Assembly: GCF_007050985.1 (NCBI RefSeq)
Contig: NZ_VHSF01000003.1
Span: 655,500-719,499 of the forward strand
DNA: 64,000 nt
Origin: Christiangramia sabulilitoris
GTDB lineage: Bacteria; Bacteroidota; Bacteroidia; Flavobacteriales; Flavobacteriaceae
Reading direction: 5' to 3'
Numbering within the stretch: the stretch's first letter is position 1; every line of letters begins with the position of its first letter. The translations under genes and the position numbers were made by a program. This document shows, piece by piece, positions 1 through 64,000 of this stretch. The notes under the pieces were generated by a model. It did not search any database and was not told the DNA's origin. It was given only the letters and a program-made list of their open reading frames with translations.

Positions 1-870
1 ACTAACGATCTTCCAAAGGACTTTTACGAAAATTTCCTTTCTAAGATCAATGCAGTGACTGCTGAAGATATCAAACGTGTTGCCAACAAATATTATCAAA
101 TAGATAATATGAGAATAGTTGTGGCAGGAAAGGCTTCAGATATTGCTGAAAACCTGGAAAAGATAAAGTGGAATGGAAATACAATTCCGGTTAAATACTA
201 TAACAAATTAGGGGAACCAATAGCAAAGCCGGTTAAGAAAGAATTAGATCCTGCTATTACCGCCGATGCCGTTTTCTCGAAATATATCGAGGCTATCGGA
301 GGTGAAGATTCTGTGATGAATATAGAAAGCATGGTGATGATCGCCCAGGCTGAGATCCAGGGAATGAAGCTTGATCTTGAGATGAAAAAGACCAGTGATG
401 GAAAAATGAACCAGTCTATTTCTATGGGCGGGAATGTTATGAACATGCAGGTTTTTGATGGCAATACCGGTTACGTTATGGCTCAGGGACAAAAAATGCC
501 TTATAATGAAGAGCAGATCGCCATGGCTAAAACCGATGCGCAGATCTTTCCTGAATTAAATGCCGAAAACGCTAAAGTTAGCGGTATAGAGAAAGTAAAC
601 GAAGAAGACGCATATGTGGTTGAAATGGATGACAGCAACAAGAACTTTTATTCTGTAGAAACTGGTTTAAAGGTGAAGTCTGTAAAGTCTGTTTCTCAGG
701 CCGGTCAAACCATGACCATTCCTACCCTTTATAGTGATTATAAAGAAGTGGAAGGCGTGAAGTTTCCATTTATGATCTCCCAAAGCATGGGACCACAGTC
801 ATTCGAATTCAAAGTATCTGAAATTCTGGTGAATGAAGGTGTTGAGGAAAGTGATTTTGCAACTGAGTAA
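1..870 (+). CDS. M16 family zinc peptidase, C-terminal part (5' end outside window)
   Basis: The frame is open from base 1, so this is the 3' part of a larger gene; the first in-frame GTG (55) is internal. The first ~60 residues (INAVTAEDIKRVANKYY, then MRIVVAGKA) match the end of an M16 (pitrilysin/insulinase-like) peptidase, the non-catalytic half that closes over the substrate. The HxxEH zinc site must lie upstream. From about residue 85 a second ~190-residue region follows (AVFSKYIEAIGGEDSV onward) that resembles the LolA/outer-membrane-lipoprotein-sorting fold common in Bacteroidota envelope proteins. Family knowledge places such proteins in the periplasm. Substrate is unknown. Ends in TAA just before a strong terminator. 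Confidence 0.8.
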   Translation, partial: TNDLPKDFYENFLSKINAVTAEDIKRVANKYYQIDNMRIVVAGKASDIAENLEKIKWNGNTIPVKYYNKLGEPIAKPVKKELDPAITADAVFSKYIEAIGGEDSVMNIESMVMIAQAEIQGMKLDLEMKKTSDGKMNQSISMGGNVMNMQVFDGNTGYVMAQGQKMPYNEEQIAMAKTDAQIFPELNAENAKVSGIEKVNEEDAYVVEMDDSNKNFYSVETGLKVKSVKSVSQAGQTMTIPTLYSDYKEVEGVKFPFMISQSMGPQSFEFKVSEILVNEGVEESDFATE

Positions 871-889
871 TTTCTAATAAACTTCATAT

Positions 890-917
890 AAAAAGCCCCT
901 TTAACGGGGCTTTTTTT
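890..917. terminator. Bidirectional intrinsic terminator between convergent genes
   Basis: A 9-bp GC-rich stem (AAAAGCCCC / GGGGCTTTT, arms 891-899 and 906-914) with a six-base loop is followed by T runs on both strands. It lies between the M16 gene and the convergent EamA gene and overlaps the EamA stop codon, so it can end both transcripts. Confidence 0.9.
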
Positions 918-1815
918 ATATAGCCTGTTTGCGATATCTTGAAATCAGGCTTTTGGATTTATTCACAATGAACACACCTATTAGAATCACAAAGGCAGAG
1001 ATCAATTGCCAGAAACTGAATATCTCTCCATCCATAACTCCCCAGCCCAAAGCTACAACGGGTATGGTATAAGTAACCGAGGTTGTAAAAACCGGATCTG
1101 AGATCTGCACAAGTTTATTAAAAATGATCATAGCTACCCCGGTTCCTATAATCCCCAATATAGCTACACTCAGGATCGAAAACTGAAAGGCATCATTGAA
1201 TTCTACATTTTCGAAGAATCCGCTAAGGAACAGAATCAGCACTGCCGGCAGGAACAACACAGAGAAATTTCCTGCAGCTATACCTAATGGTGAGATATCG
1301 CTCATCCTGGTTTTAAGAATATTTACATTCATCGCGTAACAGGCAGCCGCCATGATCACCAATATCGAATACATATAATTCTGATCCGGGTTTATACTGG
1401 CACCACTAATTATCAATCCCGCCGTTCCTAATAAACCTACAATAACTCCCGTGATCTTATTCTGGCTGAAAACCGACCGGAAAAACAAAGCTCCGAAGAT
1501 AAGAGTTAATAAGGGTGTTGTTGCGTTTAAAATAGAAGCTATGGCACTGTCTATTTCTGTTTCAGCATAAGCGAATAGATAGACCGGGAAAAAAGAACCC
1601 AGGAATCCTGACAATATGATCCATTTCCATTGTCTTAAAGAGAGCCTGCTAATACTTTTAAAGCCAACAAGGATGAGAAAAACTGCGGCAAATATAATCC
1701 TGAAAGAACCCACCTCCAATGCCGTTAAACCTATTAAAGCCTTTTTTATCAAGATGAAGGAGCTTCCCCACACGATGGAAAGAATGATCAAATAGATCCA
1801 TTTAAGATTTTTCAA
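916..1815 (-). CDS. EamA/DMT-family permease
   Basis: A 299-residue integral membrane protein of the drug/metabolite transporter superfamily. It has the usual length and about ten hydrophobic helices arranged as two EamA repeats (roughly residues 5-135 and 148-290). The N-terminus carries the typical WGSSFILIKKAL motif in helix 1, and a basic tail follows the last helix. Such proteins export metabolites or amino acids across the inner membrane; the substrate cannot be read from the sequence. It is a single-gene unit, convergent with the M16 gene and downstream of the susD terminator. Confidence 0.9.
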   Translation of the reverse strand: MKNLKWIYLIILSIVWGSSFILIKKALIGLTALEVGSFRIIFAAVFLILVGFKSISRLSLRQWKWIILSGFLGSFFPVYLFAYAETEIDSAIASILNATTPLLTLIFGALFFRSVFSQNKITGVIVGLLGTAGLIISGASINPDQNYMYSILVIMAAACYAMNVNILKTRMSDISPLGIAAGNFSVLFLPAVLILFLSGFFENVEFNDAFQFSILSVAILGIIGTGVAMIIFNKLVQISDPVFTTSVTYTIPVVALGWGVMDGEIFSFWQLISAFVILIGVFIVNKSKSLISRYRKQAI

Positions 1816-1873
1816 ACCAATAGAAGTTTTCAGTTATGAGCGCGAATATAAATTATAGGAATGGTATCAAATT

Positions 1874-1907
1874 AAAAAATCCATTCCAATACAATTGGAA
1901 TGGATTT
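1874..1907 (-). terminator. Terminator of the susC-susD operon
   Basis: On the minus strand a perfect 14-bp stem (arms 1894-1907 and 1877-1890, three-base loop) runs into a U tract read from the A run at 1874-1879. It lies about 20 bases past the susD stop codon and separates that operon from the EamA gene. Confidence 0.9.
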
Positions 1908-1928
1908 CAAATTAAAATGAATGATAAA

Positions 1929-3251
1929 TTATTGATTTTCGTTTAGCGGTATAGGGAATTGAGCAAAGACATTATCTCCCTCTCTGTCAATTGGCAAATC
2001 GTCCAGTCGGTCATATCTTCGAACATCAATCCATCTGTGACCTTCAGCAAACAGGGAATACCTTCTCTGCAACAACATTTCATCTATTAGAGCCGCTTCG
2101 GTTGTTGGTCCCGAATAATCATCAAGACCGGCAGCGTTTCTTATAATATTCAAAGCATCAACAGCTTCTGAAGGATTAATAAAAATGTTTGCTTCGGCAT
2201 AAAGAAGGATCAATTCTTCATTTCTAATGATAGGAATATCATCTACATTAGATTTATATCTAAAAACAGAGTATTGACCACTTAGGTTATCCAATGCTAA
2301 TGCTTCTTCCCGGATTGCTACTTTATCTAAACGAGCATCGTCCTGCTCTGCATCTGCTATAAAAGTTGGATGTACGATTCTTGCTCCAGCGGTGGTTGCC
2401 TCTACAGGAAAAAACATAGGATTTAGAAGGTCTGTTTGATCTGCAGAAAAATTATAATAGACACCCATATCAAAATCTGAATTCAATTCAAGAAAAGAAT
2501 CTTCCAGATATTCTAAAACAGCAGTATAATCTTCCTGATATGCAGCAACTCTAGCCGCCAGGGCTTGGTTAAATTCTAGAAAGCTATCTGGAGTATTGAA
2601 ACCAGAATACCCAGAAGGCAAATTAAAAAAGAATTCATCACCACCCGCCCGTAAGTCCGATGCTGCTTCATCTAATAAACTTCTAATCGCTTCAAGAGAG
2701 GCAGAATATGAAAGGAAGGGACCTAGGTTATCTGGATCAGAAACATCTACTCTAATTCCATTCTCATAAGTTAGATTTAGATTAAGCAAAAGCTCATGAG
2801 CTTTTAAAGTTTTAATTAAACCTAAGGTAGAGTTGAGTTCGGCATCTGTTAATTGCGACGAGAGATCGTTGTTAGCGATATAATCCTGAATAAGGTTTAC
2901 CATTTTAACAGTTTTATATCTTTCTGCCCAGGGAGCGGTGATATAAAAAGTATTATTATCCAGAACAGCATCGTCCTTACCAAGAAGATCTGCAGTAAAA
3001 CGAGGATCAGAACTTGAAAACCTCCAGTACTCCCTTCCAAGCACGCCAGTATCATCAAAATAAGTTCCCAGGCGTAATCTCATACTATAGAACAAACCTC
3101 CCACCAAATCCTGCAGATCACCGCGGGTAAGATTCTCCCGAAAGGCATCTACCTCCGGATTATTTAAATCTGAAAATTCTTTTACTTCACAAGAGCCAGT
3201 AATACCTGCAATGGTGAGGAAAAGAAATATGTTTTTTATAATTTTTTTCAT
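1929..3251 (-). CDS. SusD/RagB-family outer-membrane lipoprotein
   Basis: A 440-residue protein with a lipoprotein signal ending at Cys21 (lipobox ITGSC). It belongs to the SusD/RagB family: helical TPR-like folds that sit on the TonB-dependent SusC barrel and capture ligand at the cell surface. Family signatures are visible near the end (RNEELILLYAEANI, then RRYSLFAEGHRWIDVRRY). It is somewhat short for the family (often 480-600 residues). The gene starts ten bases after susC, so the two are one operon. There is no neighbouring glycosidase, sulfatase or regulator, so the ligand may be a glycan, a peptide or another nutrient. Confidence 0.93.
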   Translation of the reverse strand: MKKIIKNIFLFLTIAGITGSCEVKEFSDLNNPEVDAFRENLTRGDLQDLVGGLFYSMRLRLGTYFDDTGVLGREYWRFSSSDPRFTADLLGKDDAVLDNNTFYITAPWAERYKTVKMVNLIQDYIANNDLSSQLTDAELNSTLGLIKTLKAHELLLNLNLTYENGIRVDVSDPDNLGPFLSYSASLEAIRSLLDEAASDLRAGGDEFFFNLPSGYSGFNTPDSFLEFNQALAARVAAYQEDYTAVLEYLEDSFLELNSDFDMGVYYNFSADQTDLLNPMFFPVEATTAGARIVHPTFIADAEQDDARLDKVAIREEALALDNLSGQYSVFRYKSNVDDIPIIRNEELILLYAEANIFINPSEAVDALNIIRNAAGLDDYSGPTTEAALIDEMLLQRRYSLFAEGHRWIDVRRYDRLDDLPIDREGDNVFAQFPIPLNENQ

Positions 3252-3261
3252 CTTGTATCTA

Positions 3262-6200
3262 TTAAAAATTAACTGCTAAATGAAATAAATATCTCTTTGA
3301 GGACGGGAATGGTGTTACTTCCACCCCGGTGAAAATCCCATTAGAACCGAAGTTAGAAACTTCAGGATCATAACTATTATAATCAAAAATATTTATAAGG
3401 TTAGTTCCGGAAAATCCTAGTTTAACTCTATCTATACTGCCTCCAAGAAAATTTTCGAAGACAGATCCTGGCACGTTATAATATAATCCCAGTTCCCTTA
3501 ACCTAAGATAAGAAGCATCTTCAACAAATACCTCAGCCGACGAACCAAGCTGACTTACACGATAAGGACCATTCCCAAGTTCTCCTGAAGGATCAAGATC
3601 TATAGTATCGTAATCATGACTGGTCCCATTAAGATCGGTTAGCAGGGCAGTTAAGTTGATATTATCCCCACCATTTTTCCATTGCCAAACAAAAGATAGA
3701 TCAAAATTCTTATAAATTAATTGAGAATTAAAACCCATTTGAAAGTCTGGTTCTGCATCGCCATATTTCTGAAATCCATTTGGACCAGGATTCGTTCCAA
3801 TACCAACGATCTGAGTAGCGCTTTGACCTTCTTCAATCCTGAAAGTTCCAAGTGTTGCTCCAAAAGCGCCGATATTAAATGGATCTACATCCAGGCGAGT
3901 TATTTCAGAAGTATTTTTGAAAAAATTCACACCAACACTCCAGTTCAAATCCTCTGTGCGAACAGGAACCGCATCAATAGAAAGTTCAATTCCTTTATTT
4001 TGAAGTTCCCCTGCATTTACAAATTGGGTAGTAAATCCTGTTGAAGGTTCGATCGCAGATCGAAGAATTAGATCATCAATTGTTTTAATATAATAAGTTC
4101 CAGAAAAATTCAGCCTGTTCTGAAAAAAGCTTACATCAGTACCAAATTCAAACTCTTTTTGTCTTTCAGATTTAAGATCTTTTGATCCTTGCACATTTAT
4201 CAAACTAATACCTAAAAGTCCGTCTGTAGAGAATGTATTATAGGAGGTAAATAAAGCTCCAAAAGGAGGGAAGTTTCCAGCCTCGCCATAAGCTGCTCTT
4301 AACTTGAATTGACCCCATTCGCTTGAATCATTCCAAAAATCAAATTCATTAAAATTAACAGCCACAGATGCTTTCGGGTAGTAATTAAGTTTATTTGCAT
4401 CGCCGTTATTGGATGACTTGTCTCCTCTTAAACCCAGAGTAGCTATTATTCTATCCTGATAATTTACTTCCTCTTGCACAAAAAATCCTGAATCTTCCTG
4501 GCGCAATCTGGTTTGATCTACTCCGGTGTTCGCTGCCTGATCAACGTTCGTTTCTGACGCAACTAATCCAGTAGCCGTGATAAGTTGTGTATTCCTATCG
4601 AAATATTCCCGGGTAAGACCAGCTTGAGTTCTAAAATTAATATTGTTATCTGTAAAATAGTTATGAACCAGAAATCCGGAAAGGTTATAGTTTTTATTCT
4701 GTGTATCTCCCTGAACCGCAACTCCATTTAACCCACCATTAGAAGGTTTCTGAAATTGCAATGCCTTGGGAAATATAGCCCGGGTTTTAAGTCCGTAGAA
4801 ATCCAAGCCTCCACGTAATATCAGCTCTAAACTAGAGCTTTCTGCCTTATAAAGATCAATATTGGCGGTTCCTCCAATGATAAACCTGTTTACAGTTTCA
4901 TTATTTCTTACCAAATCTCTTGTTTGCAAAATATTTGATGCACCTAAAGCATAATCCGGATAGACTCCATCTTCATTAGGAAAAAGATCATACCAGGGGA
5001 ATGTAGAAACCAGACTTACACCTAAGGTTGTTCCACTATTATCATTATTAAAGAATCCCCTGTTAGAAGACGAGTGAATATAACTTGAACTTAATCCCAG
5101 TTTAATAAAATCTGTTGGTCTGTGATCCAGATTTAATCTAAGTGAAGTTTTCTTATATCCGGTATTTAAAACAATTCCATTCTCATCATTATGAGTAATC
5201 CCAGTAAAGAATTTAGTTTTTTCACCACCTCCACTCATACTAAAATTGGTAATACTTATAAGACCTTTCTCACCAAATAACTCTTCTTCATAATCCACTA
5301 AATTTCCTGAATCTCTCGCTTGAGAAAATAATGCCACCTGTGCATTTGCCGCATCTCTGGAAGCCTGATCTGCAACTGGATCTTCACTGGCCGAGTAGAA
5401 AAGATCAAAAACTCGATCCTCTGTATAATTTCTTTGCCCCAACAGGTTTGTTACCTCGGTCCATCCTGTGGCCTGTGAGAAATTAAATTTTGTTTCTCCG
5501 GCTTTACCACGTTTGGTTGTGATTATCACAACTCCAGCTGCGGCTCTTGATCCATATATCGCCGCTGCAGATGCCCCTTTAAGAATTTCAATATTTGCAA
5601 TATCTTCCGGATTAATATCTGCGATCCTATTAGATGGGTTATCCTGATTAGAAGCACTTCCACCAGCAGCCGCTGCAGAAACCACATTTAAACCAGCGGC
5701 AATTGAAGAGTTATCAATATACACTCCATCAACAATATATAATGGCTGGGTATTACCCTGTATTGATGTTGCTCCTCTTAATTTTACTGATAGTCCTCCC
5801 CCTGGCGCACCAGAGTTAGCACTAACTGTAGCACCCGCAAATTTACCATATAAAGCTCCGTCCAGTGTTGGAGGCGGTGTCCTACCGGAAATTTCATCTG
5901 CAGAAAGAGAGGCTACTGCATTGGCCGCATTTTCTCTTTTAATAGATGTTGCAAGTCCGGTAACCACTACTTCATCCAAAGCTGCCGCAGATTCCACAAA
6001 TCTAACGGTCAATGGCGAATTGTCAGTAACATTGATCTCCTGAGTCTCAAATCCTAAATATGAGAACACCAAAGTTGTTGGGAGCGATTCAACGGTAATT
6101 TCATAATTACCTTCAAAATCACTGGTAGTTCCATTACTTGTTCCTTTCTCCACTACGTTAACAAATGGAACTACCTGACCTGTAGCTTCATTAATCGTTT

Positions 6201-6288
6201 TTCCTGTAAGTACTTCCTGCGAAAGGAGTATTGAAGGAAAAAGCAGCAAGAAAATCACTTTGAAGTAACTCAAAGAAAATTGCTTCAT
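3262..6288 (-). CDS. SusC/RagA-family TonB-dependent outer-membrane transporter
   Basis: About 1008 residues from the ATG at 6288. I prefer this start over the in-frame codon at 6336 because the signal peptide begins there (MKQFSLSYFKVIFLLL, cleavage after LLSQ). Order: signal peptide; carboxypeptidase-regulatory-like domain (~25-105); TonB box region and plug (LDEVVVTG, then SVKLRGATSIQG, PLYIVDGVYID and the SusC-typical INPEDIANIEILKGASAAAIYGSRAA); then the ~22-stranded barrel ending in an aromatic residue (HLAVNF). It imports ligand, using TonB energy, together with the SusD partner downstream. A perfect 12-bp inverted repeat overlaps its start codon. Confidence 0.95.
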   Translation of the reverse strand: MKQFSLSYFKVIFLLLFPSILLSQEVLTGKTINEATGQVVPFVNVVEKGTSNGTTSDFEGNYEITVESLPTTLVFSYLGFETQEINVTDNSPLTVRFVESAAALDEVVVTGLATSIKRENAANAVASLSADEISGRTPPPTLDGALYGKFAGATVSANSGAPGGGLSVKLRGATSIQGNTQPLYIVDGVYIDNSSIAAGLNVVSAAAAGGSASNQDNPSNRIADINPEDIANIEILKGASAAAIYGSRAAAGVVIITTKRGKAGETKFNFSQATGWTEVTNLLGQRNYTEDRVFDLFYSASEDPVADQASRDAANAQVALFSQARDSGNLVDYEEELFGEKGLISITNFSMSGGGEKTKFFTGITHNDENGIVLNTGYKKTSLRLNLDHRPTDFIKLGLSSSYIHSSSNRGFFNNDNSGTTLGVSLVSTFPWYDLFPNEDGVYPDYALGASNILQTRDLVRNNETVNRFIIGGTANIDLYKAESSSLELILRGGLDFYGLKTRAIFPKALQFQKPSNGGLNGVAVQGDTQNKNYNLSGFLVHNYFTDNNINFRTQAGLTREYFDRNTQLITATGLVASETNVDQAANTGVDQTRLRQEDSGFFVQEEVNYQDRIIATLGLRGDKSSNNGDANKLNYYPKASVAVNFNEFDFWNDSSEWGQFKLRAAYGEAGNFPPFGALFTSYNTFSTDGLLGISLINVQGSKDLKSERQKEFEFGTDVSFFQNRLNFSGTYYIKTIDDLILRSAIEPSTGFTTQFVNAGELQNKGIELSIDAVPVRTEDLNWSVGVNFFKNTSEITRLDVDPFNIGAFGATLGTFRIEEGQSATQIVGIGTNPGPNGFQKYGDAEPDFQMGFNSQLIYKNFDLSFVWQWKNGGDNINLTALLTDLNGTSHDYDTIDLDPSGELGNGPYRVSQLGSSAEVFVEDASYLRLRELGLYYNVPGSVFENFLGGSIDRVKLGFSGTNLINIFDYNSYDPEVSNFGSNGIFTGVEVTPFPSSKRYLFHLAVNF

Positions 6289-6321
6289 AATTGTTAAATT
6301 TTTAGTTTGTTTAACAATTAT
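6287..6321. repeat. 12-bp inverted repeat at the susC start codon
   Basis: Arms 6287-6298 (ATAATTGTTAAA) and 6310-6321 (TTTAACAATTAT) are perfect reverse complements with an 11-base spacer. The proximal arm includes the first two bases of the susC ATG. It could be an mRNA hairpin hiding the translation start or a DNA operator. It is AT-rich, so chance is possible, but 12 of 12 pairing at this spot is notable. Confidence 0.6.
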
Positions 6322-6377
6322 AGTAAATTTTCGCAATGTTTTAACCTATTCTCTAGCTATGTTACAAACAAAGACTG

Positions 6378-6941
6378 TTAATAATTCCATTTTAAGCTTT
6401 CCATAAGGTGCCGAATATCAGCCTTTAAGTAATCTGCAGCCGGAACAATTGAGTCGAAATTGGGGAGGCTCTTGAAGTAAACCGAGCCGGTTAGAAAATG
6501 GTGGGTACTATCTGTAAGGTAAAACTGTGCTTGTGATGCGGCATTGCCATCGACCTCATAAAACATCCCGTAAGTCCTGTTTAAATCATTGGTATACACA
6601 TCGCCTTCTATCAAGTCTGCCTTGATGGTGTGTTGCAGAGGAAGTTTCTGCGCGTCTGAAAGTAAAGAGTCAAGATTATTTTCCACAGGTTGATAGGTAA
6701 TAAAAACAGAACCTTTCATTTCATCATAATCCAGTTGTATCCAGCAGGGTATACGGTTTCTTGAAGGCGAAATTTCTGCAATTACATTTTTATCAAAAGT
6801 GTAGGGGCAGCCTATATCCACTCTTTCATATTCTGCATTCGGGTACTCAAGAGCCAAAAAACCCTTTGGTTTGGGCCTGGGATCATCCTTGCAGGAAATA
6901 CTAAGGACTGCGAGCAGCAGAAAGGAAATGATCAGTCTCAT
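6378..6941 (-). CDS. gldD: Gliding motility lipoprotein GldD
   Basis: A 187-residue lipoprotein (lipobox SISC, Cys17) that I recognise as GldD from PKPKGFLALEYPNAEYERVD and the following Cys-Pro-Tyr region. In Flavobacterium johnsoniae GldD is needed for gliding and is linked to type IX secretion; its biochemical role is not known. Its ATG overlaps the gldE stop by four bases, so translation is probably coupled. The gldE-gldD order downstream of ssb and mutY is a conserved flavobacterial arrangement. Presence does not prove that the organism glides, since non-gliding Bacteroidota keep these genes for secretion. Confidence 0.93.
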   Translation of the reverse strand: MRLIISFLLLAVLSISCKDDPRPKPKGFLALEYPNAEYERVDIGCPYTFDKNVIAEISPSRNRIPCWIQLDYDEMKGSVFITYQPVENNLDSLLSDAQKLPLQHTIKADLIEGDVYTNDLNRTYGMFYEVDGNAASQAQFYLTDSTHHFLTGSVYFKSLPNFDSIVPAADYLKADIRHLMESLKWNY

Positions 6942-8266
6942 ACCGGTTCTATACTAAGCTTGATTTGCTTGATCCTTTTATCATCAATCACCTCTATCTT
7001 AAATGAATAATTAAGAAAAGTAATAACATCATTCTTTTTAGGGAAACCTCCTGAAATCTCCAGTAAAAAACCTGCCATGGTATCTGCCTCGCCTTTTTGA
7101 TCCTCAAATACCGTTGGATCTTCGATCCTGGCGATCTTATAAAAGTCCTTCAAGGGAGTTTTTCCTTCGAACACAAAGTTATTCTCATCCAGCTTCGAGT
7201 AGATCAGGTCCTCATCATCAAATTCATCACTAATATCCCCTACGATCTCCTCAATAATATCCTCCAGCGAAATTAAGCCACTAGTCCCGCCATATTCATC
7301 CACCACAATGGCCAGATGGTTCTTCTTGTTTTTAAATTCATTCAGGAGATCATCCAGCTTTTTATTTTCAGGAACAAAATACGGCTCCCTTAATAGGCTG
7401 GTCCATTCAAAAGCCTTTTCATTAAGATATGGCAGGAGATCCTTGATATACAGGATACCGGTTACATTATCCACATTTTCTTTATACACAGGAATTCTGG
7501 AATATCCATTTTCGATTATTTGTGGAAAAATATCGTGAAAAGAGCTTTCTTCGTTCAAGGCGAAAATGTCCATTCTGGGCCTCATCACCTGTTTTGTATC
7601 TGTGTTCCCAAAGCTTACAATTCCCTGCAGGATCTTTTGCTCTTCCCGGGTGGTATCTTCCTCACTGGTCAATTCCAATGCCTGTGAAAGATGATCTATA
7701 CTTATAAAAGATCGTTGCTTCCCGTATTTTTCATGGAAATAAAGAGTGACCGCACGCATTGGCGTACTTAAAGGGGAGATAAGCGTATCCAGGATGTTTA
7801 TGGGATATGCCATAAAATTTGAAAACTGAACTTTGTTTCTACTGGCATAGACCTTGGGCAGGATCTCTCCAAATAATAAAATGAGGAAGGTCACGAGCCC
7901 AACTTCAAAAATAAAGCGCAGATCGATCCCGAAAAATTCGGTGTTGATTCCGGCAAACAAATCATCGGTGAGACTATCGAATAATAATACGATAGCAATA
8001 TTGATAAAGTTATTGGCCACCAGGATCGTCGCCAGAAGCTTTTTAGGCTTTTCCAGCAAGTTGATAACGATATTCTGAGTTTTGGATCTCTTCCCGTCTT
8101 CGGTAATAAAATTAGCCGGGGTTAAAGAAAAGAAAGCTACCTCTGCACCTGATATCAAGGCAGAACAAAACAATAGCACAAATAAAAATATTAAGCTGAT
8201 AAGTTGGGTAATTCCCATTGTGGCCCAAAACAAAAGCAAACTGGGAGGTTCCGAATCCAAAGGCAA
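6938..8266 (-). CDS. gldE: GldE, CNNM/CorC-type transmembrane protein with CBS domains
   Basis: 442 residues. An N-terminal DUF21/CNNM transmembrane region of about four helices (residues ~15-160) is followed by a CBS pair (~200-330, with VMRPRMDIFAL and VVDEYGGTSGLISLEDIIEEIVGD) and a CorC/HlyC C-terminal domain (~345-430). The CNNM family moves Mg2+ or acts as its regulator. In flavobacteria GldE works with GldD in gliding and secretion and can partly replace it, as known from F. johnsoniae. It is the first gene of the gldE-gldD pair and starts 15 bases after ssb. Confidence 0.92.
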   Translation of the reverse strand: MPLDSEPPSLLLFWATMGITQLISLIFLFVLLFCSALISGAEVAFFSLTPANFITEDGKRSKTQNIVINLLEKPKKLLATILVANNFINIAIVLLFDSLTDDLFAGINTEFFGIDLRFIFEVGLVTFLILLFGEILPKVYASRNKVQFSNFMAYPINILDTLISPLSTPMRAVTLYFHEKYGKQRSFISIDHLSQALELTSEEDTTREEQKILQGIVSFGNTDTKQVMRPRMDIFALNEESSFHDIFPQIIENGYSRIPVYKENVDNVTGILYIKDLLPYLNEKAFEWTSLLREPYFVPENKKLDDLLNEFKNKKNHLAIVVDEYGGTSGLISLEDIIEEIVGDISDEFDDEDLIYSKLDENNFVFEGKTPLKDFYKIARIEDPTVFEDQKGEADTMAGFLLEISGGFPKKNDVITFLNYSFKIEVIDDKRIKQIKLSIEPV

Positions 8267-8281
8267 AAATTTTAATTAAAC

Positions 8282-8755
8282 TTAGAATGGCAAATCATCT
8301 TCCTCTTCTGGCTGGGAAAATGATTCATTCTTATTTGCAAAGCTATCACTTTTCGGCTTAGCAGGCTGGCTTCCGCTCATTTGAGAACTGCTGCCTGCCG
8401 GTTCACCTGAAGATTCATTTTTAGGAGTAAGAAAGGTGAATTCTGTACAGTGGATCTCGGTAGAGTATTTTTCATTTCCCTGATCGTCCTGCCATTTCCG
8501 GGTTTTAATGCGTCCCTCAATATAAACTTTATCCCCCTTCTTAAGGTATTTTTCGCAAATTTCAGCAGCCTTGTTTCTAACAACAACGTTGTGCCACTCT
8601 GTATTTACCACCTTTTCACCGGTAGTCCTGTTAGTGTAGCTCTCGTTTGTAGCCAGAGGAAAGCGACCAATAGATCCACCACCCTCAAAATAATGCATTT
8701 TAACGTCATCTCCGGTATGCCCGATTAGCATTACTTTGTTTAATGTACCTGTCAT
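8282..8755 (-). CDS. ssb: Single-stranded DNA-binding protein
   Basis: A 157-residue SSB. The OB fold covers about residues 1-105 (start MTGTLNKVMLIGHTGDDVKM; later VYIEGRIKTRKWQDDQGNEK). A Gly/Ser/Pro-rich disordered linker follows, then the acidic tip DDLPF that docks repair and replication partners. It coats single-stranded DNA as a tetramer. It lies between mutY and gldE in a minus-strand gene line and is probably transcribed from the 108-base gap after mutY. Confidence 0.96.
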   Translation of the reverse strand: MTGTLNKVMLIGHTGDDVKMHYFEGGGSIGRFPLATNESYTNRTTGEKVVNTEWHNVVVRNKAAEICEKYLKKGDKVYIEGRIKTRKWQDDQGNEKYSTEIHCTEFTFLTPKNESSGEPAGSSSQMSGSQPAKPKSDSFANKNESFSQPEEEDDLPF

Positions 8756-8844
8756 TGCTCTACTTTTTTATACCGAAAAACGGCTTATTGGTTAAAATTT
8801 ATTCTAAAATACTAAAATTTTTCAGCTGAAAATGCAAAAAGAGG

Positions 8845-8852
8845 CAAAGATA
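8845..8852 (-). promoter_or_regulatory. Candidate -7 element for ssb-gldE-gldD
   Basis: The minus strand reads TATCTTTG, a match to the Bacteroidota -7 consensus TAnnTTTG, in the mutY-ssb gap. I could not see a good -33 TTTG at the expected distance, and the leader would be about 80 bases. Confidence 0.4.
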
Positions 8853-8863
8853 TAAACAAGAAC

Positions 8864-9916
8864 CTATTTATAATCATCAGGAAGATATTCATTCAAAAAA
8901 TTCCCAATTAAAACAGGTACCGGATAGTCTAACACAGTTTGTAAACTTATAGTTTCAGCATTTACTTCTTTAGAATTCACCAGCCAGAACCTGGTATACA
9001 AATGTTGATGTGATAATTTATGAACCACCGGATCTTCATTAAATAATTCAATTGAATAATTGTCGTTATTGACTATCTCCCTAAAAGAATCCATCTTTTG
9101 TAATTCTGATGCATTAATAAGCTTAGCAGACTCCACCAAGGGAAACTGGTACAAACCGTTCCAGATCCCTTTACCCGAGCGCTGTTCCAGAATAGTCCCA
9201 TCATTATCCAAATCAAAAACGAGATAATTAAAATATCTCTTTTTAACCCTGGCCTTTTTAAGTTTTACCGGTAATTCATTTATCCTGTTTTCTTTTAGCG
9301 CCAGACATTTATCATTAAAAGGACAACTGGCACACAAGGGATTTTGTGGCTTGCAATGTAAAGCCCCAAATTCCATCATCGCCTGGTTATGGGTTGCGGG
9401 ATCTTTTTTATCCAGCAATTCCTGGGCGAGCTCTTTAAATTCCTTATTCCCCTTAGTAGAATTAATAGGAATATCCATACCAAAAATACGACTTAGAACC
9501 CTGTATACATTACCATCAACCACAGCTACCGGCTCATTATAGCAAAAGGAAGCAATTGCGCTTGCCGTATAATTTCCAACACCTTTTAATTTTAGTAATC
9601 CTTTATAATCAGACGGAAACTTACCATTCAATTTATAGGCGACATATTTCGCCGTTTCATGCAGATTGCGAGCCCTTGAGTAATACCCCAATCCCTGCCA
9701 TAGTTTCATCACTTCATCTGCCGGTGCATCTGCCAGATCAAAAACGCTGGGATAGGCTGAAATAAATTTATTATAATAAGGTAAACCCTGTTCTATTCGC
9801 GTTTGCTGAAGCATAATTTCACTCAGCCAAATTTGGTACGGTTCGTGAGTCTTTCTCCATGGCAGATCACGTTTATTTTGCAAGTACCAATAAGTCAGTC
9901 TGTTGGATAAAACCAT
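8864..9916 (-). CDS. mutY: A/G-specific adenine DNA glycosylase MutY
   Basis: 350 residues, usual length. It removes adenine mispaired with 8-oxoguanine. Visible motifs: WLSEIMLQQTRIEQ near the N-terminus, the helix-hairpin-helix LKGVGNYTASAIASF, the catalytic Asp in VDGNVYRVLSR, and a [4Fe-4S] loop with spacing C-x6-C-x2-C-x5-C (CKPQNPLCASCPFNDKC). The C-terminal ~120 residues form the NUDIX-like 8-oxoG recognition domain. The gene is divergent from HU, about 140 bases apart. Confidence 0.96.
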   Translation of the reverse strand: MVLSNRLTYWYLQNKRDLPWRKTHEPYQIWLSEIMLQQTRIEQGLPYYNKFISAYPSVFDLADAPADEVMKLWQGLGYYSRARNLHETAKYVAYKLNGKFPSDYKGLLKLKGVGNYTASAIASFCYNEPVAVVDGNVYRVLSRIFGMDIPINSTKGNKEFKELAQELLDKKDPATHNQAMMEFGALHCKPQNPLCASCPFNDKCLALKENRINELPVKLKKARVKKRYFNYLVFDLDNDGTILEQRSGKGIWNGLYQFPLVESAKLINASELQKMDSFREIVNNDNYSIELFNEDPVVHKLSHQHLYTRFWLVNSKEVNAETISLQTVLDYPVPVLIGNFLNEYLPDDYK

Positions 9917-9976
9917 AGTAATTGTAAGAATGATCGCAATAATAGGAGTTTATTCCGTTATTATTAGTGAATTAGG

Positions 9977-10009
9977 TTTGAAATATTGCAGATTTAATTC
10001 TTATATTTG
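9977..10009 (+). promoter_or_regulatory. Promoter of the HU gene
   Basis: TTTG at 9977-9980 and TATATTTG at 10002-10009 are separated by 21 bases. This fits the Bacteroidota sigma-ABfr promoter form (-33 TTTG, -7 TAnnTTTG). The predicted transcript starts about 10016, giving a ~40-base AT-rich leader before the ATG at 10057. It is the clearest promoter in the window, as expected for an abundant nucleoid protein. Confidence 0.75.
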
Positions 10010-10056
10010 CCCCCTTGAAAAATTGAAACCCCAATTAATAATTAAATAGCACGAAA

Positions 10057-10347
10057 ATGACGAAAGCAGATATCGTAGCAAACATTTCAGAAAAATTAGG
10101 AATGGAAAAAGGAGACGTACAAGCTACTATCGAATCTTTTATGGACGAAGTGAAGACTTCTCTTGAGAGTGGAGATAACGTTTATCTACGTGGTTTTGGA
10201 AGTTTTGTTGTAAAAACAAGAGCTGAGAAAACTGGTAGAAACATTTCTAAAAACACTACTATTAAGATTCCTGCACACAACATTCCAGCATTTAAGCCTG
10301 CAAAGATTTTTGTTGAAGGTGTAAAATCGAATGTTGAGGTAAAATAA
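10057..10347 (+). CDS. HU-family nucleoid DNA-binding protein
   Basis: A 96-residue HU/IHF protein. It has the N-terminal helical dimerisation part (MTKADIVANISEKLG), the GFGSFVVKTRAEKTGRN segment leading into the beta arm, and the proline-tipped arm region (IPAHNIPAFKPAKIF). It bends and compacts DNA as a dimer. A strong promoter lies upstream, and the gene is followed by a compact hairpin and a 29-codon ribosomal microprotein gene, with a terminator after that, so the two are probably co-transcribed. Confidence 0.95.
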   Translation: MTKADIVANISEKLGMEKGDVQATIESFMDEVKTSLESGDNVYLRGFGSFVVKTRAEKTGRNISKNTTIKIPAHNIPAFKPAKIFVEGVKSNVEVK

Positions 10348-10354
10348 TTTATTC

Positions 10355-10371
10355 TTCCCGCCTGGCGGGAA
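10355..10371. repeat. Compact GC-rich hairpin between HU and the microprotein gene
   Basis: TTCCCGC / GCGGGAA forms a 7-bp stem with a three-base loop eight bases after the HU stop codon. No T run follows, so it is not a standard terminator. It may protect the HU message 3' end, act as a processing site, or be a copy of a dispersed palindrome. Confidence 0.55.
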
Positions 10372-10415
10372 AGGAATAATTAAGAACTTTTTATTAATTT
10401 AAATGACATTGCACT

Positions 10416-10505
10416 ATGCCAAGTGGTAAGAAAAGAAAAAGACATAAGGTGGCTACGCACAAGCGTAAGAAAAGAAGAAGAGCTAATCGCCACAAGAAAA
10501 AGTAG
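10416..10505 (+). CDS. COX24/AURKAIP1 (bS22/mS38-like) ribosomal microprotein
   Basis: A 29-codon ORF starting ATG CCA AGT GGT. The product is 62% Lys/Arg (18 of 29 residues) with the pattern MPSGKKRKRHK, then THKRKK and a terminal NRHKKK. I recognise this as the small Bacteroidota protein carrying the COX24_C/DUF1713 domain, related to mitochondrial mS38 and mycobacterial bS22, which bind rRNA of the small subunit. It follows HU by 68 bases, and its stop codon lies inside the left arm of an intrinsic terminator. The assignment rests on motif and composition; ribosome binding in this organism is inferred. Confidence 0.85.
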   Translation: MPSGKKRKRHKVATHKRKKRRRANRHKKK

Positions 10506-10524
10506 TGTGACAACTACTTTTTTT
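10497..10524 (+). terminator. Intrinsic terminator overlapping the microprotein stop codon
   Basis: AAAAAGTAGT (10497-10506) pairs perfectly with ACTACTTTTT (10513-10522) around a six-base loop, with the T run continuing to 10524. The TAG stop (10503-10505) lies inside the left arm, so a terminating ribosome would cover the stem. Confidence 0.8.
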
Positions 10525-10545
10525 ATTTAATCGTTCTTTGAAATC

Positions 10546-10599
10546 GAAACCCCCGACAGTATACCTATGTCGTTGAGGTTTCTTCAGGATTCAAAACCT
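10546..10599 (+). promoter_or_regulatory. Structured region upstream of the RNase E/G gene with two exclusive pairings
   Basis: Structure A: GAAACC (10546-10551) with GGTTTC (10577-10582), plus inner CGACA (10554-10558) with TGTCG (10568-10572). Structure B: AGGTTT (10576-10581) with AAACCT (10594-10599). The shared segment cannot be in both. This looks like a switchable leader, but it is only in the mRNA if transcription starts upstream or reads through from HU. Confidence 0.4.
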
Positions 10600-10624
10600 G
10601 TGAAAAAATAATGTTTAATCCATC

Positions 10625-10632
10625 TATGTTTG
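10625..10632 (+). promoter_or_regulatory. Candidate -7 element for the RNase E/G gene
   Basis: TATGTTTG matches TAnnTTTG, 13 bases before the ATG at 10646. Use of this site would give a very short leader and exclude the structured region upstream. No clear -33 TTTG is present. Confidence 0.3.
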
Positions 10633-10645
10633 TTTAACAACAGAT

Positions 10646-12205
10646 ATGGATAAAAAATCTGGAAGTGTGGACAAAGAATTAATTATCCGGTCCGAACCTT
10701 CTGCTGTAGATTTTGCCTTATTAAAAGATGGAAAACTTATTGAACTTAACAAGGAGGAAGACAGCAATAAATTTAATGTTGGTGATATTTATCTCGCCAA
10801 AATTAGAAAAGCTGTACCGGGGTTAAATGCCGCATTTGTAAATGTTGGCTATGAGAAAGATGGTTTTTTACACTATCATGATCTGGGACCTCAGGTTGCT
10901 TCTTTATTAAAGTTCATAAAACGTGTAAGCACAGGTAAGCTAAAGGATTATTCCTTAAAGAATTTTACATTCGAAAAGGATATAGACAAAAACGGCTCTA
11001 TTGCCGATGTCTTAAAATCAAATCAGTCGCTACTGGTTCAAATCGTAAAAGAACCAATCTCTACAAAAGGCCCGAGGATAAGCTCAGAGCTTTCACTCCC
11101 CGGTCGCTATATTGTATTAGTACCTTTTTCAAATCGAATTTCAGTTTCACAAAAGATTGAAAGCAAAGAAGAAAAGGAACGTCTCAAGAGACTGGTAAAA
11201 AGCATTAAACCCAAAGGTTTTGGGGTTATTGTGAGAACCGTAGCCGAAGGCAAAAAAGTAGCAGAACTGGACAGAGATCTTCAGAATTTAGTTGGTCGCT
11301 GGACAGCCATGTGTAAAAAGTTGTACAAGGCACATCATCCTTCAAAAGTATTAGGAGAATTGAACAGGGCTTCGTCCCTGTTAAGAGACATTTTTAATGA
11401 CTCTTTTACCTCCATTTGCGTAGACGATGAAACCCTGTACACACAAATCAAAGATTATGTGAGCGAAATTGCTCCAGAAAAAGAATCAATCGTAAAATTG
11501 CATCAATCCAACCAACCCATTTTTGAAAAATTTGGTATCGAAAGACAGATAAAAACTACCTTTGGGCGCACCGTATCCATGAGTAAAGGCGCCTACCTGG
11601 TAATAGAACATACCGAAGCTATGCACGTCATAGATGTGAATAGCGGTAACCGTTCTAATAAATCCAAAAACCAGGAAGACACGGCTTTGGAGGTGAATAT
11701 GATTAGCGCCACAGAAATTGCCCGACAGTTACGACTACGTGACATGGGAGGAATTATTGTGGTAGACTTCATAGACATGAATAAAGCCGAAAACCGAAAA
11801 AAGCTTTACGATCACCTAAGAAACGAAATGAGTGACGACAGGGCAAAACACAAGATATTGCCCCCAAGTAAGTTTGGTTTAGTACAAATTACGAGACAGC
11901 GCGTAAGGCCAGAAATGAACATCAAAACCCGTGAAGATAATCCTAACGGTAATGGTGAAATTGAAGCACCTATTAGTTTGGTTAACAAAATAAAGGTGGA
12001 CCTTGAAAAGCTGATCAAGAAAGAACATAAAAAGATCACGCTTAGCGCACACCCGTTTATTGCAGCCTTTTTAACTAAAGGCTTTCCATCTCCCCGATCT
12101 AAGTGGTTTGTAGACCACAAACGATGGGTGAAAATTTTACCTCGCGATGCTTACACGTATTTAGAGTACCACTTTCACGATAAAGACGGGAAAGTGATCA
12201 AATAA
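10646..12205 (+). CDS. rng: Ribonuclease E/G family endoribonuclease
   Basis: A 519-residue RNase G-length enzyme that cuts single-stranded RNA in rRNA maturation and mRNA decay. An S1 domain lies at about residues 37-130 (VGDIYLAKIRKAVPGLNAAF). The catalytic part has the two Mg2+-binding Asp motifs, VIDVNSGN near residue 330 and IIVVDFIDM near residue 373. KFGLVQITRQRVRPE is present, but the CPxC zinc-link that follows it in E. coli RNase E/G is absent; there is no Cys in that region. The C-terminus (WVKILPRDAYTYLEYHF) matches what I know of flavobacterial homologues. It lacks the RNase E degradosome tail. Confidence 0.92.
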   Translation: MDKKSGSVDKELIIRSEPSAVDFALLKDGKLIELNKEEDSNKFNVGDIYLAKIRKAVPGLNAAFVNVGYEKDGFLHYHDLGPQVASLLKFIKRVSTGKLKDYSLKNFTFEKDIDKNGSIADVLKSNQSLLVQIVKEPISTKGPRISSELSLPGRYIVLVPFSNRISVSQKIESKEEKERLKRLVKSIKPKGFGVIVRTVAEGKKVAELDRDLQNLVGRWTAMCKKLYKAHHPSKVLGELNRASSLLRDIFNDSFTSICVDDETLYTQIKDYVSEIAPEKESIVKLHQSNQPIFEKFGIERQIKTTFGRTVSMSKGAYLVIEHTEAMHVIDVNSGNRSNKSKNQEDTALEVNMISATEIARQLRLRDMGGIIVVDFIDMNKAENRKKLYDHLRNEMSDDRAKHKILPPSKFGLVQITRQRVRPEMNIKTREDNPNGNGEIEAPISLVNKIKVDLEKLIKKEHKKITLSAHPFIAAFLTKGFPSPRSKWFVDHKRWVKILPRDAYTYLEYHFHDKDGKVIK

Positions 12206-12208
12206 TAG

Positions 12209-12243
12209 AAACGCCTTTCAAGCAATTGGAAGGCGTTTTTTTT
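12209..12243 (+). terminator. Terminator of the RNase E/G gene
   Basis: AACGCCTT / AAGGCGTT (extended by two more pairs) forms a hairpin followed by eight T residues, a few bases after the stop codon. The rest of the gap up to 12397 holds no ORF and no promoter that I can name with confidence. Confidence 0.9.
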
Positions 12244-12397
12244 ATGCCTGATTTTTTAAAAACGATCTGTATTGAACTTTGTTTTGATCCTATTGCACTT
12301 ATTAGGAAATAGCCAACAAATCTTTAGTAATCAATTAACTATGTGAAATTCAAAACTGGATTAGATTTATAAATTATTAACCAATAAATATAAAATC

Positions 12398-12880
12398 ATG
12401 AAAGATTTGAAAGACCTGTTCGAGCATCAACTCAAAGATCTTTACAGCGCTGAAACCCAATTGACCAAAGCATTACCAAAAATGGTTAAGAATGCACATG
12501 ACAAAAAGCTGAAAGAAGCATTTGAGTCTCATTTAGAAGAAACGAAAGAACAAAAGGAACGTCTGGCTGAGATTTGCAAAGAATTAGGCATTAAACCAAC
12601 CGGAGAAACCTGCAAGGCAATGAAGGGGCTTATTGAAGAAGCTGAAGACTTTTTAAAGGAAGATGCTTCAGATGAAGTTAGGGATGCCGGCCTTATTGCC
12701 GACGCTCAAAGAGTAGAACACTACGAAATCTCCGGATATGGCACTGTTGTAAGATATGCCAAGGAACTGGGTCATAAAGAGATCGCAGCAAAACTTCAGA
12801 AAACTCTCGATGAGGAATATAATGCAGACAATAAACTGGATAAATTAGCTGAGGGAAGATTGAATAAGAAGGCTAAATAA
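12398..12880 (+). CDS. YciE/YciF-type ferritin-like protein (DUF892)
   Basis: A 160-residue four-helix protein of the DUF892 family. It starts LKDLFEHQLKDLYSAETQL and has SHLEETKEQKERL and the second helical pair RVEHYEISGYGTVVRYAKELG, where conserved Glu and His residues resemble a di-iron ferritin-like site. Members are often stress-induced and have been linked to osmotic and oxidative stress, but the function is not settled. It is a single gene with its own terminator. A high Lys/Glu content and the KKAK tail are typical of a soluble cytoplasmic protein. Confidence 0.9.
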   Translation: MKDLKDLFEHQLKDLYSAETQLTKALPKMVKNAHDKKLKEAFESHLEETKEQKERLAEICKELGIKPTGETCKAMKGLIEEAEDFLKEDASDEVRDAGLIADAQRVEHYEISGYGTVVRYAKELGHKEIAAKLQKTLDEEYNADNKLDKLAEGRLNKKAK

Positions 12881-12902
12881 AACCTGCTATTGTAAACTAT
12901 CT

Positions 12903-12930
12903 AAGCCTCCACTTTACGGAGGCTTTTTTT
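12903..12930 (+). terminator. Terminator of the DUF892 gene
   Basis: AAGCCTCC (12903-12910) pairs with GGAGGCTT (12918-12925), with a T run to 12930. It separates the ferritin-like gene from recX. Confidence 0.9.
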
Positions 12931-12965
12931 ATATATAAAAGTCCCAAAATCCCTATTTTCGCTTA

Positions 12966-13445
12966 ATGGATAAGAAAGGTCAAAAATCCTTTACTGTAGA
13001 TGAGGCTTTGCAAAAATTGATGCACTATTGCTCATACCGTGATCGGTCTCAAAAAGAAGTAGAAGACAAACTTGACGAACTAAGAATGATCCCTGAGGCT
13101 AAAGAAAAAATCATAATAAACCTCATGCAGGAGAACTTTCTAAACGAAGAAAGGTTCGCCCGAAGTTTTGTAAGAGGTAAGTTCAGGATCAAAAAGTGGG
13201 GCCGAATCAAGATCACCCAGGAACTTAAAAAACGAGAGATCTCCGGCCCAGTCATCAAATTAGGACTTACCGAAATCAAGGAAGAAGAATACCGCAAAAC
13301 ACTTTACGAACTAGCAGAGAAAAAAGCAGAGAAAATTACTGAACCCAATATCTTTAAAAAGAAGAAGAAACTGGCAGATCACCTGCTAAGGAAGGGTTAC
13401 GAATCTGGTTTAGTATTCGATTGCATTAACGAAATTACAAACTAA
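12966..13445 (+). CDS. recX: Regulatory protein RecX
   Basis: A 159-residue, helix-rich basic protein of the RecX family, which binds the RecA filament and limits recombination and SOS activity. The family pattern is visible: ALQKLMHYCSYRDRSQKEVEDKL at the start, MQENFLNEERFARSFVRGKF in the middle, IKITQELKKREI, and a C-terminal repeat. recA is not next to it, as in many Bacteroidota. The last 11 bases overlap the convergent cupin gene, and no terminator separates them. Confidence 0.92.
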   Translation: MDKKGQKSFTVDEALQKLMHYCSYRDRSQKEVEDKLDELRMIPEAKEKIIINLMQENFLNEERFARSFVRGKFRIKKWGRIKITQELKKREISGPVIKLGLTEIKEEEYRKTLYELAEKKAEKITEPNIFKKKKKLADHLLRKGYESGLVFDCINEITN

Positions 13446-14301
13446 TTTTGTTTTTGCGGTGGGTTCGCTTTATGGCCTCTTTATTTTTATAATCTATCCA
13501 TTTCTGCCCTCTCAACTTCCTCATATAATTGTCAAAATGCCGCATAAATATAAGGTTATAAACCGCTTTACTGAAATTAGTAAGTGTCCTGGGAGTCGCC
13601 CGTAAACTTATTGAAAAACCGGCGGTCACATAAGTCATTTGATGCCAGTACCCTTCAGGCATATAGAGCGTTTCTCCATGATTTAGCTCGGTTACATATC
13701 CCTTCGCTTTTTTAAGCACCGGAAACTTTTCATAATCGGGGTTATTAAAATCTATATCTTCCCTGGCGATAAGGGCATGAGGCACCTTGTAAAGATGCTT
13801 GCTTTCTGAAGGCGGGAAAAGTATACACTGCTTTTTTCCATGAAAATGACAATGCAGGATATTGGCAAAATCAATATCATAGTGCATAAAAACACTGGAG
13901 TTTTCACCCCCAAAGAACAACATGGGCAGTTGTTTCAGAAATCTGAGGCCTATATCCGGAAATTTGAAATCCTGTTGCAAAGCCGGTACTTCTTTTAATA
14001 AATGGAAAAGAAAGATGCGGTAATTGGTAGGACCAGATTTTAAAAGGTCGATATAATCGGCCATTTTCATTTCAGCATGTGCCTCGTTGAATTTATATTT
14101 GGAAGAAATAGGACGGTCATCGTAAAGCGGTACCGTTTTATTACCCGCGACTTCCTTTATATAATCAAGACTCCATTTATCATAAGCAGGCCAATCACTG
14201 ATCAATTCCTCGATGACCACAGGTTTCTGCGGCTGAACGTATTCTTTCAGAAAATCTGATTTCGAAATATTCTTGATTCTTGGTATCTGCTCCAGTTTCA
14301 T
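13435..14301 (-). CDS. JmjC/cupin_8-like Fe(II)/2-oxoglutarate oxygenase, copy 2
   Basis: A 288-residue protein of the cupin_8 (JmjC/FIH-like) family. The metal triad looks intact: H140-x-D142 in FMHYDIDF and H220 in YMPEGYWHQM. The N-terminus has the family opening with KPVVIEELISDWPAY. A conserved tail (MRKLRGQKWIDYKNKEAIKRT) is almost identical to the upstream paralogue at 14315-15184, so the two arose by tandem duplication. Family members hydroxylate protein or small-molecule substrates; the target here is unknown. The gene starts 13 bases after its paralogue and ends overlapping recX. Confidence 0.82.
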   Translation of the reverse strand: MKLEQIPRIKNISKSDFLKEYVQPQKPVVIEELISDWPAYDKWSLDYIKEVAGNKTVPLYDDRPISSKYKFNEAHAEMKMADYIDLLKSGPTNYRIFLFHLLKEVPALQQDFKFPDIGLRFLKQLPMLFFGGENSSVFMHYDIDFANILHCHFHGKKQCILFPPSESKHLYKVPHALIAREDIDFNNPDYEKFPVLKKAKGYVTELNHGETLYMPEGYWHQMTYVTAGFSISLRATPRTLTNFSKAVYNLIFMRHFDNYMRKLRGQKWIDYKNKEAIKRTHRKNKISL

Positions 14302-14314
14302 TTCTGCCTATAGA

Positions 14315-15184
14315 TTAATCCAATCCTGCATTCTTATGAGTTCTTTTTATAGCTAGCCTGTTCTTATAGTCTATCCACTTTTGTCCTCTCAATTTACGCA
14401 TCAAATTGTCGAAATTCCTAACAAACAAAAGATTATTCAAGACTTCAGCGATCGCTTTAGGAGACCCGGGAAGGGATCTTAGGGTCAAAGATAAGCTTGG
14501 CGTTTCATATTTTATGAAATGCCACCAATGGCTGGGTATATAAAGTGCATCGCCATGTTGAAGCCTGGTCTCAAAACCTTTCGCCCTGGCCAGGGCAGGA
14601 TATTTTTCAAAATCAGGATTATCCATATCTATGATCTCCATACTCACAATAGAGTAAGGCACCTTATAAAGAAGGCCGGTTTGGCCGGGTGGATATAAAA
14701 TCACCTTCTTACTGCCGCCAAAGTTGAAATGAAAATTATTGGCCAGATCCATATCATAATGCATAACAACTTTTGCTCCTTCGCCACCAACAAAAAGAAC
14801 CGGTAACTTCTTAAAGAATTTTACCCCCAGGTCTGGATACTCAAAATCTTTAACCAGGTCAGGACAGTTTTGCAGTAAATTAAAAAAGAACATCCTGAGG
14901 TCTGTTGGTCCTTTTTGCAGTATATCGATATACTCACTAAAAGGAAGCTTTTTGGCCACACCATGAGAATTCTGCCTGCCTTTAGCAGGTTTCCCGTCAT
15001 AAAGCGGCACAACGACATCGCCTGCCTTTTCCCTGAAATATTCAAAATTCCAGTTTTTATAGGCTGGCCAGTTCTCGGTTAAGTCTTCAATAACCACCGG
15101 TTTCTTCGGAATAAAATATTCCTTTAAAAAATCTTCTTTTGAAAGATTTCTTTTTCTGGGAATATTTTGAAGATCCAGTTTCAA
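14315..15184 (-). CDS. JmjC/cupin_8-like Fe(II)/2-oxoglutarate oxygenase, copy 1
   Basis: 289 residues, paralogous along its whole length to the gene at 13435-14301. The metal triad is H142-x-D144 (MHYDMDLA) with H222 (PSHWWHF). The opening KPVVIEDLTENWPAY and the tail with MRKLRGQKWIDYKN match the sister gene. The middle segments differ more, suggesting different substrates rather than simple dosage. It begins 18 bases after the bioB stop codon on the same strand, so it may be read from the biotin operon. A role in biotin metabolism is not known and should not be assumed. Confidence 0.82.
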   Translation of the reverse strand: MKLDLQNIPRKRNLSKEDFLKEYFIPKKPVVIEDLTENWPAYKNWNFEYFREKAGDVVVPLYDGKPAKGRQNSHGVAKKLPFSEYIDILQKGPTDLRMFFFNLLQNCPDLVKDFEYPDLGVKFFKKLPVLFVGGEGAKVVMHYDMDLANNFHFNFGGSKKVILYPPGQTGLLYKVPYSIVSMEIIDMDNPDFEKYPALARAKGFETRLQHGDALYIPSHWWHFIKYETPSLSLTLRSLPGSPKAIAEVLNNLLFVRNFDNLMRKLRGQKWIDYKNRLAIKRTHKNAGLD

Positions 15185-15202
15185 AATGTTATTTCTAAAA
15201 AA

Positions 15203-16294
15203 CTAAGCTTTGGTTTTGGCCTTTTTCTGTGCCCCCAGGTTTCTTTCGATCTTATGCTCAGGGCGTGACCATCTTGGTTTTTCCCCTTGAGCCTGGTATT
15301 TAGAATTTTCTGCATCGACACTCTCCGGTTGAGCTTTCTTCACAAATGCCTTTTGCGGATTAAGCCCGAGCATCTTAAACATTTCCATATCCTCATTCAC
15401 ATCAGGGTTTGGAGTTGTAAGAAGCTTATCCCCGGCAAAAATAGAATTCGCTCCGGCAAAGAAACACATGGCTTGTCCTTCCCGGCTCATTTGGGTTCTT
15501 CCTGCAGAAAGCCTAACCTGAGTTTCTGGCATTACGATACGGGTAGTTGCCACCATTCTAATCATATCCCAGATCGGTACCGGGTTTTGTTCCTCCAAAG
15601 GCGTGCCTTCTACAGGAACCAGGGCATTAATTGGCACAGATTCTGGTTGAGGATTCAGGGTTGAAAGAGCTACCAGCATTCCGGCACGGTCTGCCTCACT
15701 TTCGCCCATTCCTATAATTCCACCGCTGCAGACGGTTACATTTGTTTTTCTAACATTCCCTATAGTGTCCAGCCTGTCCTGGTAACCACGGGTAGAAATA
15801 ACCTCTTTATAATATTCTTCTGAAGAGTCCAGATTATGATTGTAAGCATAAAGTCCTGCTTCTGCCAGGCGTTGCGCCTGATTTTCTGTAAGCATTCCCA
15901 GGGTACAGCAGACCTCCATATCGAGTTTGTTAATGGTTCTCACCATCTCCAGAACATTATCGAATTCCTCTCCATCCTTAACATTTCGCCAGGCAGCACC
16001 CATACAAACACGGGAGCTCCCTGAAGCTTTCGCTCTTAATGCCTGAGCTTTTACCTGATTCACGCTCATAAGGTCATTTCCTTCAAGATCTGTATGATAT
16101 CTGGCCGCTTGCGGGCAATAACCGCAGTCTTCTGGACATCCTCCGGTTTTTATAGACAGAAGTGTAGATACCTGTACAGTATTTGGATCGTGGTGTTGAC
16201 GATGAATAGTAGCTGCTTCATAAAGCAGTTCCATGAAAGGTTTATTATATATATCGAGAATTTCTTCCTTGGTCCAATCGTGTTTTATAGCCAT
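15203..16294 (-). CDS. bioB: Biotin synthase
   Basis: A 363-residue radical-SAM enzyme that inserts sulfur into dethiobiotin in the last step of biotin synthesis. The SAM-binding cluster motif C-x3-C-x2-C is C53, C57 and C60 ([12 protein letters not shown]). Further BioB features are [12 protein letters not shown], the SGGIIGMGE glycine motif, and [26 protein letters not shown], whose Arg and Cys contribute to the [2Fe-2S] sulfur donor. The basic tail (about 30 residues) is longer than in E. coli BioB (346 residues). It is the last biotin gene of the operon, 89 bases after the ketoacyl synthase gene. Confidence 0.97.
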
Positions 16295-16383
16295 GTAAAA
16301 AGATTTGTATTCAAAAATAACTAAAACTAAAGTTTATTAAGGGATGCTTTCCTAAGATTTATAGGCGGGAAAGCTACTAAATA

Positions 16384-17526
16384 TTATTTTCTTCCAATTA
16401 ATATAGAAACTGCATTTCCACCAAAGCCTACAGAATTCACTAAAATTTGATCGAGCTTAGCGGGTTGGTGTTGAAATTCTGAAAATGGGACTGGCAGGAA
16501 CTGTTGATTTTCCAACATCATTACTGCCATTTGCAGGCTTAAAATCCCGGATGCGGCAAAACTATGCCCGTTTTTCCATTTATTACTGGTCATGGCCGGA
16601 AGTTTTTTTCCGAAGACCTTTTTTATGGCATTTACCTCAGCAAGATCTCCGCCTATAGTACCAGGGGCGTGCAAAATTATAGCATCTATCTCTCCGGCAT
16701 TTTGTATTGCCATACGCATAGATTTCTGCAAACATTTACCATTTTTTGAAAGCGACGCTCCGTGCTTCAATTTCTCATTAGCATATCCAACAGCTGTAAT
16801 AACAGCCCGGGTATTCCCGCTGATCTCATTTTCCATTCCCACCAGCCCGGCTGCCTCACTAAGGATCATGGTGTTTCTGGATTTGTTCATATCTAAGGCC
16901 CTGCAGGGATATTCCAGCTCTTCTGAGGCATATATCTTCATGGCGCGCATCTGGGCAATAGTAAAACCCGTTAGTGGAGCTTCACTACCACCTGCCAGGA
17001 AACTATCGGTCATGCCGCTTTGTAACCATGCGATCGCGTTGAGAATGGCGTGCATTCCTGTAGAACAGGTTACGCTATGGGAAAATTCGGGTCCATCCAG
17101 CTGAAGATCCTGGGCGACCCAGGATGAAATATTTCCTAAGGTTGTTGAAGGAGAAGTGTAGGTTGAAGCGCTGCCTGTTTTAAGATATTCTGAATGATAT
17201 TTCTCGAATATCCCCGTAGCGCCCCGGCTGCTCCCAATATTTATCCCTGTAGTCCCCTTCAAACCGGAGGCATTGCCCTTTCGCCCGGCCAGAATCGCAA
17301 ATAATACTGACTCATCCAGGTACCGGTATTTTGAATTCTGTTCTCTTAAATGTGCAATCTCAGATTTAATATTTTCAGGTAAAAAGCCAGCCAGTGCCGG
17401 CAAACCATCAAAATCTGAATTCCTGAAAAAATGCTCACCGGTCTGGTAATTTTTCCAGATTTCACCGGAATCTGACCCCAATGGTGAGATGGTTTCAACA
17501 GAACTTATAGAAACAGGATTTTTCAA
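16384..17526 (-). CDS. Beta-ketoacyl-ACP synthase-like protein in the biotin operon
   Basis: A 380-residue condensing enzyme of the KAS I/II (FabB/FabF) type. The full catalytic triad is present: C154 (TCSTGMH), H286 (LHAPGTIGGD) and H321 (KNGHSFAASG). It is shorter than FabF (~410) and has a divergent N-terminus (VSISSVETISPLGSDSGEIW). It lies inside the biotin operon between the SET gene and bioB. No pimeloyl-forming gene (bioC, bioH, bioG, bioW, bioI, bioZ) is seen in the window, so I infer that it may supply or extend the pimeloyl precursor. It could instead be a housekeeping or secondary-lipid synthase. Confidence 0.8.
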   Translation of the reverse strand: MKNPVSISSVETISPLGSDSGEIWKNYQTGEHFFRNSDFDGLPALAGFLPENIKSEIAHLREQNSKYRYLDESVLFAILAGRKGNASGLKGTTGINIGSSRGATGIFEKYHSEYLKTGSASTYTSPSTTLGNISSWVAQDLQLDGPEFSHSVTCSTGMHAILNAIAWLQSGMTDSFLAGGSEAPLTGFTIAQMRAMKIYASEELEYPCRALDMNKSRNTMILSEAAGLVGMENEISGNTRAVITAVGYANEKLKHGASLSKNGKCLQKSMRMAIQNAGEIDAIILHAPGTIGGDLAEVNAIKKVFGKKLPAMTSNKWKNGHSFAASGILSLQMAVMMLENQQFLPVPFSEFQHQPAKLDQILVNSVGFGGNAVSILIGRK

Positions 17527-17583
17527 TTGCTGAATTTTTGCTCAAAAATAAGGCTCAGAGACCTCTTATGTAAATTTAAGAGC

Positions 17584-18183
17584 CTAAAATCCTATAAGAC
17601 TTGGATCGTAATACAGATTTTTGGTAGAAAGCATTTTCTTCTGTCCAGCGGATACCTGATGAATCTCCTGCAGAACGTCTTTTGGGAGCAAAGTTAAAAG
17701 AGCCTGCTTCTGCTTCAATATTTCAGGGAAAATTGGTTCAAGTATAGCATCCCAATCCGCGTAATAAACAGTTATGTCATCTGGTTTAACTATTTTTCGC
17801 TCAGTTCCTTCATCCTCGGGGACAAAAGCTTCTGTAAGATTTAAATATCCGTAATCATCTGTTAATTCCTCGCCTACCTGAATATCACGAATGGCAACTT
17901 CAAAATTATAACCAGTGGACAGGCAATTAGATCTAAAACTATGATTTACATATTTAGCTATATCCCAGCACAGAATATATTCTCCCTTATTATTCCTGAA
18001 ACTGAATTTCTCAAATAATTCTGCGGTATAGGGATTTAATTTTTCCGCCTTCTCCGGGTGGAAAAGGATATCGAGCTCATCCTGTACCCAGGTAATGGTT
18101 CCTTTCGGAATAAAGGAGGTCGCGATGACCCCAATGCCTTTGGAGGCATTAATCCACTTAACACTAGTATCTGGATGCATCAT
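17584..18183 (-). CDS. SET-domain protein (putative lysine methyltransferase)
   Basis: A 199-residue single-domain SET protein. The N-terminal SET-N motif is SKGIGVIATSFIPKGT (~15-30). The active-site core is KYVNHSFRSNC and GEELTDDYGYL, corresponding to NHSCxPN and GEELTYDY of known SET enzymes. Cys is replaced by Phe in the first motif, and the last Tyr is retained. No pre-SET or post-SET zinc cysteines are visible. It would use SAM to methylate a protein lysine; the target is unknown. A start at the second Met (18180) is equally possible. It lies in the biotin operon between bioA and the ketoacyl synthase gene, with 57- and 75-base gaps. Confidence 0.78.
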   Translation of the reverse strand: MMHPDTSVKWINASKGIGVIATSFIPKGTITWVQDELDILFHPEKAEKLNPYTAELFEKFSFRNNKGEYILCWDIAKYVNHSFRSNCLSTGYNFEVAIRDIQVGEELTDDYGYLNLTEAFVPEDEGTERKIVKPDDITVYYADWDAILEPIFPEILKQKQALLTLLPKDVLQEIHQVSAGQKKMLSTKNLYYDPSLIGF

Positions 18184-18258
18184 AATTTTTAGATTACCTA
18201 AACTAAATTAGCTAAAAATCAGATTCAAAAAGTATAAATATCTCCTGAGCTTAAAAAT

Positions 18259-19548
18259 TTAAAAAGCGGTTAAAGCTTCTTCAATTACAGAATAAACCTT
18301 TGCCAGTTCTTTTTCAGAGATCACATATGGCGGGACTATATAAATGGTATTCCCCAGGGGGCGAAGAAAAACACCGCGATCCATAAAAAACTGAAAAAGC
18401 TGATTTCTAAGATCGCCATATCTCTCAGTTTTAATATTCAGTTCAAATGCAAGTATTACACCTCTGGAGCGAGCATTTCTTATTTTTGGGTGTTCATTCA
18501 GCTTACTTGCGAATTTCTCATTAGAACCTGAGATCCATTTTATATTTTCCTGAATTTCCCAGGAATTCAATAATTCGATCGCTGCCAGTGCAGCAGCGCA
18601 GGCCAAGGGATTTGCCGTATAGGTATGACCATGAAATAAACCTTTGCCAATATCATCAGAATAGAAGGCATCATAAATTTTCATGGAACAGGAAGTTAGC
18701 CCCATAGGCAGCAAACCCGCGGTTAGAGCCTTGGACATACATACCACATCTGGCTTTTCTTCAATATGATCTGATGCGAAGTAGCGGCCCGTTTTCCCGA
18801 AACCGGTCATTACCTCATCTGCAATCAGGATGATATCATGCTCCCGGCATATTTTCAATATTTCATTGAGACCTTCTGCATCATGAAATTTCATAGCGGC
18901 CGCTCCCTGGATAAGGGGTTCGTAGATAAACCCAGCAATATTGCGCCTGCTTATTACTTCCTTTAAAATGGATATAACTTCGGTATTATTATCGCCCGTT
19001 GGAACCGGAATGCGCTCTACCTGGATAAAATGATTTTCAAAAGCTCCATTGTAAATCGAAAGTCCCGAAACCGACATCGCTCCAAAAGTATCTCCATGAA
19101 AACCTTCTTCAAAAGCAAGCATTACCTGCCGGTCATTTCCCAGGTTATGATGATACTGCAACGCCATTTTGATCCCTATCTCGGTGGCTGTAGAACCATT
19201 ATCGTTAAAAAACAGTTTCTGCTGACCCTCGGGAAGGATCTTTACCAGGGCTTCAGATAATGCTATTGCCGGTTCATGAGTAAAGCCGCTAAAGACCACC
19301 TGGTCCAGTTTTAGCATTTGCTCGGTAACCTTATCTGTTATATGTTTATTACAGTGACCATAAACTGCCGTATACCAGGAGGAAATCGCATCTATATAAT
19401 CCTTACCCTTATCATCTGTTAACACGCATCCTTTTGCTCTCGCTACAGGCAGCATTTCCGGGGATAACTTGTGTTGGGTGAGCGGATGCCATAAGTGCTT
19501 TTTATCTCTTTGACTAAGACTTTCCTGTTGCAAATCTATATTCTGCAT
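18259..19548 (-). CDS. bioA: Adenosylmethionine-8-amino-7-oxononanoate aminotransferase
   Basis: A 429-residue class-III PLP aminotransferase making 7,8-diaminopelargonate from KAPA. Visible: HLWHPLTQH substrate-site opening, AISSWYTAVYGHCN, the cofactor Asp in LIADEVMTGFGKTG, and the Schiff-base Lys273 in CMSKALTAG. The gene overlaps the end of bioD by 13 bases, indicating tight coupling. SAM is the usual amino donor for this family; nothing here suggests the lysine-using variant, but sequence alone does not settle it. Confidence 0.96.
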   Translation of the reverse strand: MQNIDLQQESLSQRDKKHLWHPLTQHKLSPEMLPVARAKGCVLTDDKGKDYIDAISSWYTAVYGHCNKHITDKVTEQMLKLDQVVFSGFTHEPAIALSEALVKILPEGQQKLFFNDNGSTATEIGIKMALQYHHNLGNDRQVMLAFEEGFHGDTFGAMSVSGLSIYNGAFENHFIQVERIPVPTGDNNTEVISILKEVISRRNIAGFIYEPLIQGAAAMKFHDAEGLNEILKICREHDIILIADEVMTGFGKTGRYFASDHIEEKPDVVCMSKALTAGLLPMGLTSCSMKIYDAFYSDDIGKGLFHGHTYTANPLACAAALAAIELLNSWEIQENIKWISGSNEKFASKLNEHPKIRNARSRGVILAFELNIKTERYGDLRNQLFQFFMDRGVFLRPLGNTIYIVPPYVISEKELAKVYSVIEEALTAF

Positions 19549-20159
19549 AATTTTTCTCTGAATTTTTCTGCATATTCCATGATCACATTTTCATCGAAAT
19601 ACGGCTCCTCATCAATTCTACCAATTACCTCGACTTTACCCTGCCTGATGATTATACTCTCTGTACTCGGATGCTCGTTCCCGCTAAAGATGAGGCCGAT
19701 TTTTTTAATACCACGATTCTTCAGCGTTTCTATACTCATTAAAGTATGATTAATACTCCCTAGGTAATCTCTGGAAACCAGGATTACGATATCATCTTTT
19801 AATATGAGATCTGCAATTGTATCTTTTTCATTGAGAGGGACCAGCAATCCGCCGGCGCCTTCGACTACGAGAATGTTATCAGTTTTAGGAGAACTTATAA
19901 CACCCGGTTCTATTTTTATCCCATCTATTGCCGCCGCCGCATGCGGGCTCATTGGAGTATTTAAAGCAAATGCATTATTATGAAAAACCGTTTTGGAATT
20001 GGTTACCAGTCTTTTCACTTTATGTGAATCTGAATTTTCCAGATCTCCCGCCTGTATCGGTTTCCAGTAATCTGCCTCCAGTGACTCGGTAACTATCGCG
20101 GCAACAATGGTCTTCCCCACCTCGGTTCCTATTCCGGTAATAAAATATCTCTTCGGCAT
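19536..20159 (-). CDS. bioD: Dethiobiotin synthetase
   Basis: A 207-residue ATP-dependent carboxylase closing the ureido ring of dethiobiotin. The P-loop GIGTEVGKT is at residues ~7-15, the substrate Lys and Asp follow in the switch region (YWKPIQAGD), and VEGAGGLLVPL provides the second nucleotide/Mg contact. Length is slightly short of E. coli BioD (225) but complete. The start codon shares one base with the bioF stop region, and the 3' end overlaps bioA by 13 bases. Confidence 0.96.
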   Translation of the reverse strand: MPKRYFITGIGTEVGKTIVAAIVTESLEADYWKPIQAGDLENSDSHKVKRLVTNSKTVFHNNAFALNTPMSPHAAAAIDGIKIEPGVISSPKTDNILVVEGAGGLLVPLNEKDTIADLILKDDIVILVSRDYLGSINHTLMSIETLKNRGIKKIGLIFSGNEHPSTESIIIRQGKVEVIGRIDEEPYFDENVIMEYAEKFREKLCRI

Positions 20160-21316
20160 TATTTATTATTTGACACAAAATTACTCAGGACTTTTAAGAC
20201 CTCCGAAATTTCCCGTGATGAATTATAACTATGCAGGCAAAATCTCAATCTTTCCTTGCCCGCGGGTACGGTAGGCGCGAGTATCGCCTTTACTTTATAA
20301 CCGTCCTCCTGAAGGTCTCTGGCAACTTTTTTTACACTGTGATTACCGCTGATGAGACAAACCTGAATGGCAGATTTACTATCTGTAAATAAGTTTTCGA
20401 GGTTATTATTTTTAATTTCTTCCCTGAAAAACCGGATGTTATCGCGAAGCCTTTTCAATTGTTCCGTATCTTTTTCCAACAGCCTGTAAGCGCTATATAT
20501 ACCGGCAACGGAATGTGGGGAAAGAGCTGTGGTGTAAATAAAACTTCTGCAAAAATTCACCAGGTAATCCTCTAATTCTGAACTACCGATTATTGCAGAA
20601 CCATGAACTCCCAAAGCTTTGCCGTAGGTAACGATCCTGGCAAAGACCCTCGATTCCAAATTTAACTGCTGCACCAAGCCACGGCCATTTTCACCAAATA
20701 CTCCCAATGCGTGAGCTTCATCCACGATTAGATAGGAATTATATTTATCTGCTAATTCAGTTAACCCCATTAGGTCAGGAGAATCCCCATCCATAGAAAA
20801 AACAGACTCGGTCACCATATAAACATCCGAAGAAGGATTTTTTTCCAGCAAGCGCTTAAGTTTAGCTTCGAGATCACCAAGATCATTATGCTTAAAATTA
20901 TAGTTCCGGGCAAGACTCATCTTAAGACCGTCCCTAATAGACGCATGCGCTAATTCATCATAAATGATGATATCATCCTTTTGAGGTACTGCCGAAAAAA
21001 AACCAATATTGGCATCATAACCGGAATTAAAGATCAGGGCCGCGGGGGTATTATGAAATTGAGCAATTTGCTCTTCGGTTTTTTCAAAAAGAGAATGATT
21101 TCCGGAGAGTAATCTCGAACCGGTAGAACCATTTCTCAGAACTGAAGTTTTAAGCAATTCTTCAGCCGCCTTAAAAATCTCTTCAGACCTTGAAAATCCC
21201 AGGTAATCGTTTGAAAAAAAATCTATCCCTTCAGAGAATGGTAATAATTTCCTAAATGAATTAGCATCCTTTCTCTTTTGAAGCCTTTTCTCTAATTTTG
21301 AAGGTATTTTTTTCAT
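20159..21316 (-). CDS. bioF: 8-amino-7-oxononanoate synthase
   Basis: 385 residues from the ATG at 21316. I choose this over an upstream in-frame GTG (21337), which gives an unlikely MNVYFCL leader. It is a PLP alpha-oxoamine synthase joining pimeloyl-ACP or -CoA with alanine. Key sites: DFFSNDYLGFS near the start, NGSTGSRLLSGNH, the cofactor Asp and His in LIVDEAHALGVFG, and the Schiff-base Lys233 in VTYGKALGVHG. It is the first gene of the biotin operon, divergent from the MgtC-like gene with only 33 bases between start codons. I see no BirA-type operator there. Confidence 0.95.
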   Translation of the reverse strand: MKKIPSKLEKRLQKRKDANSFRKLLPFSEGIDFFSNDYLGFSRSEEIFKAAEELLKTSVLRNGSTGSRLLSGNHSLFEKTEEQIAQFHNTPAALIFNSGYDANIGFFSAVPQKDDIIIYDELAHASIRDGLKMSLARNYNFKHNDLGDLEAKLKRLLEKNPSSDVYMVTESVFSMDGDSPDLMGLTELADKYNSYLIVDEAHALGVFGENGRGLVQQLNLESRVFARIVTYGKALGVHGSAIIGSSELEDYLVNFCRSFIYTTALSPHSVAGIYSAYRLLEKDTEQLKRLRDNIRFFREEIKNNNLENLFTDSKSAIQVCLISGNHSVKKVARDLQEDGYKVKAILAPTVPAGKERLRFCLHSYNSSREISEVLKVLSNFVSNNK

Positions 21317-21349
21317 GAGACAAAAATACACATTCACTTAAACAATCAT

Positions 21350-21790
21350 ATGGACTGGACCACATTCGCAATTAGAGTATGCCTTGCCACCATCGCCGGC
21401 CTTATTATAGGTATGGAAAGAGAAATCCAGGGAAAGGAAGCAGGACTCAAGACGAACGCCCTGGTATCACTGGGTGCTTCTATCTTTATTTTAATGTCGC
21501 TGGAATTCGAGGGTGATAAATATGTGGACATCACCCGTGTTCTGGGTCAGGTAGTGGTTGGCATTGGTTTTATTGGTGCAGGGACCATACTGCAGCATGG
21601 TAAAGAGGTAAAAGGACTTACTACTGCTGCAACTATCTGGTGTAGTGCCGGTGCGGGCTGTTTAGCCGGATTTGGTTTATTTATAGAATTAGCCATTCTG
21701 AGCGGGATCATTCTAACGATCAATCTCATCTTCGGCTATGTACAGCATAGAATTAAGAAGAAAAAAGAAAAAGAGGAAGACTCAGATTAA
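21350..21790 (+). CDS. MgtC/SapB-family inner-membrane protein
   Basis: A 146-residue membrane protein of the MgtC/SapB/YhiD family. The N-terminal membrane domain has the conserved pattern IGMEREIQGKEAGLKTNALVSLGASIF and VGIGFIGAGTIL, with GLTTAATIWCSAGAGCLAG in the third and fourth helices. The charged C-terminus (KKKKEKEEDSD) is short; the soluble C-terminal domain of Salmonella MgtC is missing, as in the SapB-type subgroup. MgtC inhibits F1Fo ATPase and supports growth in low Mg2+ in pathogens; the role in free-living bacteria is not known. It is convergent with mnhG, two bases apart. Confidence 0.9.
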   Translation: MDWTTFAIRVCLATIAGLIIGMEREIQGKEAGLKTNALVSLGASIFILMSLEFEGDKYVDITRVLGQVVVGIGFIGAGTILQHGKEVKGLTTAATIWCSAGAGCLAGFGLFIELAILSGIILTINLIFGYVQHRIKKKKEKEEDSD

Positions 21791-21792
21791 GC

Positions 21793-22197
21793 CTACTTGT
21801 CTTTCATTTTGGTATGGTCTACATTATCTTCAGGAGTATCATCCACGATACTTTTAAGAATATGGGTGTTCTTCTGGTACTTCCCTCTTAGTTCATCCAC
21901 CACAGATTTATCCCAAAGTTTGACCCCGATAAAATATGAAGCCCTTCCTATTAGATGGGCGCTGACAGGAGCAGTTAAAAACAGGAAAAGAATGATCACA
22001 AAGGCCTGCGAAGTAACATCGGCATTACTAAAATAAACGGTAGAGGACATCAGCACGAGGCCCACTCCTAAAGTCGCTGCTTTAGTAGTAACAGAAATCC
22101 TAAGGTAGGTATCTGGCATACGCACCAGCCCTATCGCAGCAAAAAGCACGAAAAGAGCACCAAAAGTCGCTATAACTCCAATAATTATATCTATCAT
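21793..22197 (-). CDS. mnhG: Mrp antiporter subunit G
   Basis: A 134-residue protein with three hydrophobic helices and a hydrophilic tail (GKYQKNTHILKSIVDDTPE). It is MrpG/MnhG (PhaG) by the start IGVIATFGALFVLFAAIGLVRMPD and TTKAATLGVGLVLM. It is the last gene of the seven-gene mrp operon, which exchanges Na+ (or K+) for H+ across the inner membrane. Its start overlaps the mnhF stop by four bases. It is convergent with the MgtC-like gene with no room for a terminator. Confidence 0.92.
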   Translation of the reverse strand: MIDIIIGVIATFGALFVLFAAIGLVRMPDTYLRISVTTKAATLGVGLVLMSSTVYFSNADVTSQAFVIILFLFLTAPVSAHLIGRASYFIGVKLWDKSVVDELRGKYQKNTHILKSIVDDTPEDNVDHTKMKDK

Positions 22198-22466
22198 TTT
22201 CTTTTCCTTTTTTCCAGATAATACGAAAGCGCTACGGTACTTAAAAAGGCGATCAAAGCCAGGATCAAAGCCGTATCCATCAGGGTGGATTGATTATAGA
22301 TAATACTATAAACGGCAATAACACCAATTCCCGTGGTTATTAAAAGATCCAGGGAAACGATCTTATCTGCAATGCTGGGCCCCTTGATAAATCTCCAGAC
22401 TATAAGAACTGCAGAGATCACCAGGACCGGCAGAATGATATAATGTAAATATTCAAATAATGTCAT
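22194..22466 (-). CDS. mnhF: Mrp antiporter subunit F
   Basis: A 90-residue, three-helix membrane subunit. The MrpF pattern FIKGPSIADKIVSLDLL in the first loop and the ALILALIAFLSTVALSYYLEKR end are clear. It joins the full Mrp complex between E and G. Overlaps of four bases with both neighbours (22194-22197 and 22463-22466) show translational coupling. Confidence 0.93.
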   Translation of the reverse strand: MTLFEYLHYIILPVLVISAVLIVWRFIKGPSIADKIVSLDLLITTGIGVIAVYSIIYNQSTLMDTALILALIAFLSTVALSYYLEKRKRK

Positions 22467-22939
22467 GACAGCACCTCCAGTATTCTTCGTTCAAAACCAT
22501 CTTTAATACCCCTTATAAATTTCTCCCTGTCATCTACATACATCGCGTGCACAAAAAGAACCTTTTTGTCGTTGGATACATCCAGACTTAGAGTACCCGG
22601 TGTAAGAGAGATCATATTTGCCAGAAGGGTAATCCCAATATCAGATTTCACATCCAGTGGTACCATAATAATACCGGGAGTCATATTAAGTTTAGGGGTA
22701 ATAACCTCGTAAGCTACTTCTATATTTGCCTTGATCAATTCGTAGAGAAAGAATAACAAAAGAATAATGATCTTAGGCACAATAAGGAAGTAGGTACTTT
22801 TTTTGCGCTTTACAGATATCAACCAGAGAATGTGGAAATTCAGAAAAAACCCGAAAATATAATTCTCCACTGAAAAATCTCCTGTCAGTGCTACCCAGAC
22901 AAAAGTCAGTAATAAATTTGAGAGAAATTGATTCTTCAT
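22463..22939 (-). CDS. mnhE: Mrp antiporter subunit E
   Basis: A 158-residue subunit of the MrpE/MnhE family. Two N-terminal helices (LLLTFVWVALTGDFS) precede a soluble domain with the family motif TPGIIMVPLDVKSDIGITLLAN, then LTPGTLSLDVS and the C-terminal VHAMYVDD segment. It lies five bases after mnhD and overlaps mnhF. MrpE is required for assembly or full activity of the complex in characterised systems. Confidence 0.93.
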   Translation of the reverse strand: MKNQFLSNLLLTFVWVALTGDFSVENYIFGFFLNFHILWLISVKRKKSTYFLIVPKIIILLLFFLYELIKANIEVAYEVITPKLNMTPGIIMVPLDVKSDIGITLLANMISLTPGTLSLDVSNDKKVLFVHAMYVDDREKFIRGIKDGFERRILEVLS

Positions 22940-22944
22940 TTTCG

Positions 22945-24459
22945 TTAATTCTTCGGTTTTAAAACAGCATCTATGTATCCCTGGCTGTTCACAAGCTCAT
23001 CGGCGATTCTTGCAGAAAGTTCCTGAATATGTTCTGCACCAAATCCAATATACAAAGATACAATACTCAAAAAAGTAACGGGTACAATAAATTGAAGCCT
23101 TTTGGCCGTTGTCATTTTTGAGAAATATCCAAAATTACTTCTTAACGGAAGTTCCTTTCCTTCTTTCCAGAAAACCTCTGCCCATAATTTGGCAATGATC
23201 ACCAAAGTAATGAAACTGGCGAAGATAATTGCTCCAACAGTTATATATGAACCTCCGGCAAAACCAGCTTTGATAAGGTTGATCTTAGGCCAGAAACCAG
23301 ATAATGGTGGAATTCCTACCAGGGAAAACAACGGAATAAACAAGAGTAAACTTACCCTGGGCCAGTTGGCGTAAATGCCGCCAAGATCACGTATACTGTT
23401 AGTTCCTTTAATTCTATAGACCACTCCACTCACCATGAACAGGTTGGTCTTTACAATAATATCATGCACCAGATAAAATACGGCTCCGGCAATGGCCATT
23501 TCTGTAAACATGCCAATACCAGCTATCATATAACCAATATGGCAGATTATAAGATATGAGAAAACCTTCCTCATATTGTTCTGAACAAGCGCACCAATTC
23601 CACCACTAATTAGCGTTAGAATAGCGATGATCAGGATTATATTATTCAGGAATGGATCATTCACGAAAATGAGGGTAAAGACCCTTATCAAGGCATATAC
23701 TCCTACTTTGGTCAATAATCCACCAAAAATTGCCGATACCGCGAATGGCGGGGTATGATAGGATGCGGGTAGCCAGAAATAAAGCGGGAACACCCCGGCT
23801 TTTATTCCGAAGCCAATTAGAAAAAGTAAGGCCGTGATCTGTACCAATCCACGGTTTTCAACCAGCGCGACCTGTTGAGCCAGATCTGCCATGTTCAAAC
23901 TGCCGGTAATTCCATAGAGTACGGCAATAGCCGTAAGAAAGATCATGGAAGCGAGTATATTCAGGGTAAAATATTTTACTGCTCCTTCCAGCTGTGCTTT
24001 TTCACCTCCAATGGTGATCAATACAAATGAACTTATGATGATGATCTCGAACCAAACATATAAATTGAAAATATCTCCGGTTAAAAATGCCCCGTTGAGC
24101 CCCAATAAAAGAAAATGCAGGATAGGGAAATAACCGAACCTGAGGCGATCTTTTAAGACCGATCCGCCTGAAAAAATTGAAACAGCAAGTCCCGAAATTG
24201 CAGTTAGCAGCACGAGGGTGACCGATAGCATATCGGCCACAAAGGTGATCCCGAATGGGGCTTCCCAGTTCCCGGCCTGTATGGTCTGAGTACCATTAGT
24301 CCAGATATAACTGAATAACCAAACTGCCAGTCCTACACTTAGTATGCTGCCAAAAACACTAAAGACCTTTTGAAACCCAATTCTGGACCAACCGAACATC
24401 AAAATGATGCTGATCGCCATTTGAAGAAAAAGAGGATATAATATTAGTTGCTGTGTCAT
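22945..24459 (-). CDS. mnhD: Mrp antiporter subunit D (complex I ND2/ND4/ND5-like)
   Basis: A 504-residue polytopic protein (~14 helices) homologous to the proton-pumping NuoL/M/N subunits. Conserved parts: [18 protein letters not shown] with the key Glu in helix 5, [22 protein letters not shown] with the central Lys, and [16 protein letters not shown]. Together with MrpA it forms the ion paths of the antiporter. Its ATG overlaps the mnhC stop by four bases. Confidence 0.95.
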
Positions 24460-24809
24460 GAATCTTCGTCGGTTGCGTTCATTTCATCCAGATCATCAGT
24501 TCTTACCACCGTGTGTGCTCTTTTCACCAATACAATGGCAAAAGACTGAAGACCAAAACTTATAACGATTGCTGTAAGTATCAAAGCCTGGGGAACCGGA
24601 TCTGCAAATGCTTCCACAAATACTTTGGCATCTCCGGGTATGATTGGTGGTGCCCCCTTGGTGATCCTTCCCAGAAGGAAGATCAGTAAATTGGCACCGT
24701 TCCCAAGTAAAATAATTCCAATGATGAGTTTAACCATACTTCGGCGCAACATCATATAGATGCCTGTGCCGTATAAAATCCCCACCATGACTGCTAAAAG
24801 GATCTCCAT
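24456..24809 (-). CDS. mnhC: Mrp antiporter subunit C (NuoK-like)
   Basis: A 117-residue, three-helix protein homologous to NuoK/ND4L. It shows [32 protein letters not shown] and the helix 3 segment [23 protein letters not shown]. The acidic tail ([15 protein letters not shown]) faces the cytoplasm by the positive-inside rule. It follows mnhB by one base and overlaps mnhD by four. Confidence 0.94.
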
Positions 24810-24810
24810 A

Positions 24811-25227
24811 TCAGGCCGATTCTGAAATTGTGAAAATTATAGTTAAGGTCACTCCATTAACTACCAGGTAAACACCTATATCAAAAAATAATGCTGAACC
24901 CACGCTGCCTAAAATAGCCACCGGATCATGCGACCACAAACCGGTCATAAATGGCAGATCGAACAGTACTACAGGGGCCAGTCCGCTCATAAAAGCAATG
25001 GCCAGGCCTATTGGCAACAGAAAACCCGGGTGAACTATCAATAGCTCTTTTGTTTTATTAAGACCGTTAGCGAATGAATGCAAAATAAATGCAATGGATG
25101 CGATCAATCCACCCACGAATCCACCACCGGGCAAATAATGCCCGCGAAGCAGGATAAATATTGAAAACACCAACAATACCGGTAAAAGGTAGTTAGAAGC
25201 TGTTTTTAAAATTATGGTCGTTCGCAT
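24811..25227 (-). CDS. mnhB: Mrp antiporter subunit B
   Basis: A 138-residue, four-helix MnhB subunit. The family signature [21 protein letters not shown] and the C-terminal [18 protein letters not shown] are present. It interacts with the C-terminal membrane region of MnhA in known complexes. The gene lies nine bases after mnhA. Confidence 0.94.
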
Positions 25228-25236
25228 ACGTTCGTA

Positions 25237-27579
25237 TTACTTTTTCTTTTTATTCAGGCTTTGATCTGCGTATCTCATCCTGTCTTTCATCTTCAGCCTT
25301 AATTTCATCAAACCAAAAACTCCTACTGCCGCTATAGACAGAACTGAAATTTCTATTAATGTATCTGCCCCTCTGAAGTCTACCAGGATCACATTCACCA
25401 CATTCTTTCCATGCGCCTCGATATAAGAATTAGCGGCATAAAAATCTCCAACTTCCTTACTTACCGGCTCACTGAGAACTTCCAGCGCCAGGGTAGTGAT
25501 GATCAAACCAAAAATGGTTGATAGAACCCCGTCTCTTAACCTGGTCTTATAATCTGATAACTTTAAATATTTCGGTAATTTATATAATACCAGGACAAAT
25601 AAAATAACTGTCAGGGTATCTATAGAGAACTGCGTCATCGCAAGATCTGGTGCACTGTAAAAGACGAAGATAAGGCAGATAGAAAGACCAACTACTCCCA
25701 TGGCAGCCACCGCCGCCAGCCTGGAGTCTGTAAAAACGGTATAAAAAATTCCGGCAATCAGGATCAGGGTCGTAGTGATCTCATATACGGTAATTTTTGA
25801 GAGGGCATTATAATCTACGGTAAACCTGGTATTCCCTATCATGATATACCCTACCAAAACCACAAGAAATAGAATAATGATAGAAATATAATTCCTTAAA
25901 TATCCATTCTGAAAGAAATTAGTCCAGAACCTGGAGACCGATACAAACATACTATTAAAGGCTTCCAGTAAATTTTCCGGAGCAAAGGAATCAAATCTCG
26001 CTATCCCATCTTCCAGTTTTCTGGAAGGTTTGATAATAAAATATAATGCAGTTCCTACTCCAATGGTGATCAAACTTAGAATGAAAACGGTATTGAAGCC
26101 ATGCCATAGGGCAAGATGAATTTCTGAAGCGTCTGCACCCATTGCAGTTACCACAGGTTTGATAAGGGCAGATTCGATTAAAAAAGGTGCCACTCCAAAT
26201 ACAAGTCCCAGGATTGCCAGTAATAACGGGGGCGCCCACAATATGAACCCGGGCATTTTAGTATTTGTATGCTCTTCGGGTAATTTTCCAACAAAAGGTT
26301 TTATACCCGCAACAAAACCTGCATATAACAGTAAGATCTTCGTGACCACGATCCCTATCATAAGGAAAATCATCAACGATTCGTAATGAAAAGCCGCTTC
26401 ATAAGTAAGCTCCTTACCCACAAAACCAATCGTAGGTGGAATACCAGCACTGGAAATGGCCGCAAGTATTCCCGCGATACCCACGGGTAGCATAATTTTA
26501 TTTAATCCGGAAAGTCTGGTAACATCCCGGGTGTGTGTTTGATGGTCTATAATTCCCGTAACCAGGAATAAAGTCGCTTTATAAAGAGCGTGAACTACAA
26601 TAAACACTGCAGCCGCCAGGAATGCCTCCTGTGTACCCAGACCGGTTAAGAAAACCAGTATTCCCAGGGCCGAGATGGTTGAATAAGCCAGGATACCTTT
26701 AAGATCTGTTCTAAAAATAGTATGCACGGCAGAATACAACATCGTGATCCCACCAACAATGATCAGGGTGGTATTCCAGATATTCTCTCCGCCTAGAACA
26801 GGAGTAAAACGCATTAATAAATAAACCCCGGCCTTTACCATGGTTGCAGAATGCAGGTAAGTTGACACCGGTGTTGGAGCCTTCATCGCTCCCGGTAACC
26901 AGAAATGAAATGGAAACTGGGCAGATTTGGTAAAAGCAGCACCAAAAATGAAAAGCACCGCCAGGAAATAGAACTCGTTCGCCTTAATTGCATCACTCAT
27001 GCTCAGCATTTCTGAAATGCTGTAAGTACCGGTCATGTTATTCAATAATAAGGCACCAGCTAAAAGGAACAACCCACCAATACCAGTGATCCCAAGGGCG
27101 GTAAGCGCAGATTTACGGGAAGCGGGATTGGTATTATTAAATCCTATCAAAAAGAATGAACTTATACTGGTAAGTTCCCAGAATACGAACAGGGTGATCA
27201 TATTATCTGCTAGCACCAGGCCGAGCATGGCCCCCATAAAGGAAGCTAAATAACCATAGAACCTGTCCAGGTATTCGTGTCCCTTTAAATAAGAAGAAGT
27301 ATAAGCAAACACCAGGAATCCTATACCCGTAATCATCAAAGAGAACAGTAGTGACAGTCCATCCAGTTTGAACCCAAGATCTACATTAAATGATGGGATC
27401 CATTCATATGATCTCATGATCACATCTCCTCCCGAGATCGCCGGAATGAACTGAAAAAAGTAAAGAAATAGTCCTAAGGGGACTAATGAGGACAGTATTG
27501 AGAGCTTACCTTTAAAAAATCTCCCCGTAAAAACGAGGAAAATAGAGAATAAAAAGCCTGTAAGAATTGCGGTAAGCAT
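25237..27579 (-). CDS. mnhA: Mrp antiporter subunit A (NuoL-like with C-terminal MbhD/E region)
   Basis: A 780-residue protein of normal MrpA length. The first ~500 residues are NuoL/ND5-like, with FVFWELTSISSFFLIGF (helix 5 Glu), AFTKSAQFPFHFWLPGAMKAPTPVSTYLHSATMVKAG, and GILAYSTISALG. The C-terminal ~250 residues add a DUF4040/MbhD-type segment (FVFYSAPDLAMTQFSIDTLTVILFVLVLY) and an MbhE-like end (VNVILVDFRGADTLIEISVLS). As first gene of the mrp operon it defines a Na+/H+ antiporter used in pH and sodium homeostasis, fitting a saline habitat. Confidence 0.95.
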   Translation of the reverse strand: MLTAILTGFLFSIFLVFTGRFFKGKLSILSSLVPLGLFLYFFQFIPAISGGDVIMRSYEWIPSFNVDLGFKLDGLSLLFSLMITGIGFLVFAYTSSYLKGHEYLDRFYGYLASFMGAMLGLVLADNMITLFVFWELTSISSFFLIGFNNTNPASRKSALTALGITGIGGLFLLAGALLLNNMTGTYSISEMLSMSDAIKANEFYFLAVLFIFGAAFTKSAQFPFHFWLPGAMKAPTPVSTYLHSATMVKAGVYLLMRFTPVLGGENIWNTTLIIVGGITMLYSAVHTIFRTDLKGILAYSTISALGILVFLTGLGTQEAFLAAAVFIVVHALYKATLFLVTGIIDHQTHTRDVTRLSGLNKIMLPVGIAGILAAISSAGIPPTIGFVGKELTYEAAFHYESLMIFLMIGIVVTKILLLYAGFVAGIKPFVGKLPEEHTNTKMPGFILWAPPLLLAILGLVFGVAPFLIESALIKPVVTAMGADASEIHLALWHGFNTVFILSLITIGVGTALYFIIKPSRKLEDGIARFDSFAPENLLEAFNSMFVSVSRFWTNFFQNGYLRNYISIIILFLVVLVGYIMIGNTRFTVDYNALSKITVYEITTTLILIAGIFYTVFTDSRLAAVAAMGVVGLSICLIFVFYSAPDLAMTQFSIDTLTVILFVLVLYKLPKYLKLSDYKTRLRDGVLSTIFGLIITTLALEVLSEPVSKEVGDFYAANSYIEAHGKNVVNVILVDFRGADTLIEISVLSIAAVGVFGLMKLRLKMKDRMRYADQSLNKKKK

Positions 27580-27601
27580 ACTTATTAAAATCTGTTTCCC
27601 G

Positions 27602-27609
27602 CAAATATA
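27602..27609 (-). promoter_or_regulatory. -7 element of the mrp operon
   Basis: The minus strand reads TATATTTG, a full match to TAnnTTTG, 22 bases upstream of the mnhA start codon. A matching -33 box is not evident. Confidence 0.55.
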
Positions 27610-27783
27610 ATAGTTATTATTGAAGTATGGCTTTTAGCCTAAAGGTTAGTACAACATGTTTGGAGCTATTTTGAGTTTAGGATTATGAACCTTAATTCAA
27701 CATAATTTTCTAATTGAAACTCTTAAAAGAGTGAAAATCATTCTGAAAATTTCAAGAATTCAGAAAATTAAAAATCAAATGAA
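27610..27783. other. Divergent intergenic region between mnhA and the DUF2975 gene
   Basis: No ORF is seen here. The region is AT-rich and contains a palindrome ACTCTT-AA-AAGAGT (27719-27732) and a spaced inverted repeat TTCTGAA / TTCAGAA (27741-27747 and 27759-27765). Either could be a protein-binding site or chance in AT-rich DNA. Confidence 0.35.
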
Positions 27784-27831
27784 TTATCGTTTTTCAATAA
27801 TTAATTTATATTTGTTATCGAAAAACAATAA
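27784..27831 (+). promoter_or_regulatory. Promoter with two operator-like repeats for the DUF2975-XRE operon
   Basis: TTATCG-N5-CAATAA occurs twice (27784-27800 and 27815-27831, 31 bases apart, about three helical turns). Each is imperfectly palindromic, and each is followed by TTAA. The -7 element TATATTTG (27807-27814) lies exactly between them. Binding at either site would block RNA polymerase, so the promoter is probably autoregulated by the XRE protein two genes on. Confidence 0.7.
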
Positions 27832-27843
27832 TTAAATAATTAA

Positions 27844-28413
27844 ATGAATAGAAATTCACTCCTGAATATTGCAAATTTTCTTTGCCAGTTTTTTAAAATC
27901 ATTATTGGAGTTTCTATTATCATTATAGCAGCGTTTTTTGCTCATTTTCAGTTTGAAAGAGACTCGTATGCAGACTTGAAAATTGAAGAACCCACGAATA
28001 ACTCTATAATTCGTTTTGAAAGTGAATCCATCGCTGGAAAAGAACCTTTGGATTTTCAATCTTTGAGGCTTTCAGACTGGAAAACAGGTTCGCTCTATTT
28101 TACATTTTTCAAGGTTACAATGATTATGACACTCACCTACCTGTCATTAAATCAATTTGAAAAAGTCCTTAAATCTGTAAAAGATCTAAAAACCTTCCAC
28201 CAAACAAACGTAAATTCTCTAAGAAGAATCGGCTATTACTGTCTCCTTATAACCGGATTATCCATTTTCAACTACTGGGAATTTGGGGTTTATGCGAAAA
28301 GTTCAATTTCTATATCTCTGGATGTTTTGCTAATTACTCTTCTCGCATTTATCCTGGCAGAAGTTTTTAAAGAAGGAAATAATCTTCTGGAAGAAAATCA
28401 ACTTACGATATAG
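27844..28413 (+). CDS. DUF2975-type four-helix membrane protein
   Basis: A 189-residue inner-membrane protein with four predicted helices (about 12-32, 83-103, 128-147 and 152-172) and a ~45-residue loop after the first. The end (ILAEVFKEGNNLLEENQLTI) matches DUF2975 proteins, which nearly always precede a small XRE regulator, as here with a one-base gap. The function of the family is unknown; the pairing suggests a membrane sensor or antagonist controlling the DNA-binding partner. The gene is more AT-rich than its neighbours. Confidence 0.75.
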   Translation: MNRNSLLNIANFLCQFFKIIIGVSIIIIAAFFAHFQFERDSYADLKIEEPTNNSIIRFESESIAGKEPLDFQSLRLSDWKTGSLYFTFFKVTMIMTLTYLSLNQFEKVLKSVKDLKTFHQTNVNSLRRIGYYCLLITGLSIFNYWEFGVYAKSSISISLDVLLITLLAFILAEVFKEGNNLLEENQLTI

Positions 28414-28414
28414 A

Positions 28415-28618
28415 ATGCCGATAATAATCCACCTTGACAAAGTTCTTGAAGAGAACGGGATGAAAAGCAATGAGCTTGCTGAAATTATAGGCATCACTAC
28501 CGCCAACCTCTCTATTCTGAAGACAGGCAAAGCAAAAGCAGTTCGTTTTTCAACCCTGGAAGCTATTTGCGAGGCACTAAACTGTCAGCCAGGTGATATA
28601 CTGGAATACCAACCTTAA
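28415..28618 (+). CDS. Small XRE/Cro-family regulator (YozG-like)
   Basis: A 67-residue protein made of one helix-turn-helix domain: LDKVLEENGMKSNELAEIIGITTANLSILKTGKAKAVRF with the recognition helix around residues 27-38, and the terminal CEALNCQPGDILEY typical of this subfamily. It is encoded directly after the DUF2975 gene and is probably translated with it. The double operator in front of the pair is the likely target. Confidence 0.9.
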   Translation: MPIIIHLDKVLEENGMKSNELAEIIGITTANLSILKTGKAKAVRFSTLEAICEALNCQPGDILEYQP

Positions 28619-28680
28619 GCGCTCCTAATTAACTTCAATAATATAAAATATTTACTTTAGAGCAATCTCAAATTTTGATC

Positions 28681-30450
28681 ATGAATAAAATCTTTTTAGT
28701 CCTACTATTTTTAAGCTTCCTTGGTAATGCCCAGACCAATACTTATCATATTTCTTTTGAAAATGCTGTGCATCACGAAGCGAAAGTAAATATCAATTTT
28801 CCGGAGGTAAAGTCTAATAGCATTACTATCACCATGAGCCGAACTTCCCCCGGAAGATATGCCCTGCACGAGTTCGTTAAAAATGTATATGGTCTCAAGG
28901 CAACCAACAGCAATGGCGAGATGATAAAAGCAAAGCGGATAGATCCATATTCATGGGAAGTCAGTGATCATGATGGCACGGTAAATATCGAATATATCCT
29001 TTTTGCCAATCGTGGTGATGGCACCTATTCTCAAATAGATGAAACTCATGCCCACCTTAATATGCCGGCAACCTTTATGTATGCAAAGGAATTTGAACAC
29101 AGACCAATAGAGATCAATTTCGAGACACGAAAAGACCTGGACTGGAAAGTTGCTACCCAGTTAAAGCAGATATCGGGAACGACCTTTTTTGCGCCAGATC
29201 TGTATTATTTTATGGACAGCCCTACAGAGATCAGCGATTTTGATTTAAAGGAATTTGACCTTGAGGGACAGAACATTCAATTTGTATTGCATCATAAGGG
29301 CAGTGAAGAAGAATTTTCTGAATATTTTGACCAGGTAGAAAGAATCGTCAGGCAGGAAAAAAAGGTATTCGGAGAATTACCAGATTTCGATTACGATAAA
29401 TATACTTTCCTGGCCTGTTATATGCCCAATGTATCTGGTGACGGCATGGAACATAGAAACAGTACGATTTTAACCGACAAAGAAAGTCTTTCTGAAGGAG
29501 GGATGAAGGGAAATATAGGCACCGTGGCTCATGAGTTCTTTCACGCCTGGAACGTGGAACGTTTAAGACCAGCAGAACTGGAACCTTTTGATTTTTCCCA
29601 GGCAAACATGACCGGTTCTCTATGGTTTGCAGAAGGCTTCACCAGTTATTATACAGGATTGATGCTCTGCCGGGCACAAATAAATACACCCAGGGAGTAC
29701 ATAGATGGCTTAAACGGAACTTTTAACTATGTATGGAACTCTCCTGCTCTTGACTATTTTAGCCCGGTTGAAATGAGCTACCAGGCAACTTCCGTAGATG
29801 CCGCCACATCTGTAGATCCTACCAACCGTGAAAATACTTTTATCTCCTATTATTCCTACGGAAGTGTTTTAGGCCTGGCCCTGGATATGGCTTTAAGACA
29901 GCAGGATCTCAACCTGGATGATTTTATGAAACTGATGTGGAATAAATATGGGAAAAAAGAGGTAGCTTATAAACTAAGTGATATTGAGGCAACGCTTAAA
30001 GAATATGCCGGAGAAAGATTTGGGTCTGAATTCTTCGCAAAATATGTTTACCACAGCAATATGCCAGACTACAAAAATCTTTTTGAAAGTGTGGGTATTG
30101 AGCTAGTACAAGAAGAAGGAAAATATACAGGCATACCGACCACCGAGACTACCGGCGGGTTAAAAATCAACAGAAATACTTCCAAAAATAGCCCGGCTTA
30201 TGAAGCAGAATTAACCAGCGGGGATGTGATCACTCATATAGATGAAATACCGGTTAAAACAAAAGAAGATTTTGAGACAGCCGTTGAGAACAGTAATTCT
30301 GATGTTATTAAAGTGAAATACATTCGTTTCGGAGAAGAACGAACTGCTGAAGTCAAAACTGAAAAAGATCCAACCTACATTATAAGACTTAAGGAGAATC
30401 CAACCAGGGAGGCTTTGAAAAGACGTGAAAACTGGCTGCAAGCGAAATAA
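28681..30450 (+). CDS. M61-family metallopeptidase with PDZ domain
   Basis: 589 residues from the ATG at 28681 (an in-frame TTG six bases upstream is less likely). A signal peptide (LVLLFLSFLGNAQ) sends it to the periplasm. The N-terminal beta-domain is followed by the gluzincin site VAHEFFHAWNVERLRP (HExxH) with the downstream Glu in LWFAEGFTSYY. A PDZ domain occupies about residues 490-570 (TTGGLKINRNTSKNSPAYEAELTSGDVI). M61 enzymes are glycyl aminopeptidases. The gene is alone between the XRE gene and a strong bidirectional terminator. Confidence 0.92.
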   Translation: MNKIFLVLLFLSFLGNAQTNTYHISFENAVHHEAKVNINFPEVKSNSITITMSRTSPGRYALHEFVKNVYGLKATNSNGEMIKAKRIDPYSWEVSDHDGTVNIEYILFANRGDGTYSQIDETHAHLNMPATFMYAKEFEHRPIEINFETRKDLDWKVATQLKQISGTTFFAPDLYYFMDSPTEISDFDLKEFDLEGQNIQFVLHHKGSEEEFSEYFDQVERIVRQEKKVFGELPDFDYDKYTFLACYMPNVSGDGMEHRNSTILTDKESLSEGGMKGNIGTVAHEFFHAWNVERLRPAELEPFDFSQANMTGSLWFAEGFTSYYTGLMLCRAQINTPREYIDGLNGTFNYVWNSPALDYFSPVEMSYQATSVDAATSVDPTNRENTFISYYSYGSVLGLALDMALRQQDLNLDDFMKLMWNKYGKKEVAYKLSDIEATLKEYAGERFGSEFFAKYVYHSNMPDYKNLFESVGIELVQEEGKYTGIPTTETTGGLKINRNTSKNSPAYEAELTSGDVITHIDEIPVKTKEDFETAVENSNSDVIKVKYIRFGEERTAEVKTEKDPTYIIRLKENPTREALKRRENWLQAK

Positions 30451-30514
30451 AAATTGTTTGGAAATCCTACCTGAAAGAGTTTAAAAATATTGCAGGTATG
30501 CCTGAATTAATACA

Positions 30515-30550
30515 ATTAAAAAGGCCTTTCGATTGAAAGGCCTTTTTAAT
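30515..30550. terminator. Bidirectional terminator between the M61 gene and atpC
   Basis: A perfect 16-bp stem (30515-30530 and 30535-30550) around a GATT loop, rich in A on the left and T on the right, can end the M61 transcript and the convergent atpD-atpC transcript. Confidence 0.93.
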
Positions 30551-30569
30551 ATTATATATGTTCAGAAAG

Positions 30570-30866
30570 TTAATCTGCCAGTATAATGGCTTTATTATCT
30601 TTCATTTCAAGAACTCCTCCCTTAATCGTGTAGTAAAGAACATTTGGTTCAGAAGTTTCAGTTCTGAATCCCACCTGGTCTTTTCTCTTGATCTCATTTT
30701 CACTTCCGGCAGCAAGATTGATCTTAACTTCACCTTCGGTCAAAGTAGAAACAATAGGAGCGTGATTGTTCAACATCTGGAATTCACCATCATGTCCCGG
30801 TACTTTTACCGCTTCAACCTGAGCTCTGAAAACTACAGCTTCTGGAGTTACTATCTCTAAATACAT
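30570..30866 (-). CDS. atpC: F1F0 ATP synthase epsilon subunit, beta-sandwich only
   Basis: A 98-residue epsilon subunit. It contains the N-terminal beta-sandwich (MYLEIVTPEAVVFRAQVEAVKVPG, then GEFQMLNNHAPIVSTLTEGEV) and ends right after it (GGVLEMKDNKAIILAD). The C-terminal two-helix domain that inhibits ATP hydrolysis in E. coli (139 residues in total) is missing; the stop codon and terminator follow at once, so it is not truncated by the window. It sits 73 bases after atpD; the remaining F-type genes are not in the window. Confidence 0.95.
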   Translation of the reverse strand: MYLEIVTPEAVVFRAQVEAVKVPGHDGEFQMLNNHAPIVSTLTEGEVKINLAAGSENEIKRKDQVGFRTETSEPNVLYYTIKGGVLEMKDNKAIILAD

Positions 30867-30879
30867 TTTATTGAGTATT

Positions 30880-30899
30880 AAGTAGTGAGTAGTGAGTAG
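30880..30899. repeat. GTAGTGA tandem repeat in the atpD-atpC spacer
   Basis: Between atpD and atpC the plus strand carries about three copies of a 7-bp unit (AGTAGTG/AGTAGTG/AGTAG), and a TACTATATACTATTTA-like stretch follows at about 30926-30942. I associate such strings with short dispersed intergenic repeats in flavobacteria. It has no evident coding or terminator role. Confidence 0.5.
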
Positions 30900-30939
30900 C
30901 TGGATTTCTCAATTCCAACTATTCAATACTATATACTAT

Positions 30940-32451
<1,512 letters not shown>

Positions 32452-32544
32452 TTATCTAATTCTTTAATTTTTAATAGTAAAATTCAAAAACCTATTTCAC
32501 TGATTTCAAAAACTATAAAAATGAAACAGGTTATTTTCAGGCTG

Positions 32545-32552
32545 CAAAGATA
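32545..32552 (-). promoter_or_regulatory. -7 element of atpD-atpC
   Basis: The minus strand reads TATCTTTG (TAnnTTTG match) in the 255-base gap between atpD and glmS, giving a leader of about 85-90 bases. The rest of that gap holds the glmS terminator and no ORF. Confidence 0.5.
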
Positions 32553-32649
32553 AATTTTTCTGGCAAAAAACATATTGAAAATTTGAGAAGTTTTGAATGT
32601 TTCCCAAAACAGCTAAAAACCTGATTTAAAAGCATCAATTCTTAGAAAT

Positions 32650-32684
32650 AAAAAACCCTTCCGCGTAAAATCGGAAGGGTTTTT
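32650..32684 (-). terminator. Terminator of glmS
   Basis: AAAAACCCTTCCG (32651-32663) and CGGAAGGGTTTTT (32672-32684) form a 13-bp stem with an eight-base loop. On the minus strand the transcript ends in a U run just after the glmS stop codon. Confidence 0.92.
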
Positions 32685-32706
32685 AGATATAATTTTATAA
32701 TTTTTC

Positions 32707-34554
32707 TTACTCTACGGTAACAGATTTTGCCAGGTTTCTTGGCTGGTCCACATTCTTCCCGAGCATCACAGCTATATGATATGACAATAACTGTAACGGG
32801 ATCGTGGTGAGTAGCGGAGTTAAAGATTCCATAGTCTCCGGAACCTCTATTACGTAATCTGCCAGGTCTCTTACTTCTTCATCACCTTCAGTAACCACCG
32901 CGATGATCTTTCCTTTTCTGGATTTGATCTCCTGGATGTTGCTTACCACTTTCTCATAATGACCTTTTTTAGTAGCGATCACCACAACCGGCATTTGCTC
33001 ATCTATTAAGGCGATAGGACCGTGCTTCATCTCTGCAGCAGGATAACCTTCAGCATGGATGTAAGAGATCTCTTTAAGCTTTAATGCTCCTTCAAGGGCT
33101 ACAGGGAAATTATATCCTCTACCTAAATAAAGGCAGTTTGTAGCGTCTTTATATTTATTTGCAATCTCCTGAATCAAAGTATCGGTCTTCAGCGCTATTT
33201 TCACCTTCTCAGGGATTCTTTCCAGTTCCTGTAAATGGAATTGGAAATCGCTGTGCGAAATCGTCCCTTTGAACTTACCAAGCTTTAAAGCCATAAGGGT
33301 AAGTACAGTGATTTGTGTGGTAAAAGCTTTGGTAGAAGCTACCCCAATTTCGGGACCCGCATGGGTATATGCTCCAGCATGGGTTTCTCTGGAGATCGAA
33401 GAACCTACCACGTTACACACTCCAAATGCAAAAGCTCCTTTTTCCTTGGCTAATTTAATAGCCGCCATGGTATCTGCCGTTTCCCCACTTTGAGAAATAG
33501 CGATCACCACATCATTTTCAGAAATTACAGGATTTCTATACCTGAATTCTGAAGCATATTCAACTTCTACAGGTATCCTGGCAATATCTTCAAAAATATA
33601 TTCGGCAACCAGACCTGCGTGCCATGAAGTTCCACAGGCAACAATGATAAAGCGTTTCGCATTAGCGATTCGCTCCATATTATCGTCTACCCCGGCCATT
33701 CTTATGATGCCCTTATCAACCAGCATTCTACCTCTGTAGGTATCGCTAATTGCATTAGGCTGCTCATGGATCTCTTTTAACATGAAATGATCGTATCCGC
33801 CTTTTTCGATCTGCTCAAGGTTCAATTGTAACTCCTGTATATAAGGATCTACTAATGAATCATCTTTGATCTTTCGGATCTTCACATCCTTGTGCCTCCT
33901 AATAACCGCCATCTCACCATCTTCCAGGTAAATAGCATTATTAGTGAATTCAATGAATGGAGAAGCATCTGAAGCCACAAAGAATTCATCCTCTCCAACT
34001 CCAATAGCTAATGGACTTCCTAAACGAGCAACCACAAGCTCGTCTGGTTTTGTTTTATTAAAAACGGTAATGGCGTAAGCTCCTACAGTCTGATTTAATG
34101 CAATCTGTACGGCTTTTCCAAGTTTGACGTTCTCTTTTAGAATAACATCCTCGATAAGGTTTACCAAAACCTCGGTATCTGTATCACTTTTAAAAGTGTA
34201 ACCTCTTTTCTTAAGCTCCTTTTTTAAAGCATCATAATTCTCAATGATCCCGTTATGAATTATAACCAGGTCACCAGAATTTGAGTAATGAGGATGCGAG
34301 TTCACATCATTAGGCTCCCCGTGAGTTGCCCATCTTGTATGACCTATTCCCACGGTACCATCTGTAGATATTTCACTTTCCAAACGGGTTTTAAGATCGG
34401 CCACTTTACCCTTGGTCTTGCTCATTTTGAGCTCTTTACCATCGTAAAGTGCGATCCCGGCACTATCGTAACCTCTGTATTCTAGTCTTTGTAATCCTTT
34501 TAAAACAATAGGATAAGCCTCTCTATGGCCTATATATCCAACAATTCCACACAT
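32707..34554 (-). CDS. glmS: Glutamine-fructose-6-phosphate aminotransferase (isomerizing)
   Basis: A 615-residue enzyme making glucosamine-6-phosphate for peptidoglycan and LPS. The N-terminal class-II glutaminase starts MCGIVGYIGHREAYPIVLKG, with Cys2 as nucleophile after Met removal. Two SIS domains follow (ACGTSWHAGLVAEYIFE, ISQSGETADTMAAIK) and the C-terminus ends NLAKSVTVE. It is the last gene of a minus-strand set with a DUF4270 lipoprotein and the glycogen-synthase-like gene, eight bases after DUF4270. I see no glmS ribozyme, which is a Firmicutes feature. Confidence 0.98.
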   Translation of the reverse strand: MCGIVGYIGHREAYPIVLKGLQRLEYRGYDSAGIALYDGKELKMSKTKGKVADLKTRLESEISTDGTVGIGHTRWATHGEPNDVNSHPHYSNSGDLVIIHNGIIENYDALKKELKKRGYTFKSDTDTEVLVNLIEDVILKENVKLGKAVQIALNQTVGAYAITVFNKTKPDELVVARLGSPLAIGVGEDEFFVASDASPFIEFTNNAIYLEDGEMAVIRRHKDVKIRKIKDDSLVDPYIQELQLNLEQIEKGGYDHFMLKEIHEQPNAISDTYRGRMLVDKGIIRMAGVDDNMERIANAKRFIIVACGTSWHAGLVAEYIFEDIARIPVEVEYASEFRYRNPVISENDVVIAISQSGETADTMAAIKLAKEKGAFAFGVCNVVGSSISRETHAGAYTHAGPEIGVASTKAFTTQITVLTLMALKLGKFKGTISHSDFQFHLQELERIPEKVKIALKTDTLIQEIANKYKDATNCLYLGRGYNFPVALEGALKLKEISYIHAEGYPAAEMKHGPIALIDEQMPVVVIATKKGHYEKVVSNIQEIKSRKGKIIAVVTEGDEEVRDLADYVIEVPETMESLTPLLTTIPLQLLSYHIAVMLGKNVDQPRNLAKSVTVE

Positions 34555-34562
34555 TTTATCTC

Positions 34563-36137
34563 CTAATTAAAGTTGGTATAGTAAATTCTTAATTTTAATC
34601 TTTTATCCTCGTCTCCAGACATGTTTCCATGTAGAATCGTTCCTGTTGGAGTTAAGGAATTAACTGCCGGAATACGATCTATCAAACCTGGCATATTGCG
34701 GGTTGCAGACATTAAGGATCCTGCAATAGATCCCTGCTGACCTCTAACAACAACAGCATTAATATTTGGCACGATCACCAAACCTAGTTTCACATTTTCA
34801 GCACCCTCATTAATGATACTGCTCACATGATTCGTGATTCTTATATTATAAAATTTCCCGTTATCATCCTCTGCCAATCCTTCTGAAAAAGTGGTAAGGG
34901 AAGCATCAGGATTCGCTACATTAAAACCAATATCCAAAGCATAATCAGCTAAGAAAGTATTATTGGTAAGATCATAAAGATAAAGCCTGCGTGGCTCATC
35001 ACCGGCCGTAAGAAGATCTTCATTCACATAAAATGTTAGATCTGCTTCATTTACCAGTAATTCTTCATTTCTTATAGCTTCCAGTTCCTCTGCATCAGGA
35101 AACAGTTCAATCACCGCCATACTTCCCTCCTGGGCCTTTAAGTAAAGATTTTCAGCCCCGGTTTCTGAAGTCTGAGCGTCTACCTCCTGAAGAACATCAG
35201 CAGATAATTCACCCTTAAAAGTATTAAATCGATTACCGGTTAAGTTAAGATCAAAACTACCTCTTACCCGGTCTGTCTCTCCTTCCACTCCAGATTCTTT
35301 TGTATAATACATACTGATCTTTGGAGCAGCATTCTGCCCTGAAAAATCAAGTAAGATCTGACTTCCGCCGGTACCATTCGGCTCAGCTTTAATTAGAAGA
35401 CTGCGCAGGTAATTTCTGAAATTGCTGTTATTAAGAAGATCTTCAGAGCCTTCCTTATCAATTATCTTCTGCTTGAAATAATCTGTAGGAAGCTTAATTC
35501 TTAGCGCAGGTGTATTAACAATAGTATCATTCAATCCTATTGCATCGATCTCGTAGGATGCATAAGACAAAGAGGATGGCTTAAATTCATCTTCTACGAA
35601 AAGCGGGTTACCTGCAATATTTTGCTCTACGATATCCTGCTGATCTGAATAATATTTCTGACGATCTTCAAAACCAACTTCAGGATCAAGATCATTTAGA
35701 AAATAGGAAGTTTCATAGACCGAAAGCTTAAAGGACTCATTTCCATAAATAGAATCCAGCTCATATAAAATTTCATCATCGCCGGTATTTTCAGCAATGG
35801 TTGAAAAATAAGGAATAGTCATCACGACACTATCCAGCTGGATATTCTCGCCAAATTGAGGATCTTCCCTGGATAATGTAACCTGGGTCACCACGCTGGC
35901 AGCACTTTCACCATAAACCGGATGCGAATGCACTCCTAGCATGTAATTGGTCAGGTTATTTGTTTGTATGGAATTGATCTTCTGAGAGTAGGCATTCACT
36001 TCGATCTCTCTCACTTCTACATTGGACGGATTATTAATAATCTCACCACCAACTTCCGTGAATTCTTCATCGCATCCTATAAAAGCGAAAACAACAGCCG
36101 TAAAGGCCGTTATTCGGAATAATCTGTTTAATTTCAT
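34563..36137 (-). CDS. DUF4270-family surface lipoprotein
   Basis: A 524-residue lipoprotein (lipobox FIGC, Cys22) of the DUF4270 family, widespread in Bacteroidota and almost always found between a glycogen-synthase-like gene and glmS. The sequence is beta-rich with many Asp/Asn/Glu and repeated segments about SQLTLSREDPQFGENIQLDS-like strands. The function is not known. Position suggests a role in the envelope linked to amino-sugar supply, which is inference from gene order only. Confidence 0.85.
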   Translation of the reverse strand: MKLNRLFRITAFTAVVFAFIGCDEEFTEVGGEIINNPSNVEVREIEVNAYSQKINSIQTNNLTNYMLGVHSHPVYGESAASVVTQVTLSREDPQFGENIQLDSVVMTIPYFSTIAENTGDDEILYELDSIYGNESFKLSVYETSYFLNDLDPEVGFEDRQKYYSDQQDIVEQNIAGNPLFVEDEFKPSSLSYASYEIDAIGLNDTIVNTPALRIKLPTDYFKQKIIDKEGSEDLLNNSNFRNYLRSLLIKAEPNGTGGSQILLDFSGQNAAPKISMYYTKESGVEGETDRVRGSFDLNLTGNRFNTFKGELSADVLQEVDAQTSETGAENLYLKAQEGSMAVIELFPDAEELEAIRNEELLVNEADLTFYVNEDLLTAGDEPRRLYLYDLTNNTFLADYALDIGFNVANPDASLTTFSEGLAEDDNGKFYNIRITNHVSSIINEGAENVKLGLVIVPNINAVVVRGQQGSIAGSLMSATRNMPGLIDRIPAVNSLTPTGTILHGNMSGDEDKRLKLRIYYTNFN

Positions 36138-36150
36138 TTAATACTTTTAC

Positions 36151-36966
36151 TTACTTTTCAGACAATACTTTAGTGTCATAAAATTCCTGATAGGCGTGTG
36201 AGAAATTCTCTTTTTCAGTATATGGAAGGACAGGTTTATTGATCTTATCAACATAAGTTTTTAATTCTTCCGGCACATTATCTCCACCCATTACCACCGC
36301 GTCTGAATTATCTACTGCTGTTTTAAGCAGATTGACAAAATTAGGAGTCTTAAGATGTTTAACATTGGCGTTTTCCAGGCCGTCAAACAAAATTTTCTCA
36401 CGCAGTTCCTCATCTAACGTTCCGTCGAAACTTTGATTGTATACAGAGGTTACAATTTTCGCATCCCTGAACAACGGCTCATTTCCATAATAATTCCTCA
36501 AATAAAGAGGTAATAAGGAAGACAACCATCCATGAACGTGGATGATGTCTGGAGCCCAGTTAAGTTTCTTTACTGTTTCAATAACACCTTTTGCAAAGAA
36601 AATCGCTCTTTCATCATTATCTGGAAAGAGATTCCCATCTTCATCTGTAAGCGTAGCCTTTCTTTTGAAATAATCCTCGTTATCGATAAAATAGACCTGC
36701 ATTCTTTCCTTTGGAATAGAAGCCACCTTAATGATAAGCGGCATATCCAGATCGTTAATAACCAGGTTCATTCCTGAAAGCCGGATGACTTCGTGTAATT
36801 GATGCCTTCTTTCATTGATATTTCCAAACCTTGGCATAAATATTCTTATTTGCCCACCAAGGTTGTTTACCATTTTCGCAGCTTCAAAAGAGGTAGATGA
36901 GATATCGGTTTCAGGTAAGTAGGGTATGACTTCAGATGAGACGTATAAGACTCTCTTATCTTTCAT
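36151..36966 (-). CDS. Glycogen-synthase-like GT5 N-terminal domain protein
   Basis: A 271-residue protein covering only the N-terminal GT5 half of glycogen/starch synthase: VLYVSSEVIPYLPETDISS, then VNNLGGQIRIFMPRFGNINERRHQLHEV, and WAPDIIHVHGWLSSLLPLYLRN. Full GlgA is about 480 residues with a C-terminal GT1 half holding most of the ADP-glucose site; that half is absent, and the next gene begins 13 bases later, so no broken remnant is present. The usual KxGGL motif is replaced by YLPETDIS. This short form is conserved next to panC in Bacteroidota, so it is a real family of uncertain activity. Confidence 0.82.
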   Translation of the reverse strand: MKDKRVLYVSSEVIPYLPETDISSTSFEAAKMVNNLGGQIRIFMPRFGNINERRHQLHEVIRLSGMNLVINDLDMPLIIKVASIPKERMQVYFIDNEDYFKRKATLTDEDGNLFPDNDERAIFFAKGVIETVKKLNWAPDIIHVHGWLSSLLPLYLRNYYGNEPLFRDAKIVTSVYNQSFDGTLDEELREKILFDGLENANVKHLKTPNFVNLLKTAVDNSDAVVMGGDNVPEELKTYVDKINKPVLPYTEKENFSHAYQEFYDTKVLSEK

Positions 36967-37006
36967 AAATTCTTTGCTTTAGTTACGTTTCCGAATAAAA
37001 AACACG

Positions 37007-37014
37007 CAAAATTA
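37007..37014 (-). promoter_or_regulatory. Candidate -7 element for the GT5-DUF4270-glmS operon
   Basis: The minus strand reads TAATTTTG, matching TAnnTTTG, about 40 bases upstream of the GT5 start codon in the 110-base divergent gap with panC. Confidence 0.5.
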
Positions 37015-37045
37015 CAAAATTTTATGCAGATTGCCAGAGAAATAT

Positions 37046-37053
37046 TAAGTTTG
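37046..37053 (+). promoter_or_regulatory. -7 element of panC-panD
   Basis: TAAGTTTG matches TAnnTTTG, 23 bases before the panC ATG. It lies 32 bases from the opposing -7 element of the GT5 operon, so the two promoters overlap and may compete. Confidence 0.55.
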
Positions 37054-37076
37054 CACGCTGTTAATTTTATAACAAA

Positions 37077-37928
37077 ATGCAGATTTTTAGGGAGAAAGAA
37101 CCACTAATACAGGCCATTCAGAAGATAAAATCTGAAGGAAAAAGCGTTGGCCTGGTGCCAACCATGGGCGCACTTCATGAGGGTCACCTTTCCCTGGTAA
37201 GTAATGCTGCCAAAGATTCAGATCAGGTAGTTGTAAGCATTTTTGTTAATCCAACCCAGTTTAATAACCAGAAAGACCTCGAAAAATATCCCCGCAACCT
37301 TGAAAAAGACTTAAATCTTTTGAAAGTTGAACTGGAGAATATCTGGGTATTTACTCCAGACGCCAGTGAGCTTTACGGTGAAAATATTCTTTCAGAAAAT
37401 TTCGATTTTGAAGGTCTGGAAGCGGTCATGGAAGGGAAGTTCAGAAACGGGCATTTTAATGGAGTTGGAACGGTGGTAAAACGACTATTCGAAATTATAA
37501 CTCCAGATAAGGCCTATTTTGGAGAAAAGGATTTTCAGCAATTACAGATTGTAAGAAAGCTAACCGAGAAAACCGGTTTGCCGGTAGAGATCGTAGGTTG
37601 CCCTATTTTAAGAGAAGATTCAGGACTTGCAAGGTCTTCTCGAAATGAACGTCTAAGTAGCGGAAATAGAAAAAAAGCGGCTTTTATATATGAAACCCTG
37701 CAGAATGCCAAAAACCTTTTTGGCACAAATAGTGCAGATCATGTAAGCCAATGGGTTGAAGATCAATTTAAAAATCATCCATCCCTGGAACTGGAATATT
37801 TTGAAATTGCCGATTCCAAAACTTTAAAAAAGATTACAGAAAAAGAAAAAGGAAATAATTACAGGGCTTTTATTGCAGTTTATGCAGATGAGATAAGACT
37901 CATAGACAATATTGCCCTGGATAATTAA
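37077..37928 (+). CDS. panC: Pantothenate synthetase
   Basis: A 283-residue ATP-dependent ligase joining pantoate and beta-alanine. The HIGH-like motif is GLVPTMGALHEGHLSLV, followed by FVNPTQFNNQKDLEKYPRN, the central HFNGVGTVVKRLFEII and DKAYFGEKDFQQLQIV, and the KMSKS-like DSGLARSSRNERLS. It is the first gene of panC-panD, followed by panD after eight bases, so beta-alanine production and use are coupled. Confidence 0.97.
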   Translation: MQIFREKEPLIQAIQKIKSEGKSVGLVPTMGALHEGHLSLVSNAAKDSDQVVVSIFVNPTQFNNQKDLEKYPRNLEKDLNLLKVELENIWVFTPDASELYGENILSENFDFEGLEAVMEGKFRNGHFNGVGTVVKRLFEIITPDKAYFGEKDFQQLQIVRKLTEKTGLPVEIVGCPILREDSGLARSSRNERLSSGNRKKAAFIYETLQNAKNLFGTNSADHVSQWVEDQFKNHPSLELEYFEIADSKTLKKITEKEKGNNYRAFIAVYADEIRLIDNIALDN

Positions 37929-37936
37929 ATTAAAAA

Positions 37937-38287
37937 ATGCAGATTCACGTAGTAAAATCTAAGATTCATCGGGTAAAAGTTACCGGAGCCGATTTAAACT
38001 ATATTGGAAGTATTACAATTGACGAGGACCTTATGGAGGCGGCCAATATTGTAGAAGGAGAAAAGGTACAGATCGTAAACAATAACAACGGCGAACGTCT
38101 TGAAACTTATGTAATTCCCGGACCTAGAAACACCGGGGAAATTACTCTTAACGGAGCTGCCGCCAGGAAAGTCGCCAAGGGAGATATTTTAATAATCATC
38201 TCTTATGGAATAATGGATATGGAAGAAGCCAGGAACTTCAAACCATCTCTCGTATTTCCTGACGAAGAAACCAATCTTTTGAAGTAA
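37937..38287 (+). CDS. panD: Aspartate 1-decarboxylase proenzyme
   Basis: A 116-residue pyruvoyl enzyme making beta-alanine from aspartate. Self-cleavage is expected at Gly24-Ser25 in [13 protein letters not shown], forming the pyruvoyl group from Ser25. Further family segments are [14 protein letters not shown] and [21 protein letters not shown]. It is co-transcribed with panC, and the downstream flippase-like gene starts five bases after its stop. Confidence 0.97.
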
Positions 38288-38292
38288 TTCAC

Positions 38293-39258
38293 TTGAACAA
38301 AAAGCTTGTAAGAATACTCAAGATTAGCATCCCCTTATTACTGGGGATTTTTTTGATCTGGTATTCCCTGAGTAGTTCCACACCGCAGGAGCGTGAACAG
38401 CTGTGGCAAAGCATTATTGATGCTAATAAATTCTGGATACTTGTTTCCTTTCTTCTGGGCACGATCTCACATTTTTCACGCGCTTACAGATGGAAATTCA
38501 TGCTCGAACCTATGGGTTATGAATCCACACAGGCGAATCGTTTTATGGCCGTTATGGCTGCTTACCTGGCCAATTTCGGAATTCCTAGATCTGGCGAGGT
38601 CCTGAGGGCCGTTACCTTATCAACTTACGAAGGTGTACCCTTCGAAAAAGGCTTTGGAACCATAATATCTGAACGGGTTGCCGATCTGCTTATCCTCATG
38701 CTTATTATTGGTATCGCCCTAATTTTCCAGACAGACGACCTGCTCGCTTACCTGCAGGACCAGAATATTAATCCTTTAAATACCTTCCTGATCTTTTTAA
38801 GCCTGGTAGGAATAATTATCCTTGGTTTAAACATCGTTCGCAGGTCTAACTGGCCGCCATTTAAGAAAATCAAGAAACTTGCCCGCGGACTTTTAGAAGG
38901 AATGAAAAGCATCCTGAACATGAAGCAAAAATGGGCGTTTATATTCCATACCGTTTTTATCTGGACGCTTTACCTTTTAATGTTCTTTGTGATTAGACTG
39001 AGCATCCCGGAAACTACTGATACTCCTGCTGGTATTATCATGGCCGCTTTTGTAGTTGGGTCTTTCGCAGTCTCTGCCACCAATGGCGGAATTGGCGTTT
39101 ATCCCCTGGCGGTGGGAGGGGTTTTGATCTTTTTCGGCGTTCAGGACCATGCTGCGGAAGCCTTTGGCTGGATCTCCTGGGCTACCCAAACCGCTGTAGT
39201 TCTTCTATTTGGCGGACTCTCGTTTATTTTATTGCCGCTTTTAAACAGTAAGAAATAA
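38293..39258 (+). CDS. YbhN/AglD-type membrane flippase-like protein
   Basis: A 321-residue integral membrane protein of the lysylphosphatidylglycerol synthase transmembrane (UPF0104) family, with about eight helices. Conserved parts: FSRAYRWKFMLEPMGY, ANFGIPRSGEVLRAVTLSTYEGVPFEKGFGTIISERVADLL and GIGVYPLAVGGVL. The soluble acyl/lysyl transferase half of MprF is absent. It starts with TTG directly after panD; no in-frame ATG is available nearby. The lipid or other substrate is not known. It is probably the third gene of the pan operon by position only. Confidence 0.85.
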   Translation: MNKKLVRILKISIPLLLGIFLIWYSLSSSTPQEREQLWQSIIDANKFWILVSFLLGTISHFSRAYRWKFMLEPMGYESTQANRFMAVMAAYLANFGIPRSGEVLRAVTLSTYEGVPFEKGFGTIISERVADLLILMLIIGIALIFQTDDLLAYLQDQNINPLNTFLIFLSLVGIIILGLNIVRRSNWPPFKKIKKLARGLLEGMKSILNMKQKWAFIFHTVFIWTLYLLMFFVIRLSIPETTDTPAGIIMAAFVVGSFAVSATNGGIGVYPLAVGGVLIFFGVQDHAAEAFGWISWATQTAVVLLFGGLSFILLPLLNSKK

Positions 39259-39293
39259 TAATTACCTTGTAGGTCCGAATCAATATTACACCT

Positions 39294-40442
39294 ATGAAAC
39301 AATTATTAATGCTGTTAATGGCAATACTATTGCCGTTGGCCAATTTTGCGCAGATAAAATACGAGAATTTTTCTTCCACCAAACTGGGCGAGACCAGGCA
39401 GATCAAAATACAATTACCAAGAAATTACGAGGAAAATCAGGATAAGCGATATCCGGTTGTAGTAGTACTGGACGGCGATTATTTATTTGAACCGGTAGCA
39501 GGAATGATAGATTATTACGCCTACTGGGAAGATGCCCCAGAAATGATCGTGGTAGGAATTAATCAGGACGGCAGACGTACTGAAGATACTTATTACTCAG
39601 AACAGAATTTTCTCCCCGAAGGAAAAGGCGCCAAATTCTTCGAATTTATCGGAATGGAATTACTGGCACAACTCGATCAAAAATATCGTACCGCAAATTT
39701 CAGGATAATCGTTGGCCATGATTTCACCTCCAACTTTATTAATTATTATTTGCTGAAGCCTAACCCTATTTTCCAGGGTTATATAAACCTGAGCCCAGAC
39801 CTGGCCCCGGAAATGGCAAAAAGGATCACCTATTCTTTAAATTCTGCAGAATCCCGCAAATGGTTTTACCTGGCCACGGGTAGTGACGATGTACCAGCCC
39901 TTAAAGAAGGTATTCTTGGCCTGGATAATCAACTTAAATCGGTTGAAAATGAACTGGTAGAGTACAAATTTGATAATTTCCAGGATGCCACACATTATTC
40001 CCTGGTAGGGAAAGCGATCCCGGCTGCGATCGAAAATATGTTTGGGGTCTACCGCCCTATTTCCACCAAGGACTATAATGAGAAATTGCTGCAAACATCA
40101 GTCTCCCCATCAGAATATCTTATTGAAAAATATGCTTCCATCGAAGAGCTTTACGGAATTAAGAAAAAGATCAGCCTGAATGATTTTATGGCGGTTTACC
40201 GTGCTATAGAAAAGACCAGGAACTGGGAAGAATATAAAAACCTTTACAAACTGGCCCAGGAACATTTTCCGGGAACCATGCTCGGTACATTTTTCGAAGC
40301 ACGATATGAAGAGGAAACGGGCAACCCGAAAAGGGCTATGAGGATCTACCAGAATGCCTACGGACAGAAAAACATAGCTTTTCTGGACGCCGATTTTATG
40401 CTGGCAAAAGCCGATGCGATTAAAAAAGATTTCGGTTATTAG
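39294..40442 (+). CDS. Alpha/beta-hydrolase (enterochelin-esterase-like) with Asp at the nucleophile position
   Basis: A 382-residue exported protein (signal peptide LLMAILLPLANFAQ). The hydrolase part resembles the Esterase D/Fes family (PF00756): RQIKIQLPRNYEENQDKRYPVVVVLDGDYLF, then MIVVGINQDGRRTEDTYY. The nucleophile elbow reads VGHDFTSNF, so the usual Ser of GHSxGG is Asp143. The His of the triad appears kept (ATHYSL, H234). A C-terminal TPR-like helical region (~285-382) follows. It may be a non-catalytic binding protein or use Asp as nucleophile, as in dehalogenases. The gap up to 40655 holds small stem-loops (AACTGC/GCAGTT at 40557-40574) but no ORF. Confidence 0.82.
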   Translation: MKQLLMLLMAILLPLANFAQIKYENFSSTKLGETRQIKIQLPRNYEENQDKRYPVVVVLDGDYLFEPVAGMIDYYAYWEDAPEMIVVGINQDGRRTEDTYYSEQNFLPEGKGAKFFEFIGMELLAQLDQKYRTANFRIIVGHDFTSNFINYYLLKPNPIFQGYINLSPDLAPEMAKRITYSLNSAESRKWFYLATGSDDVPALKEGILGLDNQLKSVENELVEYKFDNFQDATHYSLVGKAIPAAIENMFGVYRPISTKDYNEKLLQTSVSPSEYLIEKYASIEELYGIKKKISLNDFMAVYRAIEKTRNWEEYKNLYKLAQEHFPGTMLGTFFEARYEEETGNPKRAMRIYQNAYGQKNIAFLDADFMLAKADAIKKDFGY

Positions 40443-40655
40443 CAATCAAAAATTTCCTGAAATTTCCCCGTATTAAGGCAGAAAAAAAGTGGGTTTCTGT
40501 AATTTCGAAATGGCCCTTTAGCTAAGAAATGAAATTTTGTATTTTACCTCAACTGAAACTGCCTTAAAGCAGTTCTAATCTCTCCAGTGGAGTGGTTTTT
40601 CATAATCTACCTTCAAAGCTAAAGTGGAAGTTAATCGGATAAATTAAAACAATAA

Positions 40656-42020
40656 ATGGCTAAGGTTAAGACGACTTATTTTTGTCAGAAATGTGGTGCC
40701 CAATATGCCAAATGGCAGGGAAAGTGTAACTCCTGTGGCGATTGGAATACGATCGTTGAAGAGCTGGTACAGAAGGCAGATCCAAAAGACTGGAAGACTT
40801 CCGCAAAAAAAGAAGCAAAGAAAGCTGCCAAACCCCTGTTGATCGCAGAGATCGAAAACACTCCTCAAAACCGAATGAATACCGGAAATAACGAATTAGA
40901 CCGGGTTCTGGGTGGAGGAATAGTTCCGGGGTCACTGACTTTGCTTGGCGGGGAACCTGGAATTGGTAAGAGTACATTGCTTTTACAGATTTCTCTGGGT
41001 TTAAAATACCGTACGCTGTATGTTTCCGGAGAAGAAAGTCAGCAGCAGATAAAAATGCGGGCAGAAAGGATCAATCCCAACCCGGCAAACTGCTTTATCC
41101 TTACTGAAACAAAAACCCAGAATATATTCAGACAGGTGGAAGAGGTAGAACCGGAAGTGGTAATTATCGACTCTATTCAAACCCTGCATAGCGATTACAT
41201 AGAAAGCTCTCCCGGTAGTATCTCCCAAATAAGGGAATGTACCGCTGAGCTTATAAAATTTGCCAAGGAAAGTAACACCCCGGTCATCCTGATAGGCCAT
41301 ATTACCAAAGAAGGAAGTATTGCAGGACCAAAAGTGCTGGAACATATGGTAGATACGGTACTACAGTTCGAAGGGGACCGAAATCACGTTTACAGGATCC
41401 TTAGAGCACACAAGAACAGGTTTGGTTCTACCCATGAGTTGGGAATTTATGAAATGCAGGGAAGCGGACTCAGAGAAGTGACCAATCCCTCAGAAATACT
41501 AATTTCTAAAAATGGTGAAGACCTTAGCGGCACTGCCATCGCTTCCACTTTAGAGGGAATGCGCCCGCTTATGATCGAAATTCAGGCATTGGTAAGCACC
41601 GCAGTATATGGAACACCTCAACGATCTACAACCGGTTATAATGCCAAAAGGCTAAATATGCTTTTAGCAGTTCTGGAAAAGCGCGCTGGTTTCAGGCTGG
41701 GCGCAAAAGATGTCTTCCTTAATGTTACCGGGGGCATTAGCGTGGATGATCCGGCGATTGACCTGGCGGTGATCGCAGCCATTCTGTCTTCCAATGAGGA
41801 TATAGCTTTGGAAAAAGATAGCTGTTTCGCGGCAGAGGTGGGACTTGCCGGGGAAATAAGACCGGTTACCAGAATCGAACAACGTATCCTGGAAGCAGAG
41901 AAGCTTGGTTTCGCAACAATAATGGTATCTAAACAGAGTAAAATCCCTAAAGGTGATTTCCAGATCAGGATCATAAAAGTGGCTAAAATAGAAGATGTGG
42001 TCTCCCATCTTTTTGGATAA
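40656..42020 (+). CDS. radA: DNA repair protein RadA
   Basis: A 454-residue RecA-like branch-migration helicase. The order is a zinc finger with two C-x2-C pairs (FCQKCGAQY, KCNSCGDW) at residues 9-28, Walker A GGEPGIGKST, the RadA motif KNRFGSTHELGIYEM and the C-terminal Lon-like domain (GAKDVFLNVTGGISVDDPAIDLAV, then AAEVGLAGEIRPV). It helps process recombination intermediates. It has its own 213-base upstream gap and may form an operon with the M23 peptidase gene. Confidence 0.97.
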   Translation: MAKVKTTYFCQKCGAQYAKWQGKCNSCGDWNTIVEELVQKADPKDWKTSAKKEAKKAAKPLLIAEIENTPQNRMNTGNNELDRVLGGGIVPGSLTLLGGEPGIGKSTLLLQISLGLKYRTLYVSGEESQQQIKMRAERINPNPANCFILTETKTQNIFRQVEEVEPEVVIIDSIQTLHSDYIESSPGSISQIRECTAELIKFAKESNTPVILIGHITKEGSIAGPKVLEHMVDTVLQFEGDRNHVYRILRAHKNRFGSTHELGIYEMQGSGLREVTNPSEILISKNGEDLSGTAIASTLEGMRPLMIEIQALVSTAVYGTPQRSTTGYNAKRLNMLLAVLEKRAGFRLGAKDVFLNVTGGISVDDPAIDLAVIAAILSSNEDIALEKDSCFAAEVGLAGEIRPVTRIEQRILEAEKLGFATIMVSKQSKIPKGDFQIRIIKVAKIEDVVSHLFG

Positions 42021-42039
42021 TTTTAGCAAAGTTCCTGCT

Positions 42040-42047
42040 TATATTTG
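42040..42047 (+). promoter_or_regulatory. Candidate -7 element for the M23 peptidase gene
   Basis: TATATTTG matches TAnnTTTG, 16 bases before the ATG at 42064. A TTTG at 42012-42015 lies 24 bases upstream, a little far for the -33 box. Confidence 0.5.
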
Positions 42048-42063
42048 ACTCAATTTGAGGAAA

Positions 42064-43197
42064 ATGGCAAACCGGGTCCTGCAATCATTGTTTTTATGTT
42101 TTTTGCTTTATTCCTGTTCTCAACTGGAAAAGGCAGAGGAATTCATTGCCGGGTTACCACCGGAAGAACAATATAAAAAGGATGAAAACATTTCTGATGA
42201 GATCTTTGAAATCTGGCAGAACAGAAAACAAAAAGGCCTCGATGAAAGCCTTCAGATCGAGTTACCTTATTTAGAATCCGGTACATTTAAGCCCAGGAAT
42301 TTTGGCATTTATTCCTACGAAACATATATGATGCCGGGAGAAATTCTCGAGGCAGAAGTGATCACCGATAGCTCTTCCACCCTGGTATTTACAGATATTT
42401 ATAAAAAAGAACCGTCCTCAGAAAGTTTTTATAAGGTGCATTCAGGTGATGCAGTTCAGAAAGTACTGAAATTCGAAATAAAGGAAAAAGGTTTATATAA
42501 ACTTATTTTTCAGCCAGAGATCGAAGCCAATACTCCTTTCCAAATAAAGATTCAAAGATCACCGGCATATACTTTCCCGGTTGCTGAGGGAGAAAATTCC
42601 GATATCGGAAGTTACTGGGGTGATATCAGAGACGGCGGGAAACGGGAGCATAAAGGCATCGATATTTTTGCCACTAGAGGTACGCCTGTGCTTGCAGCAG
42701 TAGAGGGCAGAATCAGATTTAGCGGGGAGAAAGGTCTTGGCGGTAAACAGGTATGGTTATGGGACCGCAGGCGTAAGCAATCGCTTTATTATGCCCATTT
42801 AGACAGTATTGTACCAGACATTAAAAAAGTTAAGGCCGGGGACACCCTTGGCTTTGTAGGTAATACCGGTAACGCAGAATTCACTCCTTCGCACCTGCAT
42901 TTCGGAATTTATAAAAAAGGACAGGGCGCAGTAGACCCTTTAGGCTATGTTCATTTACCTGGGCATATTGGCGATGAAAATATTTCTAAAGAAGAATTTT
43001 CAGAAAGACTAACGATAGCCACTCATAAAGCCGGATTGCGCAAAAAACCGTCCTCCAGCAATTCAAAACTTATAAAAACCGGCGTTATAGGAGAAATACT
43101 TTATGTACAGGGAAAATCGACAGAATGGTTTCACGTGCGAGATAGCCAGGACCGCCCTATGTTCATTCATGAAAGCCAGGTAAAATCAGTCAATTAA
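42064..43197 (+). CDS. M23 (LytM) peptidase lipoprotein with C-terminal SH3-like domain
   Basis: About 377 residues from the ATG at 42064 (an in-frame TTG lies nine bases earlier). A lipoprotein signal ends at LLYSC. The LytM domain (~190-300) keeps the zinc ligands: H and D in REHKGIDIFATRGTPV and HxH in PSHLHFGIY, with YYAHLDSI before it. An SH3-like repeat closes the protein (AGLRKKPSSSNSKLIKTGVIGE, then WFHVRDSQDRPMFIHE). It should cut peptidoglycan cross-links or activate other hydrolases. The 3' end overlaps the convergent aldo/keto reductase by four bases. Confidence 0.92.
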   Translation: MANRVLQSLFLCFLLYSCSQLEKAEEFIAGLPPEEQYKKDENISDEIFEIWQNRKQKGLDESLQIELPYLESGTFKPRNFGIYSYETYMMPGEILEAEVITDSSSTLVFTDIYKKEPSSESFYKVHSGDAVQKVLKFEIKEKGLYKLIFQPEIEANTPFQIKIQRSPAYTFPVAEGENSDIGSYWGDIRDGGKREHKGIDIFATRGTPVLAAVEGRIRFSGEKGLGGKQVWLWDRRRKQSLYYAHLDSIVPDIKKVKAGDTLGFVGNTGNAEFTPSHLHFGIYKKGQGAVDPLGYVHLPGHIGDENISKEEFSERLTIATHKAGLRKKPSSSNSKLIKTGVIGEILYVQGKSTEWFHVRDSQDRPMFIHESQVKSVN

Positions 43198-44231
43198 GGT
43201 GCCGGGTTAGGAACAGCTTCGTGTATCTCATTTATTTCAGCCAATATCTCAGCAGAAAGCTCGACATCTATACTTTTAATATTTTCATCAAGTTGTTCAA
43301 TGCTGGTTGCGCCAATAATATTACTGGTAACAAAAGGTTGCTGATTCACAAAAGCAAGGGCCAGATGTGTAAGGCTAATACCATGCTTATCTGCCAGTTG
43401 TTTATATAACCGGGTCGCTTTTACAGCCCTCTCATTAGAATATCTTTTATACTGTGGAAATAAACTCAGCCTCGTATTTTCTTTAATCCCACCAAGATGT
43501 TTCCCGCTAAGGGTTCCCATTCCTAAAGGAGAATAGGGATATAGCCCCACATTTTCCCGGTGAAAGATTTCAGTAAGTCCTATCTCATCTTTTCGATTAA
43601 GCAGATTGTAAGGGTTCTGTACGGTTGAAACTCTGGGCAGGTCATGTTTCCGGCTTTCTTCCAGAAACCTCATCAAACCATAAGGAGTTTCATTAGAAAG
43701 GCCTATTTCTCTTATTTTACCTTGTTTTACGAGTTCATTCAGACCTTCCAGTACTTCCCTGAAATTATCTATCCATTCCTCATCTTCTTTATGCTCATAA
43801 CCCAGCGTTCCGAAGAAATTAGCGTTCCGCTCCGGCCAGTGTAACTGATAAAGATCTATATAATCTGTTTGCAGTCGTTTTAAGCTTTTATGAATGGCAT
43901 CATTAAGCGCTTCCTTATGAAAACCAAGATCTGGCCTTATGTGTGAGACCATCTCTGATGGACCCGCGATCTTAGAAGCGATTACAATTTCTTCCCTTTT
44001 ACCCGTTTTTTTTATCCAGGTTCCAATTACTTTTTCTGTACTCCCCTGGGTTTCAGGATCTGCAGGAATAGAGTACATTTCTGCCGTGTCTATAAAGTTC
44101 ACTCCTTTATCCAGGGCATAATCTATTTGCTCATGGCCCTCGGTCTCGGTATTCTGCTGTCCCCAGGTCATCGAGCCGAGACAAATTTTACTAACTTTTA
44201 TATCTGTATTGGGAAGGGTAGTATACTTCAT
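43194..44231 (-). CDS. Aldo/keto reductase (Tas-like)
   Basis: A 345-residue NADPH-dependent TIM-barrel oxidoreductase. The catalytic tetrad is visible: Asp and Tyr in VNFIDTAEMYS, Lys in IVIASKIAG, and His in IDLYQLHWPERN. The length and the N-terminal KVSKICLGSMTWGQQNTE suit the E. coli Tas subfamily. The substrate cannot be determined. It is a single gene divergent from the PfkB locus. Confidence 0.92.
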   Translation of the reverse strand: MKYTTLPNTDIKVSKICLGSMTWGQQNTETEGHEQIDYALDKGVNFIDTAEMYSIPADPETQGSTEKVIGTWIKKTGKREEIVIASKIAGPSEMVSHIRPDLGFHKEALNDAIHKSLKRLQTDYIDLYQLHWPERNANFFGTLGYEHKEDEEWIDNFREVLEGLNELVKQGKIREIGLSNETPYGLMRFLEESRKHDLPRVSTVQNPYNLLNRKDEIGLTEIFHRENVGLYPYSPLGMGTLSGKHLGGIKENTRLSLFPQYKRYSNERAVKATRLYKQLADKHGISLTHLALAFVNQQPFVTSNIIGATSIEQLDENIKSIDVELSAEILAEINEIHEAVPNPAP

Positions 44232-44313
44232 TGTAAAATTTCTATTGCAGCCGCAATTTAAAATAAAATGCCTGTTCAGAAAATCTTCACTTATTCATTA
44301 TTTCTATTTTGCA

Positions 44314-44418
44314 ATGGCCCCCGGCAAAATATCATTTGTTGATATATTGGAGAAAACTTACCTTTATGTGGCTCAGCAAATTATTCCGCAGAAATACAGA
44401 GGAAACAGAAAACTATGA
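44314..44418 (+). CDS. Possible 34-codon leader ORF coupled to the PfkB gene
   Basis: An ATG at 44314 opens a 34-residue frame (MAPGKISFVDILEKTY at the start, RGNRKL at the end) whose TGA overlaps the ATG of the kinase gene as ATGA. The junction is typical of translational coupling. The composition is protein-like rather than AT-noise. No homologue is recognised and no strong start signal is seen, so it may still be chance. Confidence 0.35.
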   Translation: MAPGKISFVDILEKTYLYVAQQIIPQKYRGNRKL

Positions 44419-45386
44419 CGAAGAAAATAGCCATAATAGGCCCTATTCCCAGAGATACGATCTTAACTCATAAAAATGAGGTAATTCAGAAATATGGTTG
44501 TGCCACCCATCCCGCAATCGCCCTGGCCAAATTAATGGAGGATGACGGGGAAGTCATAGTTATTTCTCACGTTCACAAAAAAGATCATGACGCCATAAAG
44601 GAACTATTCTCTCCTTATAAAAACGTTGATATATCAGGATTGGATTGCAGCAGGGATAGGGGCACGGTGATCGAATTAAAATTTCTGGATCAGAATAACC
44701 GGCTGGAAAAGCAAACGGCATTTATGAATCCCATCTTACCCGAGGATGTGAAACCATTTCTTGATGCAGATGCTTTTGTATTTGTACCTATCACAGATTT
44801 TGAAATTTCTCTCAGCACCCTTAGATATCTTAAAGAAAACAGCGAAGGTATCGTGATATTCGATGCTCATGGACCAACCACGGCCATGAATATCAATGGC
44901 AGCAGGGAGCGAAAATTCTGGATAGACCGGGATGAGTGGCTTCCCTATATAGATGTTTTAAAAATGAACCTGGAAGAATCTATGTGCTGTTGGTTTAAAA
45001 ATGAATATGATATCGACGAGATGGGGCATTATGACGAAGATAATACAGAGCACCTGGATGATTTTGGCGCTTATGTGCTGAATAAAGGGGTAAAAGTTTT
45101 ATATGTCACGCTGGATTCAAGAGGTTGTGTAGCTTACACCCGGAAGAACGGGGTTGTAAATAAAGAGTTTATTCCCTCAGTTCCGGTAAAGGAAGTTATA
45201 GACACTACCGGTTGTGGGGATTCCTTTGCAGGAGGCCTTGCCTATGGCTTTGCCTATCATGATGATGAGATCAAAGCAGCTCAGTTTGCCAATACCTTAG
45301 GTGCTATGCGAACGCAGGGCAAAACATACGAGGTATTTAAAGATCTAAAAGACACCCGGGCTATCATTGAGCAACACTACTCTTAA
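44415..45386 (+). CDS. PfkB-family carbohydrate kinase
   Basis: A 323-residue ribokinase-fold sugar kinase. The C-terminal PfkB signature is DTTGCGDSFAGGLAYGF (residues 263-279), with Cys267 where most members have Ala, and catalytic base Asp269. The N-terminal part is atypical: it begins KIAIIGPIPRDTILTHK and lacks the usual GGxxxN pattern, having YGCATHPAIALAKLMED instead. An insertion rich in acidic residues (DEMGHYDEDNTEHLDD) lies at about 200-215. The substrate is unknown; nucleoside, fructose and ribose kinases are all possible. Confidence 0.88.
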   Translation: MTKKIAIIGPIPRDTILTHKNEVIQKYGCATHPAIALAKLMEDDGEVIVISHVHKKDHDAIKELFSPYKNVDISGLDCSRDRGTVIELKFLDQNNRLEKQTAFMNPILPEDVKPFLDADAFVFVPITDFEISLSTLRYLKENSEGIVIFDAHGPTTAMNINGSRERKFWIDRDEWLPYIDVLKMNLEESMCCWFKNEYDIDEMGHYDEDNTEHLDDFGAYVLNKGVKVLYVTLDSRGCVAYTRKNGVVNKEFIPSVPVKEVIDTTGCGDSFAGGLAYGFAYHDDEIKAAQFANTLGAMRTQGKTYEVFKDLKDTRAIIEQHYS

Positions 45387-45405
45387 TATACCCGGGTATT
45401 TATAT

Positions 45406-46371
45406 TTAATTTGTTTCTTCCAGTAACCTGGTTATCTCATCAAGTTTAGGAGTAAGGATGACTTCAATACGCCTGTTCTTAGCCTTACCAACTTCAGAAT
45501 TATTTGGAGCAACAGGTGCGTATTCCCCACGACCGGCGGCGGTCAGGTTTTGAGGATCTATTTTAGAATTTTCCCGGAGGATATTGACAATAGAAGTTGC
45601 TCGCTTGGTAGAAAGATCCCAGTTATCTTTTAACTGCCCACTACCTCCGTAAGGAACATTATCTGTATGACCTTCAATGAGAACTGCAATATCTGGATTC
45701 TGTGCCAGTACAGACCCTAATTGTTGCACCGCTTTTCTACCTTCTGAATTTACCGCCCAGCTTCCCGATTCAAACAACAGTTTGTTTTCCATAGAAACAT
45801 AAACCTTCCCGTCTTTCTGTACCACCGTTAATCCTTTACCTTCAAAATTGGTCAGGGCATTGGAAACGGCATTTTTAAGGGCATTCATCTTTGCATCCTT
45901 GGCCGCAATCAGACTTTCCAATTCATCAATTCTTTGTGATCTAAGAGCAAGGTCTTTCTGAAGCTTTTCCAACCTGTTTTTTTCCTGGATCAAAACGGCT
46001 TCTTTTTCATCCAGCTGCGCCAGTAACTCCCGGTTCTGCCTGGAATTTTCTGCGATAGCTGCCGAACTGTTTTTTTCCAAAGCATCATAGGAATCCTCAA
46101 GACTGTTATAATTCTTTTGGAGCGCCTCTAGCCTTTGCATCATTTGATTACGCTCTGTGGTGATAGTTTCGAAATCAGACTTTAACCTGGCAAACTCTCT
46201 TTTCTGGTCCTCAGAAGAGATCCTGATACTTTCCAGATCTTTATTCATTTCGCGATTCTGTCTTTGCAGATCTGCATTCCTGCTTTCCAGTTCGCCATAT
46301 TTTTTTGAAGAAACACAGGAAGTAATACTTAGCACCATAATGAATAGCGCAACAACTTTATAAATTTTCAT
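45406..46371 (-). CDS. OmpA-family peptidoglycan-binding lipoprotein with coiled coil
   Basis: A 321-residue lipoprotein (lipobox ITSC, Cys19). Residues ~25-165 are a long coiled coil (ESRNADLQRQNREMNKDLE and following heptads). The C-terminal OmpA domain (~190-310) has IEGHTDNVPYGG and the peptidoglycan-contact region WDLSTKRATSIVNIL and GKAKNRRIEVIL. It tethers the outer membrane to the wall, with the coiled coil as a spacer. It ends 19 bases from the convergent kinase gene and starts ten bases after the exonuclease gene. Confidence 0.92.
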   Translation of the reverse strand: MKIYKVVALFIMVLSITSCVSSKKYGELESRNADLQRQNREMNKDLESIRISSEDQKREFARLKSDFETITTERNQMMQRLEALQKNYNSLEDSYDALEKNSSAAIAENSRQNRELLAQLDEKEAVLIQEKNRLEKLQKDLALRSQRIDELESLIAAKDAKMNALKNAVSNALTNFEGKGLTVVQKDGKVYVSMENKLLFESGSWAVNSEGRKAVQQLGSVLAQNPDIAVLIEGHTDNVPYGGSGQLKDNWDLSTKRATSIVNILRENSKIDPQNLTAAGRGEYAPVAPNNSEVGKAKNRRIEVILTPKLDEITRLLEETN

Positions 46372-46381
46372 ATTTCTTTTT

Positions 46382-47143
46382 TTATTCGATTTCTACTAGA
46401 ACGGGACAATGATCACTGTGGTATGCTTCCGGTAAAATAACTGCTCTTTTCAAGCGATCTTTCAAAGGCTCTGCTACCAGATTGTAATCTATGCGCCATC
46501 CCTTATTATTATTCCGGGCATTGGCTCGATAACTCCACCAGGAATAATGATCTGGTTCATCATTGAACTCACGGAATGAATCAATAAATCCACTGTTTAT
46601 AAATCCATCAATCCAGGCTCTTTCTTCCGGAAGAAAACCTGAAGTATTCTTCAGTCTTACCGGGTCATGGATATCTATTGCTTCGTGGCAAATGTTATAA
46701 TCGCCACAAATTATAAGGTTGGGAATATCATTTTTAAGCTCATCTATATATTGCTGAAAATCATCCATGAATTTAAATTTATGATCCAGCCTGGCTGTAT
46801 TTGTACCGGATGGCAAATAAAGACTCATTACTGAAAAATCTTCAAAATCTGCCCTTATGGTGCGCCCTTCAAAATCCATATATTCTATCCCGGTTCCGTA
46901 TTCTATATGGCTGGGCTGGGTTTTGCTTAGGATCGCCACCCCGCTATAGCCCTTTTTCGTTGCCGGGTACCAGTAGTGATAAGGATAACCCGCATTTTCA
47001 AAGTCTGATAGATCTAATTGATCCGGATGGGCTTTTATTTCCTGGAGACATACTACATCTGGATTGGCCTGTTGAACCCAGTCTAAAAAACCTTTTCTTA
47101 TAGCCGCCCGGATTCCATTTACATTATAGGATATGATGGTCAT
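46382..47143 (-). CDS. xth: Exodeoxyribonuclease III / AP endonuclease
   Basis: A 253-residue EEP-fold nuclease cutting at abasic sites. Motifs in order: IISYNVNGIRAAIRKGF, the metal-binding Glu in VCLQEIKA, GYSGVAILSK, ICGDYNICHEAIDI (Asp/Asn pair), and the catalytic SDHCPVL at the end. Usual length. It is probably co-transcribed with the OmpA-like gene, 10 bases downstream. Confidence 0.95.
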   Translation of the reverse strand: MTIISYNVNGIRAAIRKGFLDWVQQANPDVVCLQEIKAHPDQLDLSDFENAGYPYHYWYPATKKGYSGVAILSKTQPSHIEYGTGIEYMDFEGRTIRADFEDFSVMSLYLPSGTNTARLDHKFKFMDDFQQYIDELKNDIPNLIICGDYNICHEAIDIHDPVRLKNTSGFLPEERAWIDGFINSGFIDSFREFNDEPDHYSWWSYRANARNNNKGWRIDYNLVAEPLKDRLKRAVILPEAYHSDHCPVLVEIE

Positions 47144-47220
47144 GAAAGTTCATTTTTTTTCAAAAATAAAGCTATCTGGCCCAAATACAAGCAGAGTATA
47201 AAATTTGTGGAAATATTGGA

Positions 47221-50199
47221 TTATTTTACGATGATGCGCTTCACCTTCCCAATATCCCTGGTACCAACCCTAACCAGATAAAGCCCGGGGGCAGCATAAG
47301 ACATATCAAAAGCGTAAACATAGGCATCTCCATTATTAACGATTTGGTTTTCAATCATTTTCTGCCCCAGGACATTGTAGACCGTAATTCTAAGAGGCTC
47401 TTCGAAACTTGTTTGCATGATAGCGCGGTACTGGCTATCGCCAGAGGACACCACCACTAATTCTGCCTCGTTAATGATAAAGTCCTTTACATTCAAAGTG
47501 CTGTCAATAATATTAACCGAATAGTCATGGGTAGTTCCATACTGCATGACAGAACATGGATCATTCAGATCTCCGGTAAAACTGGTATCGCCTGCACGTA
47601 TTCTTAATAAATGCTGACCTAGCTTAGCGTTGGATGGAATGCTGAAATCATATGAAAAAGCAGTATTTGTTTCCGGAATGATTTCTGAAGTAATCACCCG
47701 CTCATTATCTTCAAAAACCGCATTGTCGTTGAAATCTATCCACATAGAGAATTTCTCAACATCTTCTTCGGCAAAATTGGTTTTAACCGTTACCGTAAAT
47801 TCCCCCACCGATCTGTCAAGATCTGTAGAACCCTCTGAAAAATCTATGTACCCTGTGGTACATGGAATTCTTTCATTTAAAAACTCTCCCAGCTCAAAAT
47901 AGAAAATACCATCCCCTGCAGAACAGTCTGAGCCATTTGGAATACAGTTAAGATTCGCAATAGATGTGGTTTCTGAATCATTGTCAGGATCAAAATCGTT
48001 GGGCAGGCCAGTAGATGCCGTGATAGTATATCTCCCGGAAGTTGATAGATTAGCAGTGGTATTGAAAGTATAGACTGCAAATTCCCCTACTGGAATGCTT
48101 CCGTTAAAAGTTTCGGTTACCGGGGCATTATTGCCTATTTGATAAGATACCGGGATATTTTGCTGTGGCTCTCCTCCAAAATTATCTATGGTGATGGTAA
48201 TCTGTTCATTACTGCTAAGGTTTTCAGCAGTAACAGGAGCTTCAATCGCAGTAACTCCTACATCGCGCGGAGGTAGATTTCTAACTCTGGCTTCTATACT
48301 GTCATTATTGAGATCTGAATCGTTATCCAGATTTGTGCTAACAACTATGGTATAGATCTCCCCAATTTCAGAAAGATCGGCAGTATTTTCAAATGTAAAA
48401 GTTGCAAAAGTTTCCGGAGCGATAGTCTCAGTAAAAACTTCAGTGACTTCTGGTCCTCCGTTCACACGGTAACTTATTTCAAAATTAGATTGAGCATTCA
48501 GGCCATAATTTCTAATCCTGACCGTAATTGCTTCGTTGCCGGTTAAGGTTCTGCTCTCGGGATCCAGCAGGGAAACTGCACCAACATCATTTGGTTCTGT
48601 AGCAGAGAATGAAAAGACCCCGACTTTATTTTTCCTGTCCAAACCACTGAAATATTCTGCATTATGCCAGAATGTTATACCATCTACAGGATCTATACTT
48701 AGATGGGAATAATCTCCATACCTGCCTTCCGGTCTTGGTTGTGGGCTATCTCCTTCTACTATGCTTTGTTCTTCAATGGTCATGATTCCAAGGGGATCCA
48801 TGGAAAATCTTCCTGTATAACGGATTGAAGGAAAGACCGGGTTACGGTCGTCATCATCCACCACGGTAAACCCAAGACCTATATTCCCTCTTCTATCTAT
48901 ACCTATACTACCGCTAAACCTGTCACTTGCATCTGGCGCATAGGTCCCTTCCTGGTATACCGTCCAGGGTTGACCATCTGCCTGCTGCCTTAATTCATAC
49001 CAGCGAATCCCGGCATGCTTTGCTGCTGAAGGTAAAACATCCACTACAAAGTTCATCACGGCAGAATTATGGGTTGGAAATCTCCTGTACTGCGTCATGT
49101 ACATCATGGCTCCCTGTAAAGCATCTATATCTACTGCTCCACCGGGCTGTGGCAGATTCTGAAATCCTCCCCCGTCAAAAGTTGCATTAAACGCGGTAAC
49201 ACCCTGTGTTATCTCCTGGCTTTCTGCGATGGTGGAGGCGCTTAAATTATTCCAGTCCACATCGATAAGCCACAGTTTTAAATGGTCCTGGTTAACCCCA
49301 GCCCATTCGTCATCCTGTAAATAAATGATCGGGGCATCTCCTGGCGGCGGAAGTTCTGGTCCCATCACGCTAAAACCAGCCGGGCTGTAAAAGCCGTTAT
49401 TTTTTATTCCCGGAAGAGGAAAACCAAGAATTCGAACATTATCTTCTCCCCGTAACATTTTATCACGCTCAAGAGCAAAAACTATTTCTTTCCCTTCCGG
49501 CGCTAAAGCATCTTTATTGGTAGTAATATAATAGCCATCAGACCACACAGATAGTTTTGGGTAATCTGGTAGAGAATTCAGGTCAAATCTATAAGTAAAC
49601 CATCCACTATTTACCGGATCTGAACCCTGAGATACTGCAAAAAGTAATGCTGGTGGTGTTGGGGATCCAACATCTGCACTAAATTGCATAAGTACAAACC
49701 GGTCTGCAGATTCATCGTAAAAAACTATGGGATCTCCATCTGTTTCATTTGTAAAAGTACCTCCAATACTCGCCAGTGAAGATTCTGGAATAATAAGGTT
49801 TCCGGTTTTATCCCAAATAGCGAATTCAGAATTCCATGCATTGACATAGTGATTTCTTCCTACCGCTCCTGTAGGATCTGAAGGAGTAGAACGGGTCACG
49901 GCACCATCAAAAGTAAGTACAGGGGATTTAACATGAATATCTCCCATCTTCTTTTGTAAAGCCTGGTCCTCTGTTCTTGGCAAACCTTTGCCGGGGACTA
50001 CCTTGTTTATCCCCCTGTTCCTGGGGTTATATAGTTTAGATTTTTTGGTTGATGGGATAAGGCTTTTTTTAGATAAAGCCACCGTTTTCACAACTCTGGC
50101 CGAATCTATAAAAGCAGGCCCGTTTATTTCCTTATCCTGGGCGGTAGAATTGAGATGAAAAATAAAGCTAATAATAAGTAGGGAAAGTAATTTTTTCAT
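47221..50199 (-). CDS. Large surface protein with T9SS sorting domain
   Basis: 992 residues from the second Met (the track begins one codon earlier). A signal peptide (LLSLLIISFIFHLNSTAQ) is followed by a ~450-residue N-terminal domain with PKLSVWSDGYYITTN, probably a propeller-like fold. Two CARDB-like repeats of ~105 residues (about 536-640 and 643-748, both opening xDVG) follow, then a GEVED-type domain (~760-890, SMWIDFNDNAVFEDNE). The C-terminal type A sorting domain (~905-992: ITVYNVLGQKMIEN, YAAPGLYLVRV) directs secretion through the type IX system. It fits the gldD/gldE genes in the window. The ligand or enzymatic role is unknown. Confidence 0.88.
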   Translation of the reverse strand: MKKLLSLLIISFIFHLNSTAQDKEINGPAFIDSARVVKTVALSKKSLIPSTKKSKLYNPRNRGINKVVPGKGLPRTEDQALQKKMGDIHVKSPVLTFDGAVTRSTPSDPTGAVGRNHYVNAWNSEFAIWDKTGNLIIPESSLASIGGTFTNETDGDPIVFYDESADRFVLMQFSADVGSPTPPALLFAVSQGSDPVNSGWFTYRFDLNSLPDYPKLSVWSDGYYITTNKDALAPEGKEIVFALERDKMLRGEDNVRILGFPLPGIKNNGFYSPAGFSVMGPELPPPGDAPIIYLQDDEWAGVNQDHLKLWLIDVDWNNLSASTIAESQEITQGVTAFNATFDGGGFQNLPQPGGAVDIDALQGAMMYMTQYRRFPTHNSAVMNFVVDVLPSAAKHAGIRWYELRQQADGQPWTVYQEGTYAPDASDRFSGSIGIDRRGNIGLGFTVVDDDDRNPVFPSIRYTGRFSMDPLGIMTIEEQSIVEGDSPQPRPEGRYGDYSHLSIDPVDGITFWHNAEYFSGLDRKNKVGVFSFSATEPNDVGAVSLLDPESRTLTGNEAITVRIRNYGLNAQSNFEISYRVNGGPEVTEVFTETIAPETFATFTFENTADLSEIGEIYTIVVSTNLDNDSDLNNDSIEARVRNLPPRDVGVTAIEAPVTAENLSSNEQITITIDNFGGEPQQNIPVSYQIGNNAPVTETFNGSIPVGEFAVYTFNTTANLSTSGRYTITASTGLPNDFDPDNDSETTSIANLNCIPNGSDCSAGDGIFYFELGEFLNERIPCTTGYIDFSEGSTDLDRSVGEFTVTVKTNFAEEDVEKFSMWIDFNDNAVFEDNERVITSEIIPETNTAFSYDFSIPSNAKLGQHLLRIRAGDTSFTGDLNDPCSVMQYGTTHDYSVNIIDSTLNVKDFIINEAELVVVSSGDSQYRAIMQTSFEEPLRITVYNVLGQKMIENQIVNNGDAYVYAFDMSYAAPGLYLVRVGTRDIGKVKRIIVK

Positions 50200-50260
50200 C
50201 ATATTGAGGTACTCTAAAATAATTCCTTAAAAATAGGCATTATGATAATAAATGATACAG

Positions 50261-50289
50261 AAAAGGCAATTAATAAATTAACTGCCTTT
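50261..50289 (-). terminator. Probable terminator of glyS
   Basis: On the minus strand AAAGGCAGTT pairs with AATTGCCTTT (one G-U pair) around an AT loop, followed by a short U run. It lies about 30 bases past the glyS stop codon. It is weaker than the other terminators here. Confidence 0.6.
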
Positions 50290-50316
50290 CATAAAATATT
50301 CATAAATCCCTGATTA

Positions 50317-51864
50317 TTAGCTTGAAAAATCTTTCATCCAGGTTTTAAAATCTGTTTCTTTCCTTATCAAAGCATCAAGCTCCTCCACCGGAACTCTTTT
50401 TTGTTCCATACTATCCCTGAACCTGACGGTTACTGCTTGATCTTCAAGTGAATCGTGATCTACAGTAATACATAATGGAGTTCCCGCTGCATCCTGTCTA
50501 CGGTATCTTCTACCAATGGCGTCCTTTTCATCATACTGCACCCTGAAATCCCATTTAAGATCATCCACGATCTTTTGAGCCATTTCGGGAAGTCCATCCT
50601 TCTTTACCAGCGGTAGGATAGCGGCTTTTGTTGGAGCGAGAACGGCTGGTAATTTTAAGACAGTTCGGCTGTTTCCATCTGCCAGTTGCTCTTCTTTAAG
50701 AGATGCTGAAAGTACCGCAAGGAACATTCTGTCCAGACCAATAGAAGTCTCTATAACATAGGGAACATAATTTTCCTTTAGTTCGGGATCATAGAAACGC
50801 AGTTTTTTACCTGAATGCTCTTCGTGGGCCTTAAGGTCAAAATCTGTTCTGGAGTGAATTCCTTCCAGCTCCTTGAATCCAAATGGGAAATTAAATTCTA
50901 TATCTGCCGCGGCATTTGCGTAATGAGCCATTTTTTCATGATCGTGAAAACGATAATTTTCCTCGCCCAGTCCCAGTGATTTGTGCCATTTTAACCTCGC
51001 CTGTTTCCACTTTTCGTACCACAAGAGTTCATCCCCGGGGCGCACAAAAAATTGCATTTCCATCTGCTCGAATTCACGCATCCTGAAAATAAATTGTCTG
51101 GCCACGATCTCATTTCTAAAAGCTTTTCCTATTTGAGCAATCCCAAAGGGGATCTTCATTCTACCGGTCTTCTGAACATTCAGGAAATTCACAAATATTC
51201 CCTGAGCGGTTTCTGGACGCAGGTATAGGTTTGTGGCAGAATCTGCAGATGCTCCCAGCTTGGTACCAAACATTAGGTTGAACTGTCTAACCTCGGTCCA
51301 GTTTTTAGAGCCTGTATCAGGATCTGCGATCTCAAGTTCCTCGATAAGAGCTTTTACATCTGCCAGGTCCTCATTGGTAAGGGAACGTGCAAGTCGCTCC
51401 AGGATCTCTTTTCTTTCTCCAAGATATCTTTGCACCCTTGGATTGGTTGCTTTATACATTTCTGAATCGAAATCCTCACCAAACCTCTTCTTTGCCTTAG
51501 CGATCTCCTTTTCAGCTTTCTGAAGTAATTTCTCAGCATAATCCTCCACCAGGACATCTGCCCTGTAACGTTTTTTGGAATCCTTATTATCTATCAAAGG
51601 ATCATTAAAAGCATCTACATGCCCGGAAGCCTTCCAGGTGGTGGGATGCATAAGGATCGCGGCATCTATGCCTACAATATTCTGATGCAGCTGAGTCATA
51701 CTTCTCCACCAGTATTCCTTGATATTTTTCTTTAATTCGGCTCCATTTTGCCCGTAATCGTACACAGCACTTAAGCCATCGTAAATCTCACTGGATGCAA
51801 AAATGTACCCATACTCCTTGGCATGGGATATTACGTTTTTAAAAAGATCTTCTTGTTTTGCCAT
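50317..51864 (-). CDS. glyS: Glycyl-tRNA synthetase (dimeric type)
   Basis: A 515-residue class-II synthetase of the single-chain alpha-2 type. Motifs: YGQNGAELKKNIKEYWW near the start, LRPETAQGIFVNF, the motif-2 region GKAFRNEIVARQFIFRMREFEQMEMQFFV, and motif 3 SIGLDRMFLAVL. A C-terminal anticodon-binding domain follows (~390-515). It charges tRNA-Gly. The gene name follows the Bacteroidota practice; in other groups this type is also called glyQS. Its upstream neighbour ends at a terminator, so it should have its own promoter within the short gap. Confidence 0.96.
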   Translation of the reverse strand: MAKQEDLFKNVISHAKEYGYIFASSEIYDGLSAVYDYGQNGAELKKNIKEYWWRSMTQLHQNIVGIDAAILMHPTTWKASGHVDAFNDPLIDNKDSKKRYRADVLVEDYAEKLLQKAEKEIAKAKKRFGEDFDSEMYKATNPRVQRYLGERKEILERLARSLTNEDLADVKALIEELEIADPDTGSKNWTEVRQFNLMFGTKLGASADSATNLYLRPETAQGIFVNFLNVQKTGRMKIPFGIAQIGKAFRNEIVARQFIFRMREFEQMEMQFFVRPGDELLWYEKWKQARLKWHKSLGLGEENYRFHDHEKMAHYANAAADIEFNFPFGFKELEGIHSRTDFDLKAHEEHSGKKLRFYDPELKENYVPYVIETSIGLDRMFLAVLSASLKEEQLADGNSRTVLKLPAVLAPTKAAILPLVKKDGLPEMAQKIVDDLKWDFRVQYDEKDAIGRRYRRQDAAGTPLCITVDHDSLEDQAVTVRFRDSMEQKRVPVEELDALIRKETDFKTWMKDFSS

Positions 51865-51873
51865 GGCGCAAAA

Positions 51874-51907
51874 ATAAAAAAACCGCCCTGAATAATATCC
51901 AAGGCGG
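51874..51907 (-). terminator. Terminator of the coiled-coil membrane-protein gene
   Basis: ACCGCC (51881-51886) and GGCGGT (51902-51907) form a hairpin; on the minus strand it runs into a U tract from the A run at 51875-51880. It separates the gene at 51930-52814 from glyS. Confidence 0.8.
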
Positions 51908-51929
51908 TAGCTTATTTATAAATATTAGC

Positions 51930-52814
51930 TTATTTCAATGTAAAGCTTCCGGTTCCTAATAACAAAGCATCGTTATAAACATATACCTTGTAATTACCTT
52001 CCAGCAGTTTTTCTTCAGCTGTTTTTGCAAGTATACATACATCCAGCTCCTCATTTTCGTAAAAAACAGTGGAAGATGCACTATACACCATCGTTCCTCC
52101 TTCATGCTGAACAACGATTTCCTCACCTACCAGTTCGTTCTCAGGATTATAAACCTGGACATACATATTCTTTTCCCCGGCCTCGGCCAGGTCATTTCCG
52201 GTAATGGTAAAACAGGTTCTTATCTGGTCTACCCTCCTGTTATTATCATTTTCCACTAGCTTCCCGCTATTTCTAACGATCACACCTGCTCCAGAAAGAC
52301 TGGTCACTTTTAGTCGTGAAGCCTTATCTACCTTAGTGGAGAGACTTTGGTTCGTGGTTTTTAAAGAATCTGAAAACCTGGTTCTTTCCTGCAAAGCAAC
52401 ACTGGTGCTATCCAGAGAAGTGGCCAGCATTCGATTTTCTGTACTTAGACTATCCACTACTCTGAAAAGACGATCCTTTTCAGCTTTTAGATTCCCTACT
52501 TCTCTTCTATATCTTGAAATTAATACAAGATTGGCTTCGTTATCCTTTACCGAATCCAGCAATCTTGCAATTCGATCCCTGGCGTTAACAAGGTCCTGAT
52601 CCATAATCTCGTTTTCCTCAATGGCATCATCGTATTTTACGATAAGTTCATTAAGTTCATCCTCGATCACAGCCTTTTCCTTCTGAAGGATCTCTTTATT
52701 TTCTTTTTCCTCATTGTAAAATTTAATGGTATAAATGCTAAGCGCAACCAGGGCAACAGCAAGAATACCGGTTAAAACCTTTAATGCGGTATTGTTCTTT
52801 TTTTCTGTCATCAT
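51930..52814 (-). CDS. Membrane-anchored coiled-coil protein of unknown function
   Basis: A 294-residue protein. One N-terminal helix (LKVLTGILAVALVALSIYTI, ~11-30) precedes a long coiled coil (~33-165; KENKEILQKEKAVIEDEL, RLFRVVDSLSTENRML and related heptads). A compact C-terminal domain of about 120 residues (LKVTSLSGAGVIVRNSGKL to the terminal GTGSFTLK) is beta-rich. I do not recognise the family by name; similar proteins are common in flavobacteria and are often annotated as hypothetical or chromosome-partitioning-like. A start at the second Met is possible. It is divergent from comF. Confidence 0.8.
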   Translation of the reverse strand: MMTEKKNNTALKVLTGILAVALVALSIYTIKFYNEEKENKEILQKEKAVIEDELNELIVKYDDAIEENEIMDQDLVNARDRIARLLDSVKDNEANLVLISRYRREVGNLKAEKDRLFRVVDSLSTENRMLATSLDSTSVALQERTRFSDSLKTTNQSLSTKVDKASRLKVTSLSGAGVIVRNSGKLVENDNNRRVDQIRTCFTITGNDLAEAGEKNMYVQVYNPENELVGEEIVVQHEGGTMVYSASSTVFYENEELDVCILAKTAEEKLLEGNYKVYVYNDALLLGTGSFTLK

Positions 52815-52873
52815 AAGTTTAATTTAATTGTAAATTTAGACGTTTAACCAAGTACGATACAAGCCATTAACAA

Positions 52874-53554
52874 ATGTTTCACGATTTTGTAAATCTTCTA
52901 TATCCCAGCGTTTGTCACATCTGCGAGGAAGAATTACTAAAAAATGAACAGGTACTTTGTACTAATTGCCTGCATGACCTGCCGGTTACTCAATATCACC
53001 TTGATAACGAGAACCCTGTTAAAAAAGTATTTTATGGTAGGGTAAAGATAGAAAAAGCTACGTCATTACTGCATTTTCGGAAAAAATCTGGTGTACAGCG
53101 CCTTATTCATGACCTCAAATATCGTGGTCACCATGAAATAGGTAACTACCTTGGGCAGTGGCTGGGCGCAGAATTAGCTGAATTACCAGAGTACCGGGAA
53201 ATCGATATGGTCATCCCGGTGCCCCTGCATAAAAGCAGGCTTAAAGAAAGGGGTTACAACCAGGTGGAAGGCTTCGGTAAAGAGATCGCCGCAGCAATAA
53301 ATGCCGTTTACCGGGATGATATCCTCCTGAAGGTAAATTCTACTAAAACCCAGACCCTGAAAGATCGAATTTCCAGATGGGGCAAGCTGGAAGAAACACT
53401 TTCTATCCAGAATATCGAAAATTTAGAAAATAAGCATCTTCTAATTGTGGATGACCTGGTCACCACGGGGTCCACACTGGAAGCCTGTGCTCATAAATTA
53501 TTTGAGATCCCGGGAATTAAACTGAGTGTGGCGACCATGGCAATTACCAATTAA
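52874..53554 (+). CDS. ComF family phosphoribosyltransferase-like protein
   Basis: A 226-residue ComF/GntX protein. An N-terminal four-cysteine zinc site (CHICEEELL, LCTNCLHDLP) precedes the type-I phosphoribosyltransferase domain, with the PRPP loop LLIVDDLVTTGSTLEACA and the ERGYNQVEGF motif. ComF is needed for DNA uptake in naturally competent bacteria; in others its role is open. No other competence gene is nearby. Confidence 0.93.
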   Translation: MFHDFVNLLYPSVCHICEEELLKNEQVLCTNCLHDLPVTQYHLDNENPVKKVFYGRVKIEKATSLLHFRKKSGVQRLIHDLKYRGHHEIGNYLGQWLGAELAELPEYREIDMVIPVPLHKSRLKERGYNQVEGFGKEIAAAINAVYRDDILLKVNSTKTQTLKDRISRWGKLEETLSIQNIENLENKHLLIVDDLVTTGSTLEACAHKLFEIPGIKLSVATMAITN

Positions 53555-53612
53555 GCTTTGCATGGTATTTTAAAATAATCGTTTCTTTGCTAAAAAGTTT
53601 CAGTTTTCATCT

Positions 53613-55220
53613 ATGAAAAAAAGGATACCCGGATTCATAATAGTTCTAATATTGCTCTTTACTACTGTGCAATGTGCCAAAAAAGGAATGCCTGAAGGTG
53701 GACCCATAGATGAAGAACCTCCAAAATTCATAAAAGCAAATCCTGAAAATTATTCCACAAATTTTGATGCTGATGAGATCCGTATTTTTTTCGATGAGTA
53801 CATAAAATTGGAAAAACCTCAACAGCAGATCATCATTTCGCCACCAATGGATCCCAAGCCTAATATCATGCCCCTGGGAACGGCCAGAAAAGATATTAAA
53901 ATTGAGATCTTCGATACCCTGGAAGAAAATACCACTTACACTATCAATTTCGGCAGTAGTATAGTCGATAATAACGAATCCAATCCTTACGATTATTTCA
54001 AATTCGTATTTTCAACAGGTGACTACATAGATTCTCTCAGCATTTCAGGAAAGGTGAAAGATGCCAGGTTAAAAGCTCCGGCATCTCCGGTTTCTGTCAT
54101 GCTTTATGAAATAGATTCCAGTTTTACAGATTCTATTGTATATAAAAAGACCCCGCGCTATGTTACCTATTCGCAGGATAGCACCTTTAATTTTTCTTTG
54201 GAAAACCTGAAAGCCGGCACTTACCGAATGGTTGGAATTCAGGATGGGAATGCCAATTATCTTTATAATCCCAAAAATGAAAAGATAGGTTTCATAGCTA
54301 ATAATATCACCATCCCTACAGACAGTACTTTTGAGATCACCGTTTTTAAGGAAAATCTTGAATTTGAACCCAAGCGGCCAAGTATACTAAAAGGAAACCA
54401 GATCTTATTCGGCTACGAAGGATCTACAGATCTGGATAGTCTGTCTATAAATCTGCTTACTCCTAAACCAGAGGGATATATTTCCAGGGTGGTAAAAGAT
54501 CCAAAAACAGATACTTTATATTACTGGTTCAATATTAAGCCTAAAACAGACAGTCTTAATTTTGAGATCGTAACTCCTGCTACCAGGGATACGCTGCTGG
54601 CCAGGTTAGGAAGCCTGGAAAGAGATTCACTGGTGGTAAATACAGAAACAGGCTCTCTGAACAAAGATTTCAAATTCAAAGCTAATACCCCTATAATTCA
54701 ATACCAGGACGATCTTATCTCGATCATGGATAAAGATTCTGCAAGCGTTGATTTTAATACAGAATTCAATCCTTTACAAAATGAACTTGTATTAAAATTT
54801 AATAAAGTACCAGAAAACAATTACCGGGTAACTGCCTTACCAGGTGCGATCACAGATCTTTTCCAGGAAACTAATGACACTATCGTCAAAAACCTGACGA
54901 CCAAGGCACTTTCAGAATACGGAACCGTGGTTCTTACTATTCAGAATATAAACTCCTTTCCGGTAGTGGTCCAATTGACCGATGTAAAAGGCGAAGTTCT
55001 TGAAGAACAATATTCAGAAGATTCAAATAAATTCACTTTTAGATACCTGAATCCAGGGCAGTTCCTGGTCCGGGTGATCTCAGATGACAATGCAAATAGA
55101 AAATGGGATACGGGCGATTATTTGAAGAAACGTCAGCCGGAGCAGATCCGGTATTTTCCAGACACTCTGGACATACGTGCAAACTGGGATTGGAACGAAG
55201 CTATTCGTCTAGAAGATTAA
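53613..55220 (+). CDS. Lipoprotein with N-terminal SbsA-type Ig-like (Big_5) domain
   Basis: A 535-residue lipoprotein (lipobox VQC, Cys21). The first ~120 residues after the signal form an Ig-like Big_5 domain (FIKANPENYSTNFDADEIRIFFDEYIKL to YFKFVFSTGD), a common opening in Bacteroidota lipoproteins. The rest is beta-rich with carboxypeptidase-regulatory-like segments (LENLKAGTYRMVGIQDGNAN). It ends with DDNANRKWDTGDYLKKRQPEQIRYFPDTLDIRANW, typical of this family. Function is unknown, likely outer-membrane structural. Its last 20 bases overlap the convergent amidase gene. Confidence 0.82.
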   Translation: MKKRIPGFIIVLILLFTTVQCAKKGMPEGGPIDEEPPKFIKANPENYSTNFDADEIRIFFDEYIKLEKPQQQIIISPPMDPKPNIMPLGTARKDIKIEIFDTLEENTTYTINFGSSIVDNNESNPYDYFKFVFSTGDYIDSLSISGKVKDARLKAPASPVSVMLYEIDSSFTDSIVYKKTPRYVTYSQDSTFNFSLENLKAGTYRMVGIQDGNANYLYNPKNEKIGFIANNITIPTDSTFEITVFKENLEFEPKRPSILKGNQILFGYEGSTDLDSLSINLLTPKPEGYISRVVKDPKTDTLYYWFNIKPKTDSLNFEIVTPATRDTLLARLGSLERDSLVVNTETGSLNKDFKFKANTPIIQYQDDLISIMDKDSASVDFNTEFNPLQNELVLKFNKVPENNYRVTALPGAITDLFQETNDTIVKNLTTKALSEYGTVVLTIQNINSFPVVVQLTDVKGEVLEEQYSEDSNKFTFRYLNPGQFLVRVISDDNANRKWDTGDYLKKRQPEQIRYFPDTLDIRANWDWNEAIRLED

Positions 55221-55986
55221 ATTTATCTCTGTCCTGAAGGAATTTCAATTTACTCCTTGTTTTCAGCATGGAATTACGGTCTAGTGTAACCTCAGCATTA
55301 AATTCAACCGACCTGTCCAAAGGGGTGAGGGCTTTTCCCAGTGGATCATATATTGCAGAATGGCCATTATAGACATAGCCGTCGCCATCTTTACCGGTCC
55401 TGTTCAAGCCTATGCAGTAACACATATTTTCAATAGCTCTGGCTTTGAGTAAGGTGTCCCAGGCTTCAATTCTTTTTTCGGGCCAATTCGCAACATAAAT
55501 TAACAGATCATAATCTACCGTGTTTCGGGCAAATACCGGAAAACGCAGGTCGTAGCAAATAAGTGGACAAATCTTCCAGCCTTTATATTCCACGATCAAC
55601 CTTTCCTTTCCAGCAGAATAGGTTTCATCCTCTTTTGCCAGGGTAAAAGTGTGACGTTTATCATAGGTTTTGTAGGAGGTGTCTGGAAAAACAAAGAACA
55701 GGCGATTGTAGTAATGCCCCTCCTCCTTTATAATTACACTTCCCGTAAGGGCCGCAGACCTGTTTTTTGCGATCTCCTGCATCCAGGCGAGAGTTTCTCC
55801 TTCGGTTTCTTCAGCCAGTTGCCTGGCATTCATGCTGAAACCGGTGGTAAACATTTCTGGCAAAACAATTAATTCCACATCTTCAGATAGCTGACCGATC
55901 TTATTGGAAAGTTGTTCCCTGTTCGCCGCGGCATCCTCCCACTTCAGGTCTGGCTGAATTAAAGCGACATTTAGTTTTTCACTCAT
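55201..55986 (-). CDS. Nitrilase-superfamily amidohydrolase (omega-amidase type)
   Basis: 261 residues from the ATG at 55986; an in-frame start 57 bases upstream would add an unlikely leader. The nitrilase triad is present: Glu in LPEMFTTGFSMN, Lys in YDKRHTFTLAKEDE, and Cys in PLICYDLRFPVF. The length and motifs suit YafV/omega-amidase enzymes, which hydrolyse alpha-ketoglutaramate and alpha-ketosuccinamate from transamination by-products. That substrate is inferred from family resemblance. It is cytoplasmic, with no signal peptide. Confidence 0.9.
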   Translation of the reverse strand: MSEKLNVALIQPDLKWEDAAANREQLSNKIGQLSEDVELIVLPEMFTTGFSMNARQLAEETEGETLAWMQEIAKNRSAALTGSVIIKEEGHYYNRLFFVFPDTSYKTYDKRHTFTLAKEDETYSAGKERLIVEYKGWKICPLICYDLRFPVFARNTVDYDLLIYVANWPEKRIEAWDTLLKARAIENMCYCIGLNRTGKDGDGYVYNGHSAIYDPLGKALTPLDRSVEFNAEVTLDRNSMLKTRSKLKFLQDRDKFNLLDE

Positions 55987-56076
55987 ATTCAAAAATATCA
56001 TTTTGCCTGTGCAATGCCAAATACATGTTAAATGATTGGCCAAAAGATGACTAATAAATAGTTTTATTCCCCTAAA

Positions 56077-56595
56077 ATGAAACAGATTATGAGCGTAAGT
56101 ACTTTTTTGCAGAAGGATTCATATATGTCTAACACCTCACGCAGCCTGGTTGCTGGCTTTGTAGGAGGGCTTGCCGGTTCGGCAGTGAAAAGCCTTATTG
56201 AGCAATTTCTTCCGGTAAGAAAAGTAGAACAGCGTTCGGCACAGATCAAGATCATGGATGACCTGTCTACAAGGATCACAGGTACCCCAATTAGTACTCA
56301 AAATGAAGCTTTAGCAGAACAATTGGTTAATATACCTGTAGGTGGATCCCTGGGCGCGGCATATGGTTATGGGAAAAAAGACCGGCATGGTCTCAGACCT
56401 ATGGATGGGGTGATCTTTGGTGCAACTACCTGGGCTTCCACACACGAGACTTCCCTGCCTATTTTAGGGCTGGAGCCTAAACCCGTTGACGTGCCCGTTA
56501 GAATGCAGCTCAATGAGCTTTTTGCTCATATCGCCTTTGGGGTTACTACAGAACTGGTGCGCAATTACCTGGATAAGCAATTGAGGGATAATTAA
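56077..56595 (+). CDS. DUF1440 (YagU-like) membrane-associated protein
   Basis: Up to 172 residues. The family segment starts SRSLVAGFVGGLAGSAVKS (helix) and includes DGVIFGATTWASTHETSLPILGL and LFAHIAFGVTTELVRNYLDKQ, as in E. coli YagU/DUF1440, which has a reported link to acid resistance. The start is uncertain: ATG at 56077, 56089 and 56125 are all in frame, and the last gives the best match to the family N-terminus. It is convergent with the helicase gene, whose stop codon overlaps its end by four bases. Confidence 0.78.
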   Translation: MKQIMSVSTFLQKDSYMSNTSRSLVAGFVGGLAGSAVKSLIEQFLPVRKVEQRSAQIKIMDDLSTRITGTPISTQNEALAEQLVNIPVGGSLGAAYGYGKKDRHGLRPMDGVIFGATTWASTHETSLPILGLEPKPVDVPVRMQLNELFAHIAFGVTTELVRNYLDKQLRDN

Positions 56596-59060
56596 TTTTC
56601 AAGATTTTTAAGCATCCTTTTGATCCTGTCTTCAATCTTTTCTGAAGACAGTTTTTCTCTTAAACGATCGGTTATTATCGGAAAAGAAAATGGTGTGGGT
56701 TTTTCACATTTTTTCCAGGCGATATTTTGCCCTTTGATCCTGTCCAGGGCCAGGCGCAACCTGCCTTCTTCGAGCTGATGTTCGAAGGTTTCCCTGAAAG
56801 CTTGCTGGTATAATAAATTGTCTTCCTCATAATCGCGGAATACACTAAAAAGCAATTGCGAATTAGATTGCAGGTGTTTACTTTTTACCAGCTTGTTAGG
56901 AAATCCGGTAAAGACCAGACCTGTGATAACGGCAATATCCCTGAATTTTCTTCTCGCCATTTCGGTTGCATTCAAACTTTTATAGAGATCGTCCATCAGA
57001 AATTCTGATGAAAACAGGTCGTTATCCAGAACCTGCTGCATATCTATCTCCTGATCTGATAATAACTCGAAACCATAATCATTAAACGCTATGGAAAAAC
57101 TGATGGGTGACAATAGGCTGATCCTGTATGCAAGTAAACTGCCCAGCGCCTCGTGCACAAATCTTCCTTCAAAAGGATAGAAGATCGCATGAAACCCCTC
57201 CCTGGTCTTAAAGGTCTCTATAAGAAACTCATCACTTTTTGGAATTACAGATTCCTTTTGCTGGCGTTGAAAAACGGGCTGAAGGGCTTTTAGTTCATTG
57301 GTTCGTTTTTCTCCTTTCTTTAAAGTGGCTGCCGTGTAAAGTTCTTCACGCAAGAGTTCGCTCATCTGGGCAGAAAAGGCCATCCGGCCACCCATCCAGC
57401 TGGGTACTTTCGCCGTTTTTCTGGAAGATTTCCTAACCAGTACCTGCATATTTTTAATATGCACAAGTTCCAGGTTCCTACCGGCAAATGTAAATACATC
57501 ACCGGGTTTTAATTTGGAAACAAACCACTCTTCGATAGTTCCAATGTAGCCTCCTTTCATGTATTTTACACTAAGCATTGCATCACTTACAATTGTCCCT
57601 ATCTGTAATCTATGACGCATCGCCACACCACGGTTATTGATCTTAAATTTCCCGTCCTCCTCGATCTCCACTTTTTTATACTCATCATAAGCCTGCAGAC
57701 TCTGGCTGCCTTTAGTTATAAAATTCAGGATCCAGATCCATTCTTCTTCGGTAATACCCTGGAAACAAAAGGTCGATGCTATCTCCGGGAAAATTTCCTT
57801 AGGATAGAATCCATTGGATACTGCAAGAGTATTCAGGTATTGAATTAACACATCGTAGCTCATAAGGTACGGCACCCGGTCCTCCACCGCCTGCTTCTCT
57901 ACGGCCTTCTTCAATGCTGAAGCTTCGACCAATTCTATCGCATGAGTAGGCAGGAAATAAATGAGGCTTAATTTTCCCGGCTGGTGACCACTACGGCCGG
58001 CCCGCTGAAGAAACCTGGCCACTCCTTTTGGTCCGCCAATTTGCACTATGGTCTCTACAGGGGCGAAATCCACACCCAGATCCAGACTGGATGTACAAAC
58101 CACCGCTTTTAAACTTTCGTTCCTTATGGCCTGTTCTACCCAAAGCCGGGTTTCCTTGTTAATACTTCCATGATGCATCGCCACCTCCCCGGCAAATTCA
58201 GGATATTTATTTAATAGTTTCTGAAACCAGATCTCACACTGGGACCTGGTATTGGTGAATAGTAGCGTTGTTCTGCTATTTTTAATAATAGGTACTACTT
58301 CATCCAGTAAATGCAAACCGAGGTGTCCCCGCCAGGGGAATTTCTCCATTTTTTTGGGAATTACAGATCTTACTTCGATCTTCTTCTTAAGGTTCGCCCT
58401 TATCATCACGGAGTTCTTTAGAGCTTCAGAATCGGGACCTAACAATACTTCCCTGGCCTGGGATAGATTACCAATGGTAGCAGATATTCCCCAGATACGC
58501 AGATCTTTTGTGATGGTTTTCAACCTGGAAAGGCCTAATTCCACCTGCACTCCTCTTTTCGTACCCAGTAATTCGTGCCATTCATCTATAACAATTGCCT
58601 GCAGATCTTTAAAGGTCTTATCATAATTTTTGGAAGCAAGGAGAAGCTGCAAACTTTCCGGAGTGGTAATAAGCAGGTCTGGCATGGACTTCTTCTGGGC
58701 TGCCCGCTCCTTTTGTGATGTATCACCTGATCTTATGCCCACGGTAAATTGTGTACCCATTTCTTCAGCAAACCGGCTTGCCGCCTGTTCGATCTCCACA
58801 GAGAGGGCTCTCAACGGGGTGATCCAGATAGCTTTTAATCCCTTTTTATGTTGGGTTCTGTAATCTGGATTCTTCTTTATATAATCCAGTAGGATTGGCA
58901 CCCAGAGTGCATAGGTTTTTCCGCTTCCGGTGGGGGCATTCAGTAAGCCGTTCTTTTTCTGAAGATAGGCAGTCCAGGTATCTTTCTGAAACTTAAACGG
59001 TTTCCATCCATTTCCCCTGAACCAGGCATCTGCAAGTTCTAAAAGCTCTGCTCTTTTCAA
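56592..59060 (-). CDS. Ligase-associated DEXH-box DNA helicase (Lhr-like)
   Basis: An 822-residue superfamily-2 helicase. Walker A is LLNAPTGSGKTYAL; the DExH motif is AIVIDEWHELLGTKRG; motif III is GISATIGN; motifs V-VI are SSLDLGVDF and QRAGRSGHQPG. The C-terminal part (~480-822) is the Lhr-core/winged-helix region (WEGRKMAFSAQMSELL-like). This matches the helicase of the known bacterial ligase-associated repair set (helicase, ATP ligase, MBL exonuclease, phosphoesterase). The ligase and exonuclease are 2 kb upstream on the same strand; the two genes at 59098 and 59874 lie between. Confidence 0.93.
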   Translation of the reverse strand: MKRAELLELADAWFRGNGWKPFKFQKDTWTAYLQKKNGLLNAPTGSGKTYALWVPILLDYIKKNPDYRTQHKKGLKAIWITPLRALSVEIEQAASRFAEEMGTQFTVGIRSGDTSQKERAAQKKSMPDLLITTPESLQLLLASKNYDKTFKDLQAIVIDEWHELLGTKRGVQVELGLSRLKTITKDLRIWGISATIGNLSQAREVLLGPDSEALKNSVMIRANLKKKIEVRSVIPKKMEKFPWRGHLGLHLLDEVVPIIKNSRTTLLFTNTRSQCEIWFQKLLNKYPEFAGEVAMHHGSINKETRLWVEQAIRNESLKAVVCTSSLDLGVDFAPVETIVQIGGPKGVARFLQRAGRSGHQPGKLSLIYFLPTHAIELVEASALKKAVEKQAVEDRVPYLMSYDVLIQYLNTLAVSNGFYPKEIFPEIASTFCFQGITEEEWIWILNFITKGSQSLQAYDEYKKVEIEEDGKFKINNRGVAMRHRLQIGTIVSDAMLSVKYMKGGYIGTIEEWFVSKLKPGDVFTFAGRNLELVHIKNMQVLVRKSSRKTAKVPSWMGGRMAFSAQMSELLREELYTAATLKKGEKRTNELKALQPVFQRQQKESVIPKSDEFLIETFKTREGFHAIFYPFEGRFVHEALGSLLAYRISLLSPISFSIAFNDYGFELLSDQEIDMQQVLDNDLFSSEFLMDDLYKSLNATEMARRKFRDIAVITGLVFTGFPNKLVKSKHLQSNSQLLFSVFRDYEEDNLLYQQAFRETFEHQLEEGRLRLALDRIKGQNIAWKKCEKPTPFSFPIITDRLREKLSSEKIEDRIKRMLKNLEN

Positions 59061-59097
59061 TACGAAACAGTTGAAAAATTAAAACAGCCTAAGTCCA

Positions 59098-59853
59098 CTA
59101 ACGTTTGATTTTGAAATTATCTAGATTGATATCATCCATTCCAATATTATCAAATGGATATTCCAGTTGGTTCTGGATATTGTAAAGAGAGATCAGGGTA
59201 AATTGTGTGATAAAGATCACGAGATAAGCGACCCAGTCTCCTTCACGGACCCCTAGGTTATAAATTATAGTAGGAGCATATATAACCGGGAACAGATAAA
59301 TAAAGATCTCGCAGTAAGCCATAAGACTTATAGGGGTCCTGTGTGAATGTATCCCATGTAGGTTCTCTATAGATTCATGCATATCCCTGGCATATTTAAA
59401 AACACGGTCTTTCAACTTGGCAGGAACAAGATTGTCTTTTTCCAGCACAAATTTGTAAACCTTATGTGAAATTTCATCCAGGGTTTTAATATCATTATCC
59501 TTTTTGGAAAGGTGATAAAGGGTTTTTTCATTGATCTCATGTAGGATATTTTCCACCTCAGCTTTTTTTTCATCTGTAAGCTCATCACTGCTAAGTAAAA
59601 AGTAACGCACCGTCTTAATCGAACTAACGAATTCACTTAGGTGCTCCAAAGCCTTCTCTCTTCTTCGGAAACTACCCCGAATAGTAAAGACCAGAGGAAA
59701 AATAATAGCTATACTCAACAATGTAAGATCTACATTGAAATTGATATTATATCTCAATGCCAGGAACGTGATCACAGCCGAGAGAGCCACGGTTAGAAAA
59801 GTTCTGTAATTAATTATGGAAAAATACTTCTTAATAACCTGATTTTTAATATT
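59098..59853 (-). CDS. Bestrophin-like membrane protein with non-standard or unclear start
   Basis: The frame is open from 59853 down to 59098. The only standard start inside it is GTG at 59790, which gives 230 residues but cuts into the first membrane helix. The preceding codons read KKYFSIINYRTFLTV, a plausible membrane-protein N-terminus, so an ATT/ATA start near 59835 or a missed start is possible. About four helices are seen (two N-terminal, two near 160-210). The C-terminal FTLISLYNIQNQLEYPFDNIGMDDINLDNF resembles the bestrophin end (acidic after the last helix). Bestrophins conduct anions; the assignment is tentative. The gene lies inside the ligase-associated repair locus. Confidence 0.6.
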   Translation of the reverse strand, partial: NIKNQVIKKYFSIINYRTFLTVALSAVITFLALRYNINFNVDLTLLSIAIIFPLVFTIRGSFRRREKALEHLSEFVSSIKTVRYFLLSSDELTDEKKAEVENILHEINEKTLYHLSKKDNDIKTLDEISHKVYKFVLEKDNLVPAKLKDRVFKYARDMHESIENLHGIHSHRTPISLMAYCEIFIYLFPVIYAPTIIYNLGVREGDWVAYLVIFITQFTLISLYNIQNQLEYPFDNIGMDDINLDNFKIKR

Positions 59854-59873
59854 TTAGATAAATATATGCTATT

Positions 59874-60929
59874 ATGGATAAGAAAACTATCCTTTTATTT
59901 CTAATCCCTGTTATTTCCCTGTATATCTCTTTTGGGCAGGACAGCGAGATGAAAATTAATGAAGACCTGTCTGCCTTATTTCAGGATGAGGAAATTATTC
60001 GCCTTTCCCTGAGATACTCAAATAAAGATATTAAAAAAGTTACCAATGATTCCACCTTCATTACCACACATCTAAAATATGAAAAGGATAATGCAGGCTG
60101 GGATTCGCTGGAAGTAAGGCTTAGAAAACGCGGAAATTTCAGGTTAAAGAATTGCTACTATGCTCCCATAAAGGTTAAAATAAAAAAGAAAGAGGCAAAA
60201 AATACTCTTTTTGAAGGTCACAAAAATTTGAAACTGGTTTTACCCTGCAAGCTTGAAAAAGACAAAAACGATAATATCATTAAAGAATATCTCGCCTACA
60301 AACTTTATGAGATGGTATCTCCCTATCATTTCAAAACCCGGTTAGTAGATGTGGAACTCGAAGAAATTAAAGGTAAGGGCATTAAAATTCATAAACTTAA
60401 GGGCTTCCTGGTAGAAGACGATAAACATGTGGCAAAAAGGATTGGCGCTAAAGTTTTACCCTCTAAAACTCATCCTATGAACCAGATGCCGCTGGAATGC
60501 GTGAGGAATTCTTTCTTTCAATTCATGATTGGGAATACAGATTATTCCATCGCCTATCAGCATAATTCTAAACTGATTTTTCTTGACGGGCAGATCATTC
60601 CTGTACCCTATGATTTTGACATGGCCGGTATGGTAAACACTAGTTATTCAACAGTTTCACAGATCAATAATCAAGTGCTGGATATAGATGATGTTAGAAT
60701 TAGAAAATACAGGGGTTTTCAACGGGAACCAATTTTATTTACCGAAGTCAGGCAGGAATATCTAACAAAACGGGAGCATTTTATAACTGAAATAGAAAAA
60801 TGCAAACCCTATTTTGAAAACGATAAAAGTTACCGCACTACCCTGGAGTACATAGAAGAGTTTTTTAAGATCCTGGGTAACGACGAACGCTTCGAATACA
60901 ATATACTTCGGGTTGCCCGCGCCTACTGA
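59874..60929 (+). CDS. Secreted CotH/HipA-like protein of unknown function
   Basis: A 351-residue exported protein (signal peptide LLFLIPVISLYISFGQ). It has an N-terminal RLRKRGNFRLKNCYYAPIKVKIKKK segment, like the CotH kinase start (R-x-RG-N, then K-x-Y). A central IKEYLAYKLYEMVSPYHFKTRLVDVEL is also CotH-like. The putative catalytic core is GNTDYSIAYQHN (N221, D223) and PVPYDFDMAG (D247, D249), a spacing seen in atypical kinases of the CotH/HipA fold. I do not recognise a named family. If it is a kinase, it works outside the cytoplasm. It lies on the opposite strand to the repair genes around it. Confidence 0.65.
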   Translation: MDKKTILLFLIPVISLYISFGQDSEMKINEDLSALFQDEEIIRLSLRYSNKDIKKVTNDSTFITTHLKYEKDNAGWDSLEVRLRKRGNFRLKNCYYAPIKVKIKKKEAKNTLFEGHKNLKLVLPCKLEKDKNDNIIKEYLAYKLYEMVSPYHFKTRLVDVELEEIKGKGIKIHKLKGFLVEDDKHVAKRIGAKVLPSKTHPMNQMPLECVRNSFFQFMIGNTDYSIAYQHNSKLIFLDGQIIPVPYDFDMAGMVNTSYSTVSQINNQVLDIDDVRIRKYRGFQREPILFTEVRQEYLTKREHFITEIEKCKPYFENDKSYRTTLEYIEEFFKILGNDERFEYNILRVARAY

Positions 60930-60940
60930 TATTTTATGAT

Positions 60941-62533
60941 CTAGGGGATAAGGTCTTTCAGGTCCTGCAAAGTATTCGCATCTTCAATCTTTTTATCTGT
61001 CCTCCACCTTAACATACGGGGAAACCTGGTAGCCACACCGCTTTTATGTCTCCCGGATTCTGCAATACCTTCAAAAGCGATCTCAAAAACATGATGAGGG
61101 GTAACGCTTCGCACGGGGCCAAAGCGCTCCAGTGTATTTCTTTTTATCCAGGCATCGAGTTGTCGAAATTCTTTATCGGTTAGTCCTGAGTAGGCTTTGG
61201 CAAAGGTCACCAGTTCCTTCCTGTCTTTATCCCAAAGACCAAAAGTATAATCTGTAAACAGGTTGCTTCGCCTTCCATGACCTCGCATGGCATAGGTAAG
61301 AACGGCATCTATGGTTAAAGGATCTACTTTCCATTTCCACCAGTCCCCTTTTTTTCTGCCTACCAGGTATGGGGAATCAAGACGTTTCAGCATCAATCCT
61401 TCAGATTTTACTTCCCTGGAGTTTTCCCGTTCTTTAGCTGCCTCTTCCCATTTATCGAATTGGATAGTTTCAGATAAATGCAGGGGCACATCATCTGCCC
61501 TGACCTCATGATAGAGTTTTTCCAGGATTTCCCTTCTTTTTCCAAAAGCCATATCCCTGATATCTTCCCCACCCCATTCCAGGATATCATATGCCTTAAG
61601 GATCACCGGTGTTTTTTCCAGCAGCTTTTTACTAACATTTTTCCGGCCTATGCGGGTCTGCAGATCTTTAAAAGTTCCTATTTCCCCTTCTGGAAAGGGA
61701 AGGATCTCTCCATCTAAAACCGTCCCGTTGGGAATTACTGATAAAAATGCATCAAATTCAGGGTATTTATCGGTGACCAATTCCTCTCCACGGCTCCACA
61801 CAAATAATTCATCATTTCTTATAATTACCTGTGACCTTATCCCGTCCCATTTATGCTCGGCACTCCATTGTGAAACATCACCCAGTTCTGCGGGCTCTCC
61901 TTCTATAGCGTAAGCCAGGTAGAAAGGATATGGCTTTGATAGATAATCCTCTTTGTTTTCCTCAAGGATAAGTTTATTGAATGTGATTTTAGACGGCTCC
62001 CAGTTACCCATCAATTTATAGGCAAGAATGTCTTCATCGATTTCTGTTGCTCTGGATAGGGCCCTGGTCATTAATTTCTGGCTAACCCCAATCCTGAAGC
62101 TACCCGTTATCAACTTCGTAAATACGAATCTTTCATAATAATTTAGATTAAGCCAGTTATCAAAAAGGTATTCTTTCTTTTCCTCTTCGGGTCGTTTTTT
62201 GAGATCGATGATTTCTTCTAGAAACTGATTCAGACTTTTTTCTGTAGAATCTTCAGCCGGTGGAATTACCAGTGCAATAGTTTCTGCGAGGTCGCCTACA
62301 ATATGATAGGATTCTTCAAAAAGCCACAAGGGAATATTTGCCAGTTCTGATGCCCATTCACGCATAAGGGTAGTATTCACAGGTCTTGGTGGTCTTCTGT
62401 GACTCAAAATAGCAATCGTCCATACCTTGTCTTTGTCTGGAACTTCTTTAAAATATTCTGTTAGGGCCTCTACCTTTAAAGTAGTTTTATTAGTGCTGTC
62501 CAGCGTTTTAATTAGGTTGGCAAATGCTTTCAT
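60941..62533 (-). CDS. ATP-dependent DNA ligase
   Basis: A 530-residue ligase. The adenylation motif is EHKWDGIRSQ (nucleophile Lys), followed by FDAFLSVIPNGTVLDGEILPF (motif III), SEGLMLKRLDSPY (motif IV) and GDWWKWKVDP (motif V). An N-terminal helical DNA-binding domain (~1-200) and a C-terminal OB domain flank it. It matches the ligase of the ligase-associated repair set. The start overlaps the exonuclease stop by four bases, so the two are translationally coupled. It is separate from the NAD+-dependent replicative ligase. Confidence 0.94.
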   Translation of the reverse strand: MKAFANLIKTLDSTNKTTLKVEALTEYFKEVPDKDKVWTIAILSHRRPPRPVNTTLMREWASELANIPLWLFEESYHIVGDLAETIALVIPPAEDSTEKSLNQFLEEIIDLKKRPEEEKKEYLFDNWLNLNYYERFVFTKLITGSFRIGVSQKLMTRALSRATEIDEDILAYKLMGNWEPSKITFNKLILEENKEDYLSKPYPFYLAYAIEGEPAELGDVSQWSAEHKWDGIRSQVIIRNDELFVWSRGEELVTDKYPEFDAFLSVIPNGTVLDGEILPFPEGEIGTFKDLQTRIGRKNVSKKLLEKTPVILKAYDILEWGGEDIRDMAFGKRREILEKLYHEVRADDVPLHLSETIQFDKWEEAAKERENSREVKSEGLMLKRLDSPYLVGRKKGDWWKWKVDPLTIDAVLTYAMRGHGRRSNLFTDYTFGLWDKDRKELVTFAKAYSGLTDKEFRQLDAWIKRNTLERFGPVRSVTPHHVFEIAFEGIAESGRHKSGVATRFPRMLRWRTDKKIEDANTLQDLKDLIP

Positions 62534-63552
62534 TCTACATCTTTTTCTTTTTCGCTTTCCATTTGACCGGTTTCGCCTTCATATTGTGTTTCCTCTGTGC
62601 GTGCATCATATCCCTGCTCGCGGAGATATCTCGAAAAGATATCAGTGTAACCATGGGTACAGATTACCTTTTCGCAGCCGGTCTCTTTTATGGAAGACAG
62701 CAAACCCTGCCAGTCGCAGTGATCGCTTAACACAAATCCCTTATCTATAGCCCTTCTCCTTCTTGCTCCCCTAAAGGTCATCCATCCGCTGGCTGATGCT
62801 GTCACATAAGGTACCATTTTTCTTATCCAGGTAGTTCCATGGGCACTTCCCGGTGCCAGCACGATATTACCCTTTATTTCATCTTTACTGGTCTCCCTGG
62901 TGATCCTGGTCGTTTCCGGAAAATCAATTTGAGCACGCAAAACTTCGGTCATATTTTCAATAGCGCCATGAGTAAAAATCTTTCCGATGGAAGGATCTAG
63001 GTGTTTAAGTAATCTCTGAGCTTTTCCCAGTGAATACCCAAATAAAACTGAAGTTCTGCCATCCTCACGATTTTGCTGCCACCAATTGTTTATTTCTTCA
63101 AATACCTGTGCTTGCGGAGTCCATTTAAAAGCTGGAAGACCAAAGGTGCATTCGGTTATAAAAGTGTCACATTTTACAGGCTCATAGGGCACTGCCACGC
63201 CATCATCTTCGGTTTTATAATCGCCCGTAAATACCCAGACCTCGCCTTTATGCTCCACTCTTATTTGAGAAGACCCTATTATATGACCTGCAGGGTGAAG
63301 TGAAAATTTCACCCCGTTGATACTAAAACTTTCATTCCACTCCCTTCCGGAGACCTCAATATCGCCTAGGCGGTGTTTTATTATAGGTACATTACTGTGG
63401 TGCGTGATATACTTTTTATGTCCCCACCTGGAATGGTCTGCATGCCCGTGAGAGATTATAGCTTTATTTACAGGCTTCCACGGATCCAGGTAAACATCTG
63501 CGGCAGCGCAATAAATTCCTTTATCATTAAAAGCCAGTAAAGGTGTTCTCAT
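62530..63552 (-). CDS. Ligase-associated metallo-beta-lactamase-fold DNA exonuclease
   Basis: A 340-residue enzyme of the SNM1/CPSF-73-like MBL family with the metal motif ISHGHADHSRWG (HxHxDH), further ligands in PAGHIIGSSQIRV and FTGDY, and a beta-CASP-type region (VLAPGSAHGTTWIRKMVP, FVLSDHCDW). It processes DNA ends before ligation by the downstream ligase. It is the first gene of the exonuclease-ligase pair; its upstream gap to 63704 contains a plus-strand promoter and no other ORF. Confidence 0.93.
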   Translation of the reverse strand: MRTPLLAFNDKGIYCAAADVYLDPWKPVNKAIISHGHADHSRWGHKKYITHHSNVPIIKHRLGDIEVSGREWNESFSINGVKFSLHPAGHIIGSSQIRVEHKGEVWVFTGDYKTEDDGVAVPYEPVKCDTFITECTFGLPAFKWTPQAQVFEEINNWWQQNREDGRTSVLFGYSLGKAQRLLKHLDPSIGKIFTHGAIENMTEVLRAQIDFPETTRITRETSKDEIKGNIVLAPGSAHGTTWIRKMVPYVTASASGWMTFRGARRRRAIDKGFVLSDHCDWQGLLSSIKETGCEKVICTHGYTDIFSRYLREQGYDARTEETQYEGETGQMESEKEKDVE

Positions 63553-63648
63553 ATCTTTTTCTGAAGAACATGGAATTTAAATAATAGATGTTTCAACAGA
63601 AAGGGATTAAGAAAACATTAGCGAATCCAGAAATTAATTTAAACAGGC

Positions 63649-63683
63649 TTTGGTTCTAAAAATTGGCTGTTTAACTATATTTG
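63649..63683 (+). promoter_or_regulatory. Promoter of the TerB-like gene
   Basis: TTTG at 63649-63652 and TATATTTG at 63676-63683 are 23 bases apart, at the upper end for the Bacteroidota -33/-7 pair. The ATG follows at 63705. Confidence 0.6.
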
Positions 63684-63704
63684 TAGTATAAAATTAATTA
63701 TAGA

Positions 63705-64000
63705 ATGTCCTTTTCAGATTTATTTGGCTCGGGAGAGCACTTGCGAAATTTAAGCCATTTTGCGTCTATTGTAAATCTTGCTGCGGTTGATGGTGAGATA
63801 AATGAAGACGAAGAATTACTGCTAAAAAGATTTGCGAAAAAATTAGATATAAGCGAAGAAGAATATATCAAGGTTTTGGAAAACCCAAAATCCTTCCCTC
63901 TTTCTTCATATAACAGCATCGAAAGAAGGCTGGAACGCCTGCACGACCTGTTTAGAATCATCTTTGCAGATCATATTATCGATGATGAGGAGACCGAGCT
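63705..64000 (+). CDS. TerB/DnaJ-associated-type protein, N-terminal part (3' end outside window)
   Basis: The first 98 codons are visible, with no stop before the window end. The product starts MSFSDLFGSGEHLRNLSHFA and contains VNLAAVDGEINEDEELLLKRFAKKLDIS, an acidic helical pattern of the TerB-like fold (tellurite-resistance TerB and DjlA-type domains), with a metal-binding Asp/Glu cluster. TerB proteins bind membrane or chaperone partners. No other ter gene is in view, so a tellurite role is not supported. Confidence 0.75.
   Translation, partial: MSFSDLFGSGEHLRNLSHFASIVNLAAVDGEINEDEELLLKRFAKKLDISEEEYIKVLENPKSFPLSSYNSIERRLERLHDLFRIIFADHIIDDEETE

Follow-up and report, generated by a model that had tools for sequence, protein, structure and literature searches.

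The association of a small Xre regulator with a YoaS-like membrane protein was reported in 2009 by Makarova et al., who counted 32 cases (PMC2701414); in the available portion of that survey, the membrane protein is called a "likely permease" and the pair is set aside. The locus described here likewise has a DUF2975-type membrane protein beside a small Xre regulator, and, as far as the available portion of the survey goes, it offers the association and the permease guess only (PMC2701414), to which the present analysis adds the operator, its spacings, a C-terminal tail motif and extra genes. The locus lies in a window of 64,000 nucleotides of Christiangramia sabulilitoris (contig NZ_VHSF01000003.1), the window being the whole stretch of DNA that was analysed.

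Two further systems were used for comparison. In CylR1/CylR2 of Enterococcus faecalis, a predicted membrane partner also signals to a small XRE repressor, by a link that is equally open in the accessible part of the article (PMC3709268). According to the same part, CylR1 has three predicted helices, whereas the DUF2975 protein has four, and CylR2 acts through an overlapping promoter to repress a divergent toxin operon (PMC3709268), whereas the present operon would control itself. Both operators of the window sit at the start of the DUF2975-XRE operon and, in place of the divergent lantibiotic toxin operon of the CylR system, the window has a divergent gene for a 780-aa antiporter-like protein. 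CylR2 was the top structural match of the AlphaFold2 model of the XRE regulator (pLDDT 72.7, moderate confidence), with a Z of 10.4 for 2xiu and 9.9 for 1utx, an rmsd of 2.1 and 65 aligned residues, but other XRE folds, e.g. SinR, were tied with it within 1 Z, so that the comparison shows the fold class and no special kinship. The second system is the two-gene operon SdpI/SdpR of Bacillus subtilis, in which, in the text available, the autorepressor is sequestered by the membrane protein upon a signal (PMC1626106). For our XRE regulator, a Pfam search at E up to 1 gave HTH_26 first among the helix-turn-helix models and no ArsR model, and for the membrane protein it gave DUF2975 only. SdpR is an ArsR-type regulator. 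By the tests made, the DUF2975-XRE pair is a member of neither SdpI/SdpR nor CylR1/CylR2.

By sequence, the closest PDB entry to the XRE regulator was 3tyr (VanUg, E 1.5e-7), but the NCBIfam VanU model scored 39.6 bits, well below its cut-off of 150. This type of regulator need not go with a membrane protein, since the YozG subfamily is also represented in restriction-modification operons: in a 2025 paper, XRE.MhoVI of Mycoplasma is put in this "barely characterised" subfamily, and its restriction-modification operon, as presented in the accessible part of the paper, contains methyltransferase and restriction genes and no DUF2975 gene (PMC12376442). Other mentions, each in a partly accessible source, are a Streptomyces peptide cluster in which DUF2975 is listed next to a helix-turn-helix gene (PMC7827011), yozG in a B. 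subtilis microarray table (PMC4326333) and a gene table of Snodgrassella that contains the name yozG (PMC9239279). The LugI palindrome, as given in the available part of the lugdunin paper, was considered as the same motif and rejected by eye as a misfit to our operator. In the literature searched, which is short of subscription journals, we found neither a description of the operator or the tail nor a functional study of DUF2975-XRE pairs.

Genes, promoter and twin operators of the window

The operon consists of a gene for a 189-aa DUF2975 membrane protein (positions 27844..28413, + strand; Pfam PF11188, 45.6 bits against a cut-off of 27) and, 1 nt past its stop codon, a gene for a 67-aa XRE/HTH_26 regulator, the candidate autorepressor (28415..28618, + strand; PF13443, 87.9 bits against a cut-off of 22). 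An earlier note, made from the sequence of the window, had read these genes as a four-helix DUF2975 protein followed by a 67-residue XRE regulator; the Pfam profiles and coordinates agree with this reading, and an AlphaFold2 model (pLDDT 85.6) supports the count of four helices. "YozG-like" is our presumptive name for the regulator of the window; DUF2975 was found in B. subtilis, where we take YoaS to be the DUF2975 protein and YozG to be its partner. The divergent upstream neighbour (27579-25237) encodes the 780-aa multi-helix protein, by eye an Mrp-type antiporter subunit, and the downstream neighbour is an M61-type peptidase gene (PF17899/PF05299), 62 nt away if its start is the ATG at 28681.

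Upstream of the operon, the sequence TTATCG-N5-CAATAA occurs twice on the + strand, at 27784..27800 with the spacer TTTTT (operator 1, TTATCGTTTTTCAATAA) and at 27815..27831 with the spacer AAAAA (operator 2, TTATCGAAAAACAATAA). As the earlier note had stated, the two starts are 31 bp apart and each copy is followed by TTAA. The -7 consensus of Bacteroidota promoters is TAnnTTTG, and a candidate for this element, TATATTTG, is found at 27807..27814 on the + strand. It does lie between the repeats, as the earlier note had it, but not midway, being located 6 nt after operator 1 and 0 nt before operator 2. Operator 1 occupies the DNA immediately before the -7 element; operator 2 abuts this element and covers the likely transcription start. 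Since each copy is near-identical on both strands, the repeat is best described as a near-perfect dyad, TTATYG-N5-CRATAA, and not merely as a direct repeat.

In order to find other targets, as the earlier note had proposed, the genome of 3.21 Mb (3,210,070 bases) was searched, and perfect dyads were found at these two places only. Dyads with one mismatch occurred at 28 places, the 2 perfect ones included, as compared to 44 for a reversed-pattern control, which gives no sign of further targets in this genome. Within the window, TTATCG-N5-CAATAA with up to three mismatches was not enriched either (80 sites against 101 expected). Other targets in the genome were rejected as not credible, the perfect sites being unique and the one-mismatch sites not in excess, and with no other perfect operator the regulator probably controls nothing but its own operon here.

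Conservation of the operator and its tie to the XRE regulator

A match to the DUF2975 protein of the window was present in 10 of 24 genomes of the genus, and DUF2975 (PF11188) in 129 of 299 genomes of the bacterial family. The family loci were taken from 30 + 92 stretches around the listed best matches, with one repeat copy in genome G255 left out. An XRE homologue, adjacent and on the same strand, was found in 130 of the 132 DUF2975 loci scanned, which bears out the statement of the earlier note that the two genes are often paired. DUF2975 is upstream of XRE in 129 of these 130 loci; the order is reversed in L102, where a twin operator is followed by XRE and then by DUF2975.

The earlier note had also proposed that the upstream regions of homologous pairs be compared, and the repeat turned out to be kept. 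At least one perfect dyad is located within 2 kb upstream of XRE in 106 of 119 distinct family operons chosen irrespective of the operator (0.05 in dinucleotide shuffles), twin dyads are present in 52 of the 119 (0 in the shuffles), and 13 of the 119 have no perfect dyad. All ten genus operons, our own included, carry a perfect dyad and eight of them carry twins. A larger collection of 138 operons, in which some were included because the operator was present, comprises 67 with twin dyads, 60 with a single dyad and 11 with none; in eight of these 11 a dyad with one mismatch lies no farther than 1.5 kb away, and the other three have nothing better than two mismatches.

The geometry of the sites is also conserved. 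The spacing of the 67 twins is 31, 32 or 33 bp in 42, 20 and 5 operons, respectively. A -7 word (TAnnTTT[GA]) is present in 65 of the 67, at 6, 7 or 8 nt from operator 1 in 42, 18 and 5 operons; operator 2 is thus fixed against the -7 word and it is the linker length that varies. In the single-dyad operons, a degenerate second site was identified 21 bp upstream of the dyad, with a mean of 4.03 mismatches as compared to 7.59 (sd 0.66) elsewhere; it has three mismatches or fewer in 33 of 60 operons and is unrecognisable (more than three) in 27. With the helical turn taken as 10.5 bp, the offsets of +31 and -21 correspond to three and two turns, from which we infer that two dimers would bind on one face of the DNA. 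A different arrangement was observed in five Prevotella-type/Bacteroidales loci (L288, L299, L300, L302 and L306), in which two perfect dyads are 76-77 bp apart, not 31.

The search was also performed in reverse, from the operator to the regulator. The twin pattern, searched blind in the 299 genomes, was found in 59 of them, with 0 for the reversed control, and a dyad followed after 4-10 nt by TAnnTTTG was found in 82 of the 299 genomes, again with 0 for the control. This second pattern gave 89 listed places, and at 87 of them an XRE homologue follows on the same strand no more than 3.5 kb downstream, which ties the site to the XRE regulator. The two other places are the repeat copy in G255, which was not read, and a site in G071 without an XRE homologue; the G071 genome has no XRE match at all, and its site is probably due to chance. 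Counted as distinct sequences in the fetched loci, XRE is downstream of 89 of 90 promoter-type sites and of 56 of 56 twins. The same operator and DUF2975 genes were seen near both ends of contig G255:C1 (near 1531 and 3074035), probably because the chromosome is circular and its overlapping ends were left uncut.

Control of CPBP proteases in trans, at first suggested by two twin sites, was rejected, because the proteases open operons that end in DUF2975-XRE. Four viral contigs also match the twin pattern. In the viral sequence available, no DUF2975-XRE pair was seen near these sites among frames of at least 60 aa starting within up to 2 kb on both strands; the matches are probably fortuitous, and carriage of the pair by phages was rejected on this ground. 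DUF2975 had no match in PHROGs at E up to 0.01.

Beyond the family, one genome per species was scanned with a 13-member XRE alignment, whose first sequence is from Priestia, and the best 80 of at least 591 XRE matches were taken as the named loci, a sample that is consequently biased towards Bacillota, with Bacteroidota second. A few records are labelled Promineifilum (Chloroflexota), Magasanikbacteria, Roizmanbacteria or Coriobacteriaceae, but these are metagenome bins and the labels may be wrong. Among these best 80 of at least 591 loci, a perfect dyad was found within 2.4 kb upstream of XRE in 69 and a dyad with at most one mismatch in 79; within 2 kb, perfect dyads were observed in 68 of the 80, against 0.1 expected from shuffles (perfect dyads only). 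The site 21 bp upstream was again detected in the 57 named loci outside Bacteroidota (mean mismatches 4.37 as compared to 7.86, sd 0.62; three or fewer in 22 loci) and was weaker in the 22 loci inside Bacteroidota (5.05; three or fewer in 6); as judged by eye, most of the signal comes from a CRATAA half-site. Also by eye, the dyad overlaps a -35-like TTGNNN word in many Bacillota loci, and a -10-like TACAAT in Streptococcus.

Plasmid copies were sampled as 12 loci picked from 60 listed rows of 193 records. A perfect dyad is present in four of them (Priestia, Peribacillus, Serratia and Streptococcus), the Streptococcus locus having twin perfect dyads exactly 31 apart and, by eye, a promoter of the TTGACA/TACAAT type. 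One mismatch was found in three (Metabacillus, Vibrio and Paraclostridium, the last one inside a DUF2975 gene and doubtful) and two mismatches in a further three (Weissella, Novosphingobium and Streptomyces), the Streptomyces copy being the symmetric CTATCG-N5-CGATAG. The Phocaeicola and Roseburia loci have nothing better than three mismatches.

The regulator and its membrane partner

The regulator is strongly conserved: 25 of its 67 positions are invariant across 32 XRE sequences, and the mean pairwise identity of these 32 is 80%. The residues N31, S33, L35, K39, R44 and F45, in or just after the recognition helix, are present in all 127 dyad-bearing family regulators. In regulators without a dyad the helix is mostly alike, with differences at L35 and F45 in L003 and at K39 in L112. 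Loss of the operator through a changed recognition helix is thus unsupported in the family, the dyad-less regulators having mostly the same residues. Two cysteines, C52 and C57 (codons at 28568-28585), form a C-x4-C pattern and may have a structural, redox or metal-related role; of the 138 family regulators, all have the first and 137 the second, and both are conserved in 32 of 32 others.

The DUF2975 protein is far more variable, with a mean pairwise identity of 29% over 70 sequences, but of 63% for its last eight residues. In the AlphaFold2 model, helices span residues 3-43, 79-113, 120-150 and 154-188, and the last helix runs through the C-terminal tail; the four helices and the charge pattern suggest that both termini are cytoplasmic. 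The tail, LEENQLTI in the window (codons at 28387..28410, + strand), is a candidate docking site for the regulator. Its consensus is K-x-E-N-[DE]-L-T-[VI], with the penultimate T in 73 and the last V or I in 74 of 75 homologues, and among 70 homologues it is the segment of highest information (2.84 bits per position). Information is lowest in the predicted outer loop 3 (1.33 bits), and occupancy is lowest in the predicted outer loop 1 (43%, 1.75 bits); helix 3 is also low in information (1.68 bits). All but one of the 70 retain F118, which lies in the predicted inner loop 2. Foldseek found no match of the DUF2975 model in the PDB below an E of 0.001 (best 2.6), and VIA-align gave a Z of 8.9 or less, ordinary for helical bundles.

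In the family set, the T[VI] end is present in 130 of 137 DUF2975 copies adjacent to XRE. Retention of the tail for translational coupling was considered and rejected, because all 37 inner copies, which do not adjoin XRE, also end in T[VI]. One further locus, L009, looks decayed: its DUF2975 frame has an internal stop and a C-terminus that ends before the tail, and neither XRE nor a dyad is present.

Between operator and XRE, 87 of 126 operons contain one DUF2975 gene alone, 28 contain two to four copies, and 11 contain extra or unresolved frames. In a few relatives, the anatomy of the operon shows that other genes stand under the same operator: two CPBP/Rce1-like proteases precede DUF2975-XRE behind twin operators in G072 (L167/L214) and G248 (L172/L211), PF02517 being found for the G248 proteases. 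The operons of G232 and G082 contain an extra membrane protein of 415-423 aa, without a Pfam match in G082, and some operons also contain small proteins with CxxC pairs. Downstream, no general gene emerged from the nearest frames of at least 110 aa in 75 named loci (DUF817 in 8 of 75, DUF4153 in 4 of 75, Rce1-like in 2); in 27 of the 75, the nearest downstream frame has the orientation of XRE and lies no more than 100 nt from it.

A proposed membrane-linked autorepressor and its alternatives

Taken together, we read the locus as a self-contained membrane-linked autorepressor switch, with a probability of roughly 0.6. The part that concerns the DNA is the firmest. The earlier note had proposed that XRE represses its own operon, and this has come through both computational tests, given that homologues keep the repeat and that the genome has no other perfect site; on these sequence comparisons, XRE is very probably an autorepressor that acts by binding the dyads. 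Two XRE dimers would bind the dyads on one face of the DNA, three turns apart, covering the -7 element and the transcription start, and the bound regulator would hold the operon at a low level. The idea of the earlier note that the membrane partner may modulate XRE is indirectly supported by the pairing in 130 of 132 loci and by the conserved C-terminal tail. DUF2975 would be located in the inner membrane, its variable loop facing outwards and three conserved parts, the N-terminus, loop 2 and the C-terminal tail, facing the cytoplasm. Upon a membrane or envelope signal, the tail would retain XRE at the membrane or reshape it, the operators would be freed, and more DUF2975 and XRE would be made. 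For this tail step the chances seem somewhat better than even.

The alternative that survives best is plain autoregulation, in which XRE would steady the level of the membrane protein and DUF2975, e.g. a small transporter or membrane stabiliser, would act without touching XRE. We consider it rather unlikely, even though the operator evidence accounts for everything on the DNA in this case as well and, in the available portion of the 2009 survey, YoaS-like proteins are called likely permeases (Makarova 2009, PMC2701414). Moreover, in the locus L105 DUF2975 has kept its tail and one dyad with no XRE nearby, so DUF2975 may work without XRE. The near-obligatory pairing (130 of 132 loci) argues against plain autoregulation, and so do the tail, as the most informative segment of an otherwise variable protein, and the predicted outer loops, which vary as in a sensor.

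A toxin-antitoxin-like pair, with a harmful DUF2975 restrained by XRE as its autoregulating partner, would fit a small two-gene autoregulated unit that is also found on plasmids, and the 2009 survey, in its available portion, allowed membrane-protein pairs as unusual toxin-antitoxin systems; the same portion, however, excludes the present pairs (PMC2701414). DUF2975 had no PADLOC match at E up to 0.1, a single XRE is accompanied by two to four DUF2975 copies in 28 of 126 operons, and XRE is far more conserved than DUF2975, all of which makes such a pair improbable.

Still less probable is that XRE activates the operon instead of repressing it. The minority architecture, with its degenerate second site upstream of the first (-21), would suit an activator, but the -7 element follows operator 1 at a distance of 6-8 nt, and operator 2 lies over the likely start site. 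The dyads that, by eye, often overlap TTGNNN words of the -35 type in Bacillota and the -10-like TACAAT in Streptococcus also speak against activation. Finally, it is very improbable, and the least favoured reading of all, that the dyads are bound by another, global regulator and that XRE acts elsewhere, as nearly every site belongs to an XRE operon (87 of 89 places), the perfect sites are unique in the genome of the window, and the dyads accompany XRE across phyla.

Returning to the membrane-linked autorepressor, its benefit to the cell could be the protection of the membrane, which is a guess and a doubtful one. We tentatively suggest, at somewhat less than even odds, that the pair is a widespread minimal two-piece transmembrane switch, in which one operator word, a near-invariant 67-residue repressor and a docking tail would be kept across phyla and the outer sensor face would be free to change. 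Such a switch could serve as a plug-in input device, sometimes with extra membrane-protection genes under the same operator. DUF2975-XRE pairs are common, and the operator, the fixed spacings and the tail motif make this uncharacterised pair directly testable. If the tail is indeed the contact, the pair would provide a very small route for passing a signal from the membrane to the DNA.
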